Program-made: the position numbers and the translations under genes
Shown here: positions 1 to 62,952 of the stretch, piece by piece
Position numbering within the stretch: position 1 is the stretch's first letter
How the letters are laid out: every line of letters begins with the position of its first letter
Notes under the pieces: model-generated
The model's input: the letters and a program-made list of their open reading frames with translations, nothing else
Databases searched by the model: none
What the model was told of the DNA's origin: nothing
NCBI GenBank assembly: GCA_027049035.1
Contig: JALTVI010000069.1
Span: 1-62,952, forward strand
DNA: 62,952 bases
Direction of reading: 5' to 3'
Source: Sulfurovum sp.
GTDB taxonomy: Bacteria; Campylobacterota; Campylobacteria; Campylobacterales; Sulfurovaceae

Positions 1-1030
1 TGCTAATCTTTTCAAATGGAAGTTCTGCTGATTTGAGTTCACTTTTTTGTTGTGTTGCTGCTACTGTTGGCGTGACATCTGCTTGTAAAGGCAGAAAAAG
101 ATTATCATTGCCTTTTGCTGCACCGACTAGACTCATTGTCCCCCATATCAGCAGCAACACGGCCACCGTTTTTTGAAATTTCTTCCAGCCGTTAAAGTTT
201 TCTTCATTGAAGTTCAAAGCCCCTAAGTAAACCGCAATACCTACGAAGTAAGCACCCCATAAAATAAGTGCAGAGATGAGCTGCAGTTCAGCAAATATAT
301 AGATGGCGACACCCAGTAAAACAGTACCGAAAAAATACTTCACTCCATCCATCCAAGCACCTGCTTTTGGAAGCAGATAGCCAATGCCCATTCCCATAAT
401 CAACAGTGGAATACCCATACCAAGAGCAAGTGCAAACATCGTCAGAGCACCCAAAATAGGGTCACTTGTCGCAATGGCAACACCTAAAAAGGAGATAAGC
501 ACAGGAGAGACACAAGCACCTAAAACAAGAGCTGAAATGAGCCCTAGAAGAAAAACAGCAAAAAACTTTCCGCCTTTTATATTATGTGTTGCACCATCGA
601 GACGAGATTGCAAAGAGGAAGGCAGCTGTACAGTGAAAAGACCAAACATCGCGAGTGCCATAAGCACGAACAATAGACTCATTGCGCTTATTGCCCAGAA
701 ATTTTGAAAATAGGACTGGAGTTGTTCACCCGTCGCCCCGGCAAGTGCGCCCATAGCTCCATAGGTAACGGCAGTTCCCAAAACATAAGCAAAAGAGAGT
801 TTAAAGGCTTTGGCTTTGGAAAGGCTCTTTCCCTCTCCGGCAATGACACTTGAGAGGATGGGTACCATCGGCAAAACACAGGGCGTAAAAGTAAGTAAAA
901 TTCCTGCGACAAAAGCACCCCCGAGAATGCCGAATGTACTTTGAGAAGAGAGTGTTTCGACTCCTGCAAAGAGAGGCAATGCACACACCCATAAAATAAA
1001 GAGCATTCGTGTGATAGTTCTTTGTTTCAT
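1..1030 (-). CDS. dsbD: DsbD/CcdA-type thiol:disulfide transporter (3' end outside window)
   Basis: Translating the minus strand from the ATG at 1030 gives an open frame of about 343 codons that runs off the window edge. Residues 1-22 look like a signal peptide, followed by a multi-span membrane domain with the two redox cysteines expected for the DsbD/CcdA family: C51 in TPCVLPM and C173 in GACVSP. Such proteins carry electrons from cytoplasmic thioredoxin to periplasmic thiol proteins. The usual N-terminal immunoglobulin-like DsbD-alpha domain is absent. After the last span (about residue 314) a soluble tail begins, so a C-terminal thioredoxin domain may lie outside the window. It is last in a minus-strand cluster with DsrE and rhodanese genes, 14 nt after DsrE. 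The family is clear; whether it is DsbD, ScsB or plain CcdA cannot be settled here. Confidence 0.85.
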   Translation of the reverse strand, partial: MKQRTITRMLFILWVCALPLFAGVETLSSQSTFGILGGAFVAGILLTFTPCVLPMVPILSSVIAGEGKSLSKAKAFKLSFAYVLGTAVTYGAMGALAGATGEQLQSYFQNFWAISAMSLLFVLMALAMFGLFTVQLPSSLQSRLDGATHNIKGGKFFAVFLLGLISALVLGACVSPVLISFLGVAIATSDPILGALTMFALALGMGIPLLIMGMGIGYLLPKAGAWMDGVKYFFGTVLLGVAIYIFAELQLISALILWGAYFVGIAVYLGALNFNEENFNGWKKFQKTVAVLLLIWGTMSLVGAAKGNDNLFLPLQADVTPTVAATQQKSELKSAELPFEKIS

Positions 1031-1044
1031 AAAAATCCTTCTTT

Positions 1045-1398
1045 TTAAAATGTTAAAATCTTGTCACTTTCAAGTACCCACTCAGAAAGTTTTTGCATAG
1101 TTGAAGATATATTTTCAGCGAAATAGGGTTCGTTTTTATATAAACCGCATCGCGTGTTGCAACTGCCGCATACCTGTAACGCTATACCGTCTTCATACAA
1201 CTCTTTTAACATCTGTACAAGATCATGATCATAGTGATCAGGCTTACGCGTTTTATCACGGGCAAGATCTACAGCATCGTTCATCAAAAAGATATTCACT
1301 TTTTCGCCGTTTTTATGCAGTGTTTTAGCCAACCGCAGTGCATTCCATGCAATATCACTTCCATCGTAAGGTTGATGATTCAATATGATTGTCGTCAT
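1045..1398 (-). CDS. DsrE-family sulfur-relay protein
   Basis: A 117-residue cytoplasmic protein with the DsrE/DsrF alpha/beta fold pattern: an N-terminal hydrophobic strand, NIFLMNDAV around residues 35-43, and a cysteine-rich motif QVCGSCNTRCG (C77, C80, C84) near residue 80. Relatives shuttle persulfide sulfur or are small proteins of unknown substrate in sulfur-oxidising bacteria. The gene starts 2 nt after the rhodanese stop and precedes dsbD, so the three are probably one transcript. Persulfide transfer from the rhodanese is an inference from this neighbourhood. Confidence 0.8.
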   Translation of the reverse strand: MTTIILNHQPYDGSDIAWNALRLAKTLHKNGEKVNIFLMNDAVDLARDKTRKPDHYDHDLVQMLKELYEDGIALQVCGSCNTRCGLYKNEPYFAENISSTMQKLSEWVLESDKILTF

Positions 1399-1400
1399 CG

Positions 1401-1882
1401 CTATTTTCCTTTTTTCAGAACAACTTTACCAAGTCCCGTTTTTATCGGATAACCCGCTTTCGCCCATCCTTTGAGTCCCCCTTTGAGTGTCGTAGCATTT
1501 TTATAGCCCATCTGTCTCAAAACCTTGGCTGCAAGCGCACCTCTTCCGCCTCTGCGACAATAGGTTACAATCTTTGCATTTTTATCAGAAATAAGTTTGT
1601 TGATTTTCCATTCAAGATTTCCACGGGTTAAATGATAAAAATTTTCCTTGTTGAAATCATCAAAAGGGATGCTCCCCTCTGATCTTTGTTCCGCTTCTCT
1701 TACATCCAAAACGATTACATCTTCCCCATCATCGAGCATCTTTTTAAGTTCTTGGGCGTTATCTCACCAACCTCTTTTTTCGCCGTATTGATCAAATCCA
1801 TCTTCGAAAGTGCCTGAGCATTCAGTTGCGTGACATTGAATGCCATCACTGCAAATATAACCGCTGCAATCAATCTTTTCAT
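1401..1882 (-). pseudogene. Secreted rhodanese, interrupted by a one-base frameshift
   Basis: The minus-strand ATG at 1882 opens a frame encoding a signal peptide (about residues 1-22) and the start of a mature protein up to EITP. The rhodanese domain (1401-1739) continues in the -1 frame, with the loop TYCRRGGRG carrying the catalytic cysteine. Adding one C to the CCC run at 1754-1756 joins the halves as EITPQELKKMLDDGE, a normal rhodanese beginning. Without it the first frame stops within about ten codons. The domain half alone would start at an internal ATG (1739) and lack export. The cause may be a sequencing error in a C run, a real inactivating deletion, or a translational shift at the A-rich stretch just downstream. 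The intact protein would be a periplasmic sulfurtransferase. Confidence 0.75.
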
Positions 1883-1901
1883 TTTTTACTCCTATTTAAT
1901 T

Positions 1902-1921
1902 ATTTAGCAAATTTGCTAAAT
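1902..1921. promoter_or_regulatory. 20-bp perfect palindrome, candidate ArsR-family operator
   Basis: ATTTAGCAAATTTGCTAAAT is a perfect palindrome 19 nt upstream of the rhodanese start and 130 nt upstream of the arsR-like start. A second partial copy of the half-site (ATTGCTAAAT) lies at 1972-1981. ArsR-family repressors bind such AT-rich palindromes, usually of 12-2-12 type, over their own or a divergent promoter. Binding by the adjacent regulator is inferred from position. Confidence 0.55.
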
Positions 1922-2051
1922 TGATTTCAAAGTCTATAATTAAGATGCTTAATTTAAAGTTAATTGTCTAAATTGCTAAATAACCTTAACAAGAATATTT
2001 TTAATATAGTTATTTTGCTATAATGTTAAATATGCAATAAGGATAACTGCA

Positions 2052-2420
2052 ATGCTCAATATGGAAGATAAGATAAAAATTTTCAAAGCACTCGGGAACG
2101 AAACAAGATTTAAAATATTCAAAACATTATTTACGGGTGGATATGTATGTTCCATAGATAATACAAAGCCAAAAAATGACATTATCGCACAAGCAACCTG
2201 TGTTACAACGATTGCCGAACAGTTCGATTTTGCGTTACCGACCATCTCAAGACACCTCAAAGAGATGAAAGATGCAAAAATTATAACAATGACCAAAAAT
2301 AAAAATAAAATCTACATAGAGCCCAACATTGAAACGATGAAAGAGATAGCAGGATGTTTTGATACTTTAGTCAAAGAGTATGAGGATGGTGCTGTTTATC
2401 AATTTGATAATACTAAATAA
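2052..2420 (+). CDS. ArsR-family transcriptional regulator, possibly thiol/persulfide-sensing
   Basis: A 122-residue winged helix-turn-helix protein: KALGNETRFKIFKTL at 12-26 begins the fold, and FALPTISRHLKEMKDAKII at 60-78 is the recognition helix plus wing. It has three cysteines, C33, C50 and C102. C33 and C102 are placed roughly like the dithiol pair of the persulfide sensors SqrR and BigR; the metal-site ELCVCDL motif of ArsR/SmtB is missing. RBS AAGGA precedes the ATG at 2052. It is divergent from the rhodanese-DsrE-DsbD cluster, so repression of that cluster in response to sulfide or persulfide is a reasonable inference. Its codons are AT-rich like those of the cluster. Confidence 0.8.
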   Translation: MLNMEDKIKIFKALGNETRFKIFKTLFTGGYVCSIDNTKPKNDIIAQATCVTTIAEQFDFALPTISRHLKEMKDAKIITMTKNKNKIYIEPNIETMKEIAGCFDTLVKEYEDGAVYQFDNTK

Positions 2421-2462
2421 TAATAGTAACGTTAAGCAGTGCGATGTTGGCATGGAGGCGGA

Positions 2463-2561
2463 GTGGTGTCGCAGTCAAGTGCCGATACGGTGATGTACAT
2501 TCTTTATGCCGTGATCATCGCGGCGACCATTGTCATTTTGAAGTTGCCGAAGAAAAAATAG
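2463..2561 (+). CDS. Possible 32-residue single-span membrane peptide
   Basis: A short frame starting at GTG 2463 or GTG 2466 follows a strong GGAGG at 2454-2458. It encodes a polar start (SQSSADT), one hydrophobic span (MYILYAVIIAATIVILKL) and a basic end (PKKK), the usual form of bacterial small membrane proteins. No family is recognised. It stands alone between arsR and the PTS operon. Coding status rests only on the RBS and amphipathic layout. Confidence 0.35.
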   Translation: MVSQSSADTVMYILYAVIIAATIVILKLPKKK

Positions 2562-2570
2562 CCTCAATCG

Positions 2571-2588
2571 GCGCGAATGAATTCGCGC
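2571..2588. terminator. Hairpin downstream of the PTS permease
   Basis: GCGCGAA (2571-2577) pairs with TTCGCGC (2582-2588) around a 4-nt loop. On the minus strand it lies about 34 nt past the permease stop, followed 10 nt later by a T-rich stretch (TATTTTTTC). It is plausible as a weak terminator for the PTS operon. Confidence 0.4.
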
Positions 2589-2621
2589 TTCCAGAATAAG
2601 TGTATGTCTGGGTAAGTAAAG

Positions 2622-4022
2622 CTATTTGCTATCTTGTTTAAGTGCCTCTCTTATTTTTTCTGCAACCCCCTCGGCCCTTGCGCCAAGTACGATCTGAATG
2701 GAGTGTCTGTCGGGTCGTATGACCCCTTTTGCTCCAAGGGCACTGAAGGCTTCATCTTTGAGCGTTTCACTGTTTTTGACACTCATCCTTAACCGCGTGA
2801 TACAGGCATCGGCAGCGACAATGTTCTCTCTGCCGCCCAGTGCTTTGATGAATGCGGCTGCTTCATCGTTTTGCGAGTTTTCTGCATTTTTGGATGAGTC
2901 ATCGGAGAGTTCCGTCTCCATGATCTTCAGCTTGAAAAATTTGATGGTGTAGTAGCTGAGCACGAAGTAGAGCAGGGCGAACACCAGCCCCAGCGGAATG
3001 ATGCGCAGCGGATGGGTGGAGAGTTTGTAGTTGATGAGGTAGTCGATGAAGCCTGCGGAGAAGCCGAACCCTGCGTGAATGTCCAGTGCCTGTGCGGATG
3101 CAAGTGCCAGACCGGTAAGCAGGGCATGCACCACAAAGAGTGCCGGCGCGACAAAGAGAAAAAGAAACTCCATAGGTTCCGTGATGCCGGTCAGAAACGA
3201 AGTAAATGCCACCCCTGCCAGAATGGCGGCCGCCTTTTTACGGTAGGCTTTGTCCGTATTGAGGTAGATGGCATACGCCATGGCGGGCAGGCCGAACATC
3301 ATCACCACATAGAAGCCCGACATATAGATGCCCGCACTCTTGTCACCTGCAAAGAAGCGGTGCAGGTCACCGTTGGCGACAACGGCCACGCCATCCTTGA
3401 CATAGTGGAATTCCCCGATCTGGAACCAGAAGACGGAGTTGAGAATGTGGTGCAGCCCGATGGGGATGAGCAGACGGTTGAGTACGCCGTAGATGAACGT
3501 ACCAATCTCACCCATACCGATAATAGCGTTGGAGAAGGCGTCGATGCCGCTTTGGGCATACTGCCAGAAGTAGCCGGCAACCACCCCCACGACTATGGCT
3601 GCAAGTGCGGTGATGATGGGTACGAAGCGTTTGCCGCCGAAAAAGCCCAGAAATTCGGGAACCTTGATGGTGTGGTAGCGGTTGTAGAGTGTCCCTGCGA
3701 TGACACCGATGATGATGCCCACAAAGACACCCATGTTGACATCTTTGTCAATAGCGGTGTAAACCGCCTTGGCGATGAGAACCCCCACCGCACCGCTGAG
3801 TGCTGCGGCACCGTCGTTGTTCTTGGCAAGTCCGTAGGCGATGCCCACACCAAAGAGCAGGTCGAGGTTGGCAAAGACCGCCTCCCCGGCACTCTTCATC
3901 ACAAGGGCGATCTCTCCGTCGAATATATCACCGAATCCAAGCCTAAGCAGCAGTGCCGCCACAGGCAGTACGGCAATAGGGGTCATCAGCGCCTTGCCGA
4001 TCTTTTGAAGCAGGTTAAACAT
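2622..4022 (-). CDS. PTS IICB permease, N-acetylglucosamine/glucose family
   Basis: A 466-residue inner-membrane sugar phosphotransferase permease. The IIC part (about 1-365) carries family signatures GLHHILNSVFWF (189-200) and GITEPMEF (279-286). The IIB part (about 388-466) has the phospho-cysteine in ADACITRLRMS (C407). Sequence type fits the GlcNAc/glucose branch (NagE/PtsG); NagE of E. coli carries IIA at its C-terminus, absent here. It would import and phosphorylate a hexose or amino sugar using phosphate from HPr-EI through a IIA protein. The start overlaps the end of the HPr-EI gene by 8 nt, so the two are coupled. PTS sugar uptake is uncommon in chemolithotrophic Campylobacterota. 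No sugar-catabolic gene is adjacent, so the substrate is not proven. Confidence 0.88.
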   Translation of the reverse strand: MFNLLQKIGKALMTPIAVLPVAALLLRLGFGDIFDGEIALVMKSAGEAVFANLDLLFGVGIAYGLAKNNDGAAALSGAVGVLIAKAVYTAIDKDVNMGVFVGIIIGVIAGTLYNRYHTIKVPEFLGFFGGKRFVPIITALAAIVVGVVAGYFWQYAQSGIDAFSNAIIGMGEIGTFIYGVLNRLLIPIGLHHILNSVFWFQIGEFHYVKDGVAVVANGDLHRFFAGDKSAGIYMSGFYVVMMFGLPAMAYAIYLNTDKAYRKKAAAILAGVAFTSFLTGITEPMEFLFLFVAPALFVVHALLTGLALASAQALDIHAGFGFSAGFIDYLINYKLSTHPLRIIPLGLVFALLYFVLSYYTIKFFKLKIMETELSDDSSKNAENSQNDEAAAFIKALGGRENIVAADACITRLRMSVKNSETLKDEAFSALGAKGVIRPDRHSIQIVLGARAEGVAEKIREALKQDSK

Positions 4023-5838
4023 GGCGTATCCTCTCTTTGGTTTGTGCTACCAGTCCCGGCGAGACACTCAGTTTCGCAATACCGGCAGCGACGAGCCGTG
4101 CTGTCGCTTCGCTGTCGCCTGCGAGTTCTCCGCAGATACTGACAGGTTTTTCTGCCTCTGCCGCCACCTTTTCAACGGCACGAAAGAGCGCTTCGGAACG
4201 GGGGTCGAGCGCGAGTGTGGGGTGCGTGCGTTCAATGGCGTAGAGGTACTGGTTGAGGTCGTTGGTGCCGATGGAGTAGAAGTCTACGACTTCATTGAAC
4301 TCCGGCAGCAAAAAGAGTACGGAAGGCACTTCGACCATCATGCCAAACTTGATGGCGGAGATATCGATGTTCTCTTTTCCTGCCACCTCTTTGGCGAAGG
4401 TCTTGGCTTTGGTGAAGCTTTCGACACTGTCGACCATTGGGAACATCACCTTGAGCGGTTTTCCCGCAGCTGCGGTAAAGATCGCTTTGAGCTGCTCGGC
4501 GATGAGGTCGGGGTGGCTCTCAAAAAGCCTGACCCCGCGGATACCGAGAAAGGGGTTTGGCTCTTTGGGCAGGTCGATGTAGGGAAGTGCCTTGTCCCCG
4601 CCCACATCGAGTGTGCGGACGGTAACGTCATCAAAGAGGGAAAATATCGCTTTGTAGGCTTCTGTCTGCTCCTGGAGCGTCGGTTTTCTCTCCTGAAAGA
4701 GAAACTCGGTACGTAGCAGTCCTATCCCCTCCGCACCGGCCTCCTTTGCCGCTTTTGCCGAAGCGGGGTCGGTCACGTTTGCCAGAATGCGTATGGTTTT
4801 GCCCAAAGTCGTAGTCGCCGTATCGAAGCGTTTGGCGTGCTGCTGCTCTTTTTGGCTCCGGCTCTGTGTCAGCAACTGCTTTGCCGTATCAAGGTCTTTT
4901 GGGCTGGGGTCGGCAACCAGCACGCCCGCAAATCCGTCGAGAATGACCGGTGTATCCGTCTCATCGATCTGTTCACGTACGATGAGGGAGGGGACGCCTG
5001 CAGCCCGCAGCAAAATGGCGGTGTGGGAGGTCAGGCTGCTCTGTTGCAGCACGACACCCTCAACGCTTTGGGGCAGTCTCTCCACCTGTGAGGGGAGCAG
5101 GTCATCGGCCAGTAGTACAAAGGGTGTGTCAGGCCACATCACTTCAGTTTTGTAGCCCATGGCGCTTCTGACGCGCCCAAGCAGGTCACGGTAGTCGGTG
5201 ATCTTTGCTGCCATGGCACTGCCCTCAAGCGCTGCGACGACATCGTTGACGGCAGCTTCAAAGGCTTCAAGCGTATCGGTCTCTTCGGAGAGCGTCTCAA
5301 GCAAGGAGCGCTGTGCAAGGAAGATGGTCCCCTCCGGCCGCGCCATGTTCGCTTTGTACTCCGCTTCAAGCGCAGCGTTTACGCGCTCAAGTGCCGTTTT
5401 AAAATCAGCGCCACCCTCCGCTTTGTGATGACGCTCGCTGTATCGCCAAAGCGGTGCTGTGGCGACCCCCTGTGAGATGATCTCTCCGGCGAAGCTCTCT
5501 CCCTCATAGCTGTGTGTCGCTTTGTCGATACGCGCAACGGCTTTATCGCTCTGCATCAGTGTTTCAAAAACGGCAGTGAGTGCTTCAAGGGCTTCTTCGG
5601 CATCCCTGCCTTTGCAGATGATGTCGAAGTGGTCCCCCTTTTCGAGGTTGAGCGAAAGCAGGGCGTTGAGGTTTTTGGCATCGACGCTTTGCCCGCGCGT
5701 TTCAGCCTCAATGGAGGCAGAAAACTTTTTGGCTTCGGCGGCGAATACGGCAGCGGGGCGCAGGTGAAAGCCGTTGGTAGAGGTGATATGCAGTACCGTC
5801 GCGGCACTCTTGGCAAAGAAGCGGTCAAAAAGGCCCAT
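4015..5838 (-). CDS. HPr-Enzyme I fusion phosphotransferase
   Basis: A 607-residue cytoplasmic protein joining HPr (about 10-98) to Enzyme I (about 112-607). The HPr phospho-histidine is H25 in FHLRPAAVF. The position matching regulatory Ser46 is asparagine (N56 in AKNLNALLSL), so HPr kinase control is unlikely. EI shows the active-site histidine H272 in LTSHTAI and the C-terminal CGELAGD signature. It would move phosphate from PEP to its own HPr domain and on to a IIA domain. HPr-EI fusions usually also carry a IIA domain (as in FruB-type and PtsA proteins); here neither it nor the permease has one. It lies 3 nt after the DUF1566 gene and overlaps the permease start. Confidence 0.9.
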   Translation of the reverse strand: MGLFDRFFAKSAATVLHITSTNGFHLRPAAVFAAEAKKFSASIEAETRGQSVDAKNLNALLSLNLEKGDHFDIICKGRDAEEALEALTAVFETLMQSDKAVARIDKATHSYEGESFAGEIISQGVATAPLWRYSERHHKAEGGADFKTALERVNAALEAEYKANMARPEGTIFLAQRSLLETLSEETDTLEAFEAAVNDVVAALEGSAMAAKITDYRDLLGRVRSAMGYKTEVMWPDTPFVLLADDLLPSQVERLPQSVEGVVLQQSSLTSHTAILLRAAGVPSLIVREQIDETDTPVILDGFAGVLVADPSPKDLDTAKQLLTQSRSQKEQQHAKRFDTATTTLGKTIRILANVTDPASAKAAKEAGAEGIGLLRTEFLFQERKPTLQEQTEAYKAIFSLFDDVTVRTLDVGGDKALPYIDLPKEPNPFLGIRGVRLFESHPDLIAEQLKAIFTAAAGKPLKVMFPMVDSVESFTKAKTFAKEVAGKENIDISAIKFGMMVEVPSVLFLLPEFNEVVDFYSIGTNDLNQYLYAIERTHPTLALDPRSEALFRAVEKVAAEAEKPVSICGELAGDSEATARLVAAGIAKLSVSPGLVAQTKERIRHV

Positions 5839-5841
5839 GGC

Positions 5842-6255
5842 TTACTTCAGGTTCCGAACACAGCGTACGTAGCGGTCGTAGTACTCCGCAGCACGGCTGC
5901 TGGCACCACGCTTGAAGTTCACACCCCAGAATTCGTCATCGGCATCGGCAACGGGAGTAGAGGTCCAGTAGAATGATTCGGGTTCTATGTAGTCGAAGGC
6001 CTTGAATGTCGCAGGAGAGGTGCGGCTGTAGTCGACAATGCTCAGCAGCTCCTTGATGGTCGGCAGTCTCCAGTCCGTGTATCCGCCGAGTCTGAGTGCT
6101 GTGCAGTAGAGTATCGCTTTTGGGTGGGTGATCTTCACCTCTTTGACGTGTGGGGTGTCTTCCCAGAGCAGACCGGTGCGGGTATCTTTGACCATCGTCG
6201 CTTCGGCGAAGAGAAAAGCGGCAGGCAGTATCAGCAAAAAGAGGGCTTTGAACAT
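5842..6255 (-). CDS. Exported DUF1566-domain protein
   Basis: A 137-residue protein with an N-terminal signal peptide (about 1-17) and one DUF1566/Lcl-type domain: GLLWED near 28-33, DWRLPTIKEL near 61-70, FYWTST near 94-99 and the closing VRCVRN. This domain is common in secreted proteins of Campylobacterota and deltaproteobacteria and has no settled function. It is first in the PTS operon, with RBS AAGGAG 6 nt before the ATG. Whether it helps in carbohydrate binding at the surface is only suggested by the operon. Confidence 0.75.
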   Translation of the reverse strand: MFKALFLLILPAAFLFAEATMVKDTRTGLLWEDTPHVKEVKITHPKAILYCTALRLGGYTDWRLPTIKELLSIVDYSRTSPATFKAFDYIEPESFYWTSTPVADADDEFWGVNFKRGASSRAAEYYDRYVRCVRNLK

Positions 6256-6286
6256 GGAGGGCTCCTTGGGTGGGTCTTTGGAAGAT

Positions 6287-6320
6287 AGTATAGCAAATCA
6301 AAACAAAACTTTGCTATACT
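6287..6320. promoter_or_regulatory. Symmetric divergent promoter
   Basis: AGTATAGCAAA (6287-6297) and TTTGCTATACT (6310-6320) form a perfect 11-bp inverted repeat with a 12-nt spacer. Each arm read outward gives an extended -10 (TGCTATACT), one toward DUF1566/PTS and one toward the AAA gene, each about 25 to 30 nt before a start codon. No -35 is evident on either side. It could also be an operator. Confidence 0.55.
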
Positions 6321-6344
6321 GAAAAGAAAATCAGGAACACACGA

Positions 6345-8078
6345 TTGAAATATCTCATTGAATTCATAGAGGCCAAATCGGTCAAAAAAAGTACTGTCTA
6401 CAAACAGCTCAAATGCACCGAAGAGGAGGCGAAGCTGGTGCAGTACGTCTGCCGCCGCTACGTCAAGGGGCTTGAGGAGGTGCCGGTACTGGAGATGCTG
6501 CAGGAGAACTTCCACGGCGAACCCTACCTCTACCTAAAAAAACTGCCGCTGGTAAAGAATCTGCTCGACCTTGGCTGGTTCGTACAGATCAGCTTCGGAC
6601 AGGTCAAGGCGCACGACTTTTCGCAGCTGGAGCTGATCAATACTTCCGTGACACCGAGCATGTCGCTGCTGCGCCTGCTCGAAGAGGGGTCTCTGGAGCT
6701 CTCTCTGCCCGAGATCAAACCCTACACCGACCATCTGGAGTACCTGCAGGATCAGTTCGATATGATCAGCCTGCTGCACAAGATCGCCACCTACAAGCAG
6801 GGGTTTGCGGACAATACGCTCAGCATCGGAAGGCTCAAGAACAAGCTGACACTGCTAACAAAGCGTATCGAAGAGCGTGTCAAGATGACCGAAACGCCCA
6901 TCGTCGTCGAAGAGTTCTTCAAGGAAAAAGGGCTTGACGAGAAGGAGCAGCGCATTTTTCTGGCACTGCTCAAAGAGGAGTACAGCGGCGGGGAGGGGCA
7001 GTTTCGCGATATGAACACCCTCATCGAGCTTATCAGTTTCGACGAGTATGAAAAGATCAAGAACCGCGCGCTGCTTGAAGACGGTGCGAGGCTCATTACC
7101 GAAGGGATCATCGACTATGAAGAGATCCTCAATATGTTCGGGGGTGTGAGCCGTTCGTTCTACCTGCAGGAGGAGGTGATGCAGCGCATTATCCACCCCA
7201 AGAAAAAGAAGAAGGTCACCAAACTCAAACTCGATGCACTGGTCAAAGACCAGGATATCTTCGAATACCTCAAACCCGAAACCACGCTTGACGATGTGGT
7301 GCTCCACCCCAAAACGCGCGAGACGCTCAACAATGTCGTCAAGCAGGTCGACAAAGAGGTCTTCAGAAAGCTTCGCGAATGGGGTATCAAGGACAAGCGC
7401 AAGAGTATCGATGCGCGTATTATCTTCTACGGTGCGGCAGGAACAGGAAAGACGATGACGGCGATGAGCCTTGCCAAGACGCTTAAAAAGCCCATCCTCT
7501 CTTTCGACTGTTCGAAGATCCTCTCGATGTATGTCGGAGAGAGCGAAAAGAATGTGCGCCGTATCTTCGATGACTTCAGAGAGCTCAGCGCCAAGGCGAA
7601 GGTGGAGCCCATTTTGCTGCTTAATGAAGCTGACCAGTTTCTCAGTTCACGAAGCGAGGGTGCAGGCAGCAGTGCGGACAAGATGCACAACCAGATGCAG
7701 AATATCTTTCTTGAGCAGATCGAACGCTTCGAGGGGATACTGATCGCCACGACCAACCTGCTTGGCAACATCGACAAAGCCTTTTCACGCCGATTCAACT
7801 ACAAGATAGAGTTCAAGAAGCCCGGCAAGAAACAGCGTCTGCGTCTGTGGCAGTTCATGCTGCCCGAAAAGGCCGACTACGCCGAAGACTTCGATGTGGA
7901 AGCGCTGGCGAAGTTCGAACTGACCGGCGGGCAGATCAACCTGATCATCCGCAACACCGCCTATAAAGTGGCGGTCAGGGAAGAGAGTATCTTTACGCAG
8001 AAAGATTTCCTTGAAGAGATCGAAAAGGAGCTTGGCAGCAGCTTCGACGGCGCCAAGAGTATGGGGTTTAAGGTATAA
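6345..8078 (+). CDS. AAA+ ATPase
   Basis: A 577-residue cytoplasmic ATPase. Residues 1 to about 300 are an unrecognised, mostly helical region. The AAA module follows with Walker A GAAGTGKT (363-370), a Walker B variant ILLLNEAD (423-430, asparagine in place of the first aspartate) and a sensor segment ATTNLLGNIDKAFSRRF. The NEAD variant occurs in a group of single-AAA proteins of unknown role that includes relatives of FtsH/Cdc48 ATPases. Translation starts at TTG 6345 behind AGGA. It is 7 nt upstream of the restriction-modification gene on the same strand, so it may belong to a defence block, but the family also occurs alone. Confidence 0.85.
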   Translation: MKYLIEFIEAKSVKKSTVYKQLKCTEEEAKLVQYVCRRYVKGLEEVPVLEMLQENFHGEPYLYLKKLPLVKNLLDLGWFVQISFGQVKAHDFSQLELINTSVTPSMSLLRLLEEGSLELSLPEIKPYTDHLEYLQDQFDMISLLHKIATYKQGFADNTLSIGRLKNKLTLLTKRIEERVKMTETPIVVEEFFKEKGLDEKEQRIFLALLKEEYSGGEGQFRDMNTLIELISFDEYEKIKNRALLEDGARLITEGIIDYEEILNMFGGVSRSFYLQEEVMQRIIHPKKKKKVTKLKLDALVKDQDIFEYLKPETTLDDVVLHPKTRETLNNVVKQVDKEVFRKLREWGIKDKRKSIDARIIFYGAAGTGKTMTAMSLAKTLKKPILSFDCSKILSMYVGESEKNVRRIFDDFRELSAKAKVEPILLLNEADQFLSSRSEGAGSSADKMHNQMQNIFLEQIERFEGILIATTNLLGNIDKAFSRRFNYKIEFKKPGKKQRLRLWQFMLPEKADYAEDFDVEALAKFELTGGQINLIIRNTAYKVAVREESIFTQKDFLEEIEKELGSSFDGAKSMGFKV

Positions 8079-8085
8079 GAGTATT

Positions 8086-11000
8086 ATGGGTCTTTTTCAG
8101 CGTTCGGTATTGCGTAATCATCTGCAGCAGATAGACAAAGATGCGGCGTTAGAGGCGTTTGCAAGATACAAAAAGGTCTTCCTCCCTAAGATCGAAAATA
8201 TCCGCACTTCCAAAGAGGAGCAGTATCAGTACGGCTTTCTCGATGATCTTTTCGTCAAGGTGCTGGGGTATACCCTCAACCCCTCTCCCGGATACGATCT
8301 CATCGCCGAGCAGAAAAACATAAGCGATAGTAAAAAAGCCGACGGTGCGATCCTGAGAGAAGATAAGGTCGTTGCCGTGATCGAGCTCAAATCGACCAAA
8401 ACACGCGCGATGGAGAAGATCGTTGACCAGGCCTTTGCCTACAAGCACAACCACCCCGGATGCCGCTATGTGATCACCTCAAACTTCGAAAAGCTAAGGT
8501 TTTATGTGGATCACTCCGATGCCTTTGAGGAGTTTGATCTCTTTGCTTTGGATGAGGAGCGCTTTGTGTGGCTCTATACCTTGCTCTCAAAAGAGCATCT
8601 CATGGCGGATGTGCCACTTCGGCTCAAGGAGCTCTCCCGACTGCGTGAAGAGGATGTCTCGGGCGAACTTTACAAGAAGTATGCCAAACTGCGTACCGAC
8701 CTCTTTGAGAATATCCTTCGAAACAATCCCGAGTATGACAAACATTTGCTTCTGGAGAAGACACAGACGATCCTAGATAGGATGGTCTTTATCTTTTTTG
8801 CCGAAGATAGGGTATCCTGCCGCCCAATACCATTGCCGCGATCATCGAATACTACAAGAACGACATCGAAGATCGGGAGCTTTGGCACTTTTACAAGATC
8901 TACTTCCGTGCGATCAACAAAGGCAATGCCAAGCTGAAGATCCCCGAGTACAACGGTGGGCTCTTTGCCGAAGATGCAGTGCTCGAGGTACTCAAGATCG
9001 ATGCGGAGGTGATTGAGTCGCTGCCGCTGGCACTGAGCGCGTATGATTTTAACACCGATATCGATGTCAACATCCTGGGACATATCTTTGAAAACTCTCT
9101 TAACGATATCGAAGAGCTCAAAGCGCGTATCAACGATGACGACTTCGATCCCGCGCTTTCCAAACGTAAAAAAGACGGGGTTTTCTATACGCCTGAGTAT
9201 ATTACCCGTTACATCGTCAGCGAGACACTCGGTACCCTCTGCCGAAACAAAAAAGCCTCCCTCGGACTTGACAACATTGACATCGCCATCCCCAAAAACC
9301 CCAAAAAGCTCACCCGCAGCGAAACCAAGATCAAAGAGGCGTTGGAGGCGTACCGGGAGTATCTGCTCTCGCTGAAGATCCTCGATCCCGCCTGCGGGTC
9401 GGGCGCGTTTCTCAATCAGGCACTGAGCTTTTTGCTCGAAGAACACCGCTTCATCGATGAGGGTATCCGTACGCTTATGGGCGGTGCGGTGCTGGGGTTG
9501 TATGATGTCAAAAAGGGCATCTTGGAGAACAACCTCTACGGTGTGGACATCAACTCCGAAGCGGTTGAGATCGCCAAGCTCTCGCTCTGGCTGCGCACCG
9601 TAGAGCCCGGACGCAAGCTCAACCGCCTTGCCGACAAGATCAAAGTGGGCAACTCACTCATCGACGATCCAGAAGTGGCAGACAACGCCTTTGTCTGGGA
9701 GGAGGCATTTCCCGAAGTCTTTGAGGAGGGTGGCTTCGATGTGGTCATCGGCAATCCGCCCTATGTACGCCAAGAGCTTTTGGATGCCAAAGACAAAGCT
9801 TACTTCAAAACACATTACCATACCTATCACGGCACAGCCGATCTCTATGTCTTTTTTGTCGAGAAGGGGTATGTCCTGCTCAAAGAGGGAGGCTATTTTA
9901 GCTACATTTTTCCAAACAAATGGATGCGTGCCAACTACGGTACACCGCTACGCAAATGGCTCACTGACAAGAAGATCGAAGAGATTGTAGATTTTGGTGA
10001 TCTGCCTGTTTTTGCCGATGCGACGACCTATCCGATGATCATGCGTATGCAAAAGAGTAGTGACGTAGGGCTCTTTAGGTCGTTGACACTGGATACTTTG
10101 GCGTTTGATGATCTCAAAAGCTATGTCGAGACCCGTCACAAGCTGACCGATCAGCATAGGCTTGATCCCAAAGGCTGGTCGCTTGCGGATGTACGTGTCC
10201 AAAAGCTGGTCGAGAAGCTTAAAGCTTCGGGAACACCTCTGGGCGAGTATGTTAATGGTGAGATTTACAGAGGAGTATTGACTGGGTTGAATGATGCCTT
10301 TGTGATAGATGAAGTAACCAAAGCAACGCTGATCGCCCAAGATCCCAAAAGTATCGAGGTGATTAAGCCATTTCTTGCCGGCAGAGACATCAAGCGATAT
10401 GAGACACCGATGGCGGATAAGTTTCTCATTTTTACAAGAAGAGGTATCGACATAGAGGAATATCCTGCAATCAAGCAACATCTTGAACAGTTCAAAGAGA
10501 GACTTATGCCTAAGCCAAAAGGATTTAAGGGAACATGGAAAGGGCGCAAGGCAGGAAATTATGAGTGGTATGAGATACAAGACACAGTTGCATATTATGA
10601 AGCATTTGAGAAGCCGAAGATAATCATCCCTGCCATTGCAAATCAAGCCTCTTATGTATATGACATTCATCAAAACTATTCTAATGACAAAACAACAATT
10701 ATCCCTACAGAAGATTTGCATCTTGTAGGATTACTTAACGCTAAAGTGCTTGATTTTTATCTTAAACAAATTGCTTCAACCAAGCAAAACGGTTATTTTG
10801 AATATAAGCCGATGTATATTTCGCAGCTTCCTATCGCGTCTACACGAAACGAAACCATCGTCGAAAAAGTTCAGATACTAATCGAGAAACACCAATCTTT
10901 CCAAAACAAAAAAGCAACCTTTCTCAAGCGCCTCACCGACAACCTCGACATTGACAAACTGAGCAAAAAACTCGAAGCTTTCTACGAGCATGACTTCAAA

Positions 11001-11207
11001 ACTTTCCTTACTGAGCTCAAAAAGAAAAAAGTTACCCTCTCGTTGGTAGAGCAAGACGAGTGGGAAGCCTACTTCGAGCAGTACAAAAACGCGTTGACAC
11101 AACTACAAACCGAGATTGACAACACCGACAAAGAGATTGACACGATGGTCTATGCACTTTACGGGCTGAGCGAAGAGGAGATCGCGGTGGTGGAAGAGAG
11201 TGTATGA
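8086..11207 (+). pseudogene. Type IIG restriction-modification enzyme, frameshifted
   Basis: Two frames together make a protein of about 1040 residues. The first (ATG 8086) has a PD-(D/E)xK nuclease pattern: D86, then E100-L-K102 in AVIELKST. It leaves the protein's natural continuation at 8810-8812. Adding one G to the GGG run gives FFAEDRGILPPNTIAAIIEY and continuity into the second frame. That frame holds the N6-adenine methylase motifs DPACGSGAFL (about residue 434) and GNPPYV (about 556), a TaqI/Eco57I-like target-recognition region and a coiled C-terminal end. As written, the nuclease half ends at 8937, so restriction would be uncoupled. A sequencing error in the G run, a real loss and on/off switching are all possible. 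The stop overlaps the DUF3800 start by 4 nt. Confidence 0.85.
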
Positions 11208-12184
11208 GCCGAAAAAATATTCTTATCATTCAAAATATGCTCAAAAAAAGTCATCGTTATGATTTGGCACTAAGAATGGAAGGCGCATCGTATGAAGTGT
11301 GCAGAATGGAAAATGGTACAGGGGAAATAAACATTGCAGTGCATCCGAATCATTATATGGAGTTATTGTCCCTGAACATATCAGACCAAAATCTGTTGAA
11401 AACACTTTTCAATGGCGTGGAGCACTATATTGAGATTGTGTCAGTCACTTTTTCGATAAATACGGATGTTGTTGCCGAAGATGTCAGTGATACGGTTTAT
11501 ATTTTTGTTGATGAAGCTGGGGATATGGACTTCTCCCCGAAGGGGTCCAAATATTATATGTTCAATTTCCTTGTCAAACGAAGACCGTTTCATCTGCATG
11601 AGTACATTGCAAGTTACCGCTATTCATTACTTGAAAGAAATCTCGATCCGATGAAGGGAAACCGTTTGGATATCGAGGCGTTCCACGCACACAATGATAA
11701 CAAGTACATAAAAGAAGAGCTGTTCAATATTATTTCGACTTTTGATGAGAAGAGTGTCAGTATCTATGCCTATATTTTGGAAAAGCCAAAAGTAGAACCG
11801 GGAAAACGCAAAGAAAAAGAGCGTTTTTATATTGACAATCTGAGTTTTTCAATCCAAAGACTTCTGGACAGACTCGGCATCAATAGCAATTTTATTATTA
11901 TCACCGACAGGCTTCCTGTCCAAAAAAACAAATCAAAGCAAATCGGTGCTTTGAAAAAGGGAATCAAGGGGTACCTGAAAAGCAATGGACTGCAAGTGCG
12001 TTACGACATTTTTCATCACTGCAGCGCTTCAAGTACGAATCTGCAGATCGTAGATTATGTCAGTTGGGCGATCTACAGAAAATATGAGCATGGCAAAGAT
12101 AGCTACTATGAGAAGATAAAGCATTATATTTTGGATGAAGAGGTGATGACTAAAAACAGATCGATAAATCATTATGAAAGATGA
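11204..12184 (+). CDS. DUF3800-domain protein
   Basis: A 326-residue protein. A unique N-terminal part (1-95) precedes a DUF3800 domain opening with VYIFVDEAGD (98-107), in which D103 and D107 are the typical acidic residues. It closes with LQIVDYVSWAIYRKYEHG near 285-302, also typical. DUF3800 is thought to have an RNase H-like fold and often lies beside restriction or other defence genes; its activity is not established. The ATG overlaps the type IIG stop (ATGA), so the two are translationally coupled. The gene is AT-rich compared with the PTS and nuo genes, which suggests recent transfer. Confidence 0.8.
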   Translation: MSRKNILIIQNMLKKSHRYDLALRMEGASYEVCRMENGTGEINIAVHPNHYMELLSLNISDQNLLKTLFNGVEHYIEIVSVTFSINTDVVAEDVSDTVYIFVDEAGDMDFSPKGSKYYMFNFLVKRRPFHLHEYIASYRYSLLERNLDPMKGNRLDIEAFHAHNDNKYIKEELFNIISTFDEKSVSIYAYILEKPKVEPGKRKEKERFYIDNLSFSIQRLLDRLGINSNFIIITDRLPVQKNKSKQIGALKKGIKGYLKSNGLQVRYDIFHHCSASSTNLQIVDYVSWAIYRKYEHGKDSYYEKIKHYILDEEVMTKNRSINHYER

Positions 12185-12273
12185 CCCATTCTGCCTATCC
12201 GAAGAAGCCTCCCTTGGAGTCTTATCAGCAGATGGGAACTTTGAACAGATTATATACAAATTTTAGGGAAAAA

Positions 12274-12687
12274 TCAAGGTGATTTGACCACCTGCGCCTT
12301 TGCACCAATGAGTCCGATGAGTCCGTTCTTGACGTTGAGCGGTGTGAAGCCGTGCTTTTCCAGGATGCGTGAAGCAGCTACACTGCGGCTGCCGCTGCGG
12401 CAGTAGACGATGACGGGCTCTTTTTTGTATGCAGCCAACTTATCCAAATTGGTTTCGAGTCTGCCCAGCGGAATGAGTGTGGCCCCCGGCAGATGGCCCT
12501 TCCGGAACTCCTTGGGTGTACGAACATCGAGAATGGGTATGTCGGGGTTCTTTTCGATACGCTCCAGTGCCTGCTGCGGGGTGATGGTCTCGAAGTTGGC
12601 GAAGATCCACCCCTTTGTGTACGCAAACCAGACTACCAGCAGCACCATTGCGATCCAGTAGAGGGAGTTGATTACCTTTTTGGACAT
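12274..12687 (-). CDS. Membrane-anchored rhodanese
   Basis: About 137 residues: one N-terminal transmembrane helix (about 5-27), then a single rhodanese domain with LDVRTPKEFRKGHLPGA and the active-site loop YCRSGSRS. The start is placed at ATG 12687, behind AAGGAT; an in-frame ATG at 12702 would place this RBS inside the gene. The domain is predicted to face the periplasm. It is a single-gene unit on the minus strand. Immediately upstream lies the structured element at 12706-12793. Confidence 0.85.
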   Translation of the reverse strand: MSKKVINSLYWIAMVLLVVWFAYTKGWIFANFETITPQQALERIEKNPDIPILDVRTPKEFRKGHLPGATLIPLGRLETNLDKLAAYKKEPVIVYCRSGSRSVAASRILEKHGFTPLNVKNGLIGLIGAKAQVVKSP

Positions 12688-12705
12688 GATTATCCTTTTC
12701 ATATG

Positions 12706-12793
12706 TTGGTTTCACTCGATGGCGACAAAGGAGCACTCAACCCGAAGGGCGGCTCCGCCGTTTGCGACTGCCAGAGCTATCGAGTGAAACCAA
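12706..12793 (-). repeat. Structured palindromic element, copy A
   Basis: Perfect 15-bp arms TTGGTTTCACTCGAT (12706-12720) and ATCGAGTGAAACCAA (12779-12793) enclose 58 nt containing a GC-rich inner hairpin. Read on the minus strand it aligns with copy B at 55348-55436: both have AACGGC, then CGCCCTT(A)CGGGTTG, then TTGTCGC. The outer arms differ between copies yet stay complementary. It ends 18 nt before the rhodanese start codon. Confidence 0.75.
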
Positions 12794-13019
12794 TGTTTCT
12801 ACTTTTTATTATCGTTTGCATAAAAACCGATTATCATTTTTTTCGGCTAATTGTAGCAGATTTTCGGTTGTTTCACTTAGTTACAGTAAACTATTTCACC
12901 CAATGGAGGCTCGGTGCAACCGCCTAGTTTAATCATCTTTTGGTTAATATAGGCGTACTATTCTGAGAATACTCTGCCGCTGCCGGCGGGGAAGAATGAA
13001 ACTTAGCTAAGGGATTACT
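12794..13019 (+). promoter_or_regulatory. Leader region of the nuo operon
   Basis: No open frame or RNA gene is evident. It is AT-rich up to about 12960. A possible -10 (TACTAT, 12957-12962) lies 57 nt before nuoA, with no clear -35. A GC-rich patch (CTGCCGCTGCCGGCGG) follows, then the nuoA ribosome site AAGGGA. Confidence 0.35.
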
Positions 13020-13409
13020 ATGACTCATGTAATTACGCAACATCCGTATTACGGTGTGTTTATACTCTTCGTATTGACCACGGTTGCATTTGCCGCGACG
13101 CTCTTCCTGGCACGATTTATCAGCCGGAAACTCGCCAAGCTCGATACTGAGAAACTGAAACTGACGATCTACGAGTGTGGACCGGAAGTGACCAAGCAGC
13201 CCAACACAATTTCGGCACAGTTCTACCTGATCGCCCTCCTCTTCATCCTTTTCGATGTGGAGATCATCTTTATGTTCCCATGGGCGATCGACTTCAAACT
13301 GCTTGGATGGTTCGGTTTTGCGGAAATGATACTGTTTATTGTACTACTTGCGATTGGTTTCGTATATGCATGGAAGAAAGGAGCACTTGAATGGCACAGC
13401 ATCAAGTAA
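13020..13409 (+). CDS. nuoA: NADH-quinone oxidoreductase subunit A
   Basis: 129 residues with three hydrophobic spans (about 12-34, 67-87 and 96-117) and the conserved segment YECGPE near 52-57. It is a small membrane-arm subunit at the junction with the peripheral arm of complex I and forms part of the quinone-site loop. First gene of the 14-gene operon, with RBS AAGGGA. Its end overlaps nuoB by 19 nt. Confidence 0.97.
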
Positions 13410-13909
13410 ATTACGCCAGCTCTGCTGGCTTGCCGATAGCACTGACTACGGTAGACCACCTGGTAAACTGGGGACGAAGCAACTCGCTTTGGCCATTGAC
13501 CTACGGACTCGCATGTTGTGCGATCGAGATGATGGCTTCGGGTGCATCGCGCTACGACTTCGACCGAATGGGTACGATCTTCCGTGCCTCTCCAAGACAG
13601 GCGGACGTGATGATCCTTGCCGGAACACTCTCCAAGAAACACGCGGAGTTCGCCAGACGTCTCTATGACCAGATGACGGAGCCAAAATGGGTCATCTCCA
13701 TGGGATCGTGCGCCAACACCGGCGGTATGTTCAACACCTACGCGACCGTTCAGGGAGTCGACCGTATCGTGCCTGTTGACATCTATCTTCCCGGATGTGC
13801 GCCGAGACCTGAAACGCTTCAGTATGCGCTGATGATGCTGCAGAAGAAGATCAGACGCGAATCTGCGAATATGAAGAAGAACACCAAACAGAACCTGAGG
13901 TTAGTGTAA
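13391..13909 (+). CDS. nuoB: NADH-quinone oxidoreductase subunit B
   Basis: 172 residues. It binds the terminal cluster N2 that reduces quinone; the four ligands are visible as C42-C43 (ACCAIEMM), C107 ([10 protein letters not shown]) and C136 (LPGCAPRPE). The lysine-rich tail is typical. It overlaps nuoA by 19 nt and shares one base with nuoC (TAATG), so translation is coupled. Confidence 0.97.
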
Positions 13910-14694
13910 TGAGAAAGTATACCCCAAAAGACAATGTACAGGCCAAATCCTACTATACCGACCGCTATTGGGTCGCACCGAGAGTACCGAGAGCGGCAGT
14001 GGAAGAGGGCACACACTTTGCCGACGTGGTCAAGGCGATGGCAAAGTTCGCCAAAGAGAGCTATATCGAGATTGGGACACTCGTCATTCATATCGACGCG
14101 AAAGAGAACTTCGAAGCGATCAAGACACTCAAAGAGGAGTGCGGCTATACGCAGTGCTCCGAGCAGAGTGCGGTGGACTATCTGGCACAGGACGGGGAGT
14201 TTGAACTCTTCTACCAGTTTCTCAACGTCAACGAAGCCAAGCGTGTACGTATCGTCTGCCGTATCAAGAAGGGTGAAGCAATAGAGTCGATCGTACCCCT
14301 TTTCAACTCGGCGAACTTCGCAGAGCGTGAAATGTTCGATATGTTCGGTATCAAGGTCAACAACCATCCGTTCCTCAAGCGTATTCTTATGCCGGATGAC
14401 TGGGAAGGGCATCCGCTGCTCAAGACCTATCCGCTGCACGGAGACGAGTTCGCATCGTGGTATGAGGTCGATAAAATCTTCGGTAAAGAGTACCGCGACA
14501 TCATCGGGCCGGAGAACCGCGACCCTGCACGTATCGACCGCTACGACACCAAGCGCTTCTCGAGAGTCGGTTACGAAGTACCGTTCGGTGAAGATATCTC
14601 CGAAGGCGAAAAAGAGCAGCCGATCGAATACAGCGAAACGCTGCTGGTTGATTACAACAAAAAATCCGGCAAACAGCTGGACCATAGAAAGTAA
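13909..14694 (+). CDS. nuoC: NADH-quinone oxidoreductase subunit C
   Basis: 261 residues of the peripheral connecting module. The family signature near the middle is clear: MFDMFGIKVNNHPFLKRILMP continues as DDWEGHPLLKTYP. It is a separate gene, not a NuoCD fusion as in E. coli. The C-terminal tail after about residue 215 is charged and probably disordered. It is 9 nt upstream of nuoD. Confidence 0.95.
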   Translation: MRKYTPKDNVQAKSYYTDRYWVAPRVPRAAVEEGTHFADVVKAMAKFAKESYIEIGTLVIHIDAKENFEAIKTLKEECGYTQCSEQSAVDYLAQDGEFELFYQFLNVNEAKRVRIVCRIKKGEAIESIVPLFNSANFAEREMFDMFGIKVNNHPFLKRILMPDDWEGHPLLKTYPLHGDEFASWYEVDKIFGKEYRDIIGPENRDPARIDRYDTKRFSRVGYEVPFGEDISEGEKEQPIEYSETLLVDYNKKSGKQLDHRK

Positions 14695-14703
14695 GGGGAG
14701 AGT

Positions 14704-15933
14704 ATGCAACAGCCAAATAAATTAACACCGTTCTTCGAAAACCTCAACTTCGAGCGTGACGACAATACGATGGTGATCAACTTCGGTCCGCAGCACCCCT
14801 CCGCGCACGGTCAGCTCAGACTGGTTCTCGAGCTTGATGGCGAGCAGGTGGTCAAAGCCTATCCCGACATCGGATACCTCCACAGAGGTATCGAAAAGAT
14901 GGCAGAGAACATGACTTACAACGAGTTTCTGCCTACGACGGACAGACTCGACTATATCGCTGCGACATCGAACAACTACGCCTACGCACTGGCGGTTGAG
15001 AAGCTGCTTGGTATCGAAGCGCCAAGACGCGCTCAGGTGATCCGTACGATGCTGCTGGAGATCAACCGTATCATCTCGCACCTCTTCTTCATCGCAACAC
15101 ACGCACTCGATGTCGGTGCGATGTCTGTCTTCCTCTATGCATTCCGTGAAAGAGAGTTCGGAATGGACCTGATGGAGGACTATTGTGGTGCCAGACTGAC
15201 ACACTCTGCAGTACGTATCGGCGGGGTACCTCTGGATCTTCCCGACGGTTTCATCGAAAACATGATCGCATGGTGCGACAAGGTCGATTACGAGGTGAAA
15301 AACACTTACGAAGCGCTTTTGACAGAGAACCGTATCTGGAAAATGCGTCTTGAGGATGTGGGTGTCATCTCTGCCGAAGATGCCCTCAACTGGGGATGTA
15401 CCGGTCCGATGCTCAGAGGCTCCAACGTCAAGTACGATATCCGTAAAGAGGAGCCGTACGAACTCTACGGAGAGCTTGACTTCGACATTCCTGTCAGTGA
15501 CAGATGCGACTCCTACGGAAGATACATGCTCTATATGCAGGAGATCTACCAGTCTACGCGCATCCTCAGACAGCTTGTTCCGATGTACAAGGAGAGCAGC
15601 CCTGAACTGATGGCGCACGCGCCGCAGTACATCTCCGCACCCAAAGAGGAGATCATGACGCAGAACTACGCGCTGATGCAGCACTTCGTACTGGTCACAC
15701 AGGGTATGCGTCCGCCAAAAGGCGAAGTCTACGTGCCGACAGAGTCGCCGAAGGGTGAGCTGGGCTTCTACATCAAGTCCGAGGGTGAACCGTACGCCTA
15801 CAGACTCAAGTGTAGAGCACCGAGCTTCTTCCACACCGGCCTGCTGCAGGATATTCTTGTAGGTACATATATTGCTGACGTCGTTACGATCATTGGTTCT
15901 ACCAATATCGTATTCGGTGAAGTCGACCGTTAA
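14704..15933 (+). CDS. nuoD: NADH-quinone oxidoreductase subunit D
   Basis: 409 residues, the 49-kDa-type subunit that shapes the quinone cavity with Nuo[21 protein letters not shown] near 25-44 is the diagnostic N-terminal motif, and RMDLMEDY-like and GVRLT-like stretches follow (here [20 protein letters not shown]). Length is normal. RBS GGGGAG precedes the ATG. Confidence 0.97.
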
Positions 15934-15945
15934 GGAGAAGAGCGT

Positions 15946-16704
15946 ATGAAACGATATGATTTAAGACATTTGCACGACGATTTTTACGACAGAATGGCGG
16001 AACTGATCGACCAGGGACTCAAGGTCGGTGAAGTGGGTATCTTTCTGTTCGAAGTGGGAGACTTTTCACACATTCAGCGCTCTGCGGACTTCATCAAGGA
16101 GCTCGGGCACGATCTGATGAACTCACTGAAGTTCAATGAAGTCGACTGGACGATCGTGGTCAAGAAGGTAGATGAGGAGACACGCAAAGCAAGAGCCGAA
16201 GCGGTAGAGAAAGCGCGTATCGAAGCGGAGCAGAAAGCGGCAGAGGCAGCCAAGGCGGCTGAAGAGAAAGCCAAGGCCGAAGCAGCCGCAGCCGAAGCGA
16301 AGGCCAAAGAAGAGGCCGAAAAAGCTGCAGCCGAAGCGAAAGCTAAAGAAGAAGCCGAAGCCAAAGCGAAAGCTGAGGAGGAAGCAAAGGCAAAAGCCGA
16401 GGCGGAAGCCAAAGCCAAGGAAGAGAAAGCGGCTGCTGAAAAAAAGAGTGCCGATAAAAAAGCGCCTGCCAAAAAGGCTGCAAAGAAAGACGAAGCGCCC
16501 AAGGGTGACGATCTGACAAAGATCAAAGGGATCGGCAAGGCCTATATGGAGAAGCTCAACAGAGAAGGCATCTACACCATCGAAGATGTCGCCAAGATGA
16601 CCGAAGAGCAGATTCAGATGATGGAAGAGAAGTACTCTTTCAAGGGTGACTTCAAAGAGTCTGTAGCAGATGCGAAAAAACTGCTGCAAGCAAAGGCTAA
16701 ATAA
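15946..16704 (+). CDS. NuoE-replacing subunit with coiled-coil and helix-hairpin-helix extension
   Basis: 252 residues in three parts. Residues 1-75 match the small protein that takes the nuoE position in Campylobacterota (HP1264 type); the four [2Fe-2S] cysteines of true NuoE are missing. Residues about 76-185 are an Ala/Lys/Glu-rich helix built on [10 protein letters not shown]-type repeats, probably a long coiled coil. Residues about 190-252 form a helix-hairpin-helix domain ([20 protein letters not shown], then YTIEDVAKM), of the kind also appended to alphaproteobacterial NuoE and some L21 proteins. It lies between nuoD and the NuoF-like gene and probably helps dock the electron-input module. 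Confidence 0.8.
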
Positions 16705-18713
16705 TGTCACGCGTAGTATTCTCTACTTGGAGGGGCGAGTTTATCGACAACCGCGGTAAACCCTCCGACGAGTGGGAGGAATCCGGGTTCAAGCTGCCTG
16801 AGACCTATGACGGCGATACCAAGTCAAAAGCCTTTATCGGATGGGACGGTGTAGCGATCTTCAATGAAGATATCGACGCTGTCGAACTTGCCTCCAAGTA
16901 TGCGGCACAGTATCAGGAGTATTCCGAAGCGTGCGGACGCTGTGCACCGGGACGCTGGGGCGGGCGTATTCTCTACGACCTGCTCGACAAGATCGCAAGA
17001 GGTGAGGGAACGCATGACGATATCGCCCACCTCAAAGAGGTTTCCGAAACGATGATGGCAACCTCCAAGTGTGAGATCGGAAAGACGGTACCAAAGCCGA
17101 TTCTGGATCTGATGGAGCACTACAAGGATCAGTTTGACACCTGTATCGATGCGCAGCAGCCCTCAAAGCACTATGGCGGAGACACCTCCTACATCGCCAA
17201 GGTGACGGCACCCTGTACCGATATGTGTCCGGCGCACGTCGACATCCCCGCTTACATCGAGGGTGTACGCGATATGATCTTTACAGACTCTCTGGCTGCG
17301 ACACGCCAGACGATGCCGCTGGCGCACACTTGCGGACGTGTCTGCCCGCATCCATGTGAAGATGCCTGTCGACGTATGAACCTGGACGAGCCTATCTCCA
17401 TTATGGAGCTCAAGCGTATTGGAGCGGACTACGAGACCGACCATGCGCTCCCGTGGCAGCATCCGTTCGAGGTGCAGCCTCCGCGAAACGACGGCAAAAA
17501 AGTCGCTATTATCGGTGCGGGACCTGCCGGACTGACGGCGGCATACTACCTCGGTATTCAGGGGATTCACGTCGATATCTTCGAAGAGCTGCCTGTAAAC
17601 GGCGGTGAAGTCGCCGTAGGGGTACCGGAGTACCGTATGCCGGTTGACAAGTACAACAAAGATATTCAGCTGGTACTCGATCTGCCTACAGTGCATATCC
17701 ACAACAACCACCGCGTCGATGCCGAGCGTCTTAAAGAGATCGACGCCGAGTACGATGCGACGCTGCTGGCGTTTGGTACGCGACTCTCCAAAAAGGTGCG
17801 TGCAACCAACGAAAACCCGAAGATGAAAGGGTACTGGGGTGCGATCGCTATGCTCGACAAGGTCAACCTCTGGAACAAGTACGGTATCGGCTCACCTGCT
17901 TCCAACGAGCTCAAGGATAAAGTCGTCGTCTGTGTCGGTGGTGGATTCACCTCCATGGACGTGGTACGCTGCTCTATTCGCGAGGGTGCCAAGAAGGTGA
18001 TCATGCTCTATCGCCGTGACGAGAAGACGATCATCCGTAACACGACCTATGAAGAGTATCACGAAGCGGTCGAAGAGGGTGTGGAGTTCATCTTCCACTC
18101 AGCCATCGAAGAGATCTTCGATGACGGTGAGAAGATCACCAAACTCAAGGTTAACCGCTTCGAACTGGTTCCCGACCCCAACGGAGGCAGACCGCAGCTT
18201 CAGAAGATCGAAGGAGCCGACTTCGAGATCGAGTGTGATTACCTGATCCCGGCGGTCTCCCAGGCTGCAGACCTGCAGCTGCTGCCCGAAGAGTGGAACA
18301 TCGAGCTTACTTCGTGGAATACGATCCTGACCAACGGAAGGGATTTTATGAGTTCGCGTCCGGGGCTCTTTGCCGCAGGCGACTGTGAGTACGGCCCGAT
18401 GACCATCGTCAACGCTGTCGGACAGGCGCGCCGTGCAGCATCGGTCATCAGCCGTTACATCTACGACGGCAAGGTGAGCCTGACGGACGAGGAGATCATG
18501 GAAGATCACCTCAACAAGCTCAAGGTCTACGACAAGAATGAGAAGATTACCGGATGGATGCCGGGTCTGCCGCGCGCGGTGAGTGAGAAACTCGGCGTGG
18601 ACGAGCGTAAAGACAACAACAAAGAGGTCAACCTCGGATTTACCGGAGAAGAGGCGATCGCCGAAGCGGAGCGCTGTATGCGTTGTTACTATATCTCAAT
18701 GGTGGCGGTGTAG
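16704..18713 (+). CDS. NuoF-like / GltD-like hybrid flavoprotein (complex I electron-input subunit)
   Basis: 669 residues. The N-terminal part (about 65-145) matches the C-terminal Fe-S helical domain of NuoF (SEACGRCAPGRWGG, C77 and C80; C123 in SKCEIG), but the third cysteine of CxxCxxC is glycine (G83). NuoF's FMN/NADH Rossmann domain is missing. From about 165 it is a full GltD-type module: cysteines at 171, 175, 210, 214, 218 and 222, a FAD motif GAGPAG (271-276) and an NAD(P) motif VGGGFTSMD near 413. It would oxidise NAD(P)H through FAD and pass electrons to NuoG. Lack of a gltB gene and its nuo position argue against glutamate synthesis. The start overlaps the previous stop by one base. 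Confidence 0.85.
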   Translation: MSRVVFSTWRGEFIDNRGKPSDEWEESGFKLPETYDGDTKSKAFIGWDGVAIFNEDIDAVELASKYAAQYQEYSEACGRCAPGRWGGRILYDLLDKIARGEGTHDDIAHLKEVSETMMATSKCEIGKTVPKPILDLMEHYKDQFDTCIDAQQPSKHYGGDTSYIAKVTAPCTDMCPAHVDIPAYIEGVRDMIFTDSLAATRQTMPLAHTCGRVCPHPCEDACRRMNLDEPISIMELKRIGADYETDHALPWQHPFEVQPPRNDGKKVAIIGAGPAGLTAAYYLGIQGIHVDIFEELPVNGGEVAVGVPEYRMPVDKYNKDIQLVLDLPTVHIHNNHRVDAERLKEIDAEYDATLLAFGTRLSKKVRATNENPKMKGYWGAIAMLDKVNLWNKYGIGSPASNELKDKVVVCVGGGFTSMDVVRCSIREGAKKVIMLYRRDEKTIIRNTTYEEYHEAVEEGVEFIFHSAIEEIFDDGEKITKLKVNRFELVPDPNGGRPQLQKIEGADFEIECDYLIPAVSQAADLQLLPEEWNIELTSWNTILTNGRDFMSSRPGLFAAGDCEYGPMTIVNAVGQARRAASVISRYIYDGKVSLTDEEIMEDHLNKLKVYDKNEKITGWMPGLPRAVSEKLGVDERKDNNKEVNLGFTGEEAIAEAERCMRCYYISMVAV

Positions 18714-18714
18714 C

Positions 18715-20997
18715 ATGAGTGTACACAATTCGATCAATACCGGAAAACCGATCACCGTCACGATTGACGGCAAGGAGTGCAAGAGCACATTTGGCAAGAC
18801 CATTCTGGAGATCGCCAGAGAGAACGACATCTATATCCCTACGATGTGCTACCTGACGAAAGTGCAGCCCATCGGTTCGTGCCGAATGTGTGTCGTCAAC
18901 GTCGAGGGTGTAGATGGAATGATCCTCTCCTGTCAGGAGAAGGCAGTCGACGGTGCGGTCATTACGACCAACAACGATGCACTCTTCAAAGAGCGCCAGA
19001 ACATCATGCGCCTTTATGATGTCAACCACCCGCTCGAGTGCGGTGTGTGTGACAAGAGCGGCGAGTGCGATCTGCAGAACAAGACAATGGAGTTCGATGT
19101 CGATGCACAGCACTTCACCGCGCGCGACCAGCACAGACCGGTGGAGAACTGGGGCTATGTCTCCTACGATCCGGCACTCTGTATCATGTGTGAAAAGTGT
19201 GTGCGCGTCTCTACGGAGATCACCGGCGATGAGGCGCTCAAAGTGAAGTTCGGCGGCTACGGCTCGACGATCATCAACGTCAAACAGGAGCGCAACTACG
19301 CTTCACTAGGCGAAGCGGCGGCGGTCTGTCCCGTGGGTGCACTGGTGCAGACGCACTTCAAGTACACGGCAAACGCCTGGGAGCTCGAGAAGATTCCATC
19401 TGCCTGTCCGCACTGCGGCGGCGGGTGCCAGATGTACTACGAGGTCAAGCACGACAAGATCTACCGTGTCACCAACGAGTTCGAGTTTACGAACCTCTGC
19501 GGTGCGGGACGCTTCGGCTACGACTATGCCAACGAAGGCGTAACCAAAGATGAAGAAGCTTTCAATACGGCGGTAGAGGCATTCAAAAAAGCTGACAGTG
19601 TCATCTTTGCACCGCAGATCTCCAACGAAGAGGCGCTGATTCTCCAGAAACTCAAAGAGAAGCTTGGTTTCAAGCTTGTCTGTCACGAAGCATGTGCCTA
19701 CCAAAAGTTTATGGAAGCGTATGCCAAAGTCAGCGGCAAAAATATTTACGGCGGAAACCTCAAGGCACTCTCCGAGTCGCAGGGGGTCATCGTGCTTGGA
19801 ACACGCATCAACGACGATTCGCCGACGGTGAAGTACCACATCAATATGGCGAGCAAATGGCAGCGTGCGCGTGTAGCCTATATGCACCCCATCGAAGATG
19901 GCGAAATGCAGCATATCGTTACACAGTTCATTAAGTATGAAGCCGGAAGCGAAGAGGGAGCTGTCGCACTGCTGGCGCACACCCTGCTTGCCGATGCCGA
20001 TATTCCAGAAAGTGTGCGAAGCGTACTGGACGATCTTGATATCGGCAACCTGAGTGCCGAGAGCAACATCGGTGAAGAGGAGCTTGAAGCGCTGCGCAAG
20101 TCACTGCTGAAGCGCCACGGCTTCTCACTGGTGGTGGGGGAAGACCTCTATGCCCATCCGCGTGCCGAGCAGATCGCTGCATGGGTGGCACTGCTTGAGC
20201 GTTATGCCGGGTTCAATGTTATCTGTGTACCGCCGGCAGGCAACGCGATGGGTGTTTCGCTGATATGCGATCTTGATGAGGCAGCCGAAGGCAAAACCGT
20301 CGGCTACAACGTCAAAGGCGACTTCACCCTCTCCGCACTTGGAGACGGCGATCTGGATATGCCCGCACTCAACCAGCAGGAGGGGACACTGACAACGGTG
20401 GACAAGCGTGTCGTACCGATGCATGTGGCGCTTCCGTATGGCGGGTATGTGCTCAACGATATCGCCAATGCACTGGGGCTGAAGGCAACCTACACGATCG
20501 ACTATACCGAGCAGCTTCCGCAAACTGCCGGCTTCAAAGCCGCAGCCTTCGACGATCTGCCCGAGTATTTCGACATGGTAGGAAACGAACACCGCGGTTA
20601 CCTGCTTGAGCCGCAGAGTGTGGCCCAGGAGCTTGCTCTTGAAGAGGTAGGCGAACTCGATACCTTCGACGGCGCGGTGGTCTACCGCTGCAACCCGGAA
20701 AACCACTTCTCGCCGTTTACGGCGAAATCACCGCTGCTGGATGAGGAGGCGGTACTGACCGGTTCGCAGCAGTTTGCGACAGTGACGAAGCTGAAAGACG
20801 GCGAGCGCATCTGCTTTGAGATAGACGGAGTACGCTTCGAACGCGTGTTTAAAATCGACACAGAGATGAAGGGAACGATCGCGCTTAACCCCACGTTTGA
20901 CATGGGATTAAGTGCTTCTTTGCTATCCTCTTACAGATTTAGCAGACTGTCATTTGAGAAGTGCAACAACGACAAGATAGGAAACAACGATGAGTGA
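18715..20997 (+). CDS. nuoG: NADH-quinone oxidoreductase subunit G, first copy
   Basis: About 760 residues from ATG 18715, one base after the upstream stop; the open frame extends further 5' but inside the neighbour. It shows the [2Fe-2S] ligands (MCYLTKVQPIGSCRMC), the His-Cys cluster motif HPLECGVCDKSGECDLQ, a ferredoxin-like pair (CIMCEKCVRV and CPVGAL) and the N7-type motif CPHCGGGCQ. A molybdopterin-type fold with no cofactor signature follows. It carries electrons from the flavin subunit to NuoI. It overlaps the second nuoG by 8 nt. Confidence 0.93.
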   Translation: MSVHNSINTGKPITVTIDGKECKSTFGKTILEIARENDIYIPTMCYLTKVQPIGSCRMCVVNVEGVDGMILSCQEKAVDGAVITTNNDALFKERQNIMRLYDVNHPLECGVCDKSGECDLQNKTMEFDVDAQHFTARDQHRPVENWGYVSYDPALCIMCEKCVRVSTEITGDEALKVKFGGYGSTIINVKQERNYASLGEAAAVCPVGALVQTHFKYTANAWELEKIPSACPHCGGGCQMYYEVKHDKIYRVTNEFEFTNLCGAGRFGYDYANEGVTKDEEAFNTAVEAFKKADSVIFAPQISNEEALILQKLKEKLGFKLVCHEACAYQKFMEAYAKVSGKNIYGGNLKALSESQGVIVLGTRINDDSPTVKYHINMASKWQRARVAYMHPIEDGEMQHIVTQFIKYEAGSEEGAVALLAHTLLADADIPESVRSVLDDLDIGNLSAESNIGEEELEALRKSLLKRHGFSLVVGEDLYAHPRAEQIAAWVALLERYAGFNVICVPPAGNAMGVSLICDLDEAAEGKTVGYNVKGDFTLSALGDGDLDMPALNQQEGTLTTVDKRVVPMHVALPYGGYVLNDIANALGLKATYTIDYTEQLPQTAGFKAAAFDDLPEYFDMVGNEHRGYLLEPQSVAQELALEEVGELDTFDGAVVYRCNPENHFSPFTAKSPLLDEEAVLTGSQQFATVTKLKDGERICFEIDGVRFERVFKIDTEMKGTIALNPTFDMGLSASLLSSYRFSRLSFEKCNNDKIGNNDE

Positions 20998-23467
20998 AGT
21001 TAAAACAGTAGAGAATATGGTCTCCATCACGATCGATGGTACGACCTATCAGGCGAAAGAGGGAGAGTACATTCTCAACGCGGCACGCGCGAACGATGTA
21101 TTCATCCCTGCGATCTGCTACCTGACACGATGCAGCCCGACACTGGCATGCCGCCTCTGTCTGGTAGAAGCTGACGGCAAGCAGGTGTACGCCTGTAACG
21201 CCAAAGTCAAGGACGGCATGGAGATCACGGTCGATACACCGAACATCCTTGAAGAGCGCCGTGCGATCATGGAGGTCTACGATGTCAACCACCCGCTGCA
21301 GTGCGGTGTGTGTGACAAGAGTGGAGAGTGTGAGCTTCAGAACTATACGCTGGAGCTGGCAGTCGATTCGCAGAGCTATGCGATTCCTGACACCAAGCGT
21401 GAGGTAAAAGACTGGAGTACGGTACTGCACTACGATGCAGGGCTCTGTATTGTCTGTGAACGCTGTACGACTGTCTGTAAGGATATGATCGGCGATGCGG
21501 CGATCAGTACGACCAAAAGAGGCGGTGAGCCTCTTGACAAGGCGTATAAAGAGACGATGCCCAAAGATGCCTACGCAATGTGGAACAAGCTGCAAAAGTC
21601 GATCATCGCGCCAAGCAACGGTACCGACTATACCAACTGTTCGGATTGTGGTGAGTGTACGGCGGTCTGTCCTGTAGGTGCACTGACAGGACGAGACTTC
21701 GTTTACACGTCGAATGCGTGGGAGCTCGAGCGTGTACCGGCTACCTGTGCACACTGCAGCTCCGGATGCCAGATCTACTACGAGAAGAAGCACACTTCCG
21801 TCTTTGACAGAAGCGAGAAGATCTACCGCGTCACCAACGAGTGGAACTATGTCTCACTCTGCGGTGCGGGACGCTACGGGTACGACTTCGAGAACAGAGT
21901 GGAGGGCAAAGACGAAGCGGCATTCAACGCAGCCGTTGAAGCCTTCAAAAAAGCGGAGACGATCCGCTTCAACTCGGTCATCACCAACGAAGAGGCGCTG
22001 ATGCTTCAAACACTCAAAGAGAAGATGGGCTTCAAGCTGGTCAACCCCGATGCGAGAGCGTTCCAGAAGTTCCTGGGTGCCTATGCGAAAGCGGCGGGAC
22101 AGTCACTCTACAGCTACGACTTCAAAGAGGTGATGGTGACAGACTTCGTGATCAGCGTGGGTGCGTCTCTGCGTAACGACAACCCCAACGCGCGTTATGC
22201 GTTCAACAACATCCAGAAGATGAACAAGGGTGCGGGACTCTACTTCCACCCTGTAGGTGACAACCTTGTGCCGACATTCGGAAAGAACATCGAAGTCTTT
22301 ACCCATAAAGTTGGCCTTGAAGAGGCGGCACTCTATCTTGTACTCGACCTCTTTGCCGACAAAGAGAAGCTTCCCGAAGATGTCAAGTCCTACCTCGAGA
22401 GCTTCAAGAGCACAACAACGAAAACCGTCAAAGAGAAGGTGATGAAAGAGGTTACCGAGACGGTGATCGACGAAGAGACGGGTGAAGAGAAGCAGGTGAC
22501 CAAGAAGGTGCCTGAAATGGTTGAAAAAGAGATCACTATCGAGAAGAACGGACTGGTAGAACTGCTTGGAAAAGAGAGCGATGCCTTCGATGCCGCCTTC
22601 GAGAAGATGATGAAGAAGAAAGAGAGCTTCTCGATGATCGTCGGTGAAGATCTCTACTTCCACGACAGAGCGGAGAATATCGCGAAGCTGATCGCACTCA
22701 TCGAGCAGACATCGCCGGTACGTGTCGCGATGATCCCGCCAAAGACCAACTCTCTGGGTGTAGCACTTATCTGTGATCTTGACGATGAAGCGACAGGCTA
22801 CACTGTCGGTTACAACGAGAACGGAGATTTCAGACTCTCTGCGCTGGGTGACGGTGACCTCGATATGCCTGCGATGAATCAGCAGGAGGGGACACTGACC
22901 AACATGCACAAGCGTGTCACACCGACCAACGCGGCACTGGAATACAACGGCTACGAGCTCAACGATCTGATGAAAGTGCTCGTCGGTGCGCCGGAGCTGA
23001 CAGTGGATTGGACAGAGAAACTTCCTGTAGAGAAAGGTTTCAGAACAGCGAAGTTCGACGACCTGCCAAACGGCTATCTCAACGACGGTACCGAAAACCG
23101 CGGCTATGCGCTTGAGAACATCACGTGCGAAGCCGAAGCGATTGCGGTAGAGAAGATCGATGAGAACGGTGTGCTTGAAGGTGAGATCGTCTACCGATGC
23201 AACCCTCAAAGACAGTTCAACGACTTTACCGACAAAGCGCACGAGATATTCGAAGGTTTCGGACTCTATGCCGCACCCGAAAAAGCCAAGGCGCTTGGTG
23301 AAAAGGTCGAGATCGACTTCGGCGGCAAGAGCATCACTGTAGATGTCATCGAAGATGAGCGTATGGAGGGCGATATCACCGCACTTGCAGACTTCAAGAG
23401 CGAAGCGGATGTCTACAGCCTCTTTGGGCCGTCGCGCTACAGAAAAGTAACGATAAGAAAGGTGTAA
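20990..23467 (+). CDS. nuoG: NADH-quinone oxidoreductase subunit G, second copy
   Basis: 825 residues, paralogous to the preceding gene, with the same cluster motifs: ICYLTRCSPTLACRLC, HPLQCGVCDKSGECELQ, CIVCERCTTVC, CSDCGECTAVCPVGAL and CAHCSSGCQ. Unlike copy 1 it has a charged Lys/Glu/Thr-rich insert around residues 480-520. Both copies share the C-terminal features GDGDLDMPA(M/L)NQQEGT and VYRCNP. Two tandem nuoG genes mean either two serial Fe-S subunits in one complex or alternative isoforms. The ATG lies inside the end of copy 1. Confidence 0.93.
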   Translation: MSEVKTVENMVSITIDGTTYQAKEGEYILNAARANDVFIPAICYLTRCSPTLACRLCLVEADGKQVYACNAKVKDGMEITVDTPNILEERRAIMEVYDVNHPLQCGVCDKSGECELQNYTLELAVDSQSYAIPDTKREVKDWSTVLHYDAGLCIVCERCTTVCKDMIGDAAISTTKRGGEPLDKAYKETMPKDAYAMWNKLQKSIIAPSNGTDYTNCSDCGECTAVCPVGALTGRDFVYTSNAWELERVPATCAHCSSGCQIYYEKKHTSVFDRSEKIYRVTNEWNYVSLCGAGRYGYDFENRVEGKDEAAFNAAVEAFKKAETIRFNSVITNEEALMLQTLKEKMGFKLVNPDARAFQKFLGAYAKAAGQSLYSYDFKEVMVTDFVISVGASLRNDNPNARYAFNNIQKMNKGAGLYFHPVGDNLVPTFGKNIEVFTHKVGLEEAALYLVLDLFADKEKLPEDVKSYLESFKSTTTKTVKEKVMKEVTETVIDEETGEEKQVTKKVPEMVEKEITIEKNGLVELLGKESDAFDAAFEKMMKKKESFSMIVGEDLYFHDRAENIAKLIALIEQTSPVRVAMIPPKTNSLGVALICDLDDEATGYTVGYNENGDFRLSALGDGDLDMPAMNQQEGTLTNMHKRVTPTNAALEYNGYELNDLMKVLVGAPELTVDWTEKLPVEKGFRTAKFDDLPNGYLNDGTENRGYALENITCEAEAIAVEKIDENGVLEGEIVYRCNPQRQFNDFTDKAHEIFEGFGLYAAPEKAKALGEKVEIDFGGKSITVDVIEDERMEGDITALADFKSEADVYSLFGPSRYRKVTIRKV

Positions 23468-23468
23468 T

Positions 23469-24521
23469 ATGGAAGTAGTAAGCTATAGAAACGTCGAGAC
23501 GTTCGTACAGCATATCCCTGAAGTGACCGCGCTTGGTGTGTGGATCAAGGCGATCATCATCCTTGCGGTCATCTCTGCGATTGCCGGATTCGGTACCTAC
23601 GTCGAAAGAAAGGTGCTCGCGTTCATGCAGCGAAGACTGGGGCCGATGCATGTGGGACCGTATGGACTGCTGCAGATTATCGCTGACGGTATCAAACTCT
23701 TTACCAAAGAGGATATCGTACCGCAGAATGCCAACCGGTTCATCTTTATGGTCGCACCGGTCATCACTGCTGCAACTGCCTTTATCGCGCTTGCGGCGGT
23801 ACCGGTCTTTCCTGACTTCACGATCCCTGAATGGATCCCGGTGATCGGCGGTACATTCGTGCCTTCCATCGCCTCAGACCTCAATGTCGGTATCCTCTTC
23901 GTACTCGGTATGATGGCGGCAGGTCTCTACGGACCGCTGCTTGCAGGTATGGCACAAGCGAACAAGTGGGGTATCATCGGTGCAGCGCGTACGGCGATCC
24001 AGTTCCTCTCCTACGAGGTGGTTACAGGGCTCTCCATTCTTGCACCGATCATGATTGTCGGTTCCCTTTCGTTTGTCGACTTCAACGCGGCACAGGCTGG
24101 CGGTGTCGCCAACTGGCTTGTATGGAAGCAGCCGGTAGCATTCATTCTCTTCCTCATCGCAGGATTTGCCGAAACCAACAGAACGCCGTTCGACCTGCTC
24201 GAGCATGAAGCGGAAGTGGTTTCCGGATATGCGACAGAGTACTCCGGAATGCGCTGGGGTATGTTCTTCATCGGTGAGTACGCCAACATGATCACGATCT
24301 CCGTTATCGCGGCGATCGTCTTCCTTGGCGGATACAGCACAGAGGGGCTTGGATGGCTCTGGATCATGCTGAAGATCGCATTCTTCTTCTTCCTGATGCT
24401 GTGGGTAAGAGCAGCATGGCCGCATGTCAGACCGGACCAGCTGATGTGGCTGTGTTGGAAAGTGCTGATGCCGATCGCGGTAATCAACGTCGTGATCACC
24501 GGTATAGTGATGATGGTATAA
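23469..24521 (+). CDS. nuoH: NADH-quinone oxidoreductase subunit H
   Basis: 350 residues with eight predicted spans. It connects the membrane and peripheral arms and lines the quinone tunnel. Signature ERKVLAFMQRRLGP is at about 44-57, and the conserved loop AETNRTPFDLLEHEAEVVSG is in the second half. Starts 1 nt after the nuoG2 stop. Confidence 0.97.
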   Translation: MEVVSYRNVETFVQHIPEVTALGVWIKAIIILAVISAIAGFGTYVERKVLAFMQRRLGPMHVGPYGLLQIIADGIKLFTKEDIVPQNANRFIFMVAPVITAATAFIALAAVPVFPDFTIPEWIPVIGGTFVPSIASDLNVGILFVLGMMAAGLYGPLLAGMAQANKWGIIGAARTAIQFLSYEVVTGLSILAPIMIVGSLSFVDFNAAQAGGVANWLVWKQPVAFILFLIAGFAETNRTPFDLLEHEAEVVSGYATEYSGMRWGMFFIGEYANMITISVIAAIVFLGGYSTEGLGWLWIMLKIAFFFFLMLWVRAAWPHVRPDQLMWLCWKVLMPIAVINVVITGIVMMV

Positions 24522-24530
24522 GGAGCAGTC

Positions 24531-25154
24531 ATGGGTTTAGAACAATTTAAAAACAGAAACGTCGGACAGCAGGAGTATGTACTGCTCGATCTCGAGCATA
24601 CGCCTCAGACTCCGATGGGAAAATTCAAACAGGTGGTCAAGCGTACCTTCAAGCCGGAACTGTTTGTAGGACTTGGCGTCACGATGCGCGAAATGATCAA
24701 TGCGCTCTTCAAGGGACAGATGCACACCATCAAGTACCCTTTCGAGAAGCTGCCGATCTCACCGCGCTACAGAGCGATCCATGAGATGCTCAGACTGCTC
24801 GAGAGCGGCCACTACCGCTGTATCGGATGCGGACTGTGCGAAAAGATCTGTATCTCCAACTGTATTACGATGGATACCCGTTACGACGAGAACCAGCGTA
24901 AAGAGGTGAGCGAGTATACGATCAACTTCGGACGCTGTATCTTCTGCGGATACTGTGCGGAAGTGTGTCCGGAGCTGGCGATCGTCCATGGACCGCGCTA
25001 CGAGACGGCATCGGAGCAGAGAGCGAGCTTCTCACTCTTTGAAGACATGCTTACACCGATCGACAAGCTCAACCTGCAGCAGGAGTACGACGGCTTTGGT
25101 GCCGTGACGCCTAATGCGGATGAGAACATTAAAAAAACGCCGTTAGCGTATTAA
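24531..25154 (+). CDS. nuoI: NADH-quinone oxidoreductase subunit I
   Basis: 207 residues with two [4Fe-4S] ferredoxin motifs, CIGCGLCEKICISNC and CIFCGYCAEVCP, which hold N6a and N6b and pass electrons from NuoG to NuoB. In the first motif CxxxCI replaces the usual CxxxCP. RBS AAGGAG. Confidence 0.97.
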   Translation: MGLEQFKNRNVGQQEYVLLDLEHTPQTPMGKFKQVVKRTFKPELFVGLGVTMREMINALFKGQMHTIKYPFEKLPISPRYRAIHEMLRLLESGHYRCIGCGLCEKICISNCITMDTRYDENQRKEVSEYTINFGRCIFCGYCAEVCPELAIVHGPRYETASEQRASFSLFEDMLTPIDKLNLQQEYDGFGAVTPNADENIKKTPLAY

Positions 25155-25163
25155 GGAGAACAT

Positions 25164-25733
25164 ATGTATGAAGCTATAGCCTTTTACCTCTTTTCGGCAC
25201 TGACCATCGGGCTCTTCCTTATTACGGTAATGAGCAAGAACGTCCTCTATGCGATGACGTCACTGGCCGCGGGAATGGTACTGATTTCGGGATTCTTTTT
25301 TATCCTCGGAGCGGACTTCCTCGGTGTGGTCCAGCTGATCGTCTATGTCGGAGCGGTCATGGCACTCTACTCGTTTGCGATGATGTTCTTCGATGCGACA
25401 CGTGACATCAAAGAGAAGAACACACCTGCGTCACTGGTCTTCCTGCTTGGCGGACTCAGTGCGCTGGTACTGGTACTGATGTTCGCAGGTCCGATCCACT
25501 CCGAAGCGATCCAGGCGCTCTACCCGATGCACGAGGGTGTGGGCAACGCACAGGATGTCGGTATCGTGCTCTTTACAAAGTACCTTGTACCGTTCGAAGT
25601 AGCCGCAGTGATGCTGCTGGTTGCAATGATCGCAGGTATCATCCTCGCCGGTAAAAAGATGGATCAGAGTTTGACCAAAGATACCAGCGTCGATGACGAA
25701 GATGAAATACTCAAACAAAAGGATGCAAAATGA
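25164..25733 (+). CDS. nuoJ: NADH-quinone oxidoreductase subunit J
   Basis: 189 residues with five hydrophobic spans; the conserved span around QLIVYVGAVMALYSFAMMF (about 55-73) is diagnostic. The C-terminal tail after residue 165 is charged. Membrane-arm subunit beside NuoK. Overlaps nuoK by 4 nt (ATGA). Confidence 0.95.
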   Translation: MYEAIAFYLFSALTIGLFLITVMSKNVLYAMTSLAAGMVLISGFFFILGADFLGVVQLIVYVGAVMALYSFAMMFFDATRDIKEKNTPASLVFLLGGLSALVLVLMFAGPIHSEAIQALYPMHEGVGNAQDVGIVLFTKYLVPFEVAAVMLLVAMIAGIILAGKKMDQSLTKDTSVDDEDEILKQKDAK

Positions 25734-26032
25734 TTGGCCTCTCACACTATCTGATCGTATCGGCGATCCTCTTCTCTATCGGCCTGATGGGTGTACTGAG
25801 AAGAAGAAACCTGCTGATGCTCTTTTTTGCGACCGAGGTGATGCTCAATGCGGTCAATATCGCGTTTGCGGCGATTTCACACTATTACAACGATCTGACA
25901 GGCCAGATGTTCGCATTCTTCATCATCGCCATTGCGGCAAGTGAAGTGGCGGTCGGTCTGGGTATTCTGATCGTTCTGTATAAAAAACACGGCAGTCTCG
26001 ATCTCGATGATCTTGCAACGATGAGGGGGTAA
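25730..26032 (+). CDS. nuoK: NADH-quinone oxidoreductase subunit K
   Basis: 100 residues, three spans, with the proton-channel glutamates in FFATEVMLNAVNIAF (about 33-47) and ASEVAVGLGI (about 67-76). Normal size for the family. Translationally coupled to nuoJ. Confidence 0.96.
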   Translation: MIGLSHYLIVSAILFSIGLMGVLRRRNLLMLFFATEVMLNAVNIAFAAISHYYNDLTGQMFAFFIIAIAASEVAVGLGILIVLYKKHGSLDLDDLATMRG

Positions 26033-26034
26033 GC

Positions 26035-27933
26035 ATGGAAGGATTGGTATATATCGCGCTCTTTGCACCGTTTGCAAGTTCACTCTTTGCAGCGCTGTTC
26101 GGGATGAGCGAACGAAAGATTTTTGTAGGGGTTGTCGCTTCGGTACTGCTGGCAATCTCCTTTGTTGCGTCGGCGATGCTGGCGTTCTATGTCTATGGAA
26201 CGGGACACGCGGTACATGTGACGATGATGGACTGGATCAACGCCGGTGACCTGCGTATTCCTTTCGGTTTCGTTGTCGATCAGGTTTCAGTAACGATGAT
26301 GACGGTAGTGACACTGGTCTCTACCATCGTTCACATCTACTCAATCGGATACATGGACCATGACAAGAGCTTCAACCGCTTCTTCTCGTACCTTTCGGCA
26401 TTCGTCTTCTCGATGATGGTGCTGGTGATGTCCGACAACTTCGCCGGGCTTTTCATCGGCTGGGAAGGCGTTGGTGTCTGTTCATGGCTGCTGGTCGGTT
26501 TCTGGTACCACAAGCCGGATGTCTCAAGAGAGGAGAATCCATCGATTTCTCCATCATGGGCGGCGAACGAAGCGTTCATCATGAACCGTATTGCCGACCT
26601 CGGGATGCTGATCGGGCTCTTCATTCTCTACTGGAATGTCGGAAGCCTTCAGTATGACGAAGTCTTTGCGGCAGTGCCGTTCCTTGACGGTACGGTACTC
26701 AACGCGGCAGCCCTTGCGCTGTTTATCGGTGCGATGGGTAAATCGGCGCAGTTCCCGCTGCACACCTGGCTGACCGATGCGATGGAGGGTCCAACTCCCG
26801 TATCGGCACTGATTCACGCAGCGACCATGGTTACCGCAGGTGTATTCCTGGTTATCCGTGCCAACCCGCTCTTCAGTCTTACGCCTGAAGTGAGCTACTT
26901 CATTGCGGCACTTGGTACCTTCGTTGCCTTCTTTGCCGCATCGATGGCACTGGTCAACAGAGACCTGAAGCGAATCATCGCCTTCTCGACACTCTCGCAG
27001 CTTGGATATATGTTTGCTGCAGCGGGTCTTGGCGCATACTGGATCGCACTCTTCCACCTTGCTGCACACGCATTCTTCAAAGCGCTCCTCTTCCTGGGTG
27101 CAGGTAACGTTATGCACGCGATGCACGACGAGCTTGACATCTTCAAGATGGGTGGCCTTAAAAAGGTGATGAAGTGGACCTACCTCTATATGGGTATCGC
27201 TTCACTGGCGCTGGCTGGTATTCCGTTCTTTGCAGGTTTCTTCTCCAAAGATGCCATCATCGAGACGGCATGGAACGAAGGGACTATCGTACTCTGGGCG
27301 ATTCTGGTTGTCACAGCGGGAATGACGGCATTCTACAGCTTCAGACAGGTCTTCCTGACATTCGAAGGTGACGAGCGCTACAAGCAGTACGGTATCCATC
27401 CGCACGAGATGTACCGCTACGTACTGATCGCTATGTCTCCACTCGCTGTTCTGGCGGTGGTTGCAGGATTTGGTATGGAGGGCTTCGAGCACTTTGTCAC
27501 CAAACTGCTGCCTGACTACCACATGAGTGAGCACACACACCACATCGCATGGATCCTTGGACTGGTCGTACTGGTATTCGCTGTCGGCGGTATCGCACTT
27601 GCATACAAGAAGTACTACCACGGTCTTAAAAGAGACGAGAAGCTGGAGAACAGCTGGTACTACAAGCTGCTTGCCAACCAGTACTACATTCCTGTACTGT
27701 ACGAGGAGTTTATCTCCAAGCCGTACGCGATGATCTCGGATGCGATGTGGAACAAGGTCGATATGAAGATTGTCGATGCAACAGTCGACGGTATCGCCAA
27801 GTTCCTCTACAAGACGGGTGACGAGACAAGAAAAATGCAAACGGGTAACCTCTCCAACTATCTGAACTGGATGGCGGTTGGTGCAGTGTTATTCCTGGTA
27901 GTCGCGGCTATATCCGCAGCGGCGATAGGTTAA
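26035..27933 (+). CDS. nuoL: NADH-quinone oxidoreductase subunit L
   Basis: 632 residues, the distal antiporter-like subunit. About 16 spans, with GWEGVGVCSWLLVGFWY and FPLHTWLTDAMEGPTPVSAL as diagnostic segments. The C-terminal part should include the long lateral helix. Starts 2 nt after nuoK. Confidence 0.97.
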   Translation: MEGLVYIALFAPFASSLFAALFGMSERKIFVGVVASVLLAISFVASAMLAFYVYGTGHAVHVTMMDWINAGDLRIPFGFVVDQVSVTMMTVVTLVSTIVHIYSIGYMDHDKSFNRFFSYLSAFVFSMMVLVMSDNFAGLFIGWEGVGVCSWLLVGFWYHKPDVSREENPSISPSWAANEAFIMNRIADLGMLIGLFILYWNVGSLQYDEVFAAVPFLDGTVLNAAALALFIGAMGKSAQFPLHTWLTDAMEGPTPVSALIHAATMVTAGVFLVIRANPLFSLTPEVSYFIAALGTFVAFFAASMALVNRDLKRIIAFSTLSQLGYMFAAAGLGAYWIALFHLAAHAFFKALLFLGAGNVMHAMHDELDIFKMGGLKKVMKWTYLYMGIASLALAGIPFFAGFFSKDAIIETAWNEGTIVLWAILVVTAGMTAFYSFRQVFLTFEGDERYKQYGIHPHEMYRYVLIAMSPLAVLAVVAGFGMEGFEHFVTKLLPDYHMSEHTHHIAWILGLVVLVFAVGGIALAYKKYYHGLKRDEKLENSWYYKLLANQYYIPVLYEEFISKPYAMISDAMWNKVDMKIVDATVDGIAKFLYKTGDETRKMQTGNLSNYLNWMAVGAVLFLVVAAISAAAIG

Positions 27934-27943
27934 GGAGAGATAG

Positions 27944-29479
27944 ATGGATAATATTTTAAGTGTATTGATTTTCTTCCCTGCAATCGCCGGATTGCTCGGA
28001 TTTGTAGTCGACAAGAAGAGTGCGAGAGCGTACGGTATTACCGTTGCGGCTATCGAGTTCCTGCTCTCTCTCTGGCTCTGGTTCAGCTTCGATACGGGCA
28101 ATGCCGGTATGCAGTTTGTCGAGATGATCCCGCTGATCCCTGATTTCGGTGTGAACTACTACCTGGGTGTGGACGGTATCTCTCTGTTCATCATTCTGAT
28201 GACGACACTGATGACGCTGATCGGTATGGTGAGTATGAGTATCGAAAAAGATGTCAAGAACATGATCATCACGCTTCTCTTCCTCGAAATGACGATGGTG
28301 GGTGTATTCGTTGCACTCGATGCGATCGTATTCTATCTCTTCTGGGAACTCTCTCTGGTACCGATGCTCTACATCGTCGGTGCATGGGGTGGACCATTGA
28401 GAGTCTATGCGGCGATCAAGTTCTTCCTCTATACCTTTATGGGTTCACTGGTGATGCTGGTAGGTATGCTGTTTGTCGCCTACGTCTACCACAGCCTTAC
28501 AGGCGTATGGAGTTTCGCGATCACTGACTGGTATGCACTGGTACTGCCGGTAAATTACCAGCTCTGGCTCTTTGCGGCATTTTTCCTTGGATTTGCGATC
28601 AAGGTGCCGATGTTCCCGTTCCACACCTGGCTTCCGTATGCGCACGGTCAGGCACCGACCATCGGTTCGGTTATTCTTGCGGCAGTCCTGCTGAAGATGG
28701 GTACCTACGGGTTTGTCAGATTCTCTCTGCCGATGTTCCCTGATGCATCCGTGATGATGATTACACCGATCGCGGTACTTTCGATCATCATGATCATCTA
28801 CACAGCGATGGTTGCCTACGCACAGAAAGATATGAAGCAGGTTATCGCCTACTCATCCGTGTCGCACATGGGTATCATTATGATCGGTATCTTCGCGATG
28901 AACAGCGAGGGTATCGGCGGTTCTGTATTCCAGATGCTTTCGCACGGTATCGTCTCGGGTGCACTCTTCATGCTCGTAGGGATTATCTACGACAGAAGAC
29001 ACACCAAGTTGATGAGCGAATTTGGCGGTCTGGCAGCGGTCATGCCAAAGTATGCCGTGATCTTCGGAATCATGCTGATGGCATCGGTGGGTCTGCCGCT
29101 TACCATCGGATTTGTCGGTGAATTCCTTGTTCTGCTTGGATTCTATGAGATCTCTCCTGTAATGACCATTCTTGCAGGAACATCCATTATCCTTGGGGCG
29201 GTCTATATGCTCTCTGTATTCAAGAAGAGTTTCTTCGGTCCTGTGACTAAAGAGGAGAACAAAAATCTTAAAGACCTTACAGCCAAGGAGACATGGTCGC
29301 TGGTACCGCTGGTTGCCATTGTCATCTGGCTTGGTGTCTATCCAAAGCCGGTGCTCGATCCTATCAACAAATCGGTCAATGCGATGCTGGTCTTCATGGA
29401 AGAGAAAGCGATCACGGCTGAAGCGAAGGATATTATCAAAGTACCGCAGTCAGCAACTACTGTAGGGGAGGTGAAGTAA
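27944..29479 (+). CDS. nuoM: NADH-quinone oxidoreductase subunit M
   Basis: 511 residues, about 14 spans, an antiporter-like proton pump. Diagnostic segments are YYLGVDGISLF, FWELSLVPMLY (channel glutamate) and MFPFHTWLPYAHGQAPTIGS. RBS AAGGAGAG. The stop overlaps the nuoN start by one base. Confidence 0.97.
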   Translation: MDNILSVLIFFPAIAGLLGFVVDKKSARAYGITVAAIEFLLSLWLWFSFDTGNAGMQFVEMIPLIPDFGVNYYLGVDGISLFIILMTTLMTLIGMVSMSIEKDVKNMIITLLFLEMTMVGVFVALDAIVFYLFWELSLVPMLYIVGAWGGPLRVYAAIKFFLYTFMGSLVMLVGMLFVAYVYHSLTGVWSFAITDWYALVLPVNYQLWLFAAFFLGFAIKVPMFPFHTWLPYAHGQAPTIGSVILAAVLLKMGTYGFVRFSLPMFPDASVMMITPIAVLSIIMIIYTAMVAYAQKDMKQVIAYSSVSHMGIIMIGIFAMNSEGIGGSVFQMLSHGIVSGALFMLVGIIYDRRHTKLMSEFGGLAAVMPKYAVIFGIMLMASVGLPLTIGFVGEFLVLLGFYEISPVMTILAGTSIILGAVYMLSVFKKSFFGPVTKEENKNLKDLTAKETWSLVPLVAIVIWLGVYPKPVLDPINKSVNAMLVFMEEKAITAEAKDIIKVPQSATTVGEVK

Positions 29480-30969
29480 TGTTTGAACCAATTAAAGTAA
29501 GTTTGGAGAGTCTGAACCTCGTTACCCTGGCTCCGATGCTGATTGCCATTGCCGGCGGTCTTGTCATTCTGGTTCTCGATCTGATCAACAGCAAGCTGCA
29601 CAAGTCACTCTACGTGATGCTGACCATTCTTCTGCTGGTTGTCGACTTCGGTGCGACCATCGGTCTGAATGTCAACGAGCGTGGCTTCTTCGATGTAATG
29701 CTCATCGACGGTATCTCGATCATATCGCAGCTGCTGATCATCGTGGCGTCTATTCTCTTTACGCCGCTTGCCCTGACGTCAAAGCGTTTCCACGAGTACT
29801 CGTATCCCGAGTTCTTCGCACTCTTCCTCTTCATGGTAGCGGGCTTTCAGTTCATGGTGGCAAGTGACAACCTGATCCTGATCTTTGTCGGTCTTGAGAC
29901 GGCATCACTCTCACTCTATACACTGATCGCACTGCACAACAGAAGCAACTCTTACGAAGCGGCGGTGAAGTACTTTACGATGGGTGCGTTGGCTGCGGGA
30001 TTCTTCGCGATGGGTGCGGCAGTCGTCTATGCATTGACAGGTTCTATCGAGCTTTATCAGGTCGCACAGGTACTCTCCGCACGTCTGGGCGAGACAGGCA
30101 TCATGGCGGCGATCTTCGGATCGTCCGTACTGCTGATGGTCACACTGGCGTTCAAACTGTCGCTCTTCCCGTTCCATACATGGGCACCGGATGTCTACGA
30201 GGGTGCTTCCGCACCGCTTGCGGGCTACATGGCGATCGTACCGAAAATCGCGGCATTCGTCGTTGCGATCAGAATCTTCGGTATGTACCTTGATCTTGGT
30301 ATCGAGTGGGTAAGGGTGATGATCCTCATCTTGGCAATTGTCACTATGACGCTTGCGAATGTGATGGCTCTGGTACAGGAAGATGTCAAGCGTATGCTGG
30401 CTTACTCTTCCATTTCACACGCCGGTTTCATCATGGCGGCACTGGCGCTGGATACGACAGAGGGAACGACAAGTATCTTCCTCTACTACGCGCTCTTCAT
30501 GTTCACCAACCTCGGTGCGTTCGCGATGCTCTGGATCTCACGCCACAAGGTTAGAAGATTCGATGCACGCTATGACCATCCGTTCTCGAAGTTCGCAGGA
30601 CTGGTGCAGATCATGCCTATGGGTGCGGTAATTATGGCACTCTTCATGCTCTCACTGGCAGGTGTACCGCCATTCTCCGTCTTCTGGGGTAAGATCTATG
30701 TCATGCAGGCAGCTGTCAACGCCGGCTATGTATGGCTTGCGATCGTGATGGGACTCAACGCGGCAATCGCGGCATACTACTACCTCAAGCTGGTAGTCTA
30801 TATGTTCCTCAAAGACCCTGTAAAAGATGTCGATACGGTCTACTACAACCTCTCAAAGCCGTTGATGGTAGTCATCGGTTTTGCAGCGGTAACAACCATT
30901 GCAGCTATCTTCTACGTACAGCCGCTGGTCTCCTACCTCTACTATATGATCTCTGCGTCAGGGTACTGA
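29479..30969 (+). CDS. nuoN: NADH-quinone oxidoreductase subunit N
   Basis: 496 residues, third antiporter-like subunit, last gene of the operon. GLETASLSLYTLIALHNR and LFPFHTWAPDVYEGASAPLAG are diagnostic. Normal family size. Confidence 0.97.
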   Translation: MFEPIKVSLESLNLVTLAPMLIAIAGGLVILVLDLINSKLHKSLYVMLTILLLVVDFGATIGLNVNERGFFDVMLIDGISIISQLLIIVASILFTPLALTSKRFHEYSYPEFFALFLFMVAGFQFMVASDNLILIFVGLETASLSLYTLIALHNRSNSYEAAVKYFTMGALAAGFFAMGAAVVYALTGSIELYQVAQVLSARLGETGIMAAIFGSSVLLMVTLAFKLSLFPFHTWAPDVYEGASAPLAGYMAIVPKIAAFVVAIRIFGMYLDLGIEWVRVMILILAIVTMTLANVMALVQEDVKRMLAYSSISHAGFIMAALALDTTEGTTSIFLYYALFMFTNLGAFAMLWISRHKVRRFDARYDHPFSKFAGLVQIMPMGAVIMALFMLSLAGVPPFSVFWGKIYVMQAAVNAGYVWLAIVMGLNAAIAAYYYLKLVVYMFLKDPVKDVDTVYYNLSKPLMVVIGFAAVTTIAAIFYVQPLVSYLYYMISASGY

Positions 30970-30983
30970 TGCGTGACAGTGTT

Positions 30984-30998
30984 CGGCGAGTTTCGCCG
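30984..30998 (+). terminator. Hairpin after nuoN
   Basis: CGGCGA (30984-30989) pairs with TCGCCG (30993-30998) around GTT, 14 nt after the nuoN stop. A T-rich stretch starts about 8 nt later (ATCTTTT), so it is a weak or Rho-assisted terminator for the nuo operon. Confidence 0.45.
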
Positions 30999-31088
30999 GG
31001 CACATCTATCTTTTAACTTCTCTTCTTCTTTTTAGTAATATATTTTGTTACTGGTGTATTGGTTATTGGTATATTGGGAAGAGTATTC

Positions 31089-31165
31089 GTCATCCCGGAC
31101 TTGATCCGGGATCTTGACGTTTGTTGACTAATTGACGCAAAGATTCCTGCTTTCGCAGAAATGAC
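31089..31165. repeat. MITE/REP-like element of two facing hairpins
   Basis: The element begins GTCAT and ends ATGAC. The left hairpin pairs ATCCCGGA (31092-31099) with TCCGGGAT (31105-31112). The right one pairs ATTCCTGC (31143-31150) with GCAGAAAT (31155-31162), with one mismatch. Very similar hairpins (CATCCCGGACTTGATCCGGG and CATTCCTGCGAAAGCAGG types) recur in many unrelated bacterial genomes. It encodes nothing and sits between nuoN and miaA. Confidence 0.65.
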
Positions 31166-31206
31166 CGAGCTTTTAAGATTCACTTCAATCACACCATGCA
31201 AAATTT

Positions 31207-31262
31207 GCTCAACGCTCAACGCTCAACGCTCAACGCTCAACGCTCAACGCTCAACGCTCAAC
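31207..31262. repeat. Heptamer array (GCTCAAC)x8
   Basis: Eight perfect tandem copies of GCTCAAC. The miaA stop codon (31258-31260, minus strand) is formed by the last unit. A looser period-7 stretch (TTGGTTATTGGTATATTGG) lies at about 31051-31076. Confidence 0.95.
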
Positions 31263-32154
31263 GCAAAAGCATATTCTCAATCTCCCCCAACTCTCCCCGA
31301 ATGACATTATTAAACTGCGACCGGTTGAATGTCTCCTGGCGTTTGGCAAGGCGGCCTGTGTTGACGGCGATCTTCTCTTCGAGGGTAGATTTGTCGTAGA
31401 TGCCGTCGAGGTAGGCCAGTGTCTCTTTGATACCGATGGCTTTCATACAGTTTGGCGAGCGGGTATACTTTTTCTCAAGGGCGATGACTTCGTCTATGAG
31501 CCCTTGTTGGAGCATCTGCTTCGTTCTTAGTCTGATACGTTTTCGTAGCGCTTCTCTTGGCCATAGAATTTCATAAATGGGAAGTGGCTCTTCTATGATC
31601 GGCTTTGGCGGATTTGCTGCAAAGTAGATACCGGGAGGCGTCCCGGTTGCAAGATTGATCTCCAGAGCCTTTTGTAGGCGGTAGGTATCACCGGGTGCGA
31701 TCTGCTGCATATAGTTAGGGTCCAGTTTGGTGAGTGTATCATATACTCTTTTTTGATTTCGCATTTGAAAACCCACCTCTCTCTGTTCTTGCTTAGAGAG
31801 TGAAGGCATCTCGCTTATCCCTTCAAGAAGCATTTTCAGATAAAAACTTGTACCACCGACTATGACTAGATTTTTTCCCTCAGCAATACACGCCTTGCGT
31901 ACCTCTTTGTAGAGGTTAATGAATGTTGTAACATCGAAAGGTTCATCCGGGTAGAGATGATCGATACCATAGTGGGGGATGCCACCACGCTCTTCAGGTG
32001 TAGGTTTTGCCGAGACAATGTTGATCTCTTTGTAGATGGCAAGGGAATCAAGCGAGAGAATGAGGGCATTTTTTTGCTTTGCTACATGAATAGCCAGTGA
32101 GGTTTTACCTGATGCAGTGGGGCCGATGATGGCAAGTTGTTCAAAATGCTTCAT
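31258..32154 (-). CDS. miaA: tRNA dimethylallyltransferase
   Basis: 298 residues. It transfers a dimethylallyl group to A37 of tRNAs reading UNN codons; MiaB (44640) then methylthiolates the product. P-loop GPTASGKTS is at 11-19, and the substrate-binding segments DSLAIYKEINIVSAKP (36-51) and VGGTSFYLKMLLEG (about 98-111) are intact. The last residues and the stop fall in the heptamer array, so the natural C-terminus may have been changed. Confidence 0.95.
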   Translation of the reverse strand: MKHFEQLAIIGPTASGKTSLAIHVAKQKNALILSLDSLAIYKEINIVSAKPTPEERGGIPHYGIDHLYPDEPFDVTTFINLYKEVRKACIAEGKNLVIVGGTSFYLKMLLEGISEMPSLSKQEQREVGFQMRNQKRVYDTLTKLDPNYMQQIAPGDTYRLQKALEINLATGTPPGIYFAANPPKPIIEEPLPIYEILWPREALRKRIRLRTKQMLQQGLIDEVIALEKKYTRSPNCMKAIGIKETLAYLDGIYDKSTLEEKIAVNTGRLAKRQETFNRSQFNNVIRGELGEIENMLLR

Positions 32155-32175
32155 AGTGTAATCATAACACTTTCG

Positions 32176-32203
32176 GGTTAAGGTGAAGGGTTAAGTGCGA
32201 AGA
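32176..32203. repeat. Degenerate heptamer stretch
   Basis: GGTTAAG, GTGAAGG, GTTAAGT, GCGAAGA in register between the divergent miaA and pssA starts. Period 7 with 2-3 changes per unit. Confidence 0.6.
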
Positions 32204-32237
32204 GGGTAGAATTGTGCATTACATTTTTGGAGTCTAC

Positions 32238-32798
32238 ATGGGGCTGTTTGACAAGAACAACCGTTTTAATATCGCCAATATGATTACCTTTGGCAATATT
32301 GCCTGTGGAGTCATGGCAATGTATCTGATACAGCAGAACAACTTCTTTGCAGCGATAGTACTTGCCTGGATTGCAGGTGCATTTGACATTGCTGACGGCA
32401 AGGTGGCGCGAAAATACAACCTCTCTACAGAGTTTGGCATCCAGCTTGACAGTTTTGCGGACTTCCTCTCTTTTGTTGTCATGCCGGCATTCCTGCTCTT
32501 TTATGCGGTCAAGCACTATATGGTACTCTCTGTTACTGCGGAGTTGCTGCTTGGGGTTGTCTTCATCTGGTACATTATCTCCGGACTCAGGCGCCTTGTT
32601 GAGTTCAACCTCAAAGTCGATGCGGGTGAAGTGGCCAAGTACTTCGAGGGCGTTCCCACGCCGCTTGGTGCGATTCTGCTCTGGCTTGTCTATCTATTGA
32701 CAGCCTACGGCGTGTTGACAAACGGCTATGTGGTTGCAGTGCTGGTGCTCATCGTTGCCTGGTCGCTGAACTCCAAGCTGAAGATACCGCACCCATGA
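32238..32798 (+). CDS. pssA: CDP-diacylglycerol-serine O-phosphatidyltransferase
   Basis: 186 residues, integral membrane. The CDP-alcohol phosphotransferase motif DG-x2-AR-x8-G-x3-D-x3-D is complete in DGKVARKYNLSTEFGIQLDS followed by FAD. It would make phosphatidylserine, the precursor of phosphatidylethanolamine. Start at ATG 32238 is favoured by GGAG five bases upstream over ATG 32214. Phosphatidylserine rather than glycerophosphate as product is inferred from similarity to short epsilonproteobacterial PssA. Confidence 0.85.
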   Translation: MGLFDKNNRFNIANMITFGNIACGVMAMYLIQQNNFFAAIVLAWIAGAFDIADGKVARKYNLSTEFGIQLDSFADFLSFVVMPAFLLFYAVKHYMVLSVTAELLLGVVFIWYIISGLRRLVEFNLKVDAGEVAKYFEGVPTPLGAILLWLVYLLTAYGVLTNGYVVAVLVLIVAWSLNSKLKIPHP

Positions 32799-32800
32799 GA

Positions 32801-32828
32801 GTGAAGGGTGAAGCGTGAAGCGTGAAGA
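32801..32828. repeat. Heptamer array (GTGAAGN)x4
   Basis: GTGAAGG, GTGAAGC, GTGAAGC, GTGAAGA. The third unit supplies the GTG start codon (32815) of the next gene, and the following residues (KREE) are repeat-encoded. Confidence 0.85.
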
Positions 32829-33690
32829 GATAAAAAAGGGCGGATTGCTTAAGAAGCTGAACGATTTTTCGGAACTGGTGATGTTTCAGCATTCGGTCTT
32901 TTCGCTGCCGTTCATCTTCATCGCGATGCTGGTGGCAGCCGAGGGGTGGTTTGGATGGAGGCTTTTGCTGCTTGGTACCCTTGCGGCAGTCAGTGCACGA
33001 AACTTCGCCATGGGTGTCAACCGCTATCTTGACAGGGATATTGACAGACTCAATCCAAGAACGAAGCACCGTCCCTCCGTTGACGGGAGGGTGACCTCTG
33101 CACAGATGATTGGCTTCATTATTCTCAATGGTGCAGCCTTTGTTATGGTGGCTTACTTCATCAACGACCTTGCCTTCAAACTCTCCGTACCGATTCTGCT
33201 GGTTCTGGGTGCCTACACGCTCTTCAAGCGCTTCTCCGCACTGGCGCATCTCATTTTGGGAGTGAGTCTCGGGCTTGCTCCCATAGCCGGTGCGATTGCC
33301 GTGCTTGGTACTATCCCCTGGTGGTCGGTACTGCTGGCAGCGGGGGTCATGTTCTGGGTAGCGGGCTTTGACCTGCTCTATTCGCTTCAGGATATGGAGT
33401 TTGACAAGGCTCACAATCTCCATTCTATCCCTTCGCGTTTTGGCGCAGTAAATACGATGCGTATCGCCAGAGTCTTCCATATGCTGACAGTGCTCTTTTG
33501 GTGGCTGTTTGTACTCAACGCAGGGCTGGGCCTGTGGGCGAAAACGGCAGTGGTTTTTGCAGCAGCGATGCTGGCGTACGAGCACTACCTTGTCAACAAA
33601 GACTTTACAAAGATAGACAGGGCCTTTTTTACCGTCAACGGCTATCTTGGGTTTGTGTTTCTTATTTTGATTATACTGGAGGTGATGTAG
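32815..33690 (+). CDS. UbiA-family prenyltransferase (menaquinone pathway)
   Basis: 291 residues, about eight spans. The two aspartate-rich prenyl-diphosphate motifs are NRYLDRDIDRLN (about 63-74) and LQDMEFDKAHN (about 190-200). In Campylobacterota this family member serves menaquinone synthesis by the futalosine route (MqnP type); the aromatic substrate cannot be read from sequence. It begins with a GTG inside a heptamer array, so the true N-terminus is uncertain; homology-like sequence starts near KKLNDFSELVMFQHS. Confidence 0.85.
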   Translation: MKREEIKKGGLLKKLNDFSELVMFQHSVFSLPFIFIAMLVAAEGWFGWRLLLLGTLAAVSARNFAMGVNRYLDRDIDRLNPRTKHRPSVDGRVTSAQMIGFIILNGAAFVMVAYFINDLAFKLSVPILLVLGAYTLFKRFSALAHLILGVSLGLAPIAGAIAVLGTIPWWSVLLAAGVMFWVAGFDLLYSLQDMEFDKAHNLHSIPSRFGAVNTMRIARVFHMLTVLFWWLFVLNAGLGLWAKTAVVFAAAMLAYEHYLVNKDFTKIDRAFFTVNGYLGFVFLILIILEVM

Positions 33691-34026
33691 ATGGGTGAAG
33701 CGATAGTATGGCTGCTGGCAGCAGCCGTGGTGATAGAGCTGGTGATGCTGATGGTGTGTTTCAGCAGTAACAGGGAGCTGAAAGAGGCAAAACGCAAGTT
33801 TGACGAGATCATTGCCGTCAAGGACAAGACTATCGACAACCTGCAGGCGTCACGTGTTGCGGTCAAGGATGTCATCGAGAACTTTTCGATGCACGGCGAT
33901 GTGATGAAACTGGTCGAAGAGGGTAAAAGTGTTGCACAGATTTCAGAAGCGCTTGGCATCCCGGAGAGCAAAGTATTGTTGATCATCAAATTTGACAGGA
34001 TCAAAAAAGAGCATGCCCCATCATAG
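33691..34026 (+). CDS. Membrane-anchored coiled-coil protein with C-terminal HTH-like segment
   Basis: 111 residues of unknown family. One N-terminal transmembrane helix (about 4-24), a charged helical stretch (27-60) and a C-terminal segment that reads like a helix-turn-helix: SVAQISEALGIPESKVLLII (about 80-99). It abuts the prenyltransferase gene (start directly after its stop) and overlaps the UDG start by 14 nt. Similar small proteins with DUF6115-like layout exist in Campylobacterota. No function can be assigned. Confidence 0.75.
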   Translation: MGEAIVWLLAAAVVIELVMLMVCFSSNRELKEAKRKFDEIIAVKDKTIDNLQASRVAVKDVIENFSMHGDVMKLVEEGKSVAQISEALGIPESKVLLIIKFDRIKKEHAPS

Positions 34027-34714
34027 CTGGCAGGAGATCATCGAGGGGGCATACGCTGCGCTCGATGCAGACTACCGCACCTTTATTGAGGCGGACAACG
34101 GCTACTTCCCCAATAAAGCCAATTATCTAAACGCGTTCAAAACCCTCCCGAAAAACAGGGTACGCTACATTCTCTTTGGGCAGGACCCCTATCCAAGGAA
34201 AGAGAGTGCGGGGGGCTACGCTTTTATCGATGAAAAAGTAAAAAAACTCTTTTCCGAAAGCGGACTCAGCAAAGAGGTCAACCGTGCCACCTCACTGCGA
34301 AACTTCATTAAAATGGCATTGGTAGCGCGTGGCGACCTGAATGTTGACAATACATCACAGGAAGCGATCGCGACTGTTGACAAAAGCAACCTTATAGATT
34401 CCATCCTTGAGCTTCGTCACAACTTCGAAAAGAACGGTGTGCTGCTGCTCAACACGGCGCTCATCTTTACGGACAAAAAGAGTTCATCCAAACATATCAA
34501 GGCATGGCAGCCCTTTATGCAGTATCTGCTAAATACGCTGGAAGAAGATGCGCCAAAGCTGATATTGTTTGGTACACACGCCAAGGCATTGAAGAAGTCA
34601 CTTGACCTTGATTCCTTTGAAACGGTCGAACTCGAACACCCCTACAACCATACCTTTATAGGCAACGAAAAAGCTCTGGAGCTCTTCGGTCCGATGCGAC
34701 TACTTGAAAAGTAA
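34013..34714 (+). CDS. Uracil-DNA glycosylase family protein
   Basis: About 233 residues. LFGQDPYPRKESAGGYAF (about 51-68) is the water-activating loop of UDG family 1, with P in place of the usual H after GQDPY. The family-1 leucine loop HPSP is replaced by HPYNHTFIG near the C-terminus, so it is a divergent relative of Ung. It would remove uracil from DNA. ATG 34013 was chosen over TTG 33992 because AAGAG lies next to it. Confidence 0.8.
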   Translation: MPHHSWQEIIEGAYAALDADYRTFIEADNGYFPNKANYLNAFKTLPKNRVRYILFGQDPYPRKESAGGYAFIDEKVKKLFSESGLSKEVNRATSLRNFIKMALVARGDLNVDNTSQEAIATVDKSNLIDSILELRHNFEKNGVLLLNTALIFTDKKSSSKHIKAWQPFMQYLLNTLEEDAPKLILFGTHAKALKKSLDLDSFETVELEHPYNHTFIGNEKALELFGPMRLLEK

Positions 34715-34766
34715 AGTTTTTTTCGCTACAATTCGCTCACCAAATATCGCAGTATACTTCTTGCGT

Positions 34767-34843
34767 GCACTCTTAGCTTAGCTGGATAGAGCATCGGTTT
34801 GCGGTACCGAAGGTCACAGGTTCGAATCCTGTAGAGTGTACCA
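34767..34843 (+). tRNA. tRNA-Arg (anticodon GCG)
   Basis: A complete 77-nt cloverleaf: acceptor GCACTCT/AGAGTGT (G1-U72 wobble), anticodon stem TCGGT/ACCGA with loop TTGCGGT, T arm ACAGG-TTCGAAT-CCTGT, discriminator A and encoded CCA. Loop positions 34-36 read GCG, which decodes CGC and, by wobble, CGU. Most bacteria use ACG edited to ICG here. Confidence 0.93.
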
Positions 34844-34866
34844 CTTCTTTCTAACCACATTTATCC

Positions 34867-34872
34867 TATAAT
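34867..34872 (+). promoter_or_regulatory. -10 box for the receiver-like gene
   Basis: TATAAT, 26 nt before the ATG at 34899, with no evident -35, as is common for sigma-70 promoters of Campylobacterota. Confidence 0.5.
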
Positions 34873-34898
34873 TATGATAATCTATTTCGGAGTATTAT

Positions 34899-35759
34899 AT
34901 GAATATCCTGCTGCTCAATACCAACCCTGTGGTTTCCCGTCTGGTCTCCCTCTGTATGCGCGATGACACGATCACCTATCAGGAAGTCTCCGGCATTTCC
35001 GAAGTGGGCGGTACTGCCTATGACATCGTTTTTGTCGATGATGCCTCCTATGACAATGAAACAGCAGCCTTTCTTTCTGCGCTTGATACAAAGAAGATCG
35101 TTTTCTTTTCCAGCAGGGACAGCGGAGAGGAGATAGGCAGTGCTTTTGACCGTGTGATCAAGAAGCCTTTCCTTCCTTCGCAAATACAGGCGGTCATCGA
35201 TGAGATGTCTGCTGCCGAGGAGACTGAACTGGTTTCCGAGGAAATTGCTTTGGAAGAGACTGATAAAACACAGGAAGAGGAGCACTTCATCTTTCCGCTT
35301 GCCTCCTCCGAAGAGGAAGTTGAAGAAGAGACAGAAGATACTCCTCTCATCGATACGGAAGAGGATGAAACCCCAAAGGTACTTGACAGCAATGAAATCG
35401 ACCAGATCAAGGCACTGCTTGAAGAGAGCGACGAAGCGCTTTTCCCTCTGCAGGAGGATGAGACGGATTACGAAGCGCGGAAGGTTGAAGTAATTACACA
35501 GAAACTCGAAGAGGACGGGCTGGAGATCGTTGCAGAAGAGGAGATCATCGAAGCGCTCAGCAGCGAAGAGAAGAAGCCGGTATCTGCCAAAAAAGAGAAG
35601 AAGCGGAAAAAGAAGAAAAAGAAGCAGGCCGATGAGGAGGTTTACACATTCGAAGAGGCCCTGCTTGCAGCGATCGAGAATATGAAACCCAAAAAGATCA
35701 GAAAGCTGCTCAAAAATGCCGAAGTGCACATCTCCATCAAATTTAAGGATGACGCATAA
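34899..35759 (+). CDS. Acidic protein with degenerate receiver-like N-terminus
   Basis: 286 residues. Residues 1 to about 105 resemble a response-regulator receiver: a strand plus VSRLVSL helix, IVFVDDAS (about 42-49) near the phospho-acceptor position and the closing IKKPFLPSQIQAVID. The acidic pocket at the N-terminus is missing, so phosphorylation is doubtful. Then come about 110 very acidic residues, a lysine run (KKEKKRKKKKKKQ), and a conserved-looking C-terminal helix (EALLAAIENMKPKKIRKLL). It overlaps gmk by one base. Function unknown; a scaffold or regulator is only a guess. Confidence 0.75.
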   Translation: MNILLLNTNPVVSRLVSLCMRDDTITYQEVSGISEVGGTAYDIVFVDDASYDNETAAFLSALDTKKIVFFSSRDSGEEIGSAFDRVIKKPFLPSQIQAVIDEMSAAEETELVSEEIALEETDKTQEEEHFIFPLASSEEEVEEETEDTPLIDTEEDETPKVLDSNEIDQIKALLEESDEALFPLQEDETDYEARKVEVITQKLEEDGLEIVAEEEIIEALSSEEKKPVSAKKEKKRKKKKKKQADEEVYTFEEALLAAIENMKPKKIRKLLKNAEVHISIKFKDDA

Positions 35760-36379
35760 TGAGCAGGTTGAAAAGGGGTGCCATACTGGTACTCTCGGGT
35801 CCAAGCGGTGCGGGAAAGAGTACTATTATCAATGCTGCAGCCCCGGAGATTGGCGAGTACTACTTCTCCATCTCTACGACGACCAGAGCACCAAGAGAGG
35901 GTGAACAGCACGGCAGAGAGTACTTCTTTGTTACCAAAGAGGAGTTCGAAGAGGATATCAAGGCGGGCAATTTTCTTGAGTATGCGCAGGTACACGGCAA
36001 CTACTACGGTACCTCCCTCAAGCCGGTAAGAGAGGCACTCGAAGCGGGGAAACTTGTTATCTTCGATATCGATGTGCAGGGGCACCGCCTGGTGCGTGCG
36101 AAGATGAACGACATCACCACTTCGGCATTCATCACGCCGCCGACACTCAGAGAGCTTGAGAACAGGCTGCGCGCCAGAAGTACCGACAGTGATGAGGTTA
36201 TAACACGCCGTATCGAAAATGCCAAAGAGGAGATTCTGGCGCTTGGTGAATATGACTTCACGATCATCAACGACAGTGTCGAAGAGGCAGCCAAAGAGTT
36301 TGTCATTGTCGCCAAGGCGGCAAGGCTCAAACAGAGCAGGGAAGAGGAAGAAGCCTTTATCGCCCGGTGGCTGCAGTAG
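35759..36379 (+). CDS. gmk: Guanylate kinase
   Basis: 206 residues. P-loop LSGPSGAGKST at about 11-21, and GMP-binding segments STTTRAPREGE and GREYFFV. It phosphorylates GMP to GDP. The start overlaps the previous stop (TAATG), so translation is coupled. Confidence 0.97.
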   Translation: MSRLKRGAILVLSGPSGAGKSTIINAAAPEIGEYYFSISTTTRAPREGEQHGREYFFVTKEEFEEDIKAGNFLEYAQVHGNYYGTSLKPVREALEAGKLVIFDIDVQGHRLVRAKMNDITTSAFITPPTLRELENRLRARSTDSDEVITRRIENAKEEILALGEYDFTIINDSVEEAAKEFVIVAKAARLKQSREEEEAFIARWLQ

Positions 36380-36397
36380 GGCTTAAACAAATTTCAG

Positions 36398-36403
36398 TAT
36401 AAT
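36398..36403 (+). promoter_or_regulatory. -10 box for tatA
   Basis: TATAAT about 46 nt before the tatA start; no convincing -35. Confidence 0.45.
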
Positions 36404-36449
36404 TATTCAAATTTTAACCACACTCGGTAACGAGTTCAAAGGATTGACT

Positions 36450-36677
36450 ATGGGTATGCCAAGTATGCCGGAACTTTTGATCGTATTGGCGATCGTCGTA
36501 CTGCTTTTCGGAGCGAAGAAAATACCAGAGCTTGCAAAAGGAATGGGTAAAGGTATCAAAGAGTTCAAAGGTGCCATGAAAGAGGAAGAAGAGAAAGAGG
36601 ATGTCAAAGAGATCGCTCAGAGTGAAGAGAAGCAGGTCGAGACAAAGAGCGAAGAGAAAAAGAGCGAAAACGCGTAA
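36450..36677 (+). CDS. tatA: Twin-arginine translocase subunit TatA
   Basis: 75 residues: [20 protein letters not shown] is the membrane helix, followed by the hinge [20 protein letters not shown] typical of TatA/E and a Glu/Lys-rich tail. It forms the pore for folded cofactor proteins. Start at ATG 36450 fits AAAGGA; a TTG two codons upstream is less likely. tatB and tatC are not in the window. Confidence 0.93.
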
Positions 36678-36774
36678 CAACGGTGCCGGGCGCAAGGCGC
36701 CGAGCGTCGAAACCCCCTCCCGTGCATGTTGCACCCTCCACATACTTTAACAATAACAATTTTCGGAACCACAT

Positions 36775-38472
36775 ATGAAACTAAAAGAAGAAGTAAACAC
36801 ACGCATCAAAGAGGCGTTTGCCAAAGCGGGCATCGAAGCTGAGTCCATTACCGTGACCGATGCGACCAAGCCGGAGTTTGGTGATTTTCAGTTCAACGGC
36901 GCTATGGCACTGGCCAAACAGCTCAAGCAGAATCCGCGTCAGATTGCCCAGATGATTCTGGACAATCTTGAGCTTGGAGGTATGATCCGGAAGGCTGAAA
37001 TCGCAGGGCCGGGCTTCATCAACCTCTGGCTCAATCCCGAGTGGGTGGCCACCTCCTGCCAACAGGCAGAGAAGGAGGAGAGGCTCGGTATCGGCAGAAA
37101 AGAGAATCCCATCAAAGCGGTAGTGGACTACTCCGGCCCCAACATGGCCAAGCAGATGCATGTAGGGCACCTGCGCTCCACAATTATAGGAGATACACTG
37201 GCAAACCTGCTGGAGTTCCTCGGTGACGAAGTGATACGCCAGAACCATATCGGCGACTGGGGCACGCAGTTTGGTATGCTCATTGCCTACCTCGAAGAGA
37301 TGGGTGATGAGGGCAACGGTTCACTCAAGGACCTCGAGCAGTTCTACAAAGATGCCAAGAGCCGTTTCGATGCGGACGAAGCGTTTGCGAACAAGGCGCG
37401 TGAATATGTCGTCAAGATCCAAAGCGGCGATGCTCACTGTCTGACACTCTGGAAGAAGTTCATCGATATCTCTCTTGGACACTGTGAAGAGGTGTATGAG
37501 AAGCTCGATGTCAACCTGAGCCGTGAAGATGTGCGTGCAGAGAGTTTCTACAACGATGCACTTGCAAAGGTCATCGAAGACCTCGACAATGCAGGTATGC
37601 TCAAAGAGAGCGACGGTGCGCAGTGTGTCTTCCTCGAAGGTGATGAGGTACCGGTCATCGTGCGCAAGAGTGACGGCGGCTACCTCTATGCCACGACCGA
37701 CCTTGCGGCACTCTACTACCGGGCGAACGTGCTTGGTGCCAAGCGTATCAGCTATGTGGTCGATGCGCGCCAGAGCGGCCACTTCAAACAGGTATTCCGC
37801 GTTGCCAAGGAAGCGGGCTTCGTGCCTGAAGATGTCAAACTCGAGCATGTGGCTTTCGGGACGATGATGGATAAAACCGGTAAACCGTTCAAGACGCGTG
37901 ACGGCGGAACGGTCAAGCTGATCGATCTGCTCGATGAGGCGGTGGTGCGTGCCAAGGCGGCGATCACCTCCAAGGAGAACTACAGCGAGGAGGAGTTGGA
38001 GAAGATCGCGCGTATCGTGGGGATCGGTGCGGTGAAGTATGCCGACCTTGCGATCAACCGCGAGTCCAACTACATCTTCGACTGGGACAAGATGCTCTCG
38101 TTCGAGGGGAATACATCGCTCTATATGCAGTATGCCTATGCGCGGATTCAGAGTATTTTTCGAAAATACGGAAAGCAGGTAGAGGGAGAAATCGTCATCG
38201 GTGACGAGCTCGAGCACAAGCTGGCGGTGATGCTGCTTCGTTTTGAAGATGTGCTCAACAAGGCGGCTGAAGATGCGGCGCCAAACCAGATCACGACCTA
38301 TCTCTACGAGCTGGTAACGCTCTTTATGCGTTTTTACGAGCGTAACCCGATACTCAAAGAGGGAGTAGATGAGCGCACACGTACCTCTCGTCTTATGCTT
38401 GCTGACCTGACGGCAAAGAGCATTAAGCAGGGACTGGCTATACTCGGCATACAGGTGGTCGACAGACTCTAA
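36775..38472 (+). CDS. argS: Arginyl-tRNA synthetase
   Basis: 565 residues, class I. The HIGH-type motif is in MHVGHLRSTIIGD (about 122-134), and the KMSKS region is degenerate (DKTGKPFKTRDGG), as is usual for ArgRS. The C-terminal DALR anticodon-binding domain includes YAYARIQSIFRKYG. It charges tRNA-Arg, one of which lies 2 kb upstream. Confidence 0.97.
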   Translation: MKLKEEVNTRIKEAFAKAGIEAESITVTDATKPEFGDFQFNGAMALAKQLKQNPRQIAQMILDNLELGGMIRKAEIAGPGFINLWLNPEWVATSCQQAEKEERLGIGRKENPIKAVVDYSGPNMAKQMHVGHLRSTIIGDTLANLLEFLGDEVIRQNHIGDWGTQFGMLIAYLEEMGDEGNGSLKDLEQFYKDAKSRFDADEAFANKAREYVVKIQSGDAHCLTLWKKFIDISLGHCEEVYEKLDVNLSREDVRAESFYNDALAKVIEDLDNAGMLKESDGAQCVFLEGDEVPVIVRKSDGGYLYATTDLAALYYRANVLGAKRISYVVDARQSGHFKQVFRVAKEAGFVPEDVKLEHVAFGTMMDKTGKPFKTRDGGTVKLIDLLDEAVVRAKAAITSKENYSEEELEKIARIVGIGAVKYADLAINRESNYIFDWDKMLSFEGNTSLYMQYAYARIQSIFRKYGKQVEGEIVIGDELEHKLAVMLLRFEDVLNKAAEDAAPNQITTYLYELVTLFMRFYERNPILKEGVDERTRTSRLMLADLTAKSIKQGLAILGIQVVDRL

Positions 38473-38514
38473 ACGCCTCCCTGACACTAGGTCGGGCCAA
38501 CTGAAGAGGATGGT

Positions 38515-38859
38515 ATGATGAAAGCACTTTTGATTCTTGCGATACTGCTTACGTTTGGATTGATATTTCTCCTCTATAGCAGGAACAAAGACGGCAAAAA
38601 ACTGATGATTGCACTGCTGAGCTTCATTGTGCTGATCTCGCTTGGCATTATGGGCAACATCACACGCCCCATCATCCCGCTCTTTCTTGCTCATATCGTA
38701 CTGATTGTCTTTGCGTGGCTGGGACTGCTTTACTATCTTTTGAAAGACAGATATCTTTGGTGGCTGATCTTCTCTCCGGTGGTTACGATCGTACTCTTTG
38801 TGGCGCTTTCGCTGCTGGAGGGGTCACGCTATGAGGATGTGTGGGGTTCGCTCTTTTAG
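38515..38859 (+). CDS. Small integral membrane protein
   Basis: 114 residues (or 113 from the second ATG), four hydrophobic spans (about 4-20, 30-46, 54-75, 82-102) joined by short basic loops. RBS AGAGGA. No family recognised. It follows argS and is closed by the terminator at 38919. Confidence 0.75.
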   Translation: MMKALLILAILLTFGLIFLLYSRNKDGKKLMIALLSFIVLISLGIMGNITRPIIPLFLAHIVLIVFAWLGLLYYLLKDRYLWWLIFSPVVTIVLFVALSLLEGSRYEDVWGSLF

Positions 38860-38874
38860 AGAGCTTGTGTCATA

Positions 38875-38894
38875 ACTCCTGCAGGTGCAGGAGT
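38875..38894. repeat. Hairpin after the membrane protein gene
   Basis: ACTCCTGC (38875-38882) pairs with GCAGGAGT (38887-38894) around AGGT. No T run follows, so it is more likely a REP-type palindrome than a terminator. Confidence 0.5.
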
Positions 38895-38916
38895 GTCGTG
38901 CAACGAGAAACTCTGT

Positions 38917-39264
38917 TTAGGCCTCTTTGGCCTTTTTTTGATTCTCTACCAGTTCGCTCAGGAACTGCTCAAGGCTGTAGCGCTGGCGGTACTCGGGGAT
39001 CATGATGTGCACCAGAATGTCTCCCAGGTCCGCTACGACCCACTCGTCGCTGGTATCGGCATGCAGAAAGGTCTCCCCTTTGGGTTTGAGCGCCTCTTTG
39101 AGCTGGTCAAAGAGTGCCTGTGTATGTTTGAGGTTGAGTGAGTTGGCTATAACGACGCGGTCTGCGATGTAGTCTGCATCGTCGAGGTTGAATACCTCTA
39201 TCTCTTCTGCTTTTTTCTCGTCAAGTACGTTGACGATGGTTTCGATTCTCTCTTCTATGGTCAT
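38917..39264 (-). CDS. rsfS: Ribosomal silencing factor RsfS
   Basis: 115 residues of the Iojap/RsfS family; ADYIADRVVIANSLNLKHTQ and the late motif DEWVVADLGDILVHIM are diagnostic. It binds L14 and blocks subunit joining under starvation. It overlaps nadD by 4 nt, a common pairing. Confidence 0.93.
   Translation of the reverse strand: MTIEERIETIVNVLDEKKAEEIEVFNLDDADYIADRVVIANSLNLKHTQALFDQLKEALKPKGETFLHADTSDEWVVADLGDILVHIMIPEYRQRYSLEQFLSELVENQKKAKEA
38919..38939 (+). terminator. Terminator overlapping the rsfS 3' end
   Basis: AGGCC (38919-38923), loop TCTTT, GGCCT (38929-38933), then seven T. Read on the plus strand it ends the 38515 transcript. The same bases encode the last residues (KKAKEA) of rsfS on the other strand. 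Confidence 0.65.
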
Positions 39265-39827
39265 GTGTTGTTTCCTTTTAATATCTCTTTGACGGAGGGT
39301 GCAATTTTTACATCAACGCTGCTTAGATCCTCTTCCTGGCGTATCTGGGAAGAGCTGACAGGGACATTGAGTGTCAGCAGGCGCCAGTTGCGCAGCATAT
39401 CCGTCTCTATGTCGTAACCCGGGCGGCTTACAATCACCCAGGTGATCTGCTCGTTGAGCCATTCGAAGTCATGCCACTGTGTCAGGGTTGACAGGTTGTC
39501 GGCCCCGATGACAAGGTCCTTGACACGGTAGAGCTTCTGGAAGTGCCTGATGCTCTCGGCCGTTTTGACACTGTGCCCCTGGCGTATTTCGTAATCGCTT
39601 ACAATGACGTTTGGCAGGCTGCCAAAAAGTTCCCGGCACCACTGCAGGCGCATATCGGCATCGGCAAGCGAGCCTGATTTGAACGGATTGAGGTAAGCCG
39701 GCAGTACGATCAGACGGTCGATGTCAAGCTGCGAGGTGCATGCCTGCACGATCTGCTGATGCCCTGCATGGGGCGGGTCGAAACTCCCCCCGAAAACGGC
39801 GACTTCCAGCCCTGTGCTATTAACCAA
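39261..39827 (-). CDS. nadD: Nicotinate-nucleotide adenylyltransferase
   Basis: 188 residues. The nucleotidyltransferase motif GGSFDPPHAGH (14-24) and the late VSSSQIR (ISSTxIR type) are intact. It makes deamido-NAD. The start appears to be TTG 39827, with GAGG nine bases upstream. Confidence 0.92.
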   Translation of the reverse strand: MVNSTGLEVAVFGGSFDPPHAGHQQIVQACTSQLDIDRLIVLPAYLNPFKSGSLADADMRLQWCRELFGSLPNVIVSDYEIRQGHSVKTAESIRHFQKLYRVKDLVIGADNLSTLTQWHDFEWLNEQITWVIVSRPGYDIETDMLRNWRLLTLNVPVSSSQIRQEEDLSSVDVKIAPSVKEILKGNNT

Positions 39828-39959
39828 ATGCTAACCTCATTTACTGTAAAATTGCACACACTCAAATGCGTGCTGTTCCGCTGTGAAAAGGCGTTTGCCC
39901 CTCTTTCGGATTGACCGCATTTTAGCATATTACACCACAAGAGTTATTGAAGGACAACG

Positions 39960-40955
39960 ATGGCAGTAAAAGTAGCGATAAACGGACTGGGAAGGATCGG
40001 AAGATGTGTGGCCCGCATCATTGCCGACAGAGACGATATTGAACTGGTAGCGGTCAATGCCAGCGGTACTGAGCAGATGCTCGAGTACAACGTAAAGTAC
40101 GACTCCGTACACGGCACCCGCAAAGATGTCAAGGTCAGTGACGGCTACCTCAGCATCGGAAACGACAAGGCGAAGATCCTCTCCGAGCGCGATCCGGCCA
40201 AACTCAACTTCGCCGACTACGGCGCAGAACTGGTACTGGAGTGCACCGGTGCCTTCCTGACACAGGAGAGTGTACAGCCCTACCTTGACAACGGCATCAA
40301 GAAGGTGCTCTTCTCCGCTCCTGCCAAAGATGACACACCGACATTCGTCATCGGTGCCAATGCCGACGAATATGCGGGAGAGCCGATTGTCTCCAACGCT
40401 TCATGTACGACAAACGGTCTGGCACCGGTTGCCAAGGTACTTGACGATGCATTCGGTATCGAGCACGGACTGATGACGACGATTCACTCCTACACCTCCT
40501 CTCAGCCGATCCTCGATGCAAAACACAAGAAAGATCCGCGCAAAGGGCGCGCGGGTGCGACCAACCTCGTACCGACATCCACAGGTGCGGCAAAGGCAAT
40601 CTCAAAAGTACTGCCAAGCCTTGCAGGCAAACTCAACGGTCAGGCGGTACGTGTGCCTACTGCTGATGTTTCGATGGTCGATCTGACGGTCACGCTCAAG
40701 CAGAGTGTGACAGAAGAGGTGGTCAAAGCGGCGTTCAAAATGGCTGCAGAGGGTTCGCACAAGGGTATTCTAGGTGTCGATGAGGAGTACCGCGTCTCCC
40801 AGGACTTCGTAGGTGAAGAGCTCAGTACCGTGGTACCGCTTGACACCATTCAGGTGATCGGTGAGAAGATGGTCAAAGTGCTTTCATGGTACGACAACGA
40901 GTGGGGATACTCCTGCCGTCTGGTCGATATGGCCGTACACATCAGCAAAAAGTAG
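39960..40955 (+). CDS. gap: Glyceraldehyde-3-phosphate dehydrogenase
   Basis: 331 residues. Rossmann INGLGRIGR (8-16) and catalytic cysteine in SNASCTTNGLAPVAK (about C150). Works in gluconeogenic or glycolytic direction. First of the gap-pgk-tpiA cluster, with RBS AAGGA. Confidence 0.97.
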   Translation: MAVKVAINGLGRIGRCVARIIADRDDIELVAVNASGTEQMLEYNVKYDSVHGTRKDVKVSDGYLSIGNDKAKILSERDPAKLNFADYGAELVLECTGAFLTQESVQPYLDNGIKKVLFSAPAKDDTPTFVIGANADEYAGEPIVSNASCTTNGLAPVAKVLDDAFGIEHGLMTTIHSYTSSQPILDAKHKKDPRKGRAGATNLVPTSTGAAKAISKVLPSLAGKLNGQAVRVPTADVSMVDLTVTLKQSVTEEVVKAAFKMAAEGSHKGILGVDEEYRVSQDFVGEELSTVVPLDTIQVIGEKMVKVLSWYDNEWGYSCRLVDMAVHISKK

Positions 40956-40967
40956 GAAGGAAAGAAG

Positions 40968-42164
40968 ATGTTAAGAACCCTCAAAGATATCGATATCGAA
41001 GGCAAACGCGTTTTTATACGCTGTGATTTCAACGTGCCAAAAGATGAGTTTGGCAACATTACCGATGACCGTCGTATCCGTGCTGCGCTGCCGACGATTC
41101 GTTACTGTATCGACCGTGACTGCAAGATTATCCTCGCTTCCCATTTCGAACGACCGGAACCGGGCAAGTTCGAGGAGAAATACTCTCTCAAGCCTGTAGC
41201 AAAACGTCTGCACACACTCTTGAAGATCAAAAACGAGCTCTATATGGCAGAAGATGTCGTTGGCCCCGATGCCAAAGCGAAAGCTGCGAAGCTGGAAGAG
41301 GGTGACATTCTGCTTCTGGAGAACCTCCGTTTTGAAGCAGGTGAGACCAAAAACGACGAAGCGTTCGCCAAGGAGCTTGCCTCTTTTGCAGACATCTACG
41401 TCAACGACGCTTTTGGTGCCTGCCACAGAAAACATGCATCGATCTATGCGATCACAAAGTTCTTCGACAAAGAACACAAAGCCGCAGGCTTCCTGCTGAG
41501 TAAAGAGGTCAACTTCTTCAGCAAGGTACTTGAAAACCCTGTGCGTCCCTTTGTCGCGGTAGTCGGTGGATCGAAAGTTTCCGGCAAGCTTCAGGCGATC
41601 ACCAACCTTATTCACAAAGTTGACAAAGTCATCATCGGTGGCGGTATGGCCTTTACTTTCCTCAAAGCACAGGGGTATGAGATCGGTAAGTCACTGGTAG
41701 AGGACGATCTTTTGGATGAGGCAAGAGATATTATGGAGAAGGCCCACTCACTGGGTGTCAAGTTCTATCTTCCGGTCGATTTCGTCGTTGCTCCTGAACT
41801 TTCGGAAAATACCGCAGTGAAGTACCTTCCCTCACAGGAGATTCCGCATGACTGGATGGGGCTCGATACCGGCCCGGCATCTTCCAGACTTTTTAGAGAA
41901 GTGCTGAATGATGCACAGACAATTATGTGGAACGGCCCGATGGGTGTTTACGAGATGGACAAATTCTCCAAGGGAAGCATCATGATGTCACATCACATCG
42001 CCGAAACCCACGCAACAACGATAGTCGGCGGAGGAGATACGGCAGATGTGGCACAGCGCGCCGGTGATGTAGATGAAATGACTTTTGTCAGTACCGGCGG
42101 CGGTGCGAGTTTGAAGCTGATCGAAGGGGAGACTCTTCCCGGCATTGAAGCACTTGAGAATTAG
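40968..42164 (+). CDS. pgk: Phosphoglycerate kinase
   Basis: 398 residues. [20 protein letters not shown] at the N-terminus is the substrate site; the nucleotide site includes [13 protein letters not shown] and the closing GGGDTADVA and [13 protein letters not shown]. Starts 12 nt after gap. Confidence 0.97.
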
Positions 42165-42172
42165 GTGCTGTA

Positions 42173-42862
42173 ATGATCTTTGCAGCCAACTTCAAAACCA
42201 ACCACACGCGCAGTTCGACTGCTGCCTACCTGGAGCAGCTGGCCAAGAGAGTTGCTTCCAAACGTGCCGAAGACCGTGTGATGGTCTTTCCTCCTGCAAC
42301 TGCACTTGACCGTTACGAGGGAGATTTTACTGTAGGAACACAGAACGCCTATCCGGTACAAAACGGTGCGGTCACCGGCGAAATCGGCCTGGAGCAGCTT
42401 GAAGAGTTTGGCATCAAGACTATTCTCATCGGACACAGTGAGAGGCGCGAACTGCTGGGTGAATCACAGGAGATGATTGCAAAAAAATTCTCTTTCTTCA
42501 AAGAACACGGTTTTGAGATCATTTACTGTATCGGTGAACCGCTGGAAGTGCGTGAAGCGGGAGAAGAGGCTGTAAAAGCGTATCTCTTTGCACAATTTGA
42601 GGGCATTGACCTTGCCTATGACAAACTCATTGTCGCCTACGAGCCCATCTGGGCCATTGGCACGGGACGTTCCGCAACGACAGAGGCCATCGCCTCCACC
42701 CATGCTGCACTGCGCAGCAAAGTTTCCTCACCGCTGCTCTACGGCGGTTCGGTGAAGCCTGCAAATATTGCCGAAATTACAGCCATTGATAATGTGGATG
42801 GCGTTTTGGTAGGCTCCGCATCGCTTGATGTGGAAAGTTTTTCTGAAATGATATTGAAGTAG
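42173..42862 (+). CDS. tpiA: Triosephosphate isomerase
   Basis: 229 residues, somewhat shorter than the usual 250, as in other Campylobacterota. Catalytic glutamate in VAYEPIWAIGTGRSAT, histidine in GHSERRE, and phosphate loop LYGGSVKP. Starts 8 nt after pgk. Its TAG stop directly borders the heptamer array. Confidence 0.96.
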   Translation: MIFAANFKTNHTRSSTAAYLEQLAKRVASKRAEDRVMVFPPATALDRYEGDFTVGTQNAYPVQNGAVTGEIGLEQLEEFGIKTILIGHSERRELLGESQEMIAKKFSFFKEHGFEIIYCIGEPLEVREAGEEAVKAYLFAQFEGIDLAYDKLIVAYEPIWAIGTGRSATTEAIASTHAALRSKVSSPLLYGGSVKPANIAEITAIDNVDGVLVGSASLDVESFSEMILK

Positions 42863-42864
42863 GG

Positions 42865-43000
42865 GATAGGGAGCAGGTAGTAGGGAGTAGGGAGCAGTTA
42901 AGGTTGGTATAAAGCAACCTATGAAAAATTGCTACCTGCTACCTGCTACCTGCTACCTGCTACCTGCTACCTGCTACCTGCTACCTGCTACCTGCTACCT
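42865..43000. repeat. Inverted heptamer arrays between tpiA and nusA
   Basis: Left block: GATAGGG, AGCAGGT, AGTAGGG, AGTAGGG, AGCAGTT (42865-42899). Centre: AGGTTG (42901-42906) pairs with CAACCT (42915-42920). Right block: ten perfect GCTACCT units (42931-43000). The left block is a degenerate reverse complement of the right one, so the transcript could fold into a long hairpin and serve as a two-way terminator between converging genes. The last unit forms the nusA stop codon. Confidence 0.9.
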
Positions 43001-44129
43001 ATTTAAACAGGCTTTCAAGTGCTGCTGTATCGGTAGTCTTTTCAGGTTCTGCTGTGCTTCCACCTTCACTCTGTCTTTCCGTAACACCATCGACTTCGTT
43101 GAGTTCAATGTCATAACCTGTCAGCATTGAGGCGAGGCGGATGTTGATACCGCTCTTTCCGATCGCTTTGGCTTTCTGGTCGCCGGTGATGTCGACGACG
43201 GCCTTTTTGGCTTCCGCATCGACTTTGATGTTCTGTGTGATTGCCGGGGAGAGTGCCCTGGTAATAAAGATCTCCGGAATAGGTGAGTATTCGATACAGT
43301 CGATGTTCTCTCCGTTGAGCTCTTCGCTTACTGCGTTGATACGAACCCCTTTGACTCCGACAGCTGCACCGATAGGGTCGACATTCATCTGGTCGGTCTT
43401 GAGTGCAATCTTTGCTCTCTCTCCGGGGATTCTTGAAGCAGCAACAATCTCTACGACACCATCTGCGATCTCGGGTACTTCGTTTGCCATCAGCGCTTCG
43501 AGGAACTTGGGAGAGGTACGCGTAAGCTCAAGAAAGAGTCCGTATTGCGGATCGACGCTGACGTATCGAAGCAGTGCTCTTATGGTATCGCCGCGCTTGA
43601 AAGTTTCGCCTTTGATGCGGTTTCTTCGTGTCAGAATCCCTTTGAGCTCGCCGATCTCGACATGGGTATTGTCATCATTGTCAATACGGTTGACAGTTCC
43701 AAGCATGACAGTGCCAACCTTTTCTCTGTACTTTTCGAAAAGGTCCTGCTCGATACGTCTTTGCACGTGGTACTCAAGCTCCCTGAAGAGGTTCGCCGAA
43801 GCAGTACGGCCGTAGTCTTCGAGCACGAACTCCTCTTTGAGCTGGTCACCCACTTCGATGGAGTCGTCGAACTCCTTGGCTTCACTCAGAGAGATGTAGC
43901 TATCGGGCTCCTCCTCGAGTCTCTCGTCGTCGTCGGGTACAACAGTAATAACCTTGTTGACACTGTAGGTTTTCGTGTCGTTGTCAATGATCACTTCAAA
44001 GTCACTTGAGGGGCTTGTCAGTCTCTTTGCCGTATTGATCAGGGCATCTTTGAACGCTTCGATGGCATTCTCTCTTGAAATATTCTTTTCGTGTGCGATC
44101 GCTTCGATAATATCGAGTATTTTTTCCAT
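42999..44129 (-). CDS. nusA: Transcription termination/antitermination factor NusA
   Basis: 376 residues: N-terminal RNAP-binding domain, S1 domain (about 130-200) and two KH domains (ISRIPGERAKIAL near 234, AIGKSGINIRLAS near 335). It lacks the C-terminal acidic repeats of E. coli NusA, as in other Campylobacterota. The tail TAALESLFK ends at the heptamer array. Confidence 0.95.
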   Translation of the reverse strand: MEKILDIIEAIAHEKNISRENAIEAFKDALINTAKRLTSPSSDFEVIIDNDTKTYSVNKVITVVPDDDERLEEEPDSYISLSEAKEFDDSIEVGDQLKEEFVLEDYGRTASANLFRELEYHVQRRIEQDLFEKYREKVGTVMLGTVNRIDNDDNTHVEIGELKGILTRRNRIKGETFKRGDTIRALLRYVSVDPQYGLFLELTRTSPKFLEALMANEVPEIADGVVEIVAASRIPGERAKIALKTDQMNVDPIGAAVGVKGVRINAVSEELNGENIDCIEYSPIPEIFITRALSPAITQNIKVDAEAKKAVVDITGDQKAKAIGKSGINIRLASMLTGYDIELNEVDGVTERQSEGGSTAEPEKTTDTAALESLFK

Positions 44130-44227
44130 TGCAAAATCCTTCTATGGTTACGCTTCAATCCTGCCGCTACAAGAGGTAACATAACAGTGTCAAGTACGTC
44201 TGGGAGGGTCTCGTTTTGAAGTATAAA

Positions 44228-44267
44228 ATTATAGCTAACCAAACCTTTACTGAAAATAAAGTATAAT
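44228..44267. promoter_or_regulatory. Divergent -10 boxes between nusA and the HP0268-family gene
   Basis: ATTATA at 44228-44233 is TATAAT on the minus strand, about 100 nt before nusA. TATAAT at 44262-44267 on the plus strand is about 52 nt before ATG 44319. No clear -35 for either. Confidence 0.45.
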
Positions 44268-44318
44268 CAGTCACAATAGCGTGCATAACGAAAAGTGACG
44301 ATAATAAAGGACGACTCA

Positions 44319-44558
44319 ATGAAATTGAAACTGGCGAGAACAACGCTGAAAGCGAAGCCCAAAAGTATAGAGCTCAAAAAGATAGAAGATGAACTGTCAA
44401 ACCGCTCCATCTTCTACTTCGACAAAGACAATTCACACAAAGAGCTCAAAGAGATGATCGAATATTTCGAAGAGAAGGGCTACTCTGTCTATATGAGAGA
44501 GGTCAAGTACGGCCTTGACGATAATGAGTATATCTACGAAGTGCATATTATTGTGTAA
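44319..44558 (+). CDS. HP0268-family nuclease
   Basis: 79 residues from ATG 44319, which has AAAGGA seven bases upstream. It matches the HP0268 family: MKLKLARTTLK start, FYFDKDNSHKELKEMIEYFE (about 31-50), then KGYSVYMREVKYG. The H. pylori protein has been described as a nicking endonuclease and purine-preferring RNase. The family is restricted to Campylobacterota and, as here, lies upstream of miaB. Confidence 0.88.
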   Translation: MKLKLARTTLKAKPKSIELKKIEDELSNRSIFYFDKDNSHKELKEMIEYFEEKGYSVYMREVKYGLDDNEYIYEVHIIV

Positions 44559-44639
44559 AGAAGGTGCCTTGGTGCGCTTTCCATCTCTTCTTTTCTTTAA
44601 CAAACGATCCAACTATCCCCTTCAAAACGAGTATATAAA

Positions 44640-45947
44640 ATGAGTAAAAAACTGTTTATCGAAACGCTTGGCTGCGCCATGAACGTGCGTGACACGGAGC
44701 ATATGATCGCCGAGCTGAGAACCAAAGAGGAGTATGAACTGACCGAGTCTCTTGAAGAGGCCGACCTGATCATCATCAACACCTGTTCGGTGCGCGAAAA
44801 GCCCGTAGCGAAGCTCTTTTCGGAGATCGGGGTCTTCAACAAAAAGAAAAAAGAAGGTGCGAAGATCGGCGTTGCCGGTTGTACGGCAAGTCACCTTGGT
44901 GAAGAGATCATCAAGCGCGCCCCTTCGGTGGACTTCGTACTGGGAGCACGCAACGTCTCTAAAATCACCGAAGTAGTGGGGAAGAAACATGCCGTCGAGG
45001 TGAGCACCGACTATGATGAGAGTACCTACGCCTTTGGCGAGTACCGTACCAATCCCTTCAAGGCGATGGTGAACATCTCCATCGGCTGTGACAAAGCGTG
45101 TACCTTCTGCATCGTTCCGGCCACCCGTGGTGAGGAGATCTCCATTCCAAGCGATCTTTTGGTGCAGGAGATTACCAAAGCGGTTGAAAGTGGGGCAAAA
45201 GAGGTGATGTTGCTGGGACAGAATGTCAACAATTACGGCAGACGTTTTGGCGCTGTCGAAGAGAAGATCGACTTTACAGGACTCTTACAAAAGATTTCGG
45301 GCATCGACGGGCTGGAGCGTATCCGTTTCACCTCTCCCCATCCGTTGCATATGGATGACGCATTCCTCGAAGAGTTCGCTTCCAACCCGAAGATCTGCAA
45401 GCAGATTCATGTACCGCTGCAGAGTGGTTCGACAGAGCTTTTAAAGGCGATGAAGCGCGGCTATACCAAGGAGTGGTTTCTCAACCGGTGTGAGAAGATA
45501 CGTACCCTCTGTCCGGAGGCAGCCATCTCTACGGACATCATCGTAGGCTTCCCCGGAGAGAGCGATGAAGATTTTGAAGATACGATGGATGTACTGGAAA
45601 AAGTGCGTTTCGACCAGCTCTTCTCTTTCAAATACTCCCCGCGCCCCCATACCGAAGCGGCAACCTACGACAACCAGGTACCCGACGAGGTGGCCTCTGC
45701 GCGCCTGACAAGGCTGCAAAAACGCCATACGGAGATCCTCGATGAAATTATGGATGCACAGCTTGGAAAGGTACACAAGGTCTATTTTGAAGAGCTTAAA
45801 CCAGGCAACTGTGTTGCAGGCAGAAGTGACGACGGCAAACTGGTTTTTGTAGAGGGCAGCGAAGAGCTGCTTGGGAAGATCGCTGATGTAAAGATCGTCA
45901 AGACATCGCGCGGCGCGCTTGACGGAGTGGTCCTCAGCGGATCGTAA
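44640..45947 (+). CDS. miaB: tRNA-2-methylthio-N6-dimethylallyladenosine synthase
   Basis: 435 residues. N-terminal UPF0004 domain with ETLGCAMN and NTCSVRE cysteines, radical-SAM motif [16 protein letters not shown] (about 147-162), and a C-terminal TRAM domain. It completes the ms2i6A37 modification begun by MiaA. It is close to RimO (49463), but the [13 protein letters not shown] segment is of MiaB type. Confidence 0.95.
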
Positions 45948-45950
45948 CGG

Positions 45951-46571
45951 ATGAAAGCATTTACACGAAAGCTTGGAGTGGTGGTGCTGCCGCCGCTTTT
46001 CTATGTGATCATGCGTCTGCTGTGGTATACCAACCGCAAGATCTTTCACTTCATCACCCCCATCGACGAGCGTCAGCATGTCTGTGTCTGCTGGCATTCC
46101 GAACTGCTGATGAGCCCGCAGGCGTACCGGAAGATACATCCAGGACACAAAGCCGCGGCTATTGTCTCCGCGCACTTTGACGGATCCCTCATCGCGGGCA
46201 CGCTGAAGCTGCTTCGTATCGAGGCACTGCGGGGATCGAGCAGAAAGGGTGCAAGACAGGTGCTTCTGCAGGCGTTCAAGCGCATCAGAGAGGGGGAAGA
46301 GGTGCTCATTACTCCTGATGGCCCAAGAGGCCCCAGACACAGCATGAGTGACGGTGCCATAGGCATTGCGCTTAAAAGCAACCTTCCCATCTTCGTAATG
46401 AACTACAGGGCCTCCGCCTACTGGCAGCTTGGCAGCTGGGACAGGTTTGTCATCCCAAAGCCCTTTGGGAAAATAGACTTCTATATCCAGAGCATCTCTC
46501 TTGAGGGAATGACGCTGGAAGAGGCGAAAGTGTTTTTGAAAGAGAAGATGCTTGAACATACAATTCAGTGA
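45951..46571 (+). CDS. Lysophospholipid acyltransferase family protein (DUF374)
   Basis: 206 residues. CWHSELLMSP (about 44-53) is the degenerate HxxxxD acyltransferase motif of this group, and TPDGPRGPRHSMSDG (about 121-135) is the DUF374 signature. It probably modifies lipid A or phospholipid at the inner membrane. It starts 3 nt after miaB. The TGA stop lies in a heptamer stretch. Confidence 0.82.
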   Translation: MKAFTRKLGVVVLPPLFYVIMRLLWYTNRKIFHFITPIDERQHVCVCWHSELLMSPQAYRKIHPGHKAAAIVSAHFDGSLIAGTLKLLRIEALRGSSRKGARQVLLQAFKRIREGEEVLITPDGPRGPRHSMSDGAIGIALKSNLPIFVMNYRASAYWQLGSWDRFVIPKPFGKIDFYIQSISLEGMTLEEAKVFLKEKMLEHTIQ

Positions 46572-46601
46572 GTAACGAGTAATGAGCAGTGAGCAACTGA
46601 G
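46567..46601. repeat. Degenerate heptamer array at the xerH start
   Basis: AGTGAGT, AACGAGT, AATGAGC, AGTGAGC, AACTGAG in perfect register. It contains both the stop of the upstream gene and the ATG of xerH. Confidence 0.75.
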
Positions 46602-47442
46602 GGAGTGGGTTGAGGATTTTCTGGACTACCTGCTAAGTGTGCGGGGGTATTCGGAGGCCACTGTAGAGACCTACGAGATCGCGCTCTCCCAGATGGCTGA
46701 CTCGGCACACTTCTATGAAGAGGATGGAGTCTGGGTACTCGATTTGACCCCGTTTCGCTTCAAAATCGTCAAGAACAACAAAAAGACCATTGTCAAAAAG
46801 CTCTCTGCGGTACGCTCCTTTGTCAAATACCTTGAGGATCAGCGGCAGCTGAACATCAGAATGATCGGTGATGAATCCATAAAGGTACCCCAGAGTCTCC
46901 CCAAGCCCATTGAAGAGGTTTATATCGATGAGGTACTGGAAAAGGCGACCATAGAAGAGAAGCTGCTGGTCTCGATGCTTTACGGGCTTGGACTGCGTAT
47001 CTCCGAGCTGGCTTCACTGAAGCTTGAAGATATCAAGCCCGAGTGGGTGCAGGTACACGGAAAAGGCAACAAGGTACGAGAACTGCCGCTTTTGCCATCT
47101 ATTAGAGAACTGCTGGAGGTGCATCTGGCACAAACGCAGTCCAAAAAGTATCTTTTCGAAAAGGGTAATGCACCACTCAATGCCGCACAGCTTCGCTACA
47201 AACTGACCAAGCTCTTCAAGGCTTCGGGTATCAAAGCCACTCCCCACCAGCTGCGCCACTCCTTTGCCACCCATCTGCTCAACCACGGCGCACGCATCGC
47301 TGATGTCAGTGAACTGCTCGGTCACGAAACGATGGCGACGACACAGGTTTACACGAAGCTTGGCAGTGTCAAGAAGATGCAGGAGTATATGAAAGCGCAC
47401 CCGCTTGCCAGTGAGGAGGGAGAAAGTAGGAGTGAGGAGTGA
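46582..47442 (+). CDS. xerH: Tyrosine recombinase of the XerH type
   Basis: 286 residues. SAM-like N-terminal DNA-binding domain (1-105) and catalytic domain with R139 (GLGLRISEL), K162, H222-x2-R225 (HQLRHSFATH), H248 (LLGHE) and nucleophile Y257 (QVYTKL). Campylobacterota use a single XerH acting at difH for chromosome dimer resolution. Both ends of the protein (MSSEQLRE and SEEGESRSEE) are encoded by heptamer repeats. No dif site was recognised in the window. Confidence 0.85.
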   Translation: MSSEQLREWVEDFLDYLLSVRGYSEATVETYEIALSQMADSAHFYEEDGVWVLDLTPFRFKIVKNNKKTIVKKLSAVRSFVKYLEDQRQLNIRMIGDESIKVPQSLPKPIEEVYIDEVLEKATIEEKLLVSMLYGLGLRISELASLKLEDIKPEWVQVHGKGNKVRELPLLPSIRELLEVHLAQTQSKKYLFEKGNAPLNAAQLRYKLTKLFKASGIKATPHQLRHSFATHLLNHGARIADVSELLGHETMATTQVYTKLGSVKKMQEYMKAHPLASEEGESRSEE

Positions 47443-47444
47443 GG
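47410..47444. repeat. Heptamer array at the xerH end
   Basis: AGTGAGG, AGGGAGA, AAGTAGG, AGTGAGG, AGTGAGG in register; it encodes the last ten residues and the stop of xerH. A looser TTGGTNA-type series follows at 47453-47482. Confidence 0.75.
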
Positions 47445-47503
47445 AATCGAAATTGGTTATTGGTGTATTGGTCATTGGTAATTAGGGGATCGTCCTTTTG
47501 CGC

Positions 47504-47578
47504 AGGGTGCGAAATCTCGCACCGTTGAAACAACGATTTTTCATAAACACTTCAAAAAGGTGCGTGGCTACGCACCCT
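47504..47578. repeat. Double-hairpin palindromic element, copy 1
   Basis: GGTGCGA/TCGCACC (47506-47512 with 47517-47523) and GGTGCGT/ACGCACC (47559-47565 with 47570-47576). The outer ends AGGGTGCG and CGCACCCT also pair. Same family as 54100-54194, in opposite orientation. Confidence 0.75.
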
Positions 47579-47590
47579 ACATTAACAAAA

Positions 47591-47672
47591 GCATAGCAAA
47601 GCAATGCATTTCGGCACTATTTACGATTCACTCTTCTCTCTTCACTAAACAATACGCGTCTGCGTATTGTTT
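47591..47672. repeat. Heptamer-hairpin element inside the tilS 3' end
   Basis: Hairpin GCATAGC-AAA-GCAATGC (47591-47607, one mismatch), 9-nt linker ATTTCGGCA, four heptamers CTATTTA CGATTCA CTCTTCT CTCTTCA (47617-47644), then a perfect 11-bp stem AAACAATACGC (47647-47657) with GCGTATTGTTT (47662-47672). The heptamers and second hairpin encode the last 18 or so residues of TilS. Its stop TAG is the first heptamer. Confidence 0.75.
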
Positions 47673-48645
47673 CCGGGTCGATATCCTCTTCAAAAAGGTA
47701 GGGGCGTATCTTGGAGGGTATTTTCAGAACCCTGTACTTCTCTTTGAAAGCCTTTGGCATATCTGCGGTACGGTAGGGTGCAATGAAAACGTATGTGCCA
47801 GAATGTGCTACAGCCCATTTGCGTCCAACCACAAGGCTGTCACTCTGTGCTATCTCCTGACGCTGGGTAGCGGAGAGGAGGTAGCCGAGCGCTTTGAGGG
47901 TACGGTCGACGGCTCTTGTTTTCGCTGCAGTATTATGTAGTTTGAGCACACGGAGCTCTTTTTCAAGAAAGAGGATTTCATAGCCTGAAAGAAGCGCTTT
48001 TCTGTCCGCGTCAAGATAGTCGAAACTGCGTTTGATCCCCTCTGTGTATGTGTCAATGAGCGGATCGGAGAAGTGCTTCCGGAAGCGGTTACGCTCATAG
48101 CGTTCGTCACTGTTACTCTCATCGACAAAATAGGGGTACCTGTTCGCTTCAAGGTAGGCCAGCAGTTCAGCCTTGCTGTAGCCAAGCAGCGGGCGCAGCA
48201 GGGTATAGCCCTCTTTTTGTGTCACTGCCTCCAACCCCGTCATCTCTACCAGTCCCGCCCCCTTGGCAAGCCGCATCAGCATCCACTCGAGTCTATCGTT
48301 GAGCTGATGGGCAGTAAGCAGGTTGTCATAGCCGTACGTTTGAATGAGCGATTCAAAGAAGTCGTAGCGGAATTTTCTGGCATTGGCTTCAAAGTGTGAC
48401 GTGAATTGCGGTGCTGTCACCGTATGACAGACGAGATTGTACTGTTTTGCCAGGGACTGTGCGTGTGCCACCTCCTTTTTACTCTGCTTCCGCAAGCCGT
48501 AATCGACAATGGCGATGTCAAATGTGATGTTGTTCTCTATGAGGAGAAAGAAGAGCGCGGAGGAGTCAATACCAGAAGAAAAACCTAGAAGGTTTTTCTT
48601 TTGAATGAGGAATGAGGAATGAGGAATGAGGAACCGAGACTTCAT
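47617..48645 (-). CDS. tilS: tRNA(Ile)-lysidine synthetase
   Basis: 342 residues. The N-type ATP pyrophosphatase loop is LGFSSGIDSSAL (about 21-32; SSG in place of the common SGG). It makes lysidine at C34 of tRNA-Ile(CAU). The first 14 residues (to FLI) are encoded by a heptamer array and the tail TIRRRVLFSEERRVNRK by another element, so the gene seems to have gained or replaced both ends. The start ATG 48645 has no clear RBS. Confidence 0.88.
   Translation of the reverse strand: MKSRFLIPHSSFLIQKKNLLGFSSGIDSSALFFLLIENNITFDIAIVDYGLRKQSKKEVAHAQSLAKQYNLVCHTVTAPQFTSHFEANARKFRYDFFESLIQTYGYDNLLTAHQLNDRLEWMLMRLAKGAGLVEMTGLEAVTQKEGYTLLRPLLGYSKAELLAYLEANRYPYFVDESNSDERYERNRFRKHFSDPLIDTYTEGIKRSFDYLDADRKALLSGYEILFLEKELRVLKLHNTAAKTRAVDRTLKALGYLLSATQRQEIAQSDSLVVGRKWAVAHSGTYVFIAPYRTADMPKAFKEKYRVLKIPSKIRPYLFEEDIDPETIRRRVLFSEERRVNRK
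48603..48633. repeat. Heptamer array (TGAGGAA)x4 at the tilS start
   Basis: Four perfect units at 48606-48633 with a partial unit before. Read on the minus strand they encode FLIPHSSFLI of TilS. A 10-bp stem AAGAAAAACC/GGTTTTTCTT (48576-48600) adjoins on the left. Confidence 0.85.
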
Positions 48646-48682
48646 TGGTTGTTTTTCACAGTTTTTGTGCTGGAGATAAAGA

Positions 48683-49021
48683 TCATAATGTACGTATCAA
48701 AGATTTAATATTGGTTTTCAGCTCAGGTAGATGGTTCTCGATGATATCCCAGATCTCTTCCGCATCTATACCGAAGTAGTTATGGGCAACGATATTGCGA
48801 AAATTTTTGATCTCCTGCCAGGGCACTTCGGAATGGGAATCACGGAAATTTACGTTAATTCTATCGATCATCTCTCCAATGTTGATGAAGTGGATCATGC
48901 ACGCATCAAAACTTTTCCGGTCATGATAAAAATCGTCGGCAGTGGAACTCTCTTTCGAGTAGAGAAGGATCATATCGATTGACTCAAGGATGGTTTGCAG
49001 CGCAAGAAGCTCTTTAGACAT
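48683..49021 (-). CDS. HepT-like toxin (HEPN domain)
   Basis: 112 residues from ATG 49021; a longer frame exists but overlaps the partner more. The HEPN motif Rx4HxY is present as R75-N-I-V-A-H80-N-Y82. HepT toxins are RNases held inactive by an MNT nucleotidyltransferase that adenylylates the tyrosine. It overlaps the MNT gene by 8 nt. Confidence 0.85.
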   Translation of the reverse strand: MSKELLALQTILESIDMILLYSKESSTADDFYHDRKSFDACMIHFINIGEMIDRINVNFRDSHSEVPWQEIKNFRNIVAHNYFGIDAEEIWDIIENHLPELKTNIKSLIRTL

Positions 49022-49313
49022 AGATAAGGTCTTGGTTGATCGCATTTCTGGCACGGTGGGTAAGATACTTTTCCCGTGCAATATCGACAGGCCGATTGAA
49101 GTGAGACTCTATCACTGCTTTGAAGTTTTGCTTCTTTTCATGGATATGCTCTAAGCCTTTTTGTAGCTCGATGAGAAGATCGATATCACTTGTCTCTTTG
49201 GCATCGTTTCTACCAAAGGAGCCAAACAGACCGATTTTAACAATACCGTACTCTTTTGCAAACACATCTTTATGCTCTGCAAGGTAGGTTAGAATCTCAT
49301 CGCGTGTCGTCAT
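49014..49313 (-). CDS. MNT-type nucleotidyltransferase antitoxin
   Basis: 99 residues from ATG 49313, with AGGAAA upstream. Minimal nucleotidyltransferase motif GSFGR (31-35) and SDIDLL (42-47; D43, D45). First gene of the MNT-HepT pair; by family knowledge it neutralises HepT by AMP transfer. The 150 nt upstream to rimO hold nothing recognised. Confidence 0.87.
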   Translation of the reverse strand: MTTRDEILTYLAEHKDVFAKEYGIVKIGLFGSFGRNDAKETSDIDLLIELQKGLEHIHEKKQNFKAVIESHFNRPVDIAREKYLTHRARNAINQDLIYV

Positions 49314-49462
49314 GTTCGTTTCCTGTTTGCTTTTGGAAATTATAGCATATTTCAAGGGAGTCAATTTTAGATGTGTATCTTGATGTTCATTTTTTTGGCT
49401 GGTGTATGCCCCATATGCCACATCTTTTTGAGGTGTTGTCAGAGGACAACACCTACAGATAT

Positions 49463-50776
49463 TCATTCCTCATTTAAGAGAGTAGCGAGAAGCTGCATGC
49501 CCGCCAACTCCGTAATCTTCGCCTCATACACCTTTCCGTAAGTGACAGGCAGGTCGTTTGTGTCGTTGATGAGCACTTCGCCGTCGATGTCGACTGCCCA
49601 CTGCAGGGGACGTGCGGAGAGGAGGAACTCATGTTCGTCGCTTTCGCCGTCGATGACGAGTTCTACGGTTTTTCCTACCATCTTTTCAAGGGAAGCCTTT
49701 GTGGTCTTTTCGGCGATCTCTCCCAGTTTCAGGGTACGCGCTTCAATAATCTCTTGTGGTAGCTGCTCCATCGTGTAGGCAGCAGTGCTCTCTTCGTTGG
49801 AGTAGGCAAAGACGTTGAAACGGTCGAAACCGAAGTTCTCCATGAAGCTGCAGAGCTTTTCGAAACTCTCTTCACTTTCACCCGGGTGTCCGGCGATGAC
49901 GGAGGTGCGGATGAAGGCGTCTGATTTGCTCTTCATATGCTCAAGCAATGAGATGGTTTGTTTTTCGCCAAAGCCGCGCTTCATTGTTTTGAGCACACGG
50001 TCGTCGATGTGCTGGATGGGCATATCGTAGTAGGTCTGAAAGACCTTCGAGTCGGCGATGTCGTCAATGAGTTCAAAGGTGGTTGTGGAGGGGTAGAGGT
50101 AGAGAATGCGCGCGCTTCGTACCCCCTCAATGTCTTCTATGGCTTTGATGAGGTCACGCAGGCCGTCCTTGAGCCCCATATCGCGTCCGTAACTCGAGCT
50201 GTCCTGCGAGATGAACGAAAAGTCAAAAAAGCCTTTTTGTGCAAGCATGGTTACCTCTTTGACAATCGACTCCAGACTGCGTGAGTGGAGCTTACCCTTG
50301 AAGCTTGGAATAGCACAGAAGCTGCACTGCTGGTTGCACCCCTCGGCTATTTTGATGTAAGCGTGGTAGTTCGAGCCCGTGATGACCCTGCCGCTCTCTT
50401 CTGTGGCGAGATAGACCTCCGGAGAGAAGGTGCTCTGCTTCTTGGCGATGAGTGCATCGATCTTTTCGTAGTCGCCCACACCAGTGAAGATGTCGATTTC
50501 GGGCAGTTCCTGCATCAGCTCCTCTTTATAGCGCTCCGAGAGGCAGCCAGCCATGACCAGCACGGAGTCTTTTTTGCGTTCGTCGTGGAGCTTAAGTACC
50601 GTGTTGATACTCTCCTCTTTTGCCGCATCGATGAAGCCGCAGGTGTTGACGATGATCACATCCGCTTCGGTGTTGTCGTCGGTAATCTCATACTCTTGTA
50701 GCCGTCCGAGCATCACTTCGGAGTCGACGAGGTTCTTGGTGCAGCCAAGGCTGACGAGGTGTAGTTTTTTTGACAT
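49463..50776 (-). CDS. rimO: Ribosomal protein S12 methylthiotransferase
   Basis: 437 residues. SLGCTKNLVDSE at the start is the RimO form of the UPF0004 motif, the radical-SAM motif is GCNQQCSFCAIPSFKG, and a TRAM domain follows. It methylthiolates an aspartate of S12. The paralogue miaB lies 4 kb away. Confidence 0.95.
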   Translation of the reverse strand: MSKKLHLVSLGCTKNLVDSEVMLGRLQEYEITDDNTEADVIIVNTCGFIDAAKEESINTVLKLHDERKKDSVLVMAGCLSERYKEELMQELPEIDIFTGVGDYEKIDALIAKKQSTFSPEVYLATEESGRVITGSNYHAYIKIAEGCNQQCSFCAIPSFKGKLHSRSLESIVKEVTMLAQKGFFDFSFISQDSSSYGRDMGLKDGLRDLIKAIEDIEGVRSARILYLYPSTTTFELIDDIADSKVFQTYYDMPIQHIDDRVLKTMKRGFGEKQTISLLEHMKSKSDAFIRTSVIAGHPGESEESFEKLCSFMENFGFDRFNVFAYSNEESTAAYTMEQLPQEIIEARTLKLGEIAEKTTKASLEKMVGKTVELVIDGESDEHEFLLSARPLQWAVDIDGEVLINDTNDLPVTYGKVYEAKITELAGMQLLATLLNEE

Positions 50777-50890
50777 GAATATCCGTTAGTAAATGGGGTT
50801 AAATATGGTGGAAGTATAGCATAAATGGGAAGAGAGAAAGGGAAAGTGTGCGAACACCCTTTCGATGAAAGAGCGTTTCGCCGTTTAAAA

Positions 50891-52168
50891 TTACTTGGTA
50901 CTGAACTTGTAGTCGAGCATTACCCAGAATTTTGTGGTATCAAATGCAAGTGGTTTTTTTGCATAGCCCGGATGTGCAACTTTATCCAAGTCTGTTTTGT
51001 ACCAAGAAGCCTTGATCAGTCCTGAAAGACCTTTTACGCCAGGAATTTTGTTTTTGTAGAGAACATCCCATTCCGTTCCGTAGTCAATCCCACCTTTATC
51101 CGAAGAGAAGTCATGATAGACAACTTTTGCAAGACCGAACCAGTCAGCTTTATATCCAATCATCCCATTCAGATCTTCAAGACCATCTTTTGGAGTGCCA
51201 CCCAAGAATATATCTGCCCATCCATTGTGCGCATGGAGTGTTGCAAGTGGGGTATAGAAAGCACCGTGTCCATTATTATCTCCAGCACCTAGTACTTCAT
51301 ACTGTGCACCTATCAAGAAGCCGCTGATATTAGCAGTAGCTTGTAAGTTGTAATAGTCTGCATCCGCTATTCCTGTACCATTGCTTGGATCTTTTTCATG
51401 AGCATATTCTGCACGGTAAGTGACATTTGCACCACCCATACCGATTTTACCTGTAGCGGCAATACCGTAAGTATCTGCAAAGTCTTCAATAATGTAGTCA
51501 TAGGCAGTTAGTGTTAGTTCTGGCATAAAGGTATAAGCAGCATGGAGAAGTACAGAGTTGGTATCAAAATCAGCTTCTTTAACTGTATTTACTCTCCATA
51601 CATAAGCAGCCATCAGGCTCAGGTTTTCAATAGAGTTGTTGATGATTGCTGCCGCATCGTAAGTCTGTGGCATCTGTCTCCAGTTAACGGTACCTACGAA
51701 ACGCTGGTTGTCGAGGTTGACACCTTGACGACCGACACGGATCAGTGTATCACTGAATTTATAGTCAAGGTATGCCTGTGTGATTCTTGTTTGGTCTGGA
51801 TCGGCTACTACTTCATAGAGACCTTTGTTGTTGTCGTCTCTTCCTGTGCTGTAGAAGTCACCGCTTCCCATTACATTGGTACCCTCCAAGTAAACAGAGA
51901 GACCGTCAATCTGCATAAAGTCTGCACCGATACCAAGGGTCAGTCTATTGGTATATGCATCGGCTTTCTCAATGCTCTTACCTGCATCATTGAGGTTTCC
52001 ATCTACATCGACATACTCATATCTCGGTCTGATCTCACCTTTTGCATAGATGTTGTTAAAGATCAGGAACTCTGCCGGAGCCGGAGCTTCCTCTACCACC
52101 GGGGCAATATCCCCACCCGCCATCAGCATTGCTGAAGCTGCCGCTGAAAGTAAAAGCGTCTTTTTCAT
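50891..52168 (-). CDS. Outer-membrane porin (OprD/Campylobacterota major porin type)
   Basis: 425 residues from ATG 52168, with RBS AAGGAG. Signal peptide about 1-17, a short Pro/Glu-rich lead (VVEEAPAPAE), then alternating beta-strand pattern ending in FWVMLDYKFSTK. IFNNIYAKGEIRPRYEYVDV and RVGRQGVNLDNQRFVGTVNW are typical of this group. It allows small-solute diffusion. A strong sigma-70 promoter and a CRP/FNR-type site lie upstream. Confidence 0.88.
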   Translation of the reverse strand: MKKTLLLSAAASAMLMAGGDIAPVVEEAPAPAEFLIFNNIYAKGEIRPRYEYVDVDGNLNDAGKSIEKADAYTNRLTLGIGADFMQIDGLSVYLEGTNVMGSGDFYSTGRDDNNKGLYEVVADPDQTRITQAYLDYKFSDTLIRVGRQGVNLDNQRFVGTVNWRQMPQTYDAAAIINNSIENLSLMAAYVWRVNTVKEADFDTNSVLLHAAYTFMPELTLTAYDYIIEDFADTYGIAATGKIGMGGANVTYRAEYAHEKDPSNGTGIADADYYNLQATANISGFLIGAQYEVLGAGDNNGHGAFYTPLATLHAHNGWADIFLGGTPKDGLEDLNGMIGYKADWFGLAKVVYHDFSSDKGGIDYGTEWDVLYKNKIPGVKGLSGLIKASWYKTDLDKVAHPGYAKKPLAFDTTKFWVMLDYKFSTK

Positions 52169-52198
52169 TTTATTTCTCCTTATAGTAATGATAAGAAG

Positions 52199-52228
52199 AT
52201 CATAACAGAAAAGAAAACGGTATGTCAA
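52199..52228 (-). promoter_or_regulatory. Porin promoter
   Basis: Minus strand: -35 TTGACA (52223-52228), 18-nt spacer, -10 TATGAT (52199-52204), about 30 nt before the porin start. The closest match to a consensus sigma-70 promoter in the window, as expected for an abundant porin. Confidence 0.75.
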
Positions 52229-52265
52229 TAAAAATAAATAAAAAGTTAATAAATCGTTAATATTC

Positions 52266-52279
52266 TTGATATACATCAA
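52266..52279. promoter_or_regulatory. CRP/FNR-family binding site
   Basis: TTGATATACATCAA fits TTGAT-N4-ATCAA exactly and extends to a 16-bp palindrome (C..G). Its centre is about 80 bp upstream of the expected porin transcription start. The region 52280-52488 up to tRNA-Phe shows no gene. Confidence 0.6.
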
Positions 52280-52488
52280 GATTTTGCTTCAAATTTAAAA
52301 AAATATTCAGGAAAGTAACCCTCTCAGCGCCTGTTTCCGTCTTGCTTGCTGCGTATTGTATTGGAATGAAAAGAGGGTTGTTTAAGTCAAGTATCAATGA
52401 AATGGTTAATGGTGTAGCGTGAATCATTTATCTGCAGATCAAATGAAAAGATTTTGAAAAGTGATTATTTTAGAAGAAAGTTTGTAAG

Positions 52489-52564
52489 TGGTGGCGCCGG
52501 ACGGAATCGAACCGCCGACACATGGATTTTCAATCCATTGCTCTACCAACTGAGCTACGGAGCC
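52489..52564 (-). tRNA. tRNA-Phe (anticodon GAA)
   Basis: 76-nt cloverleaf with encoded CCA. Anticodon stem TGGAT/ATCCA with loop TGAAA core reading GAA, and T arm with GGTTCGATTCC. Acceptor GGCTCCG pairs with CGGCGCC except for a U4-C69 mismatch. Confidence 0.93.
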
Positions 52565-52649
52565 ACTAATGTCTTGAAGTGGATGAAATTATAGCTGCGT
52601 AACCTTAAAAAATATTTAGAAATTAAGCGCTTTTGCTGTTTTTGTACGT

Positions 52650-54047
52650 TTAAAGCGCTTTGACGAGGTTTACAAAGGTCTCTCCGCGATGTTTGTAGGA
52701 GTTGAACTGGTCGAAACTTGCCGCTGCAGGTGAGAGCAGCGCGACGCTTTTTTCGTCGAGAACCTTGTCTATCATTGCAACGGCACTCTCAAGCGTGCCG
52801 GCCTCTTTGAGGTTGATGCCGAACTTTTGGGCAAGCGTCTTTATCTTTTGGCTGTTGGCGCCGATGCTGTAGAGGGTAAGCTCCATCGGTGCGATGAGTT
52901 CGAACAGCGGTGTAAGGTCGACGCCTTTGTCGTCACCGCCGACGATGAGGTGGATGTGACGGTCGGCATACCCTTTGACCGCCTGGATCGCCGCATCGAG
53001 GTTGGTGGCCTTGGAGTCGTTGACCCAGAGGCGCCCTTTGACATCGGTGAACTCCTCCTGACGGTGGGCATCACGCTTGAAGTGGTTGAGCAGGTCGTAG
53101 TCCGTTTCGTCAAAGAGTACTTTGGTGATGGCAAGCGAGAGGAGGGCATCTTGCAAAAAAGCACCCCGGTAGTTAAGCTTTGACGTATCGAGACCAAAGT
53201 AGTCGCAGAGAAAGTCGTTGCTGTCGTATTCGACGACAAAAGCATCGGATTTGGGCAGGTTCAGACCTTTGGGTACCAGTGCTAGCTCTCCCTCTCTCAT
53301 CGTTGTCAGCGGACGCAGCTTGTCCGCTTCGTACGCTTCTGGTGTTCCGTGCCAGTCGAGGTGGTCGGGTGTGATGGGCAGCAGCAGGTAGATGTTGGGT
53401 GAAGCGTAACGGGTATGGTGAAGCGTAAAGGAGCTTGTCTCCAGCACCCAGATGTTTGCATCAGGATCGAGCTCCGCCAGCGGCGTGCCGATGTTACCCC
53501 CGCTTACCGCACCGCGCTTTTCGAGCAGGTGTGTGAGCATCTGGGTGGTGGTGGTTTTGCCGTTGGTACCGCTGATCCAAACCGTGAACGGTTTGGATAG
53601 GTAGGAGGTAGGAGGTAGGAGGTAGGAGTGTCGGTATGCATCGCTTTGCGATGCTTCTGTTGAATTGCTCCCCGCTCCATGCCCCTTATTATCTACTATC
53701 TGCTCTCTGCTCCCTAGGAAAAAGTCGTATTCACTCAACAGGTGTTTGGCACTTTTAATGAGAGGGTGGTCTGGTTTTAGGCTGGGCGTGGTGATCTCCA
53801 GTTCGCTTGCATCGGGGTCGAAGAGGTGTGAGGGCAGAATACGGTTGCCCATATCATCGGTATAGGGCTCCTTGCAGTTGTCGTCAAAAAAGGTGCAGCC
53901 CCCGCCGAGCTTTTTGGCGATGGCTTTGGTGGTCAAACCGTAACCAAAGAGAGAGAGGCCCTCTTTGGAAAGTGAGGAATTAGGAACGAGGAATGAGGAG
54001 TTTTGGTATGCATCGCTTTGCGATGCTTTTTTTGATGGGGTATTCAT
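52650..54047 (-). CDS. murD: UDP-N-acetylmuramoylalanine-D-glutamate ligase with two in-frame repeat insertions
   Basis: 465 residues, about 40-60 longer than MurD of Campylobacter or Helicobacter. Core motifs are intact: LFGYGLTTKAI start, ATP loop SGTNGKTTTTQ, ITPDHLDWHG, and NDSKATNLDA. It adds D-glutamate to UDP-MurNAc-Ala. Two extra segments stand out: residues 7-28 (KASQSDAYQNSSF...) before LSLFGYG, and about 112-152 (REQIVDNK... EASQSDAYRHSY...) between the N-terminal domain and the ATP loop. Both come from the same heptamer-hairpin repeat in the same orientation and frame. The first provides the present N-terminus. Whether the inserts are tolerated as surface loops is inference. Confidence 0.92.
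   Translation of the reverse strand: MNTPSKKASQSDAYQNSSFLVPNSSLSKEGLSLFGYGLTTKAIAKKLGGGCTFFDDNCKEPYTDDMGNRILPSHLFDPDASELEITTPSLKPDHPLIKSAKHLLSEYDFFLGSREQIVDNKGHGAGSNSTEASQSDAYRHSYLLPPTSYLSKPFTVWISGTNGKTTTTQMLTHLLEKRGAVSGGNIGTPLAELDPDANIWVLETSSFTLHHTRYASPNIYLLLPITPDHLDWHGTPEAYEADKLRPLTTMREGELALVPKGLNLPKSDAFVVEYDSNDFLCDYFGLDTSKLNYRGAFLQDALLSLAITKVLFDETDYDLLNHFKRDAHRQEEFTDVKGRLWVNDSKATNLDAAIQAVKGYADRHIHLIVGGDDKGVDLTPLFELIAPMELTLYSIGANSQKIKTLAQKFGINLKEAGTLESAVAMIDKVLDEKSVALLSPAAASFDQFNSYKHRGETFVNLVKAL
53601..53715. repeat. Heptamer-hairpin element inside murD, second insertion
   Basis: Four GTAGGAG heptamers (53601-53628), linker TGTCGGTAT, hairpin GCATCGC-TTT-GCGATGC (53638-53654), 12-nt spacer, then seven degenerate heptamers from GCTCCCC to GCTCCCT (53667-53715). 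The whole is open in the murD frame. Confidence 0.88.
53971..54026. repeat. Heptamer-hairpin element at the murD start
   Basis: Heptamers AGTGAGG, AATTAGG, AACGAGG, AATGAGG (53971-53998), linker AGTTTTGGTAT, hairpin GCATCGC-TTT-GCGATGC (54010-54026). Same orientation and hairpin as the copy at 53601. Confidence 0.88.
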
Positions 54048-54099
54048 TGTCCGCTCTTTTATAGTATGTTTTGTGATTTTAGCACAATGTTGCTGTTTT

Positions 54100-54194
54100 C
54101 GTAGGGTGCGTAATCACGCACCTTCGAACCGTATGGTGATAGTAACGGTTATTTTTGATCAATGATATGAAGGTGCGAAATATCGCACCCTACG
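54100..54194. repeat. Double-hairpin palindromic element, copy 2
   Basis: Ends CGTAGGGTGCG (54100-54110) and CGCACCCTACG (54184-54194) pair. Inside are hairpins GGTGCGT/ACGCACC (54105-54122) and GGTGCGA/TCGCACC (54172-54189). It fills the murD-mraY interval and may be transcribed in that operon. Confidence 0.78.
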
Positions 54195-54218
54195 CGAACC
54201 CCTAAGTGCTTAACCTAA

Positions 54219-55277
54219 TTATCTAAATTTAAAGCTAATCAGCGCCAAAATATTGGCAATAAAGGCGATCATCCAAAAGCGGACGATGATCTTGTTTTCC
54301 GGCCAGCCTTTGAGTTCGAAGTGGTGGTGTATGGGGGCCATGAGGAAGACGCGTTTGCCGCGAAGTTTGAAACTGGCTACCTGGACAATGACCGAAATGG
54401 TTTCGATGACAAAGATAAAGCCAATGAGAATGAGCAGCACTTCACTTTTGCCAAGAATGGCAAGGTAGGCGAGAAAGCCGCCTATTGCAAGGCTGCCGGT
54501 ATCGCCCATGAAGATTTCAGCAGGGTAGGCGTTGTACCACAAAAAGCCCATCAGACCGCCGCCTAAGGCGGCTGCCAGGATCATAACCTCTCCGACCCCT
54601 TTGATGTTGGGGATCAGCAGGTAGCTCGAGAAGATGGCGTGTCCGGTGATGTATACGATGATACCCAGGGTAAAGAGTGCGATGATGCTTGGTACCGTGG
54701 CCAGTCCGTCGAGCCCATCGGTAAGGTTGACAGCATTGGTGGTTGCCAGGAAGATGACCACCCAGAAAAAGAGAGCGAAAAAGCCCATATCAAAAAGCGG
54801 TTTCTTATAGAAAGGGATGTAAAAGTCTGTCGGAAATCCTGTGTAGATGAGCAGTCCGGTCGCTGCTGCGGCGATGACGGCAAGCAGTGCCATTTTCCCC
54901 TTTGGAGTGAGACCTTCAAGATTGTCTCCTGAGAGAATCTTGCCAAGGTCATCCTTCATACCTACAGCACCGAAGCCGAGGAGGGTGATGATACCGCCCC
55001 AGATGTAGGGGTTTGCAAGGTTGACAGTCAGCAGTGCGGCAAGGAGTGTGCCTGTTAGAAAGACAGCACCGCCCATGGTGGCGGTTTTGCTTTTGCTCTC
55101 ATGCGCTTTGATGAATTTGCTGATAGGCTGATTGGCCTCTTTCGCTGCTGCCCAGCGGATGTACTTAGGCATCGCAATAAGGGTAAAAATGAAGGCGATC
55201 ATGAAGGCGAAGCCGGCACGTACAGTGATGTAGCCAAAAAGGTTGATATCGAAAAGTTGCGAGATGGTATAGAGCAT
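54219..55277 (-). CDS. mraY: Phospho-N-acetylmuramoyl-pentapeptide transferase
   Basis: 352 residues, ten spans. Catalytic aspartates in MKDDLGK (about 107-113) and [13 protein letters not shown], with the loop [16 protein letters not shown] near the C-terminus. It makes lipid I. Upstream of murD on the same strand, a usual cell-wall pairing. Confidence 0.96.
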
Positions 55278-55347
55278 GACAGTCTTTCGTGTAATTTAGG
55301 TATACAAAAGCTTATTTTACTATGATTTCAATAAAAAACAGCGCATC

Positions 55348-55436
55348 GGTTGTTTCGTGCGGCACTCCGGCGCGATGCGAACGGCAAGCGCCCTTACGGG
55401 TTGGGCGCATCGCTTGTCGCACCGCACGAAACAACC
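55348..55436 (+). repeat. Structured palindromic element, copy B
   Basis: Perfect 15-bp arms GGTTGTTTCGTGCGG (55348-55362) and CCGCACGAAACAACC (55422-55436). Inside, GCGATGCG can pair with CGCATCGC, and the core CGCCCTTACGGGTTG matches copy A at 12706-12793. It ends 26 nt before the gpmI start codon, on the same strand as gpmI. Confidence 0.78.
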
Positions 55437-55462
55437 TTTGGTTAGCTGACGGGACAAATGGT

Positions 55463-56944
55463 ATGGATATACAGAAGACACTGCTAATTATTACTGACGG
55501 CATCGGCTATAAACCGGAGAGTGCCTGCAACGCGTTTACTGATGCAGAGAAACCGACCTACGATGCACTGGAAAACGTTCCCAAGGCACTCATCTCCACC
55601 TATGGGTTAAGTGTGGGGCTTCCGGAAGGCCAAATGGGCAACTCTGAAGTAGGACATATGACGATCGGTTCGGGCAGGGTGCTTTACCAGGATCTGGTCA
55701 AAATTTCTTTGGCGCTGGAGGATGGCAGCATTGAACAGAACGAGGTGCTTAAAAACATTCTTGAAACCAGCGACCGGGTGCACCTGATCGGGCTGATGAG
55801 TGACGGCGGGGTACATTCGCATATCGAACATACGATAGGGTTTGCCAAATTGGCCAAGGCAAGAGGTAAAAAGGTCTTTTTGCATCTCATCACAGACGGA
55901 AGGGATGTTAGCCCTACTTCTGCAGTGCAGTATCTGGAACAGGTCGAAGCGATCTGCGATGAGGATATTCAGATCGCAACCATCGGCGGGCGCTTCTATA
56001 CGATGGACAGAGACAACCGCTGGGAGCGTGTCGAAAAGGGCTACCGTGCCATCGCAGAGGCTACTCCCAAGACCGATCTCTCCCCCAAAGCGTACATCGA
56101 GGCAAGTTACGAGAAGGGTGAGACCGACGAGTTCATCGAGCCGGTTGCTTTTACAGGATATGAGGGGATGAAAGAGGGAGATGCGGTCATCGTGACCAAC
56201 TTCCGCTCCGACAGGGTGCGTGAAATTACGACGGCTCTGGGAGATCCCGACTTCAATGCATTCGAGCGTAGCTACATTCCGCTGCACATTGCGACGATGA
56301 CACAGTATGACGCATCCTTTCCCTACCCGGTGCTCTTCCCCAAAGAGGCACCCAAAAACACACTTGCAGAGGTGATTGCCAATGCCGGGCTGCGACAGCT
56401 GCATACAGCGGAGACCGAGAAGTATGCGCATGTGACATTCTTTCTAAACGGCGGCATTGAAGAGCCGATGGTAGGGGAGAGCCGTGTGCTCATTCCAAGT
56501 CCTGACGTGAAGACTTACGACCTCAAACCGGAGATGTCCGCACCGGAAGTGGGGGATGCGGTACGTACGGCGATGGATGAGGCGTACGACTTTATTGTGG
56601 TCAACTTCGCCAACGGTGATATGGTGGGCCATACCGGAAACTACGAAGCGGCAAAAAAGGCGGTGGAAGCGGTCGATACAGAGCTCGGAAAGATCGTCGC
56701 CAAAGCCAAAGAGGCAGGCTATGCCATCGTGCTTACCTCCGACCACGGCAACTGTGAAGAGATGTGTGACGGCGAGGGGCATGTGCTGACAAACCATACG
56801 GTGGGCGATGTCTGGTGCTACATTCTTGCTGATGGTGTTGATAAGGTCAAGGAGGGTGGCGGACTCAACAATGTCGCGCCTACGGTACTTAAACTGATGG
56901 GCTTGCCGATTCCGGATGAGATGGATGAACCGCTGATTGCATAG
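55463..56944 (+). CDS. gpmI: 2,3-bisphosphoglycerate-independent phosphoglycerate mutase
   Basis: 493 residues from ATG 55463; the open frame extends upstream through the structured element but that part is not family sequence. Metal ligand D12 (ITDGIGY), catalytic S61 in [14 protein letters not shown], late motif SDHGNCEEM. It interconverts 3- and 2-phosphoglycerate, complementing gap-pgk-tpiA. RBS is weak (GGGAC). Confidence 0.94.
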
Positions 56945-57026
56945 CGCTCCCATTTTTTGGTACAATGGTGCAATAGATCCTTGGGGCACTGCCCCCTGAT
57001 AGAATGTATAGATGAGGTTGCACGCA

Positions 57027-57365
57027 ATGGAAAAACGTATCAAAGAGTCGGTAGGTACCCTGCTGGCGCATATTATCAAAGTAGATCATCGTGACATAGA
57101 GAAAGAGGCACCGCTCTTTTGTGAGATCATGGGACAGAATTTCGACTGCACTGAGGAGGAGGCGCGGGCTTTTCTTGAAGAGGTAATCGACAAGGAGTAT
57201 GATCTGGACAAGCATATTGATATTATCAACCAGGCGCTTTGTGAAGACAAACTTTCAAAGTACCATCTGCTCGAACAGCTCAACCATATTATCTACTCGG
57301 ATAAGATCAGTGAAGAGGATTATAAGATCTTCGAAGATATTAAAGAGCGGCTCTTTAGCTGCTGA
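57027..57365 (+). CDS. TerB-like acidic helical protein
   Basis: 112 residues, all helical, acidic, resembling the TerB/DUF533 fold: RIKESVGTLLAHIIKVDHRD at 4-23 and FDCTEEEARAFLEEVIDKEY in the middle. TerB-type proteins bind metals in stress systems, but single-domain relatives are widespread and uncharacterised. Between gpmI and fabG. Confidence 0.65.
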   Translation: MEKRIKESVGTLLAHIIKVDHRDIEKEAPLFCEIMGQNFDCTEEEARAFLEEVIDKEYDLDKHIDIINQALCEDKLSKYHLLEQLNHIIYSDKISEEDYKIFEDIKERLFSC

Positions 57366-57409
57366 GTCTCTGACACAGTCATATACATCATACAACAGAA
57401 AGGAAGTAA

Positions 57410-58153
57410 ATGAAATTTTCGGGAAAGAATGTACTCGTAACAGGTGCAAGCCGTGGTATCGGTGCGCAGATTGCCAAAACATTGGCAGAGATGGGCCTGA
57501 AGGTATGGGTGAATTACCGCAGCGGAGAGGCTGAGGCAACGGCGGTCAAAGCGGAGATTGAAAGCGCCGGCGGTCAGGCGGAGACCATCGGGTTCGATGT
57601 CAGCGACGAGGCGGCATTCGTTGCAGCCGTCAAGGAGATCGTTGCAGCGGACGGAGAGCTCAGTTACCTGGTCAACAATGCAGGTATCACCAAAGATGGT
57701 CTGGCGATGCGTATGAAGACAGAAGCTTTCATGGATGTCATTGAAGCCAACCTCAAGTCAACTTTCATCGGATGCCGTGAAGCACTGAAGGTGATGGGCA
57801 AAAAGCGTTTCGGTTCGGTAGTGAACATCGCCTCCATCGTCGGTGAGACAGGCAATGCGGGACAGACCAACTACAGTGCCAGCAAGGGCGGTACCATCGC
57901 GATGACAAAGAGCTTCGCACTTGAAGCGGCGCCGCGAAACATCCGCTACAATACGATCACTCCGGGCTTCATCGCCACAGAGATGACCGACGTACTCAAA
58001 GATGAGGTTAAGGAGGCGTTCATTGCCAAGATCCCTCTGGGACGTTTTGGTGAACCAAGAGAGGTCGCCGAAGCGGTCGCCTTCCTGCTTTCAGACCACG
58101 CTTCCTACATTACCGGAGAGACACTGAAGGTCAATGGCGGGATGTTTATGTAA
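57410..58153 (+). CDS. fabG: 3-oxoacyl-ACP reductase
   Basis: 247 residues, short-chain dehydrogenase. Cofactor loop TGASRGIGAQIA (10-21), NNAGIT, and catalytic Y-x3-K in TNYSASKGG. Uses NADPH in fatty-acid elongation. RBS AAGGAA. A 34-bp palindrome overlaps its stop codon. Confidence 0.95.
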   Translation: MKFSGKNVLVTGASRGIGAQIAKTLAEMGLKVWVNYRSGEAEATAVKAEIESAGGQAETIGFDVSDEAAFVAAVKEIVAADGELSYLVNNAGITKDGLAMRMKTEAFMDVIEANLKSTFIGCREALKVMGKKRFGSVVNIASIVGETGNAGQTNYSASKGGTIAMTKSFALEAAPRNIRYNTITPGFIATEMTDVLKDEVKEAFIAKIPLGRFGEPREVAEAVAFLLSDHASYITGETLKVNGGMFM

Positions 58154-58178
58154 TACGGCATATGCCGTATTACATAAA
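58145..58178. terminator. Perfect 34-bp palindrome at the fabG end
   Basis: Arms TTTATGTAATACGGCAT and its exact reverse complement meet at 58161/58162 with no spacer, and include the last fabG codons and the stop. It would form a long hairpin and probably ends or stabilises fabG mRNA, although no T run follows. Confidence 0.6.
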
Positions 58179-58179
58179 A

Positions 58180-58307
58180 GTGAGGAGTGAAGAGTGAAGA
58201 GTGAAGAGTGTCGGTATGCTTTCTCGCAGAGAAAGCTTTTATTGATAATAGAGGCATCGCAAAGCGATGCAAACCAAAACTATTCACTATTCACTATTCA
58301 CTATTCA
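58180..58307. repeat. Two facing heptamer-hairpin elements
   Basis: Left copy: GTGAGGA plus three GTGAAGA (58180-58207), linker GTGTCGGTAT, hairpin GCTTTCTC-GCA-GAGAAAGC (58218-58236). Right copy, inverted: hairpin GCATCGC-AAA-GCGATGC (58254-58270), linker AAACCAAAA, four CTATTCA (58280-58307). The right copy is open in the frame of the next gene. Confidence 0.9.
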
Positions 58308-58323
58308 CTCACCAGAGATGTAT

Positions 58324-58983
58324 ATGTCCGCTAAACTCCTCCTCCTCGAAGACGACCGTCTCTTCAATGAAACCCTGCAGGATTTTCTCGAAGAGGAGGG
58401 ATTCGATGTAGATGTAGCGCTTGATCCCTACACGGCACTCGACTTGACCTATGAGCGTACCTACGATCTCTATCTGTTCGATGTGAACCTCCCGTATGAG
58501 AGCGGGTTCGATCTGCTTGGCAAACTGCGCCAGAGCAACGACATGACCCCTGCCATTTTTCTCACTTCACGAGAAGACAAGGACTCTTTGCGCGAAGGTT
58601 TCGAGCGTGGAGCGGATGACTACCTCAGAAAACCGGTCGATCTTGACGAACTTCTGCTACGTATCCGTGCAGTACTCCGCCGTCAGGTGCGCCAGGAGCG
58701 TATCGAGATCGGCTCCTACATACTCGATATGGTCGCCAAGACACTCTACAAAGATGCAAAAGCGGTCGATGTGAGCAAGAAGACGGTCGAATTGCTTCAG
58801 CTGCTCATCGAAGCGGGTGGTGAAGTGGTTACCACAGAAACGATAAAAGAGAGACTCTGGGCGGCGGGACAGAGTGCCAGTGACGGATCGCTTCGTGTCT
58901 ACATCACCCAGCTTAAAAAGCATTTCCCAAATGCCATTGTCAATGTGCGGGGTGTTGGATACAAGTGGTCCCATGAGGTGTAG
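58324..58983 (+). CDS. OmpR-family response regulator
   Basis: 219 residues from ATG 58324. Receiver with D10-D11, phospho-acceptor D53 (LFDVNLP) and lysine in LRKPVD; C-terminal winged helix with SDGSLRVYITQLKKHF. An ATG two codons earlier is equally possible. A longer frame from 58267 would add repeat-encoded residues (IHYSLFTIHS) and is less likely. It resembles CprR-type regulators of Campylobacter. The kinase follows directly. Confidence 0.9.
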   Translation: MSAKLLLLEDDRLFNETLQDFLEEEGFDVDVALDPYTALDLTYERTYDLYLFDVNLPYESGFDLLGKLRQSNDMTPAIFLTSREDKDSLREGFERGADDYLRKPVDLDELLLRIRAVLRRQVRQERIEIGSYILDMVAKTLYKDAKAVDVSKKTVELLQLLIEAGGEVVTTETIKERLWAAGQSASDGSLRVYITQLKKHFPNAIVNVRGVGYKWSHEV

Positions 58984-59820
58984 ATGAGAAAGCAAACCTG
59001 CCTGGCAACATTGGGGTATGTGCTCAGTGTGGCAATGCTATTGAGTTTTGTCTACTGGTTTATGAAGAACGAGGGATTTGACGAAAGCTCGTTTTTGGTT
59101 GCAAGTATCTTCGTACTGCTGCTGAGTGTGGGGTGGGGGTATGTCATCGCTTCGCATCTGCTGGTACCGCAGAAGAGAACACAGGAGCATCTGCTGCACC
59201 TGACCAAAGAGATCGTGCACGAGCTCAATCTTCCGCTGGCGACCATTCAGGCGAACGGCAGTATGCTGCGACGCAATATAGAAGATGAAAAGGCGCAAAA
59301 GCGGCTGGCACGTATCGAAGATGCCGCAAAACGCCTCTCAAGGCTCTATGACGAGCTGGTCTACACCATCAAAAAGGAGATGCACGAGATCGAGCGTGAA
59401 ACGTTTGACCTGAAAGCTCTTGTAGAAGAGCGGGCGGCTGTCTTTAAAGAGCAGGGGCGAAACCTTTTTGTGCTCAACCTGCTTCCCTGTATGGTGCATA
59501 CCGACCGTATCGGCTTCGAGCAGATCTTCGACAACCTTGTCGGCAATGCGATGAAGTACTCCTCAAAAGAGGCACCCATCGACATTATCCTGAAGCCTCC
59601 GTTTTTGAAGATTGTCGACCGCGGTATAGGTATGGATGAGGGGCAGATTGTGAAGATTTACGAAAAGTACTACCAGGAGGACAGCAGCAAAGAGGGACAG
59701 GGGATCGGTCTGGCGCTGGTAAAGGCGTATTGTGACCGTGAGAATATCGCAATCCAGATAGAATCCCGAAAGCAAGAGGGTACGACGGTGACACTTAATC
59801 TGCGTGACATTACCGTTTAG
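58984..59820 (+). CDS. Sensor histidine kinase
   Basis: 278 residues. Two membrane helices (about 9-26 and 37-57) with a very short external loop, phospho-histidine H79 in KEIVHELNLPL, N box in FDNLVGNAMKYSS, and G box GQGIGLALVKAY. The small loop suggests sensing in or near the membrane. It starts directly after the regulator stop, forming a two-component pair. Confidence 0.9.
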   Translation: MRKQTCLATLGYVLSVAMLLSFVYWFMKNEGFDESSFLVASIFVLLLSVGWGYVIASHLLVPQKRTQEHLLHLTKEIVHELNLPLATIQANGSMLRRNIEDEKAQKRLARIEDAAKRLSRLYDELVYTIKKEMHEIERETFDLKALVEERAAVFKEQGRNLFVLNLLPCMVHTDRIGFEQIFDNLVGNAMKYSSKEAPIDIILKPPFLKIVDRGIGMDEGQIVKIYEKYYQEDSSKEGQGIGLALVKAYCDRENIAIQIESRKQEGTTVTLNLRDITV

Positions 59821-59852
59821 GCTGCTATGGTATACTTTCCCAAGAGAGGTGA

Positions 59853-60755
59853 ATGATGATACGGGTAATACTCAACGGAAAAAAAGCACTGGATGAACTC
59901 TTTCGTGAAGCGGTGATGCAGCTTCGACAAGAGGGAGCGCAGATAGAGGTGCGTGTTACCTGGGAGAAGGGTGATGCCCAGCGCATGGTGCATGAAGCGA
60001 GCAGAGACGGCGCGGAGCGCATTGTCGTAGCCGGTGGTGACGGCTCACTCAACGAAGCGGTCAACGGGCTGGCCACACTGCCGAAGGAGGCGCGTCTGCC
60101 GATGGCGATCGTGCCGATGGGAACAGCGAACGACTTCGCCACTGCCTGCGAGATCCCCTGCTCGCCGCTTGAAGCGCTGCGCCTTGCCATCGAGGGAGAA
60201 GCGCATCCTGTCGACATCGTACGTGCCAACGAGCGCTACTTTCTCAATGTCGCCTCCAGCGGTTTCGGAGCGCAGATCGTTGCCGATACGCCGCCGTCTC
60301 TGAAAAACTTCCTTGGCGGGGGTGCCTATACCCTTTCGGCAGTCATCAAGGCGCTTAACTTCACCAGCCATAACGGTCGGCTGCGCTCCGACGATCTTGA
60401 TATCGAAGGCAAGTCTATTGCAGGGCTTGTCTGCAACGGCAGGCAGGCGGGCGGCGGGCAGCTCATCGCCCCTACAGCCTACATCGATGACGGGCTGCTG
60501 GATATCGTGGTGATACTGGAGTTTCCGCTGGTCGACCTTGGTCAGGTGATTGCCGAAATCATCGACTATGAACACTCGGGAACCTATGTCAAGCGTTACC
60601 GGAAGACATGGGTGGAGTCCATCCCCTACCAGCGCCGTTCGGTCAACCTTGACGGCGAGCCCTACGAGGCAGATACGATCCGCTTCGAGATAGTGCCGCA
60701 TGCGATTGAGCTGGTACTTCCCAAAGGGTGCCCTACGCTCAAACCCAAAGTATAG
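59853..60755 (+). CDS. YegS/DAGK-type lipid kinase
   Basis: 300 residues. The diacylglycerol-kinase catalytic motif VVAGGDGSLNEAVNGLA (about 57-73) and GTANDFA (about 90-96) are clear, with the late DGEPYEA. It phosphorylates a lipid (phosphatidylglycerol or diacylglycerol). Start at the first or second ATG (59853 or 59856). Confidence 0.88.
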   Translation: MMIRVILNGKKALDELFREAVMQLRQEGAQIEVRVTWEKGDAQRMVHEASRDGAERIVVAGGDGSLNEAVNGLATLPKEARLPMAIVPMGTANDFATACEIPCSPLEALRLAIEGEAHPVDIVRANERYFLNVASSGFGAQIVADTPPSLKNFLGGGAYTLSAVIKALNFTSHNGRLRSDDLDIEGKSIAGLVCNGRQAGGGQLIAPTAYIDDGLLDIVVILEFPLVDLGQVIAEIIDYEHSGTYVKRYRKTWVESIPYQRRSVNLDGEPYEADTIRFEIVPHAIELVLPKGCPTLKPKV

Positions 60756-60813
60756 CGGCTTATAATCAAAGTTCCAATATAATCGCAGAAGCAATATCTG
60801 CAAAAGAGGTCCA

Positions 60814-61263
60814 ATGCCAGTAGAACAGATCAAACATATCGTCGATTACGGAATTATCGGCTTTTTGCTCTTTTTGAGCTTTCTTACTTTCGCGTTCGCT
60901 ATCGAGCGTCTGCTATTCTACCGCAGCGTAAAGCTGGAGGAGTACAGCCACATCAAGGCGCTTGAGCTCGACCTTGGCAAGCACCTCTCGACCATCGCAT
61001 CCATCGGTGTCAATGCGCCCTACATCGGTCTGCTTGGAACGGTATTGGCGATCATCCTTACTTTCTACATCATCGGTGAGCAGGCAAACGATGTCAATGC
61101 GGGCGAGATCATGAAACACCTCGCACTTGCGCTCAAGGCGACTGCGGCGGGGCTGGTTGTGGCCATTCCAGCAACGGCAATCTACAATGCCCTGTTGACA
61201 AAGGTTGACAAGCTGATCGCGCAGTGGGAGATTTTGCGTGACGAGGGGAAACTGCGCGGATGA
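60814..61263 (+). CDS. exbB: ExbB, TonB-system proton channel subunit
   Basis: 149 residues with three spans. ASIGVNAPYIGLLGTVLAII (about 66-85) and LALKATAAGLVVAIPATAIYN (about 106-126) are diagnostic MotA/TolQ/ExbB segments. It is the short form usual in Campylobacterota. Overlaps exbD by 4 nt. Confidence 0.93.
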   Translation: MPVEQIKHIVDYGIIGFLLFLSFLTFAFAIERLLFYRSVKLEEYSHIKALELDLGKHLSTIASIGVNAPYIGLLGTVLAIILTFYIIGEQANDVNAGEIMKHLALALKATAAGLVVAIPATAIYNALLTKVDKLIAQWEILRDEGKLRG

Positions 61264-61637
61264 GACGCGAACGCTTCGACAAGATGAACGTCGTACCGTT
61301 CATCGACATTGTCCTTGTGCTGCTTGTCATCGTGCTCGCTACAGCGAGTTTCGTACAGAACAAGAGCATCAAGATAGACCTGCCTGCAGCCAGCAGTAAA
61401 AAGGCCGAAGAGACCAAGAGTATCGTCATCTCCATCGACAAGGAGGGGAAGTACTTCTATGACAAGACGCCTATGGCATTCGAAGCGCTCGAGGCAAAAC
61501 TTAATTCGCTCGACCCCAAGAAAGATGTCGTCTCACTCCACACAGACAAGTTGACACCGTTTGACTACTTCGTCAAGGTCATCGACATCATGAAGGCCAA
61601 AGGTTTCGAGAATATCTCCATCGTCACCAAACAGTAG
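61260..61637 (+). CDS. exbD: ExbD, TonB-system accessory subunit
   Basis: 125 residues. One N-terminal helix with the proton-carrying aspartate in NVVPFIDIVLVLLVIVL and a periplasmic domain of TolR/ExbD type. Translationally coupled to exbB. Confidence 0.93.
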   Translation: MRRERFDKMNVVPFIDIVLVLLVIVLATASFVQNKSIKIDLPAASSKKAEETKSIVISIDKEGKYFYDKTPMAFEALEAKLNSLDPKKDVVSLHTDKLTPFDYFVKVIDIMKAKGFENISIVTKQ

Positions 61638-61645
61638 AGGGCGAT

Positions 61646-62383
61646 GTGAAGAAGCATCGCTACAAGGTCTCTTTTTTCATCACGGCGCTTTTCTATGCCA
61701 TCCCCATACTGCTCTACCTCTATTGGATTGAAAAAACCATCACCGTTTCCGAGACTTCCAAAGAGCACGCCATAGAGCTTGCCCTCTCTCAGTTCGTTCC
61801 CGAAGCGCCCCCCTCTGCGGCAGAGGCACCCGTGCAGCCCGAAACACTGGTCGAGGAGGAGACGGAGCCTGAAAGCAAACCCGAAGAGAAGCCTCCGCCG
61901 CCGGAACCGCTGAAAGAGGAGCCGACACCGGAGCCCGAACCCGAACCGATTGTAAAAGAGACGCCCGTTCCCAAGCCTGTCGTCAAGCCAAAACCGAAAC
62001 CAAAACCGGTCAAGAAAAAAACGGTCAAAAAGAGGCATGTCAAAAAGAAAAAGGTGCGGCAGAAGCGGTGTGTCAGCGGAGGGGGCTCTCCCCACTACAG
62101 TGCCGCGCAGCGCAACAGCTTTCTTGCCCGTATCAGGGCGCGTATCAACCGTGCCAAATCCTACCCCCGCATTGCGCAGCGGAGAGGTATGCAGGGGACG
62201 GTGAAAGCACGTTTTACCATTCTAAAAAACGGGCATGTAGGCAATATCGTCCTCTCAGGTCCCAAAGTCTTTTACGGTTCGGCCAGAAAGGCTATCGAGA
62301 GTGCTTTCCCTGTTGATGTGAAGCAGGCAACACTTACCCTGCCTGCAACGGTCAACCTCTCACTGCGTTACAAACTTCGATAA
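61646..62383 (+). CDS. tonB: TonB energy transducer
   Basis: 245 residues from GTG 61646. Membrane helix about 10-27; a Pro/Glu/Lys-rich rod (about 55-140) with repeated EPEP and KPKPKP stretches; and the C-terminal domain SYPRIAQRRGMQGTVKARFT with LRYKLR at the end. It links ExbBD to outer-membrane receptors, one of which starts 82 nt downstream. Confidence 0.92.
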   Translation: MKKHRYKVSFFITALFYAIPILLYLYWIEKTITVSETSKEHAIELALSQFVPEAPPSAAEAPVQPETLVEEETEPESKPEEKPPPPEPLKEEPTPEPEPEPIVKETPVPKPVVKPKPKPKPVKKKTVKKRHVKKKKVRQKRCVSGGGSPHYSAAQRNSFLARIRARINRAKSYPRIAQRRGMQGTVKARFTILKNGHVGNIVLSGPKVFYGSARKAIESAFPVDVKQATLTLPATVNLSLRYKLR

Positions 62384-62465
62384 CTCCTGCTTTTTATTTT
62401 CAAAATTAACACTAATTTAACACAAGCTTGTCATACTTGCGTACATTTTTTTGCAAGGGGAAACA

Positions 62466-62952
62466 ATGCGTTACAAAACACAGGGGATTTTACTCTCTAT
62501 CGTCTGTGCGACTTCGCTTTTTGGGGCAGAGGCACAGCTGGGGACTATTGATGTAGAAAGTACCGTCGATACGGAGGTTGTCAAGGATGTACATGGAGAT
62601 GAGATCAAGTCTGCTGATGTGGCTGAAGCACTCTTCAAGCGGGTACCCAGCGTTACACTGGTTAGACGTTCGGGTGTAGCCAACGACATCATTGTCAGAG
62701 GTCAGAAGAAAGACAATATCAATGTTACAATGGATGGTGTCAAGATCTACGGGGCATGTCCTAATAGAATGGACCCGCCAATCTCTCACGTTCTGACAAA
62801 CAATATCGATTACATTGAAATCAACAAAGGACCTTACAACGTTGAAGATTTTGGTGTGCTCTCTGCGGATGTAAAAGTAAAACTGCTTGACCCCACGGAG
62901 GAGTGGCATGGGGATGTGAACCTTGGTTTTGGAAGCTGGAACTACAAAAAAG
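62466..62952 (+). CDS. TonB-dependent receptor, OprC/NosA-like (3' end outside window)
   Basis: The first 162 codons only. Signal peptide about 1-22, then a plug domain: LFKRVPSVTLVRRSGVANDI, IIVRGQKKDNINVTMDGV and GACPNRMDPPISHV. The CPNRM (CxxxM) followed by DPP matches the copper-binding plug segment of OprC/NosA receptors. A TonB box near the mature N-terminus is not obvious. RBS AAGGGGA, 82 nt after tonB, so it is likely co-regulated. Copper as substrate is inferred from the motif. Confidence 0.82.
   Translation, partial: MRYKTQGILLSIVCATSLFGAEAQLGTIDVESTVDTEVVKDVHGDEIKSADVAEALFKRVPSVTLVRRSGVANDIIVRGQKKDNINVTMDGVKIYGACPNRMDPPISHVLTNNIDYIEINKGPYNVEDFGVLSADVKVKLLDPTEEWHGDVNLGFGSWNYKK

Follow-up and report, generated by a model that had tools for sequence, protein, structure and literature searches.

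The two palindromes described here lie immediately upstream of the start codons of two genes, and the question they raise is whether sequences of this kind are structured leader RNAs or copies of a mobile palindrome. Both are found in a 62,952 nt stretch of DNA from Sulfurovum sp. (contig JALTVI010000069.1 of assembly GCA_027049035.1), the whole of which will be referred to as the window. The first of them (copy A), read on the minus strand, is comprised of a left arm, TTGGTTTCACTCGAT (12779..12793), a conserved core with a three-way junction tip (12721..12777) and a right arm, ATCGAGTGAAACCAA (12706..12720), which pairs perfectly with the left arm. The second (copy B) is read on the plus strand and consists of a left arm, GGTTGTTTCGTGCGG (55348..55362), a core with a three-way junction tip (55364..55421), which starts with ACTC and ends with CGCA, and a right arm, CCGCACGAAACAACC (55422..55436), again a perfect partner of the left arm. 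In both copies the outer helix is 15 bp long. The divergent neighbour of copy B in the ORF list is a 352 aa ORF on the minus strand (54219..55277), which we take to be MraY. Downstream of copy A is a rhodanese-domain gene on the minus strand (12274..12687; Pfam PF00581, E 3e-17), and copy B is followed on the plus strand by gpmI (55463..56944), which encodes a phosphoglycerate mutase of the iPGM type (Pfam PF06415, E 2.1e-72; PF01676, E 3.6e-75). The Pfam matches confirm both gene products, and the gaps to their start codons that were given in the initial annotation, 18 nt for the rhodanese gene and 26 nt for gpmI, are correct.

Both hairpins proved to be real and to lie where they had been placed. 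In folding analyses, copies A and B were more stable than all 200 of their dinucleotide shuffles on either strand, with z-scores against the shuffles of -4.2 and -4.4, respectively, on the strand on which they were originally read (hereafter the annotated strand) and of -5.7 and -6.3 for the reverse complements. The proposal that they share a core was likewise borne out, as the window contains two instances of the core pattern, whereas 100 shuffled versions of it contained none. Additionally, the genome to which the window belongs contains 8 exact copies of this pattern and none of the reversed pattern, and chance similarity of the two copies is excluded by this control together with the shuffles. 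We consider it probable (roughly 0.6) that A and B are members of a non-autonomous, dispersed, MITE-like fold-back element of the Campylobacterales and not a leader of the riboswitch type. The observations presented below include a conserved core, arms that pair site by site, a high and patchy copy number and the presence of copies in all types of intergenic regions as well as in one gene. The spread of this element as a small DNA element is indicated only indirectly by its copy number, dispersal and patchy occupancy.

To determine the extent of this family, a covariance model (R1) was used that was seeded with ten copies and covers only the 57 nt core, the arms being excluded. Copy A scored 83 bits (E 1.6e-18) and copy B 61.5 bits (E 1e-12) with this model, and 31 copies were detected in their own genome at E<=0.01. 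Within the genus, matches were present in 31 of the 78 genomes (E<=0.1), with 0 to 36 copies each in this search and from 0 to about 40 copies per congeneric genome overall; about 150 among the matches listed were examined. In a sample of the order, 38/398 genomes from 15/87 genera had matches at E<=0.001, and 43 of these copies were read. The set of 160 copies on which most of our analyses are based corresponds to 161 collected copies minus one duplicate, and it omits 15 named loci (duplicate records of the same genomes and outgroup records) and, with the exception of one locus (L147), matches shorter than 50 nt. When 80 stretches were tested, the strong matches (>30 bits) came from records named Sulfurovum, Sulfurovaceae or Campylobacterales, and most of the exact-pattern matches from other phyla failed the covariance model. 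Two weak matches of 27-28 bits, both inside called ORFs, were noted in records from Verrucomicrobiales and Planctomycetota (L046, 2113-2165; L097, 5089-5144). Viral contigs gave no model matches. In a search of the whole window against Rfam 15, only two tRNAs reached the gathering threshold, and searches of 16 loci at permissive thresholds yielded nothing plausible at the position of the element; a known Rfam RNA was rejected, since the weak matches were to eukaryotic or off-target families and below gathering scores. A search of titles and the beginnings of abstracts found no publication describing this element, which does not prove it undescribed. We do not assign the dispersed element to any named family, and it is absent from Rfam.

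The 57 nt core is conserved across the 160 copies and can be read as a three-way junction, the helices of which covary. Its layout consists of a stem, a short AA, a variable hairpin mostly closed by C-G, a CCC-loop-GGG hairpin, a TTGRG-like linker and the other side of the stem. The parser employed handled 125 of the 183 distinct cores, in which the R:Y pair that closes the last stem was A-T in 106 cases, G-C in 18 and A-C in one; pairing in the third helix, the first pair of which is partly forced by the parser, was 0.87 compared to 0.59 in shuffled sequences. A longer form, with some 80 extra nt in the tip and a total length of about 135-139 nt, occurs both in the genome of the window and in one relative. 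The additional hairpin in these copies has a constant loop, AACTGCTT, and a covarying stem (L148, L149, L150, L151, L152, L342 and L121). In other genera, the same tip is found on palindromes that reach a length of about 178 nt. One of the long-form copies (L121, 5540-5730, from genome G002) is located inside a protein gene, the frame of which is open throughout, and the orthologue of this gene in the window's genome retains no more than the right-hand portion of the element (L140, near 1850). In-frame copies inside ORFs are also reported for the Rickettsia palindromic elements (PMC10969869).

Based upon their arms and core ends, the copies fall into two classes, with copy A belonging to class I and copy B to class II; because the class labels vary slightly between the different analyses, the class totals given below vary as well. 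Class I is characterized by one arm sequence, GGTTTCACTCGAT and its complement, that is common to many unrelated loci, at which near-identical copies occur. A column profile of 96 class I copies indicates a conserved unit of about 88 nt, and in 29 of these 96 copies weak outer repeats (TCTGAA/TTCAGA, with up to one mismatch) are present on either side. Class II copies start with ACTC and end with CGCA, and they have locus-specific arms that differ at nearly every locus. At one locus (L041, region 1404-1556 on the element's strand) two tandem class II copies precede a single gene, each with its own arms. Overall, the arm sequences of the 160 copies form about 30 groups, and in 157/160 copies at least 8 of 12 arm bases pair, whereas the median in re-paired controls is 5-6 of 12. 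As the arms are outside the search model, their pairing provides independent evidence. A structured, repeated element in which pairing is kept, as initially proposed, is upheld.

Compensatory changes are commonly regarded as proving that an RNA is functional, and such changes had been claimed from the differences between the outer arms of copies A and B. Although pairing is kept in both, these copies belong to different classes and are from unrelated loci, so that the contrast between them does not by itself represent compensatory substitution. The claim holds at the level of the family, where 98 class I copies of standard geometry show two-sided changes with pairing kept in 55 cells comprising 17 pair types, the one-sided changes numbering 43. 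Replication template switching is described as creating and mending stems (PMC8794818), and arm pairing can therefore persist without selection on RNA. This family, with its abundant two-sided changes, behaves mainly as mobile DNA, and it lends itself to asking to what extent stems owe their continued pairing to replication template switching as opposed to selection on RNA.

The placement of the copies relative to genes differs for the two classes. Among the 160 copies, 73 are in sense orientation between tandem genes and 20 in antisense, 45 are between divergent and 12 between convergent genes, and 10 are in other contexts or at contig ends; these gene contexts are from a simple ORF caller, and one or more starts are wrong, as indicated by a few large gaps. 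The suggested bias toward the sense orientation is thus present in tandem contexts, and the proposed test of orientation on the model matches gave a divided result: sense and antisense are unequal, yet there are 20 antisense and 12 convergent copies. The proposed preference for 5' regions fails for class I, where 58 tandem, 37 divergent and 11 convergent sites compare with 56.5, 34.6 and 15.0 expected from the intergenic lengths of the own genome (p=0.53), i.e., the sites are proportional to the make-up of intergenic DNA. The 40 sense and 18 antisense tandem sites of class I are not above the prediction from fork alignment (p=0.10). For class II, the copies of which often follow the upstream stop codon at a distance of no more than some 20-40 nt, counting by distinct tandem junction gave 16 sense and 2 antisense (p=0.0013), and fork alignment may not fully explain this sense bias.

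The class II results bear on the possibility that the element acts in cis as RNA, i.e., as a leader or intercistronic element of the sense mRNA that affects stability, processing or translation of the downstream gene, is maintained by selection and has spread secondarily. The 16:2 ratio and the proximity to upstream stop codons speak for this, as does the conservation of the core while the arms change, and the sense bias is not predicted by mobility alone. Furthermore, the batD, hsp20, infB-rbfA, gltX, dnaJ and ffh junctions carry class II copies in several species. However, the genes downstream are functionally unrelated, the corresponding junction is without the element in many congeners, class I shows no preference for 5' regions, no Rfam family corresponds to it, and the arm mismatches and folding energies discussed below favour the antisense strand. 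Leader RNAs and riboswitches are similar to this element in having a conserved junction core and a variable first stem, to which the class II sense bias can be added, but the element differs from them in its fold, which favours the other strand, and in its patchy presence, unrelated genes and lack of an Rfam match. As an account of the whole family, we regard a cis-acting RNA as unlikely, and of the initial proposal of a leader RNA only the class II part finds support. In view of the 16:2 sense bias, some class II copies may be recruited RNA elements, and those in operon spacers are cases of possible recruitment; an extension of the fold-back reading would be that a fraction of the old class II copies in such spacers have been recruited in this manner.

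The comparison of orthologous junctions provides further insights in this regard. At the ffh, gpmI, dnaJ, hsp20, gltX and batD junctions, the cores and the outer flanks of different genomes align and the arms differ, each set being self-complementary, and at some junctions even close relatives with the same flanks and core have unrelated self-complementary arms. There are also several junctions at which some relatives have a copy and others have none. At the gpmI junction, an element is present in five close relatives, the window's genome included, and is missing from more distant ones. In three of the five the core has decayed and remnants of the arms persist, which argues against selection on a cis-acting RNA; another has an intact core and related arms. 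The fifth is the window's genome, where copy B shares the upstream flank with the others but has unrelated arms and may be either a new insertion or a replacement. With regard to a target-site duplication, the sole candidate for an empty/filled pair has an element remnant in both genomes, and the edges at gpmI are not clean. Insertion into pre-existing palindromes was also considered and rejected, as the empty junctions of relatives, albeit of other species, show neither arm. Of the two options that were originally put forward, the mobile palindrome is favoured by the variable copy number, the near-identical dispersed copies and the patchy occupancy of junctions.

We have also examined which strand of the element is likely to fold. 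On the annotated strand, isolated arm mismatches were of the A.C type in 65 cases and G.T in 30, and in the 98 class I copies of standard geometry the corresponding numbers were 29 and 6; because these counts include related copies that are not independent, nominal p-values overstate the significance. An A.C on the annotated strand is a G.T on the other, and thus the mismatches favour the opposite strand. The reverse complement also folds better in 95/111 class I and 42/49 class II copies (137/160 in total) and in all 12 longer relatives from other genera that were folded. Contrary to this, the lower core helix has a conserved G.T on the annotated strand, and the loop of the fourth helix on this strand presumably fits, in most cases, the UNCG tetraloop type, which argues for the annotated strand as well. 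The constrained folding strand seems to be the reverse complement, which is antisense to the neighbouring genes.

In addition to gene sense, the orientation of the copies was examined with respect to the replication fork. In seven genomes where the origin could be placed by dnaA, the core was fork-aligned in 26 of 30 copies (all model matches with E<=0.05), compared to a gene baseline of 53% determined for three of them. In one of these genomes (G102), 10 of 11 copies were fork-aligned, and at several sites most of the local genes were opposite; the antisense sites in the seven placed genomes were still fork-aligned in 4/5 cases. Hence, in the placed genomes orientation follows the fork at least as well as it follows gene sense. 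GC skew, which indicated the fork correctly in 20/20 test regions, showed 23 of 33 copies to be fork-aligned in the window's own genome (23/31 without two copies near zero skew), and this is not above the 64% co-orientation of genes (p=0.31). Within the window, where the GC skew is positive throughout, copy B points with the fork and copy A against it. Alignment with the fork is strong in the genomes with a placed origin, whereas for the window's genome it is not proven; if it is true in more genomes, it would point to replication-coupled spread of a small palindrome.

A serious rival explanation for this bias is that copies survive better in the orientation that keeps the stronger hairpin off the lagging-strand template, which would give the same result. 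According to this, the element would be an old palindromic repeat without active mobility, the symmetry of which is due to template switching only, and copies with the weaker-folding strand on the lagging-strand template would be deleted less often. The fork-aligned copies indeed place the weaker-folding strand there, copies decay in place, and template switching can keep stems paired. However, the occurrence of near-identical class I copies at numerous unrelated loci implies that the spread was fairly recent, and presence among close relatives is patchy. We regard such an immobile repeat as the most doubtful of the explanations considered here.

The fork alignment and the strand-specific fold are also compatible with the element being a REP- or IS200/IS605-like substrate of a Y1 (HUH) transposase, e.g., a RAYT, that acts via the single-stranded lagging-strand template. 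Other types of REPs are reported from Sulfurovum (PMC3733652), and IS608 and ISDra2 are stated to target the lagging-strand template (PMC6006769). REPs resemble our element in being dispersed palindromes, found in Sulfurovum among others, with strand-specific hairpins, but at 20-40 nt they are much shorter than the present unit of about 88 nt or more with its three-way junction tip, and they are described as mainly downstream of genes (PMC3733652). The GTAG/CGTC tag of REPs was seen at neither end of the conserved unit in 96 class I copies. The likeness to IS200/IS605 elements lies in the fork orientation and the hairpin of one defined strand (PMC6006769), and the difference in the freely varying arms and lack of a linked Y1 gene. 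Our search for transposases, which covered Y1 genes, revealed two such genes in the window's own genome, but among 30 Y1 loci there was no match to the model, and across genomes Y1 genes do not track copy number. No Y1 gene was detected in the incomplete assemblies of the copy-rich genomes G066 (22 copies), G091 (22) and G031 (12). We consider a Y1 substrate to be quite improbable.

The closest likeness is to MITEs (PMC10969869), which are short, gene-less, multi-copy inverted repeats that are mostly intergenic. The element shares with them the inverted repeats at its ends and the many dispersed gene-less copies. However, the terminal repeats of MITEs are normally conserved, whereas here it is the tip that is conserved and the arms that vary; arm sequence is conserved between copies only in class I and differs at nearly every class II locus. 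The search for Y1 genes also yielded no parent transposon. For the fold-back element that we favour, the proposed mechanism is that it multiplies as DNA, with a single-stranded hairpin bearing the three-way junction tip being recognized by a putative enzyme, and the strand that must fold would be the reverse complement of the annotated one. Coupling of its movement or survival to DNA replication would produce the fork-aligned orientation. The arms could stay complementary while drifting because template switching during replication would re-copy one arm from the other, and copies that no longer fold would stop spreading. A different form of mobility, which appears distinctly unlikely although somewhat less so than a Y1 substrate, is that the mobile unit is the core itself and that the self-complementary arms at each site are written by inverted copying of local DNA; the arms would then arise by template switching during replication and would not be carried along. 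If true, this would be transposition with an inverted duplication in place of a direct one, and the hairpin would be self-made at the landing site.

In these genomes, unrelated hairpins frequently occupy the intergenic spacers. Another palindromic repeat, GGAATCGGAGACTTTAG..., is present in the batD and ATP-grasp spacers of other relatives (L173, L174 and L221). Sequences ending in CTTGTCGCAT (L203, L204 and L206) were initially considered as remote relatives of the element and were dropped, as L439 suggested another repeat family; this further family, CTCATACGACTAG...TCGCATT, is found in the infB-rbfA and gpmI spacers of genomes without the element (L203, L204, L206 and L439). Lastly, palindromes of the GAGGATGACA/CGTCATCC type occur in similar spacers (L220 and L239), and these are perhaps the CGTC repeats reported for Sulfurovum.

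Follow-up and report, generated by a model that had tools for sequence, protein, structure and literature searches.

A heptamer-and-hairpin repeat of Sulfurovum, found twice in frame within murD, and its apparent rebuilding at orthologous sites

Two in-frame segments of the murD gene of a deep-sea Sulfurovum are copies of one short palindromic repeat that is dispersed across the genome. Probably, they represent a non-autonomous element of the genus that has come to occupy two permissive points of murD, is tolerated there, and is rebuilt by replication slippage and template switching. This reading draws on the dispersed family itself, the in-frame position of its genic copies, bare sites in relatives, a rule of orientation, paired changes in the hairpins, and palindromes at the element's borders; from these observations we infer mobility, translation, tolerance, and the template-switching step.

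The murD gene lies on the minus strand at 52650–54047 of the window (the whole stretch of DNA analysed, 62,952 nucleotides) as an ORF of 465 amino acids, with a single open frame spanning both inserts and a start codon inferred as the only in-frame ATG. Its product has Pfam matches to Mur_ligase_M and, weakly, Mur_ligase_C, and residues 151–464 are covered by matches to MurD structures. The two repeat copies (53592–53663 and 53964–54035) share 79% identity over 72 nt without gaps, in the same orientation and frame, much as the preliminary description had claimed, and the two near-identical peptides it quoted are encoded exactly in this ORF. A covariance model (R1) made from these and other genomic copies finds the N-terminal copy at 53969–54034 (84.6 bits), with the element's sense on the plus strand and the protein read on the minus strand. 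This copy consists of the heptamer array AGTGAGG-AATTAGG-AACGAGG-AATGAGG (53971–53998, plus strand) and the hairpin GCATCGC-TTT-GCGATGC (54010–54026, plus strand). The loop copy, placed before the ATP-binding motif at 53597–53662 (plus strand, 72.8 bits), has four units of AGGTAGG (53599–53626) and the same hairpin (53638–53654). Alignment with bare MurDs of relatives gives a longer insertion at this point, 53592–53708 on the minus strand, since a degenerate second heptamer array lies beyond the hairpin (about 53666–53717); in L052 this second array is a clean four-fold GGGAGCA. Just upstream of murD, at 54095–54199, there is also an inverted pair, GTAGGGTGCG...CGCACC, that resembles a GTAG-type REP.

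Downstream of the N-terminal insert, no in-frame ATG, GTG or TTG precedes the first strand of the MurD fold, so that translation through the insert would be required if MurD is made whole. An AlphaFold2 model built on an alignment of 36 MurDs gave pLDDT values below 50 at residues 1–24 and 121–150, which coincide with the two inserts, and at a short C-terminal loop (444–449), with high values over most of the remaining protein. Judged from sequence and predicted structure, translation of the inserts would give two flexible peptides, one a disordered tail at the N-terminus and the other a disordered loop linking MurD domains one and two, and the enzyme would tolerate both.

In its full form, the element comprises four heptamers, an 11-nt linker ending in GGTAT, a 7-bp hairpin, and a T-rich tail, about 66 nt in all, to which a junction palindrome is added. 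The earlier label of a heptamer-hairpin element was sound but incomplete: it omitted the linker, the tail, the adjoining second palindrome with its murD-coding outer arm, and the greater length of the loop insert. A DNA search of the element's own genome gave 67 matches, and a covariance model from 29 copies gave about 91 copies, far more than chance would yield, at roughly 39 bits or more, as examined in sequence stretches around the matches. No Rfam family matched the element. The heptamers number exactly four in most copies, and the unit varies among copies (AGTGAAT, AGTGAAG, AGTGAGG, AATGAGG, AGGTAGG, and others), with a unit identity of 0.886 within copies versus 0.688 between them. The hairpin arms are of 16 sequence types, with complementary changes among the stem variants, and almost every copy has GGTAT or GGTTT before the stem. 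Pairing is perfect in 45 of 52 full-length matches, a count that, like those from orthologues, is less biased than one of 100%, which holds by construction because perfect hairpins were preselected. Within the window, a further copy was found at 47583–47648 (minus strand, 54.6 bits), and two copies form an intergenic doublet with facing hairpins at 58177–58311. A perfect 30-nt palindrome, TATGTAATACGGCATATGCCGTATTACATA, adjoins this doublet just upstream of 58177. Long perfect heptamer arrays that lack a hairpin also occur in the window, namely GCTCAAC repeated 8.3 times (31207–31264) and TGCTACC repeated 10.1 times (42930–43000). Long arrays of the GAATGAG type are found at or in other contigs (G000:C27:1–129, the end of C52, and C44:5603–5727), and since contigs end in them, assembly seems to break there.

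About six of the 91 copies lie inside genes. Besides murD, these are anmK, a cca/poly(A)-polymerase-like gene, lnt, and the signal peptide of lptE, as determined from Pfam matches and ORFs spanning the copies; the name lnt is based on the sequence and a weak match to CN_hydrolase. Most of the long ORFs across other copies were discounted as genes, being antisense shadows or upstream extensions. The AnmK protein has 31 residues at the insert, compared with 7 in the solved homologue 3cqy, and the site is bare in G035. All full-element copies within genes are antisense, as in murD. The preliminary description held that the repeat is short of stops as read, and this is borne out: two or three frames are open on the opposite strand in 47 of 79 copies, whereas in 62 of 79 the sense strand is closed in every frame. 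The orientation within genes is therefore forced: stop codons are all but lacking on the array's CU-rich strand, so that a single orientation would survive there. Both murD copies use one and the same frame, as had been noted, but this does not extend across genes: murD and anmK share a frame, and cca, lnt and lptE use another. In LptE, the hydrophobic core of the signal peptide is partly heptamer-encoded (G000:C72:38680–38745), with another form in G055; the G055 gene was considered as a bare site and rejected, since its signal peptide, too, appears to be encoded by heptamers. The alanyl-tRNA synthetase gene alaS (G000:C69:44341–44402) contains a stretch resembling the heptamers, GELGIRNEELGI, in the opposite orientation; it is common to G002, G031 and G055 and varied in G035.

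The preliminary description had called for an alignment of Sulfurovum MurDs, and this gave bare sites with continuous flanks. The closest named relative, L048 (MurD identity 89%), lacks the N-terminal copy, with flanks that align and a protein that begins MKPSLFGYG; the copy is present in L050, L051 and L053. The loop is a plain EYDYFAKEMPFSIW in many relatives, and others carry inserts. It is filled by the same element in the window, L048, L052, L054, L089, L156, L157 and L160, as well as in decayed forms; by a GTAG-type REP (GGGTGTTGTC...GACAACACCC) in L049, L050 and L061; and by heptamer arrays only in L051 and L053. In a maximum-likelihood tree of the MurD core, the window and L048 adjoin L049 and L050, and L089 adjoins L053. 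This sister placement of differing inserts indicates that loop content was replaced several times between sister lineages, and on these alignments the MurD inter-domain loop is apparently a recurrent landing site for different repeats. Heptamer arrays also enclose another small repeat, AGTCCCCCAGGGGAGCTTCTCTTGCTTCGCAATTCACCTTCTGA (the L048:1757–1811 region, L237, L273, and G000:C72 at about 38600); the arrays concerned include those in the murD loop of L048, where it too is in frame, and in lnt of G002. More broadly, sampling of 61 genomes of the genus showed the heptamer-and-hairpin element in 45, with a patchy distribution that ranges from 0 to at least 85 copies per genome. In a sample of 200 genomes of the phylum, only the element's own genome and G118, of the same family, were positive, with traces in two others.

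Comparison of orthologous loci suggests how the copies change. Arrays switch their heptamer unit as a block and the flanks stay aligned; the cca array, for example, has units of ATGAGGA, AGTGAAG or AGTGAAT in different genomes. At ten loci outside murD, hairpin pairs read by eye comprised 13 changes on both sides with pairing kept, 4 G-T pairs, 2 broken pairs, and 156 unchanged pairs, the orthology of arrays and hairpins being taken to involve no re-insertion. Decayed orthologous hairpins occur in L055, L166, L167 and L173. From these sequences, arrays appear to be homogenised and hairpins re-perfected over time.

The element's borders show a related feature. A perfect palindrome of at least 6 bp lies near or abuts the array start in 19 of 41 copies, versus about 4% of random window positions. 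In murD, the N-terminal junction palindrome CCAAAGAG-(9)-CTCTTTGG (53944–53968) has as its outer arm CTCTTTGG, the conserved murD codons for LFG, and the loop junction palindrome ATCCAAACCGT-GA-ACGGTTTGGAT (53575–53598) has as its outer arm ACGGTTTGGAT, the murD codons for TVWI. The N-terminal arms are 11–14 bp long in L053 and L050, versus 4 bp or less where the insert is absent, and the 14-bp arms of L050 match the codons of L050 itself (ACTTTGTTTGGATA). In L089, L055, L056, L166 and L167, the loop insert pairs instead with CCTTTCA, encoding PFT. Overall, junction palindromes with murD codons measure 8–14 bp in most inserted genomes and 5 bp or less in genomes without an insert. Template switching during DNA replication yields a reverse-complement copy of adjoining sequence and has been proposed for the origin and upkeep of hairpins (PMC8794818), and the junction palindromes plausibly arose when such a switch copied host sequence.

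A short, non-coding, non-autonomous repeat would thus have been inserted or copied into two permissive points of murD; slippage in the heptamers during replication would homogenise the arrays, and template switching at the hairpins would re-perfect the arms and form border palindromes with host sequence, including murD codons. More tentatively, it is conceivable that the element is maintained, and perhaps even spread, without a dedicated transposase, with slippage and template switching copying host codons into its palindromes.

Turnover could instead reflect ectopic gene conversion among dispersed copies, a possible but rather doubtful mechanism. Conversion from copy to copy could also swap hairpins, and it would suit the block-wise change of the cca array, all of whose unit types are present elsewhere in the genome. 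However, the rare cca hairpin GTGTTTC is kept from the element's own genome to G031 while the array shifts from the ATGAGGA to the AGTGAAG type, and the junction palindromes hold locus-specific host codons that would not be expected in donor copies. It has also to be considered that the hairpins are RNA elements, such as terminators or leaders that mask a Shine-Dalgarno sequence, with selection on RNA pairing keeping the arms matched. A hairpin with a T-rich tail does resemble a terminator, and several copies immediately precede start codons, the junction palindrome surrounding a GGAG. This explanation is quite improbable nonetheless, as the other strand is transcribed in murD, anmK and cca and pairing is still kept, and G-T pairs are rare in the stems (2 of 364 cells).

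As for mobilisation, no transposition event, target-site duplication or mobilising gene was found in the genomes compared; with regard to MITEs, which are defined by terminal inverted repeats and target-site duplications, both ends of the element are hairpins, and the bare sites compared are too diverged for a duplication to be read. Movement as a REPIN-like element by a Y1 (HUH) transposase of RAYT or IS200 type, which would recognise the hairpins, would agree with the arrangement of close copy pairs, 13 of 14 of which are inverted with hairpins facing, as in REPINs (PMC3116915), and the element's own genome has two Y1 transposases, one IS200-like and one RAYT-like. The Y1 transposase was nevertheless rejected as the carrier, and this origin is unlikely: Y1 genes do not correlate with copies across the genus, in that G019 (100% complete, 49 copies), G033, G041 and G037 have many copies but no Y1 match, while G039 has 31 Y1 matches and no copies. 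Moreover, the RAYT-like gene (L047:2656–3426) is flanked by other repeats (TTATTATTATCACCTGACCCC), the arm sequences vary widely, and the copies have no GTAG or CGTC tag. Finally, the inserts could be an artefact of assembly or binning, given that the sequence is a MAG with heptamer arrays at some contig ends. Independent assemblies (L050, L051, L053, L054 and L089) have the same inserts, and single-contig genomes carry dozens of copies (79 in G015, at least 26 in G118), making an artefact, which the preliminary description had itself raised, extremely improbable.

With this element, gene-invading palindromes extend to Sulfurovum in a different design and with dozens of orthologous copies in related genomes. 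Such copies make it testable whether paired hairpin changes originate from a mutation mechanism or from selection, and by what route essential enzymes acquire new peptide segments. The loop between the MurD domains, refilled by different repeats in sister lineages, is a natural record of such events.

Several known repeat systems share parts of this picture. Rickettsia palindromic elements (RPEs) are short palindromic repeats found in frame inside functional, unrelated genes (PMC10969869), and the parallel drawn in the preliminary description is apt, as the present repeat likewise lies in frame in conserved genes (murD twice, anmK, cca-like, lnt, and lptE). It differs in its core of about 66 nt with a heptamer array, a separation made on anatomy rather than sequence comparison, and in its share within genes, about 6 of 91 copies versus nearly half for RPEs. 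Beyond what RPEs display, orthologous copies differ in arms and heptamers yet stay paired and homogeneous, and array ends often form new palindromes with host codons. The GTAG/CGTC REPs, in which a terminal GTAG or CGTC tag adjoins a stem of 6–13 bp, are small stem-loops with covarying stems that occur as singles and dimers, sometimes intragenically and even twice per gene, and they are known from Sulfurovum NBC37-1 (PMC3733652). The earlier remark that no report was known from this phylum therefore needs some qualification, although the four-heptamer and hairpin design was not found in the mostly open-access literature searched on repeats of Sulfurovum and Campylobacterota. The present element resembles these REPs in its covarying stems, its singles and dimers, and its occasional intragenic copies, two of them in one gene, but has GGTAT or GGTTT before the stem and four heptamers upstream in place of the tag; in L049 and L050, this murD loop is itself filled by REPs of the GTAG type. 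REPINs are inverted hairpin doublets dispersed mostly between genes (PMC3116915), and the inverted, mostly intergenic doublets described here are similar, but unlike the REPIN/RAYT system they do not track with Y1 transposases and do not flank the RAYT-like gene. Heptamer direct repeats in dispersed tandem arrays have been described as TAACTGA in Beggiatoaceae (PMC4679880) and as heptameric repeats in Nostoc and Xanthomonas (PMC4692102). As summarised in those reports, they are arrays alone, whereas here mostly exactly four units, varying by copy, are fused to a hairpin. Intragenic palindromic repeats as such are already known; the four-heptamer and hairpin anatomy appears to be new, and the turnover of the element is unusual.
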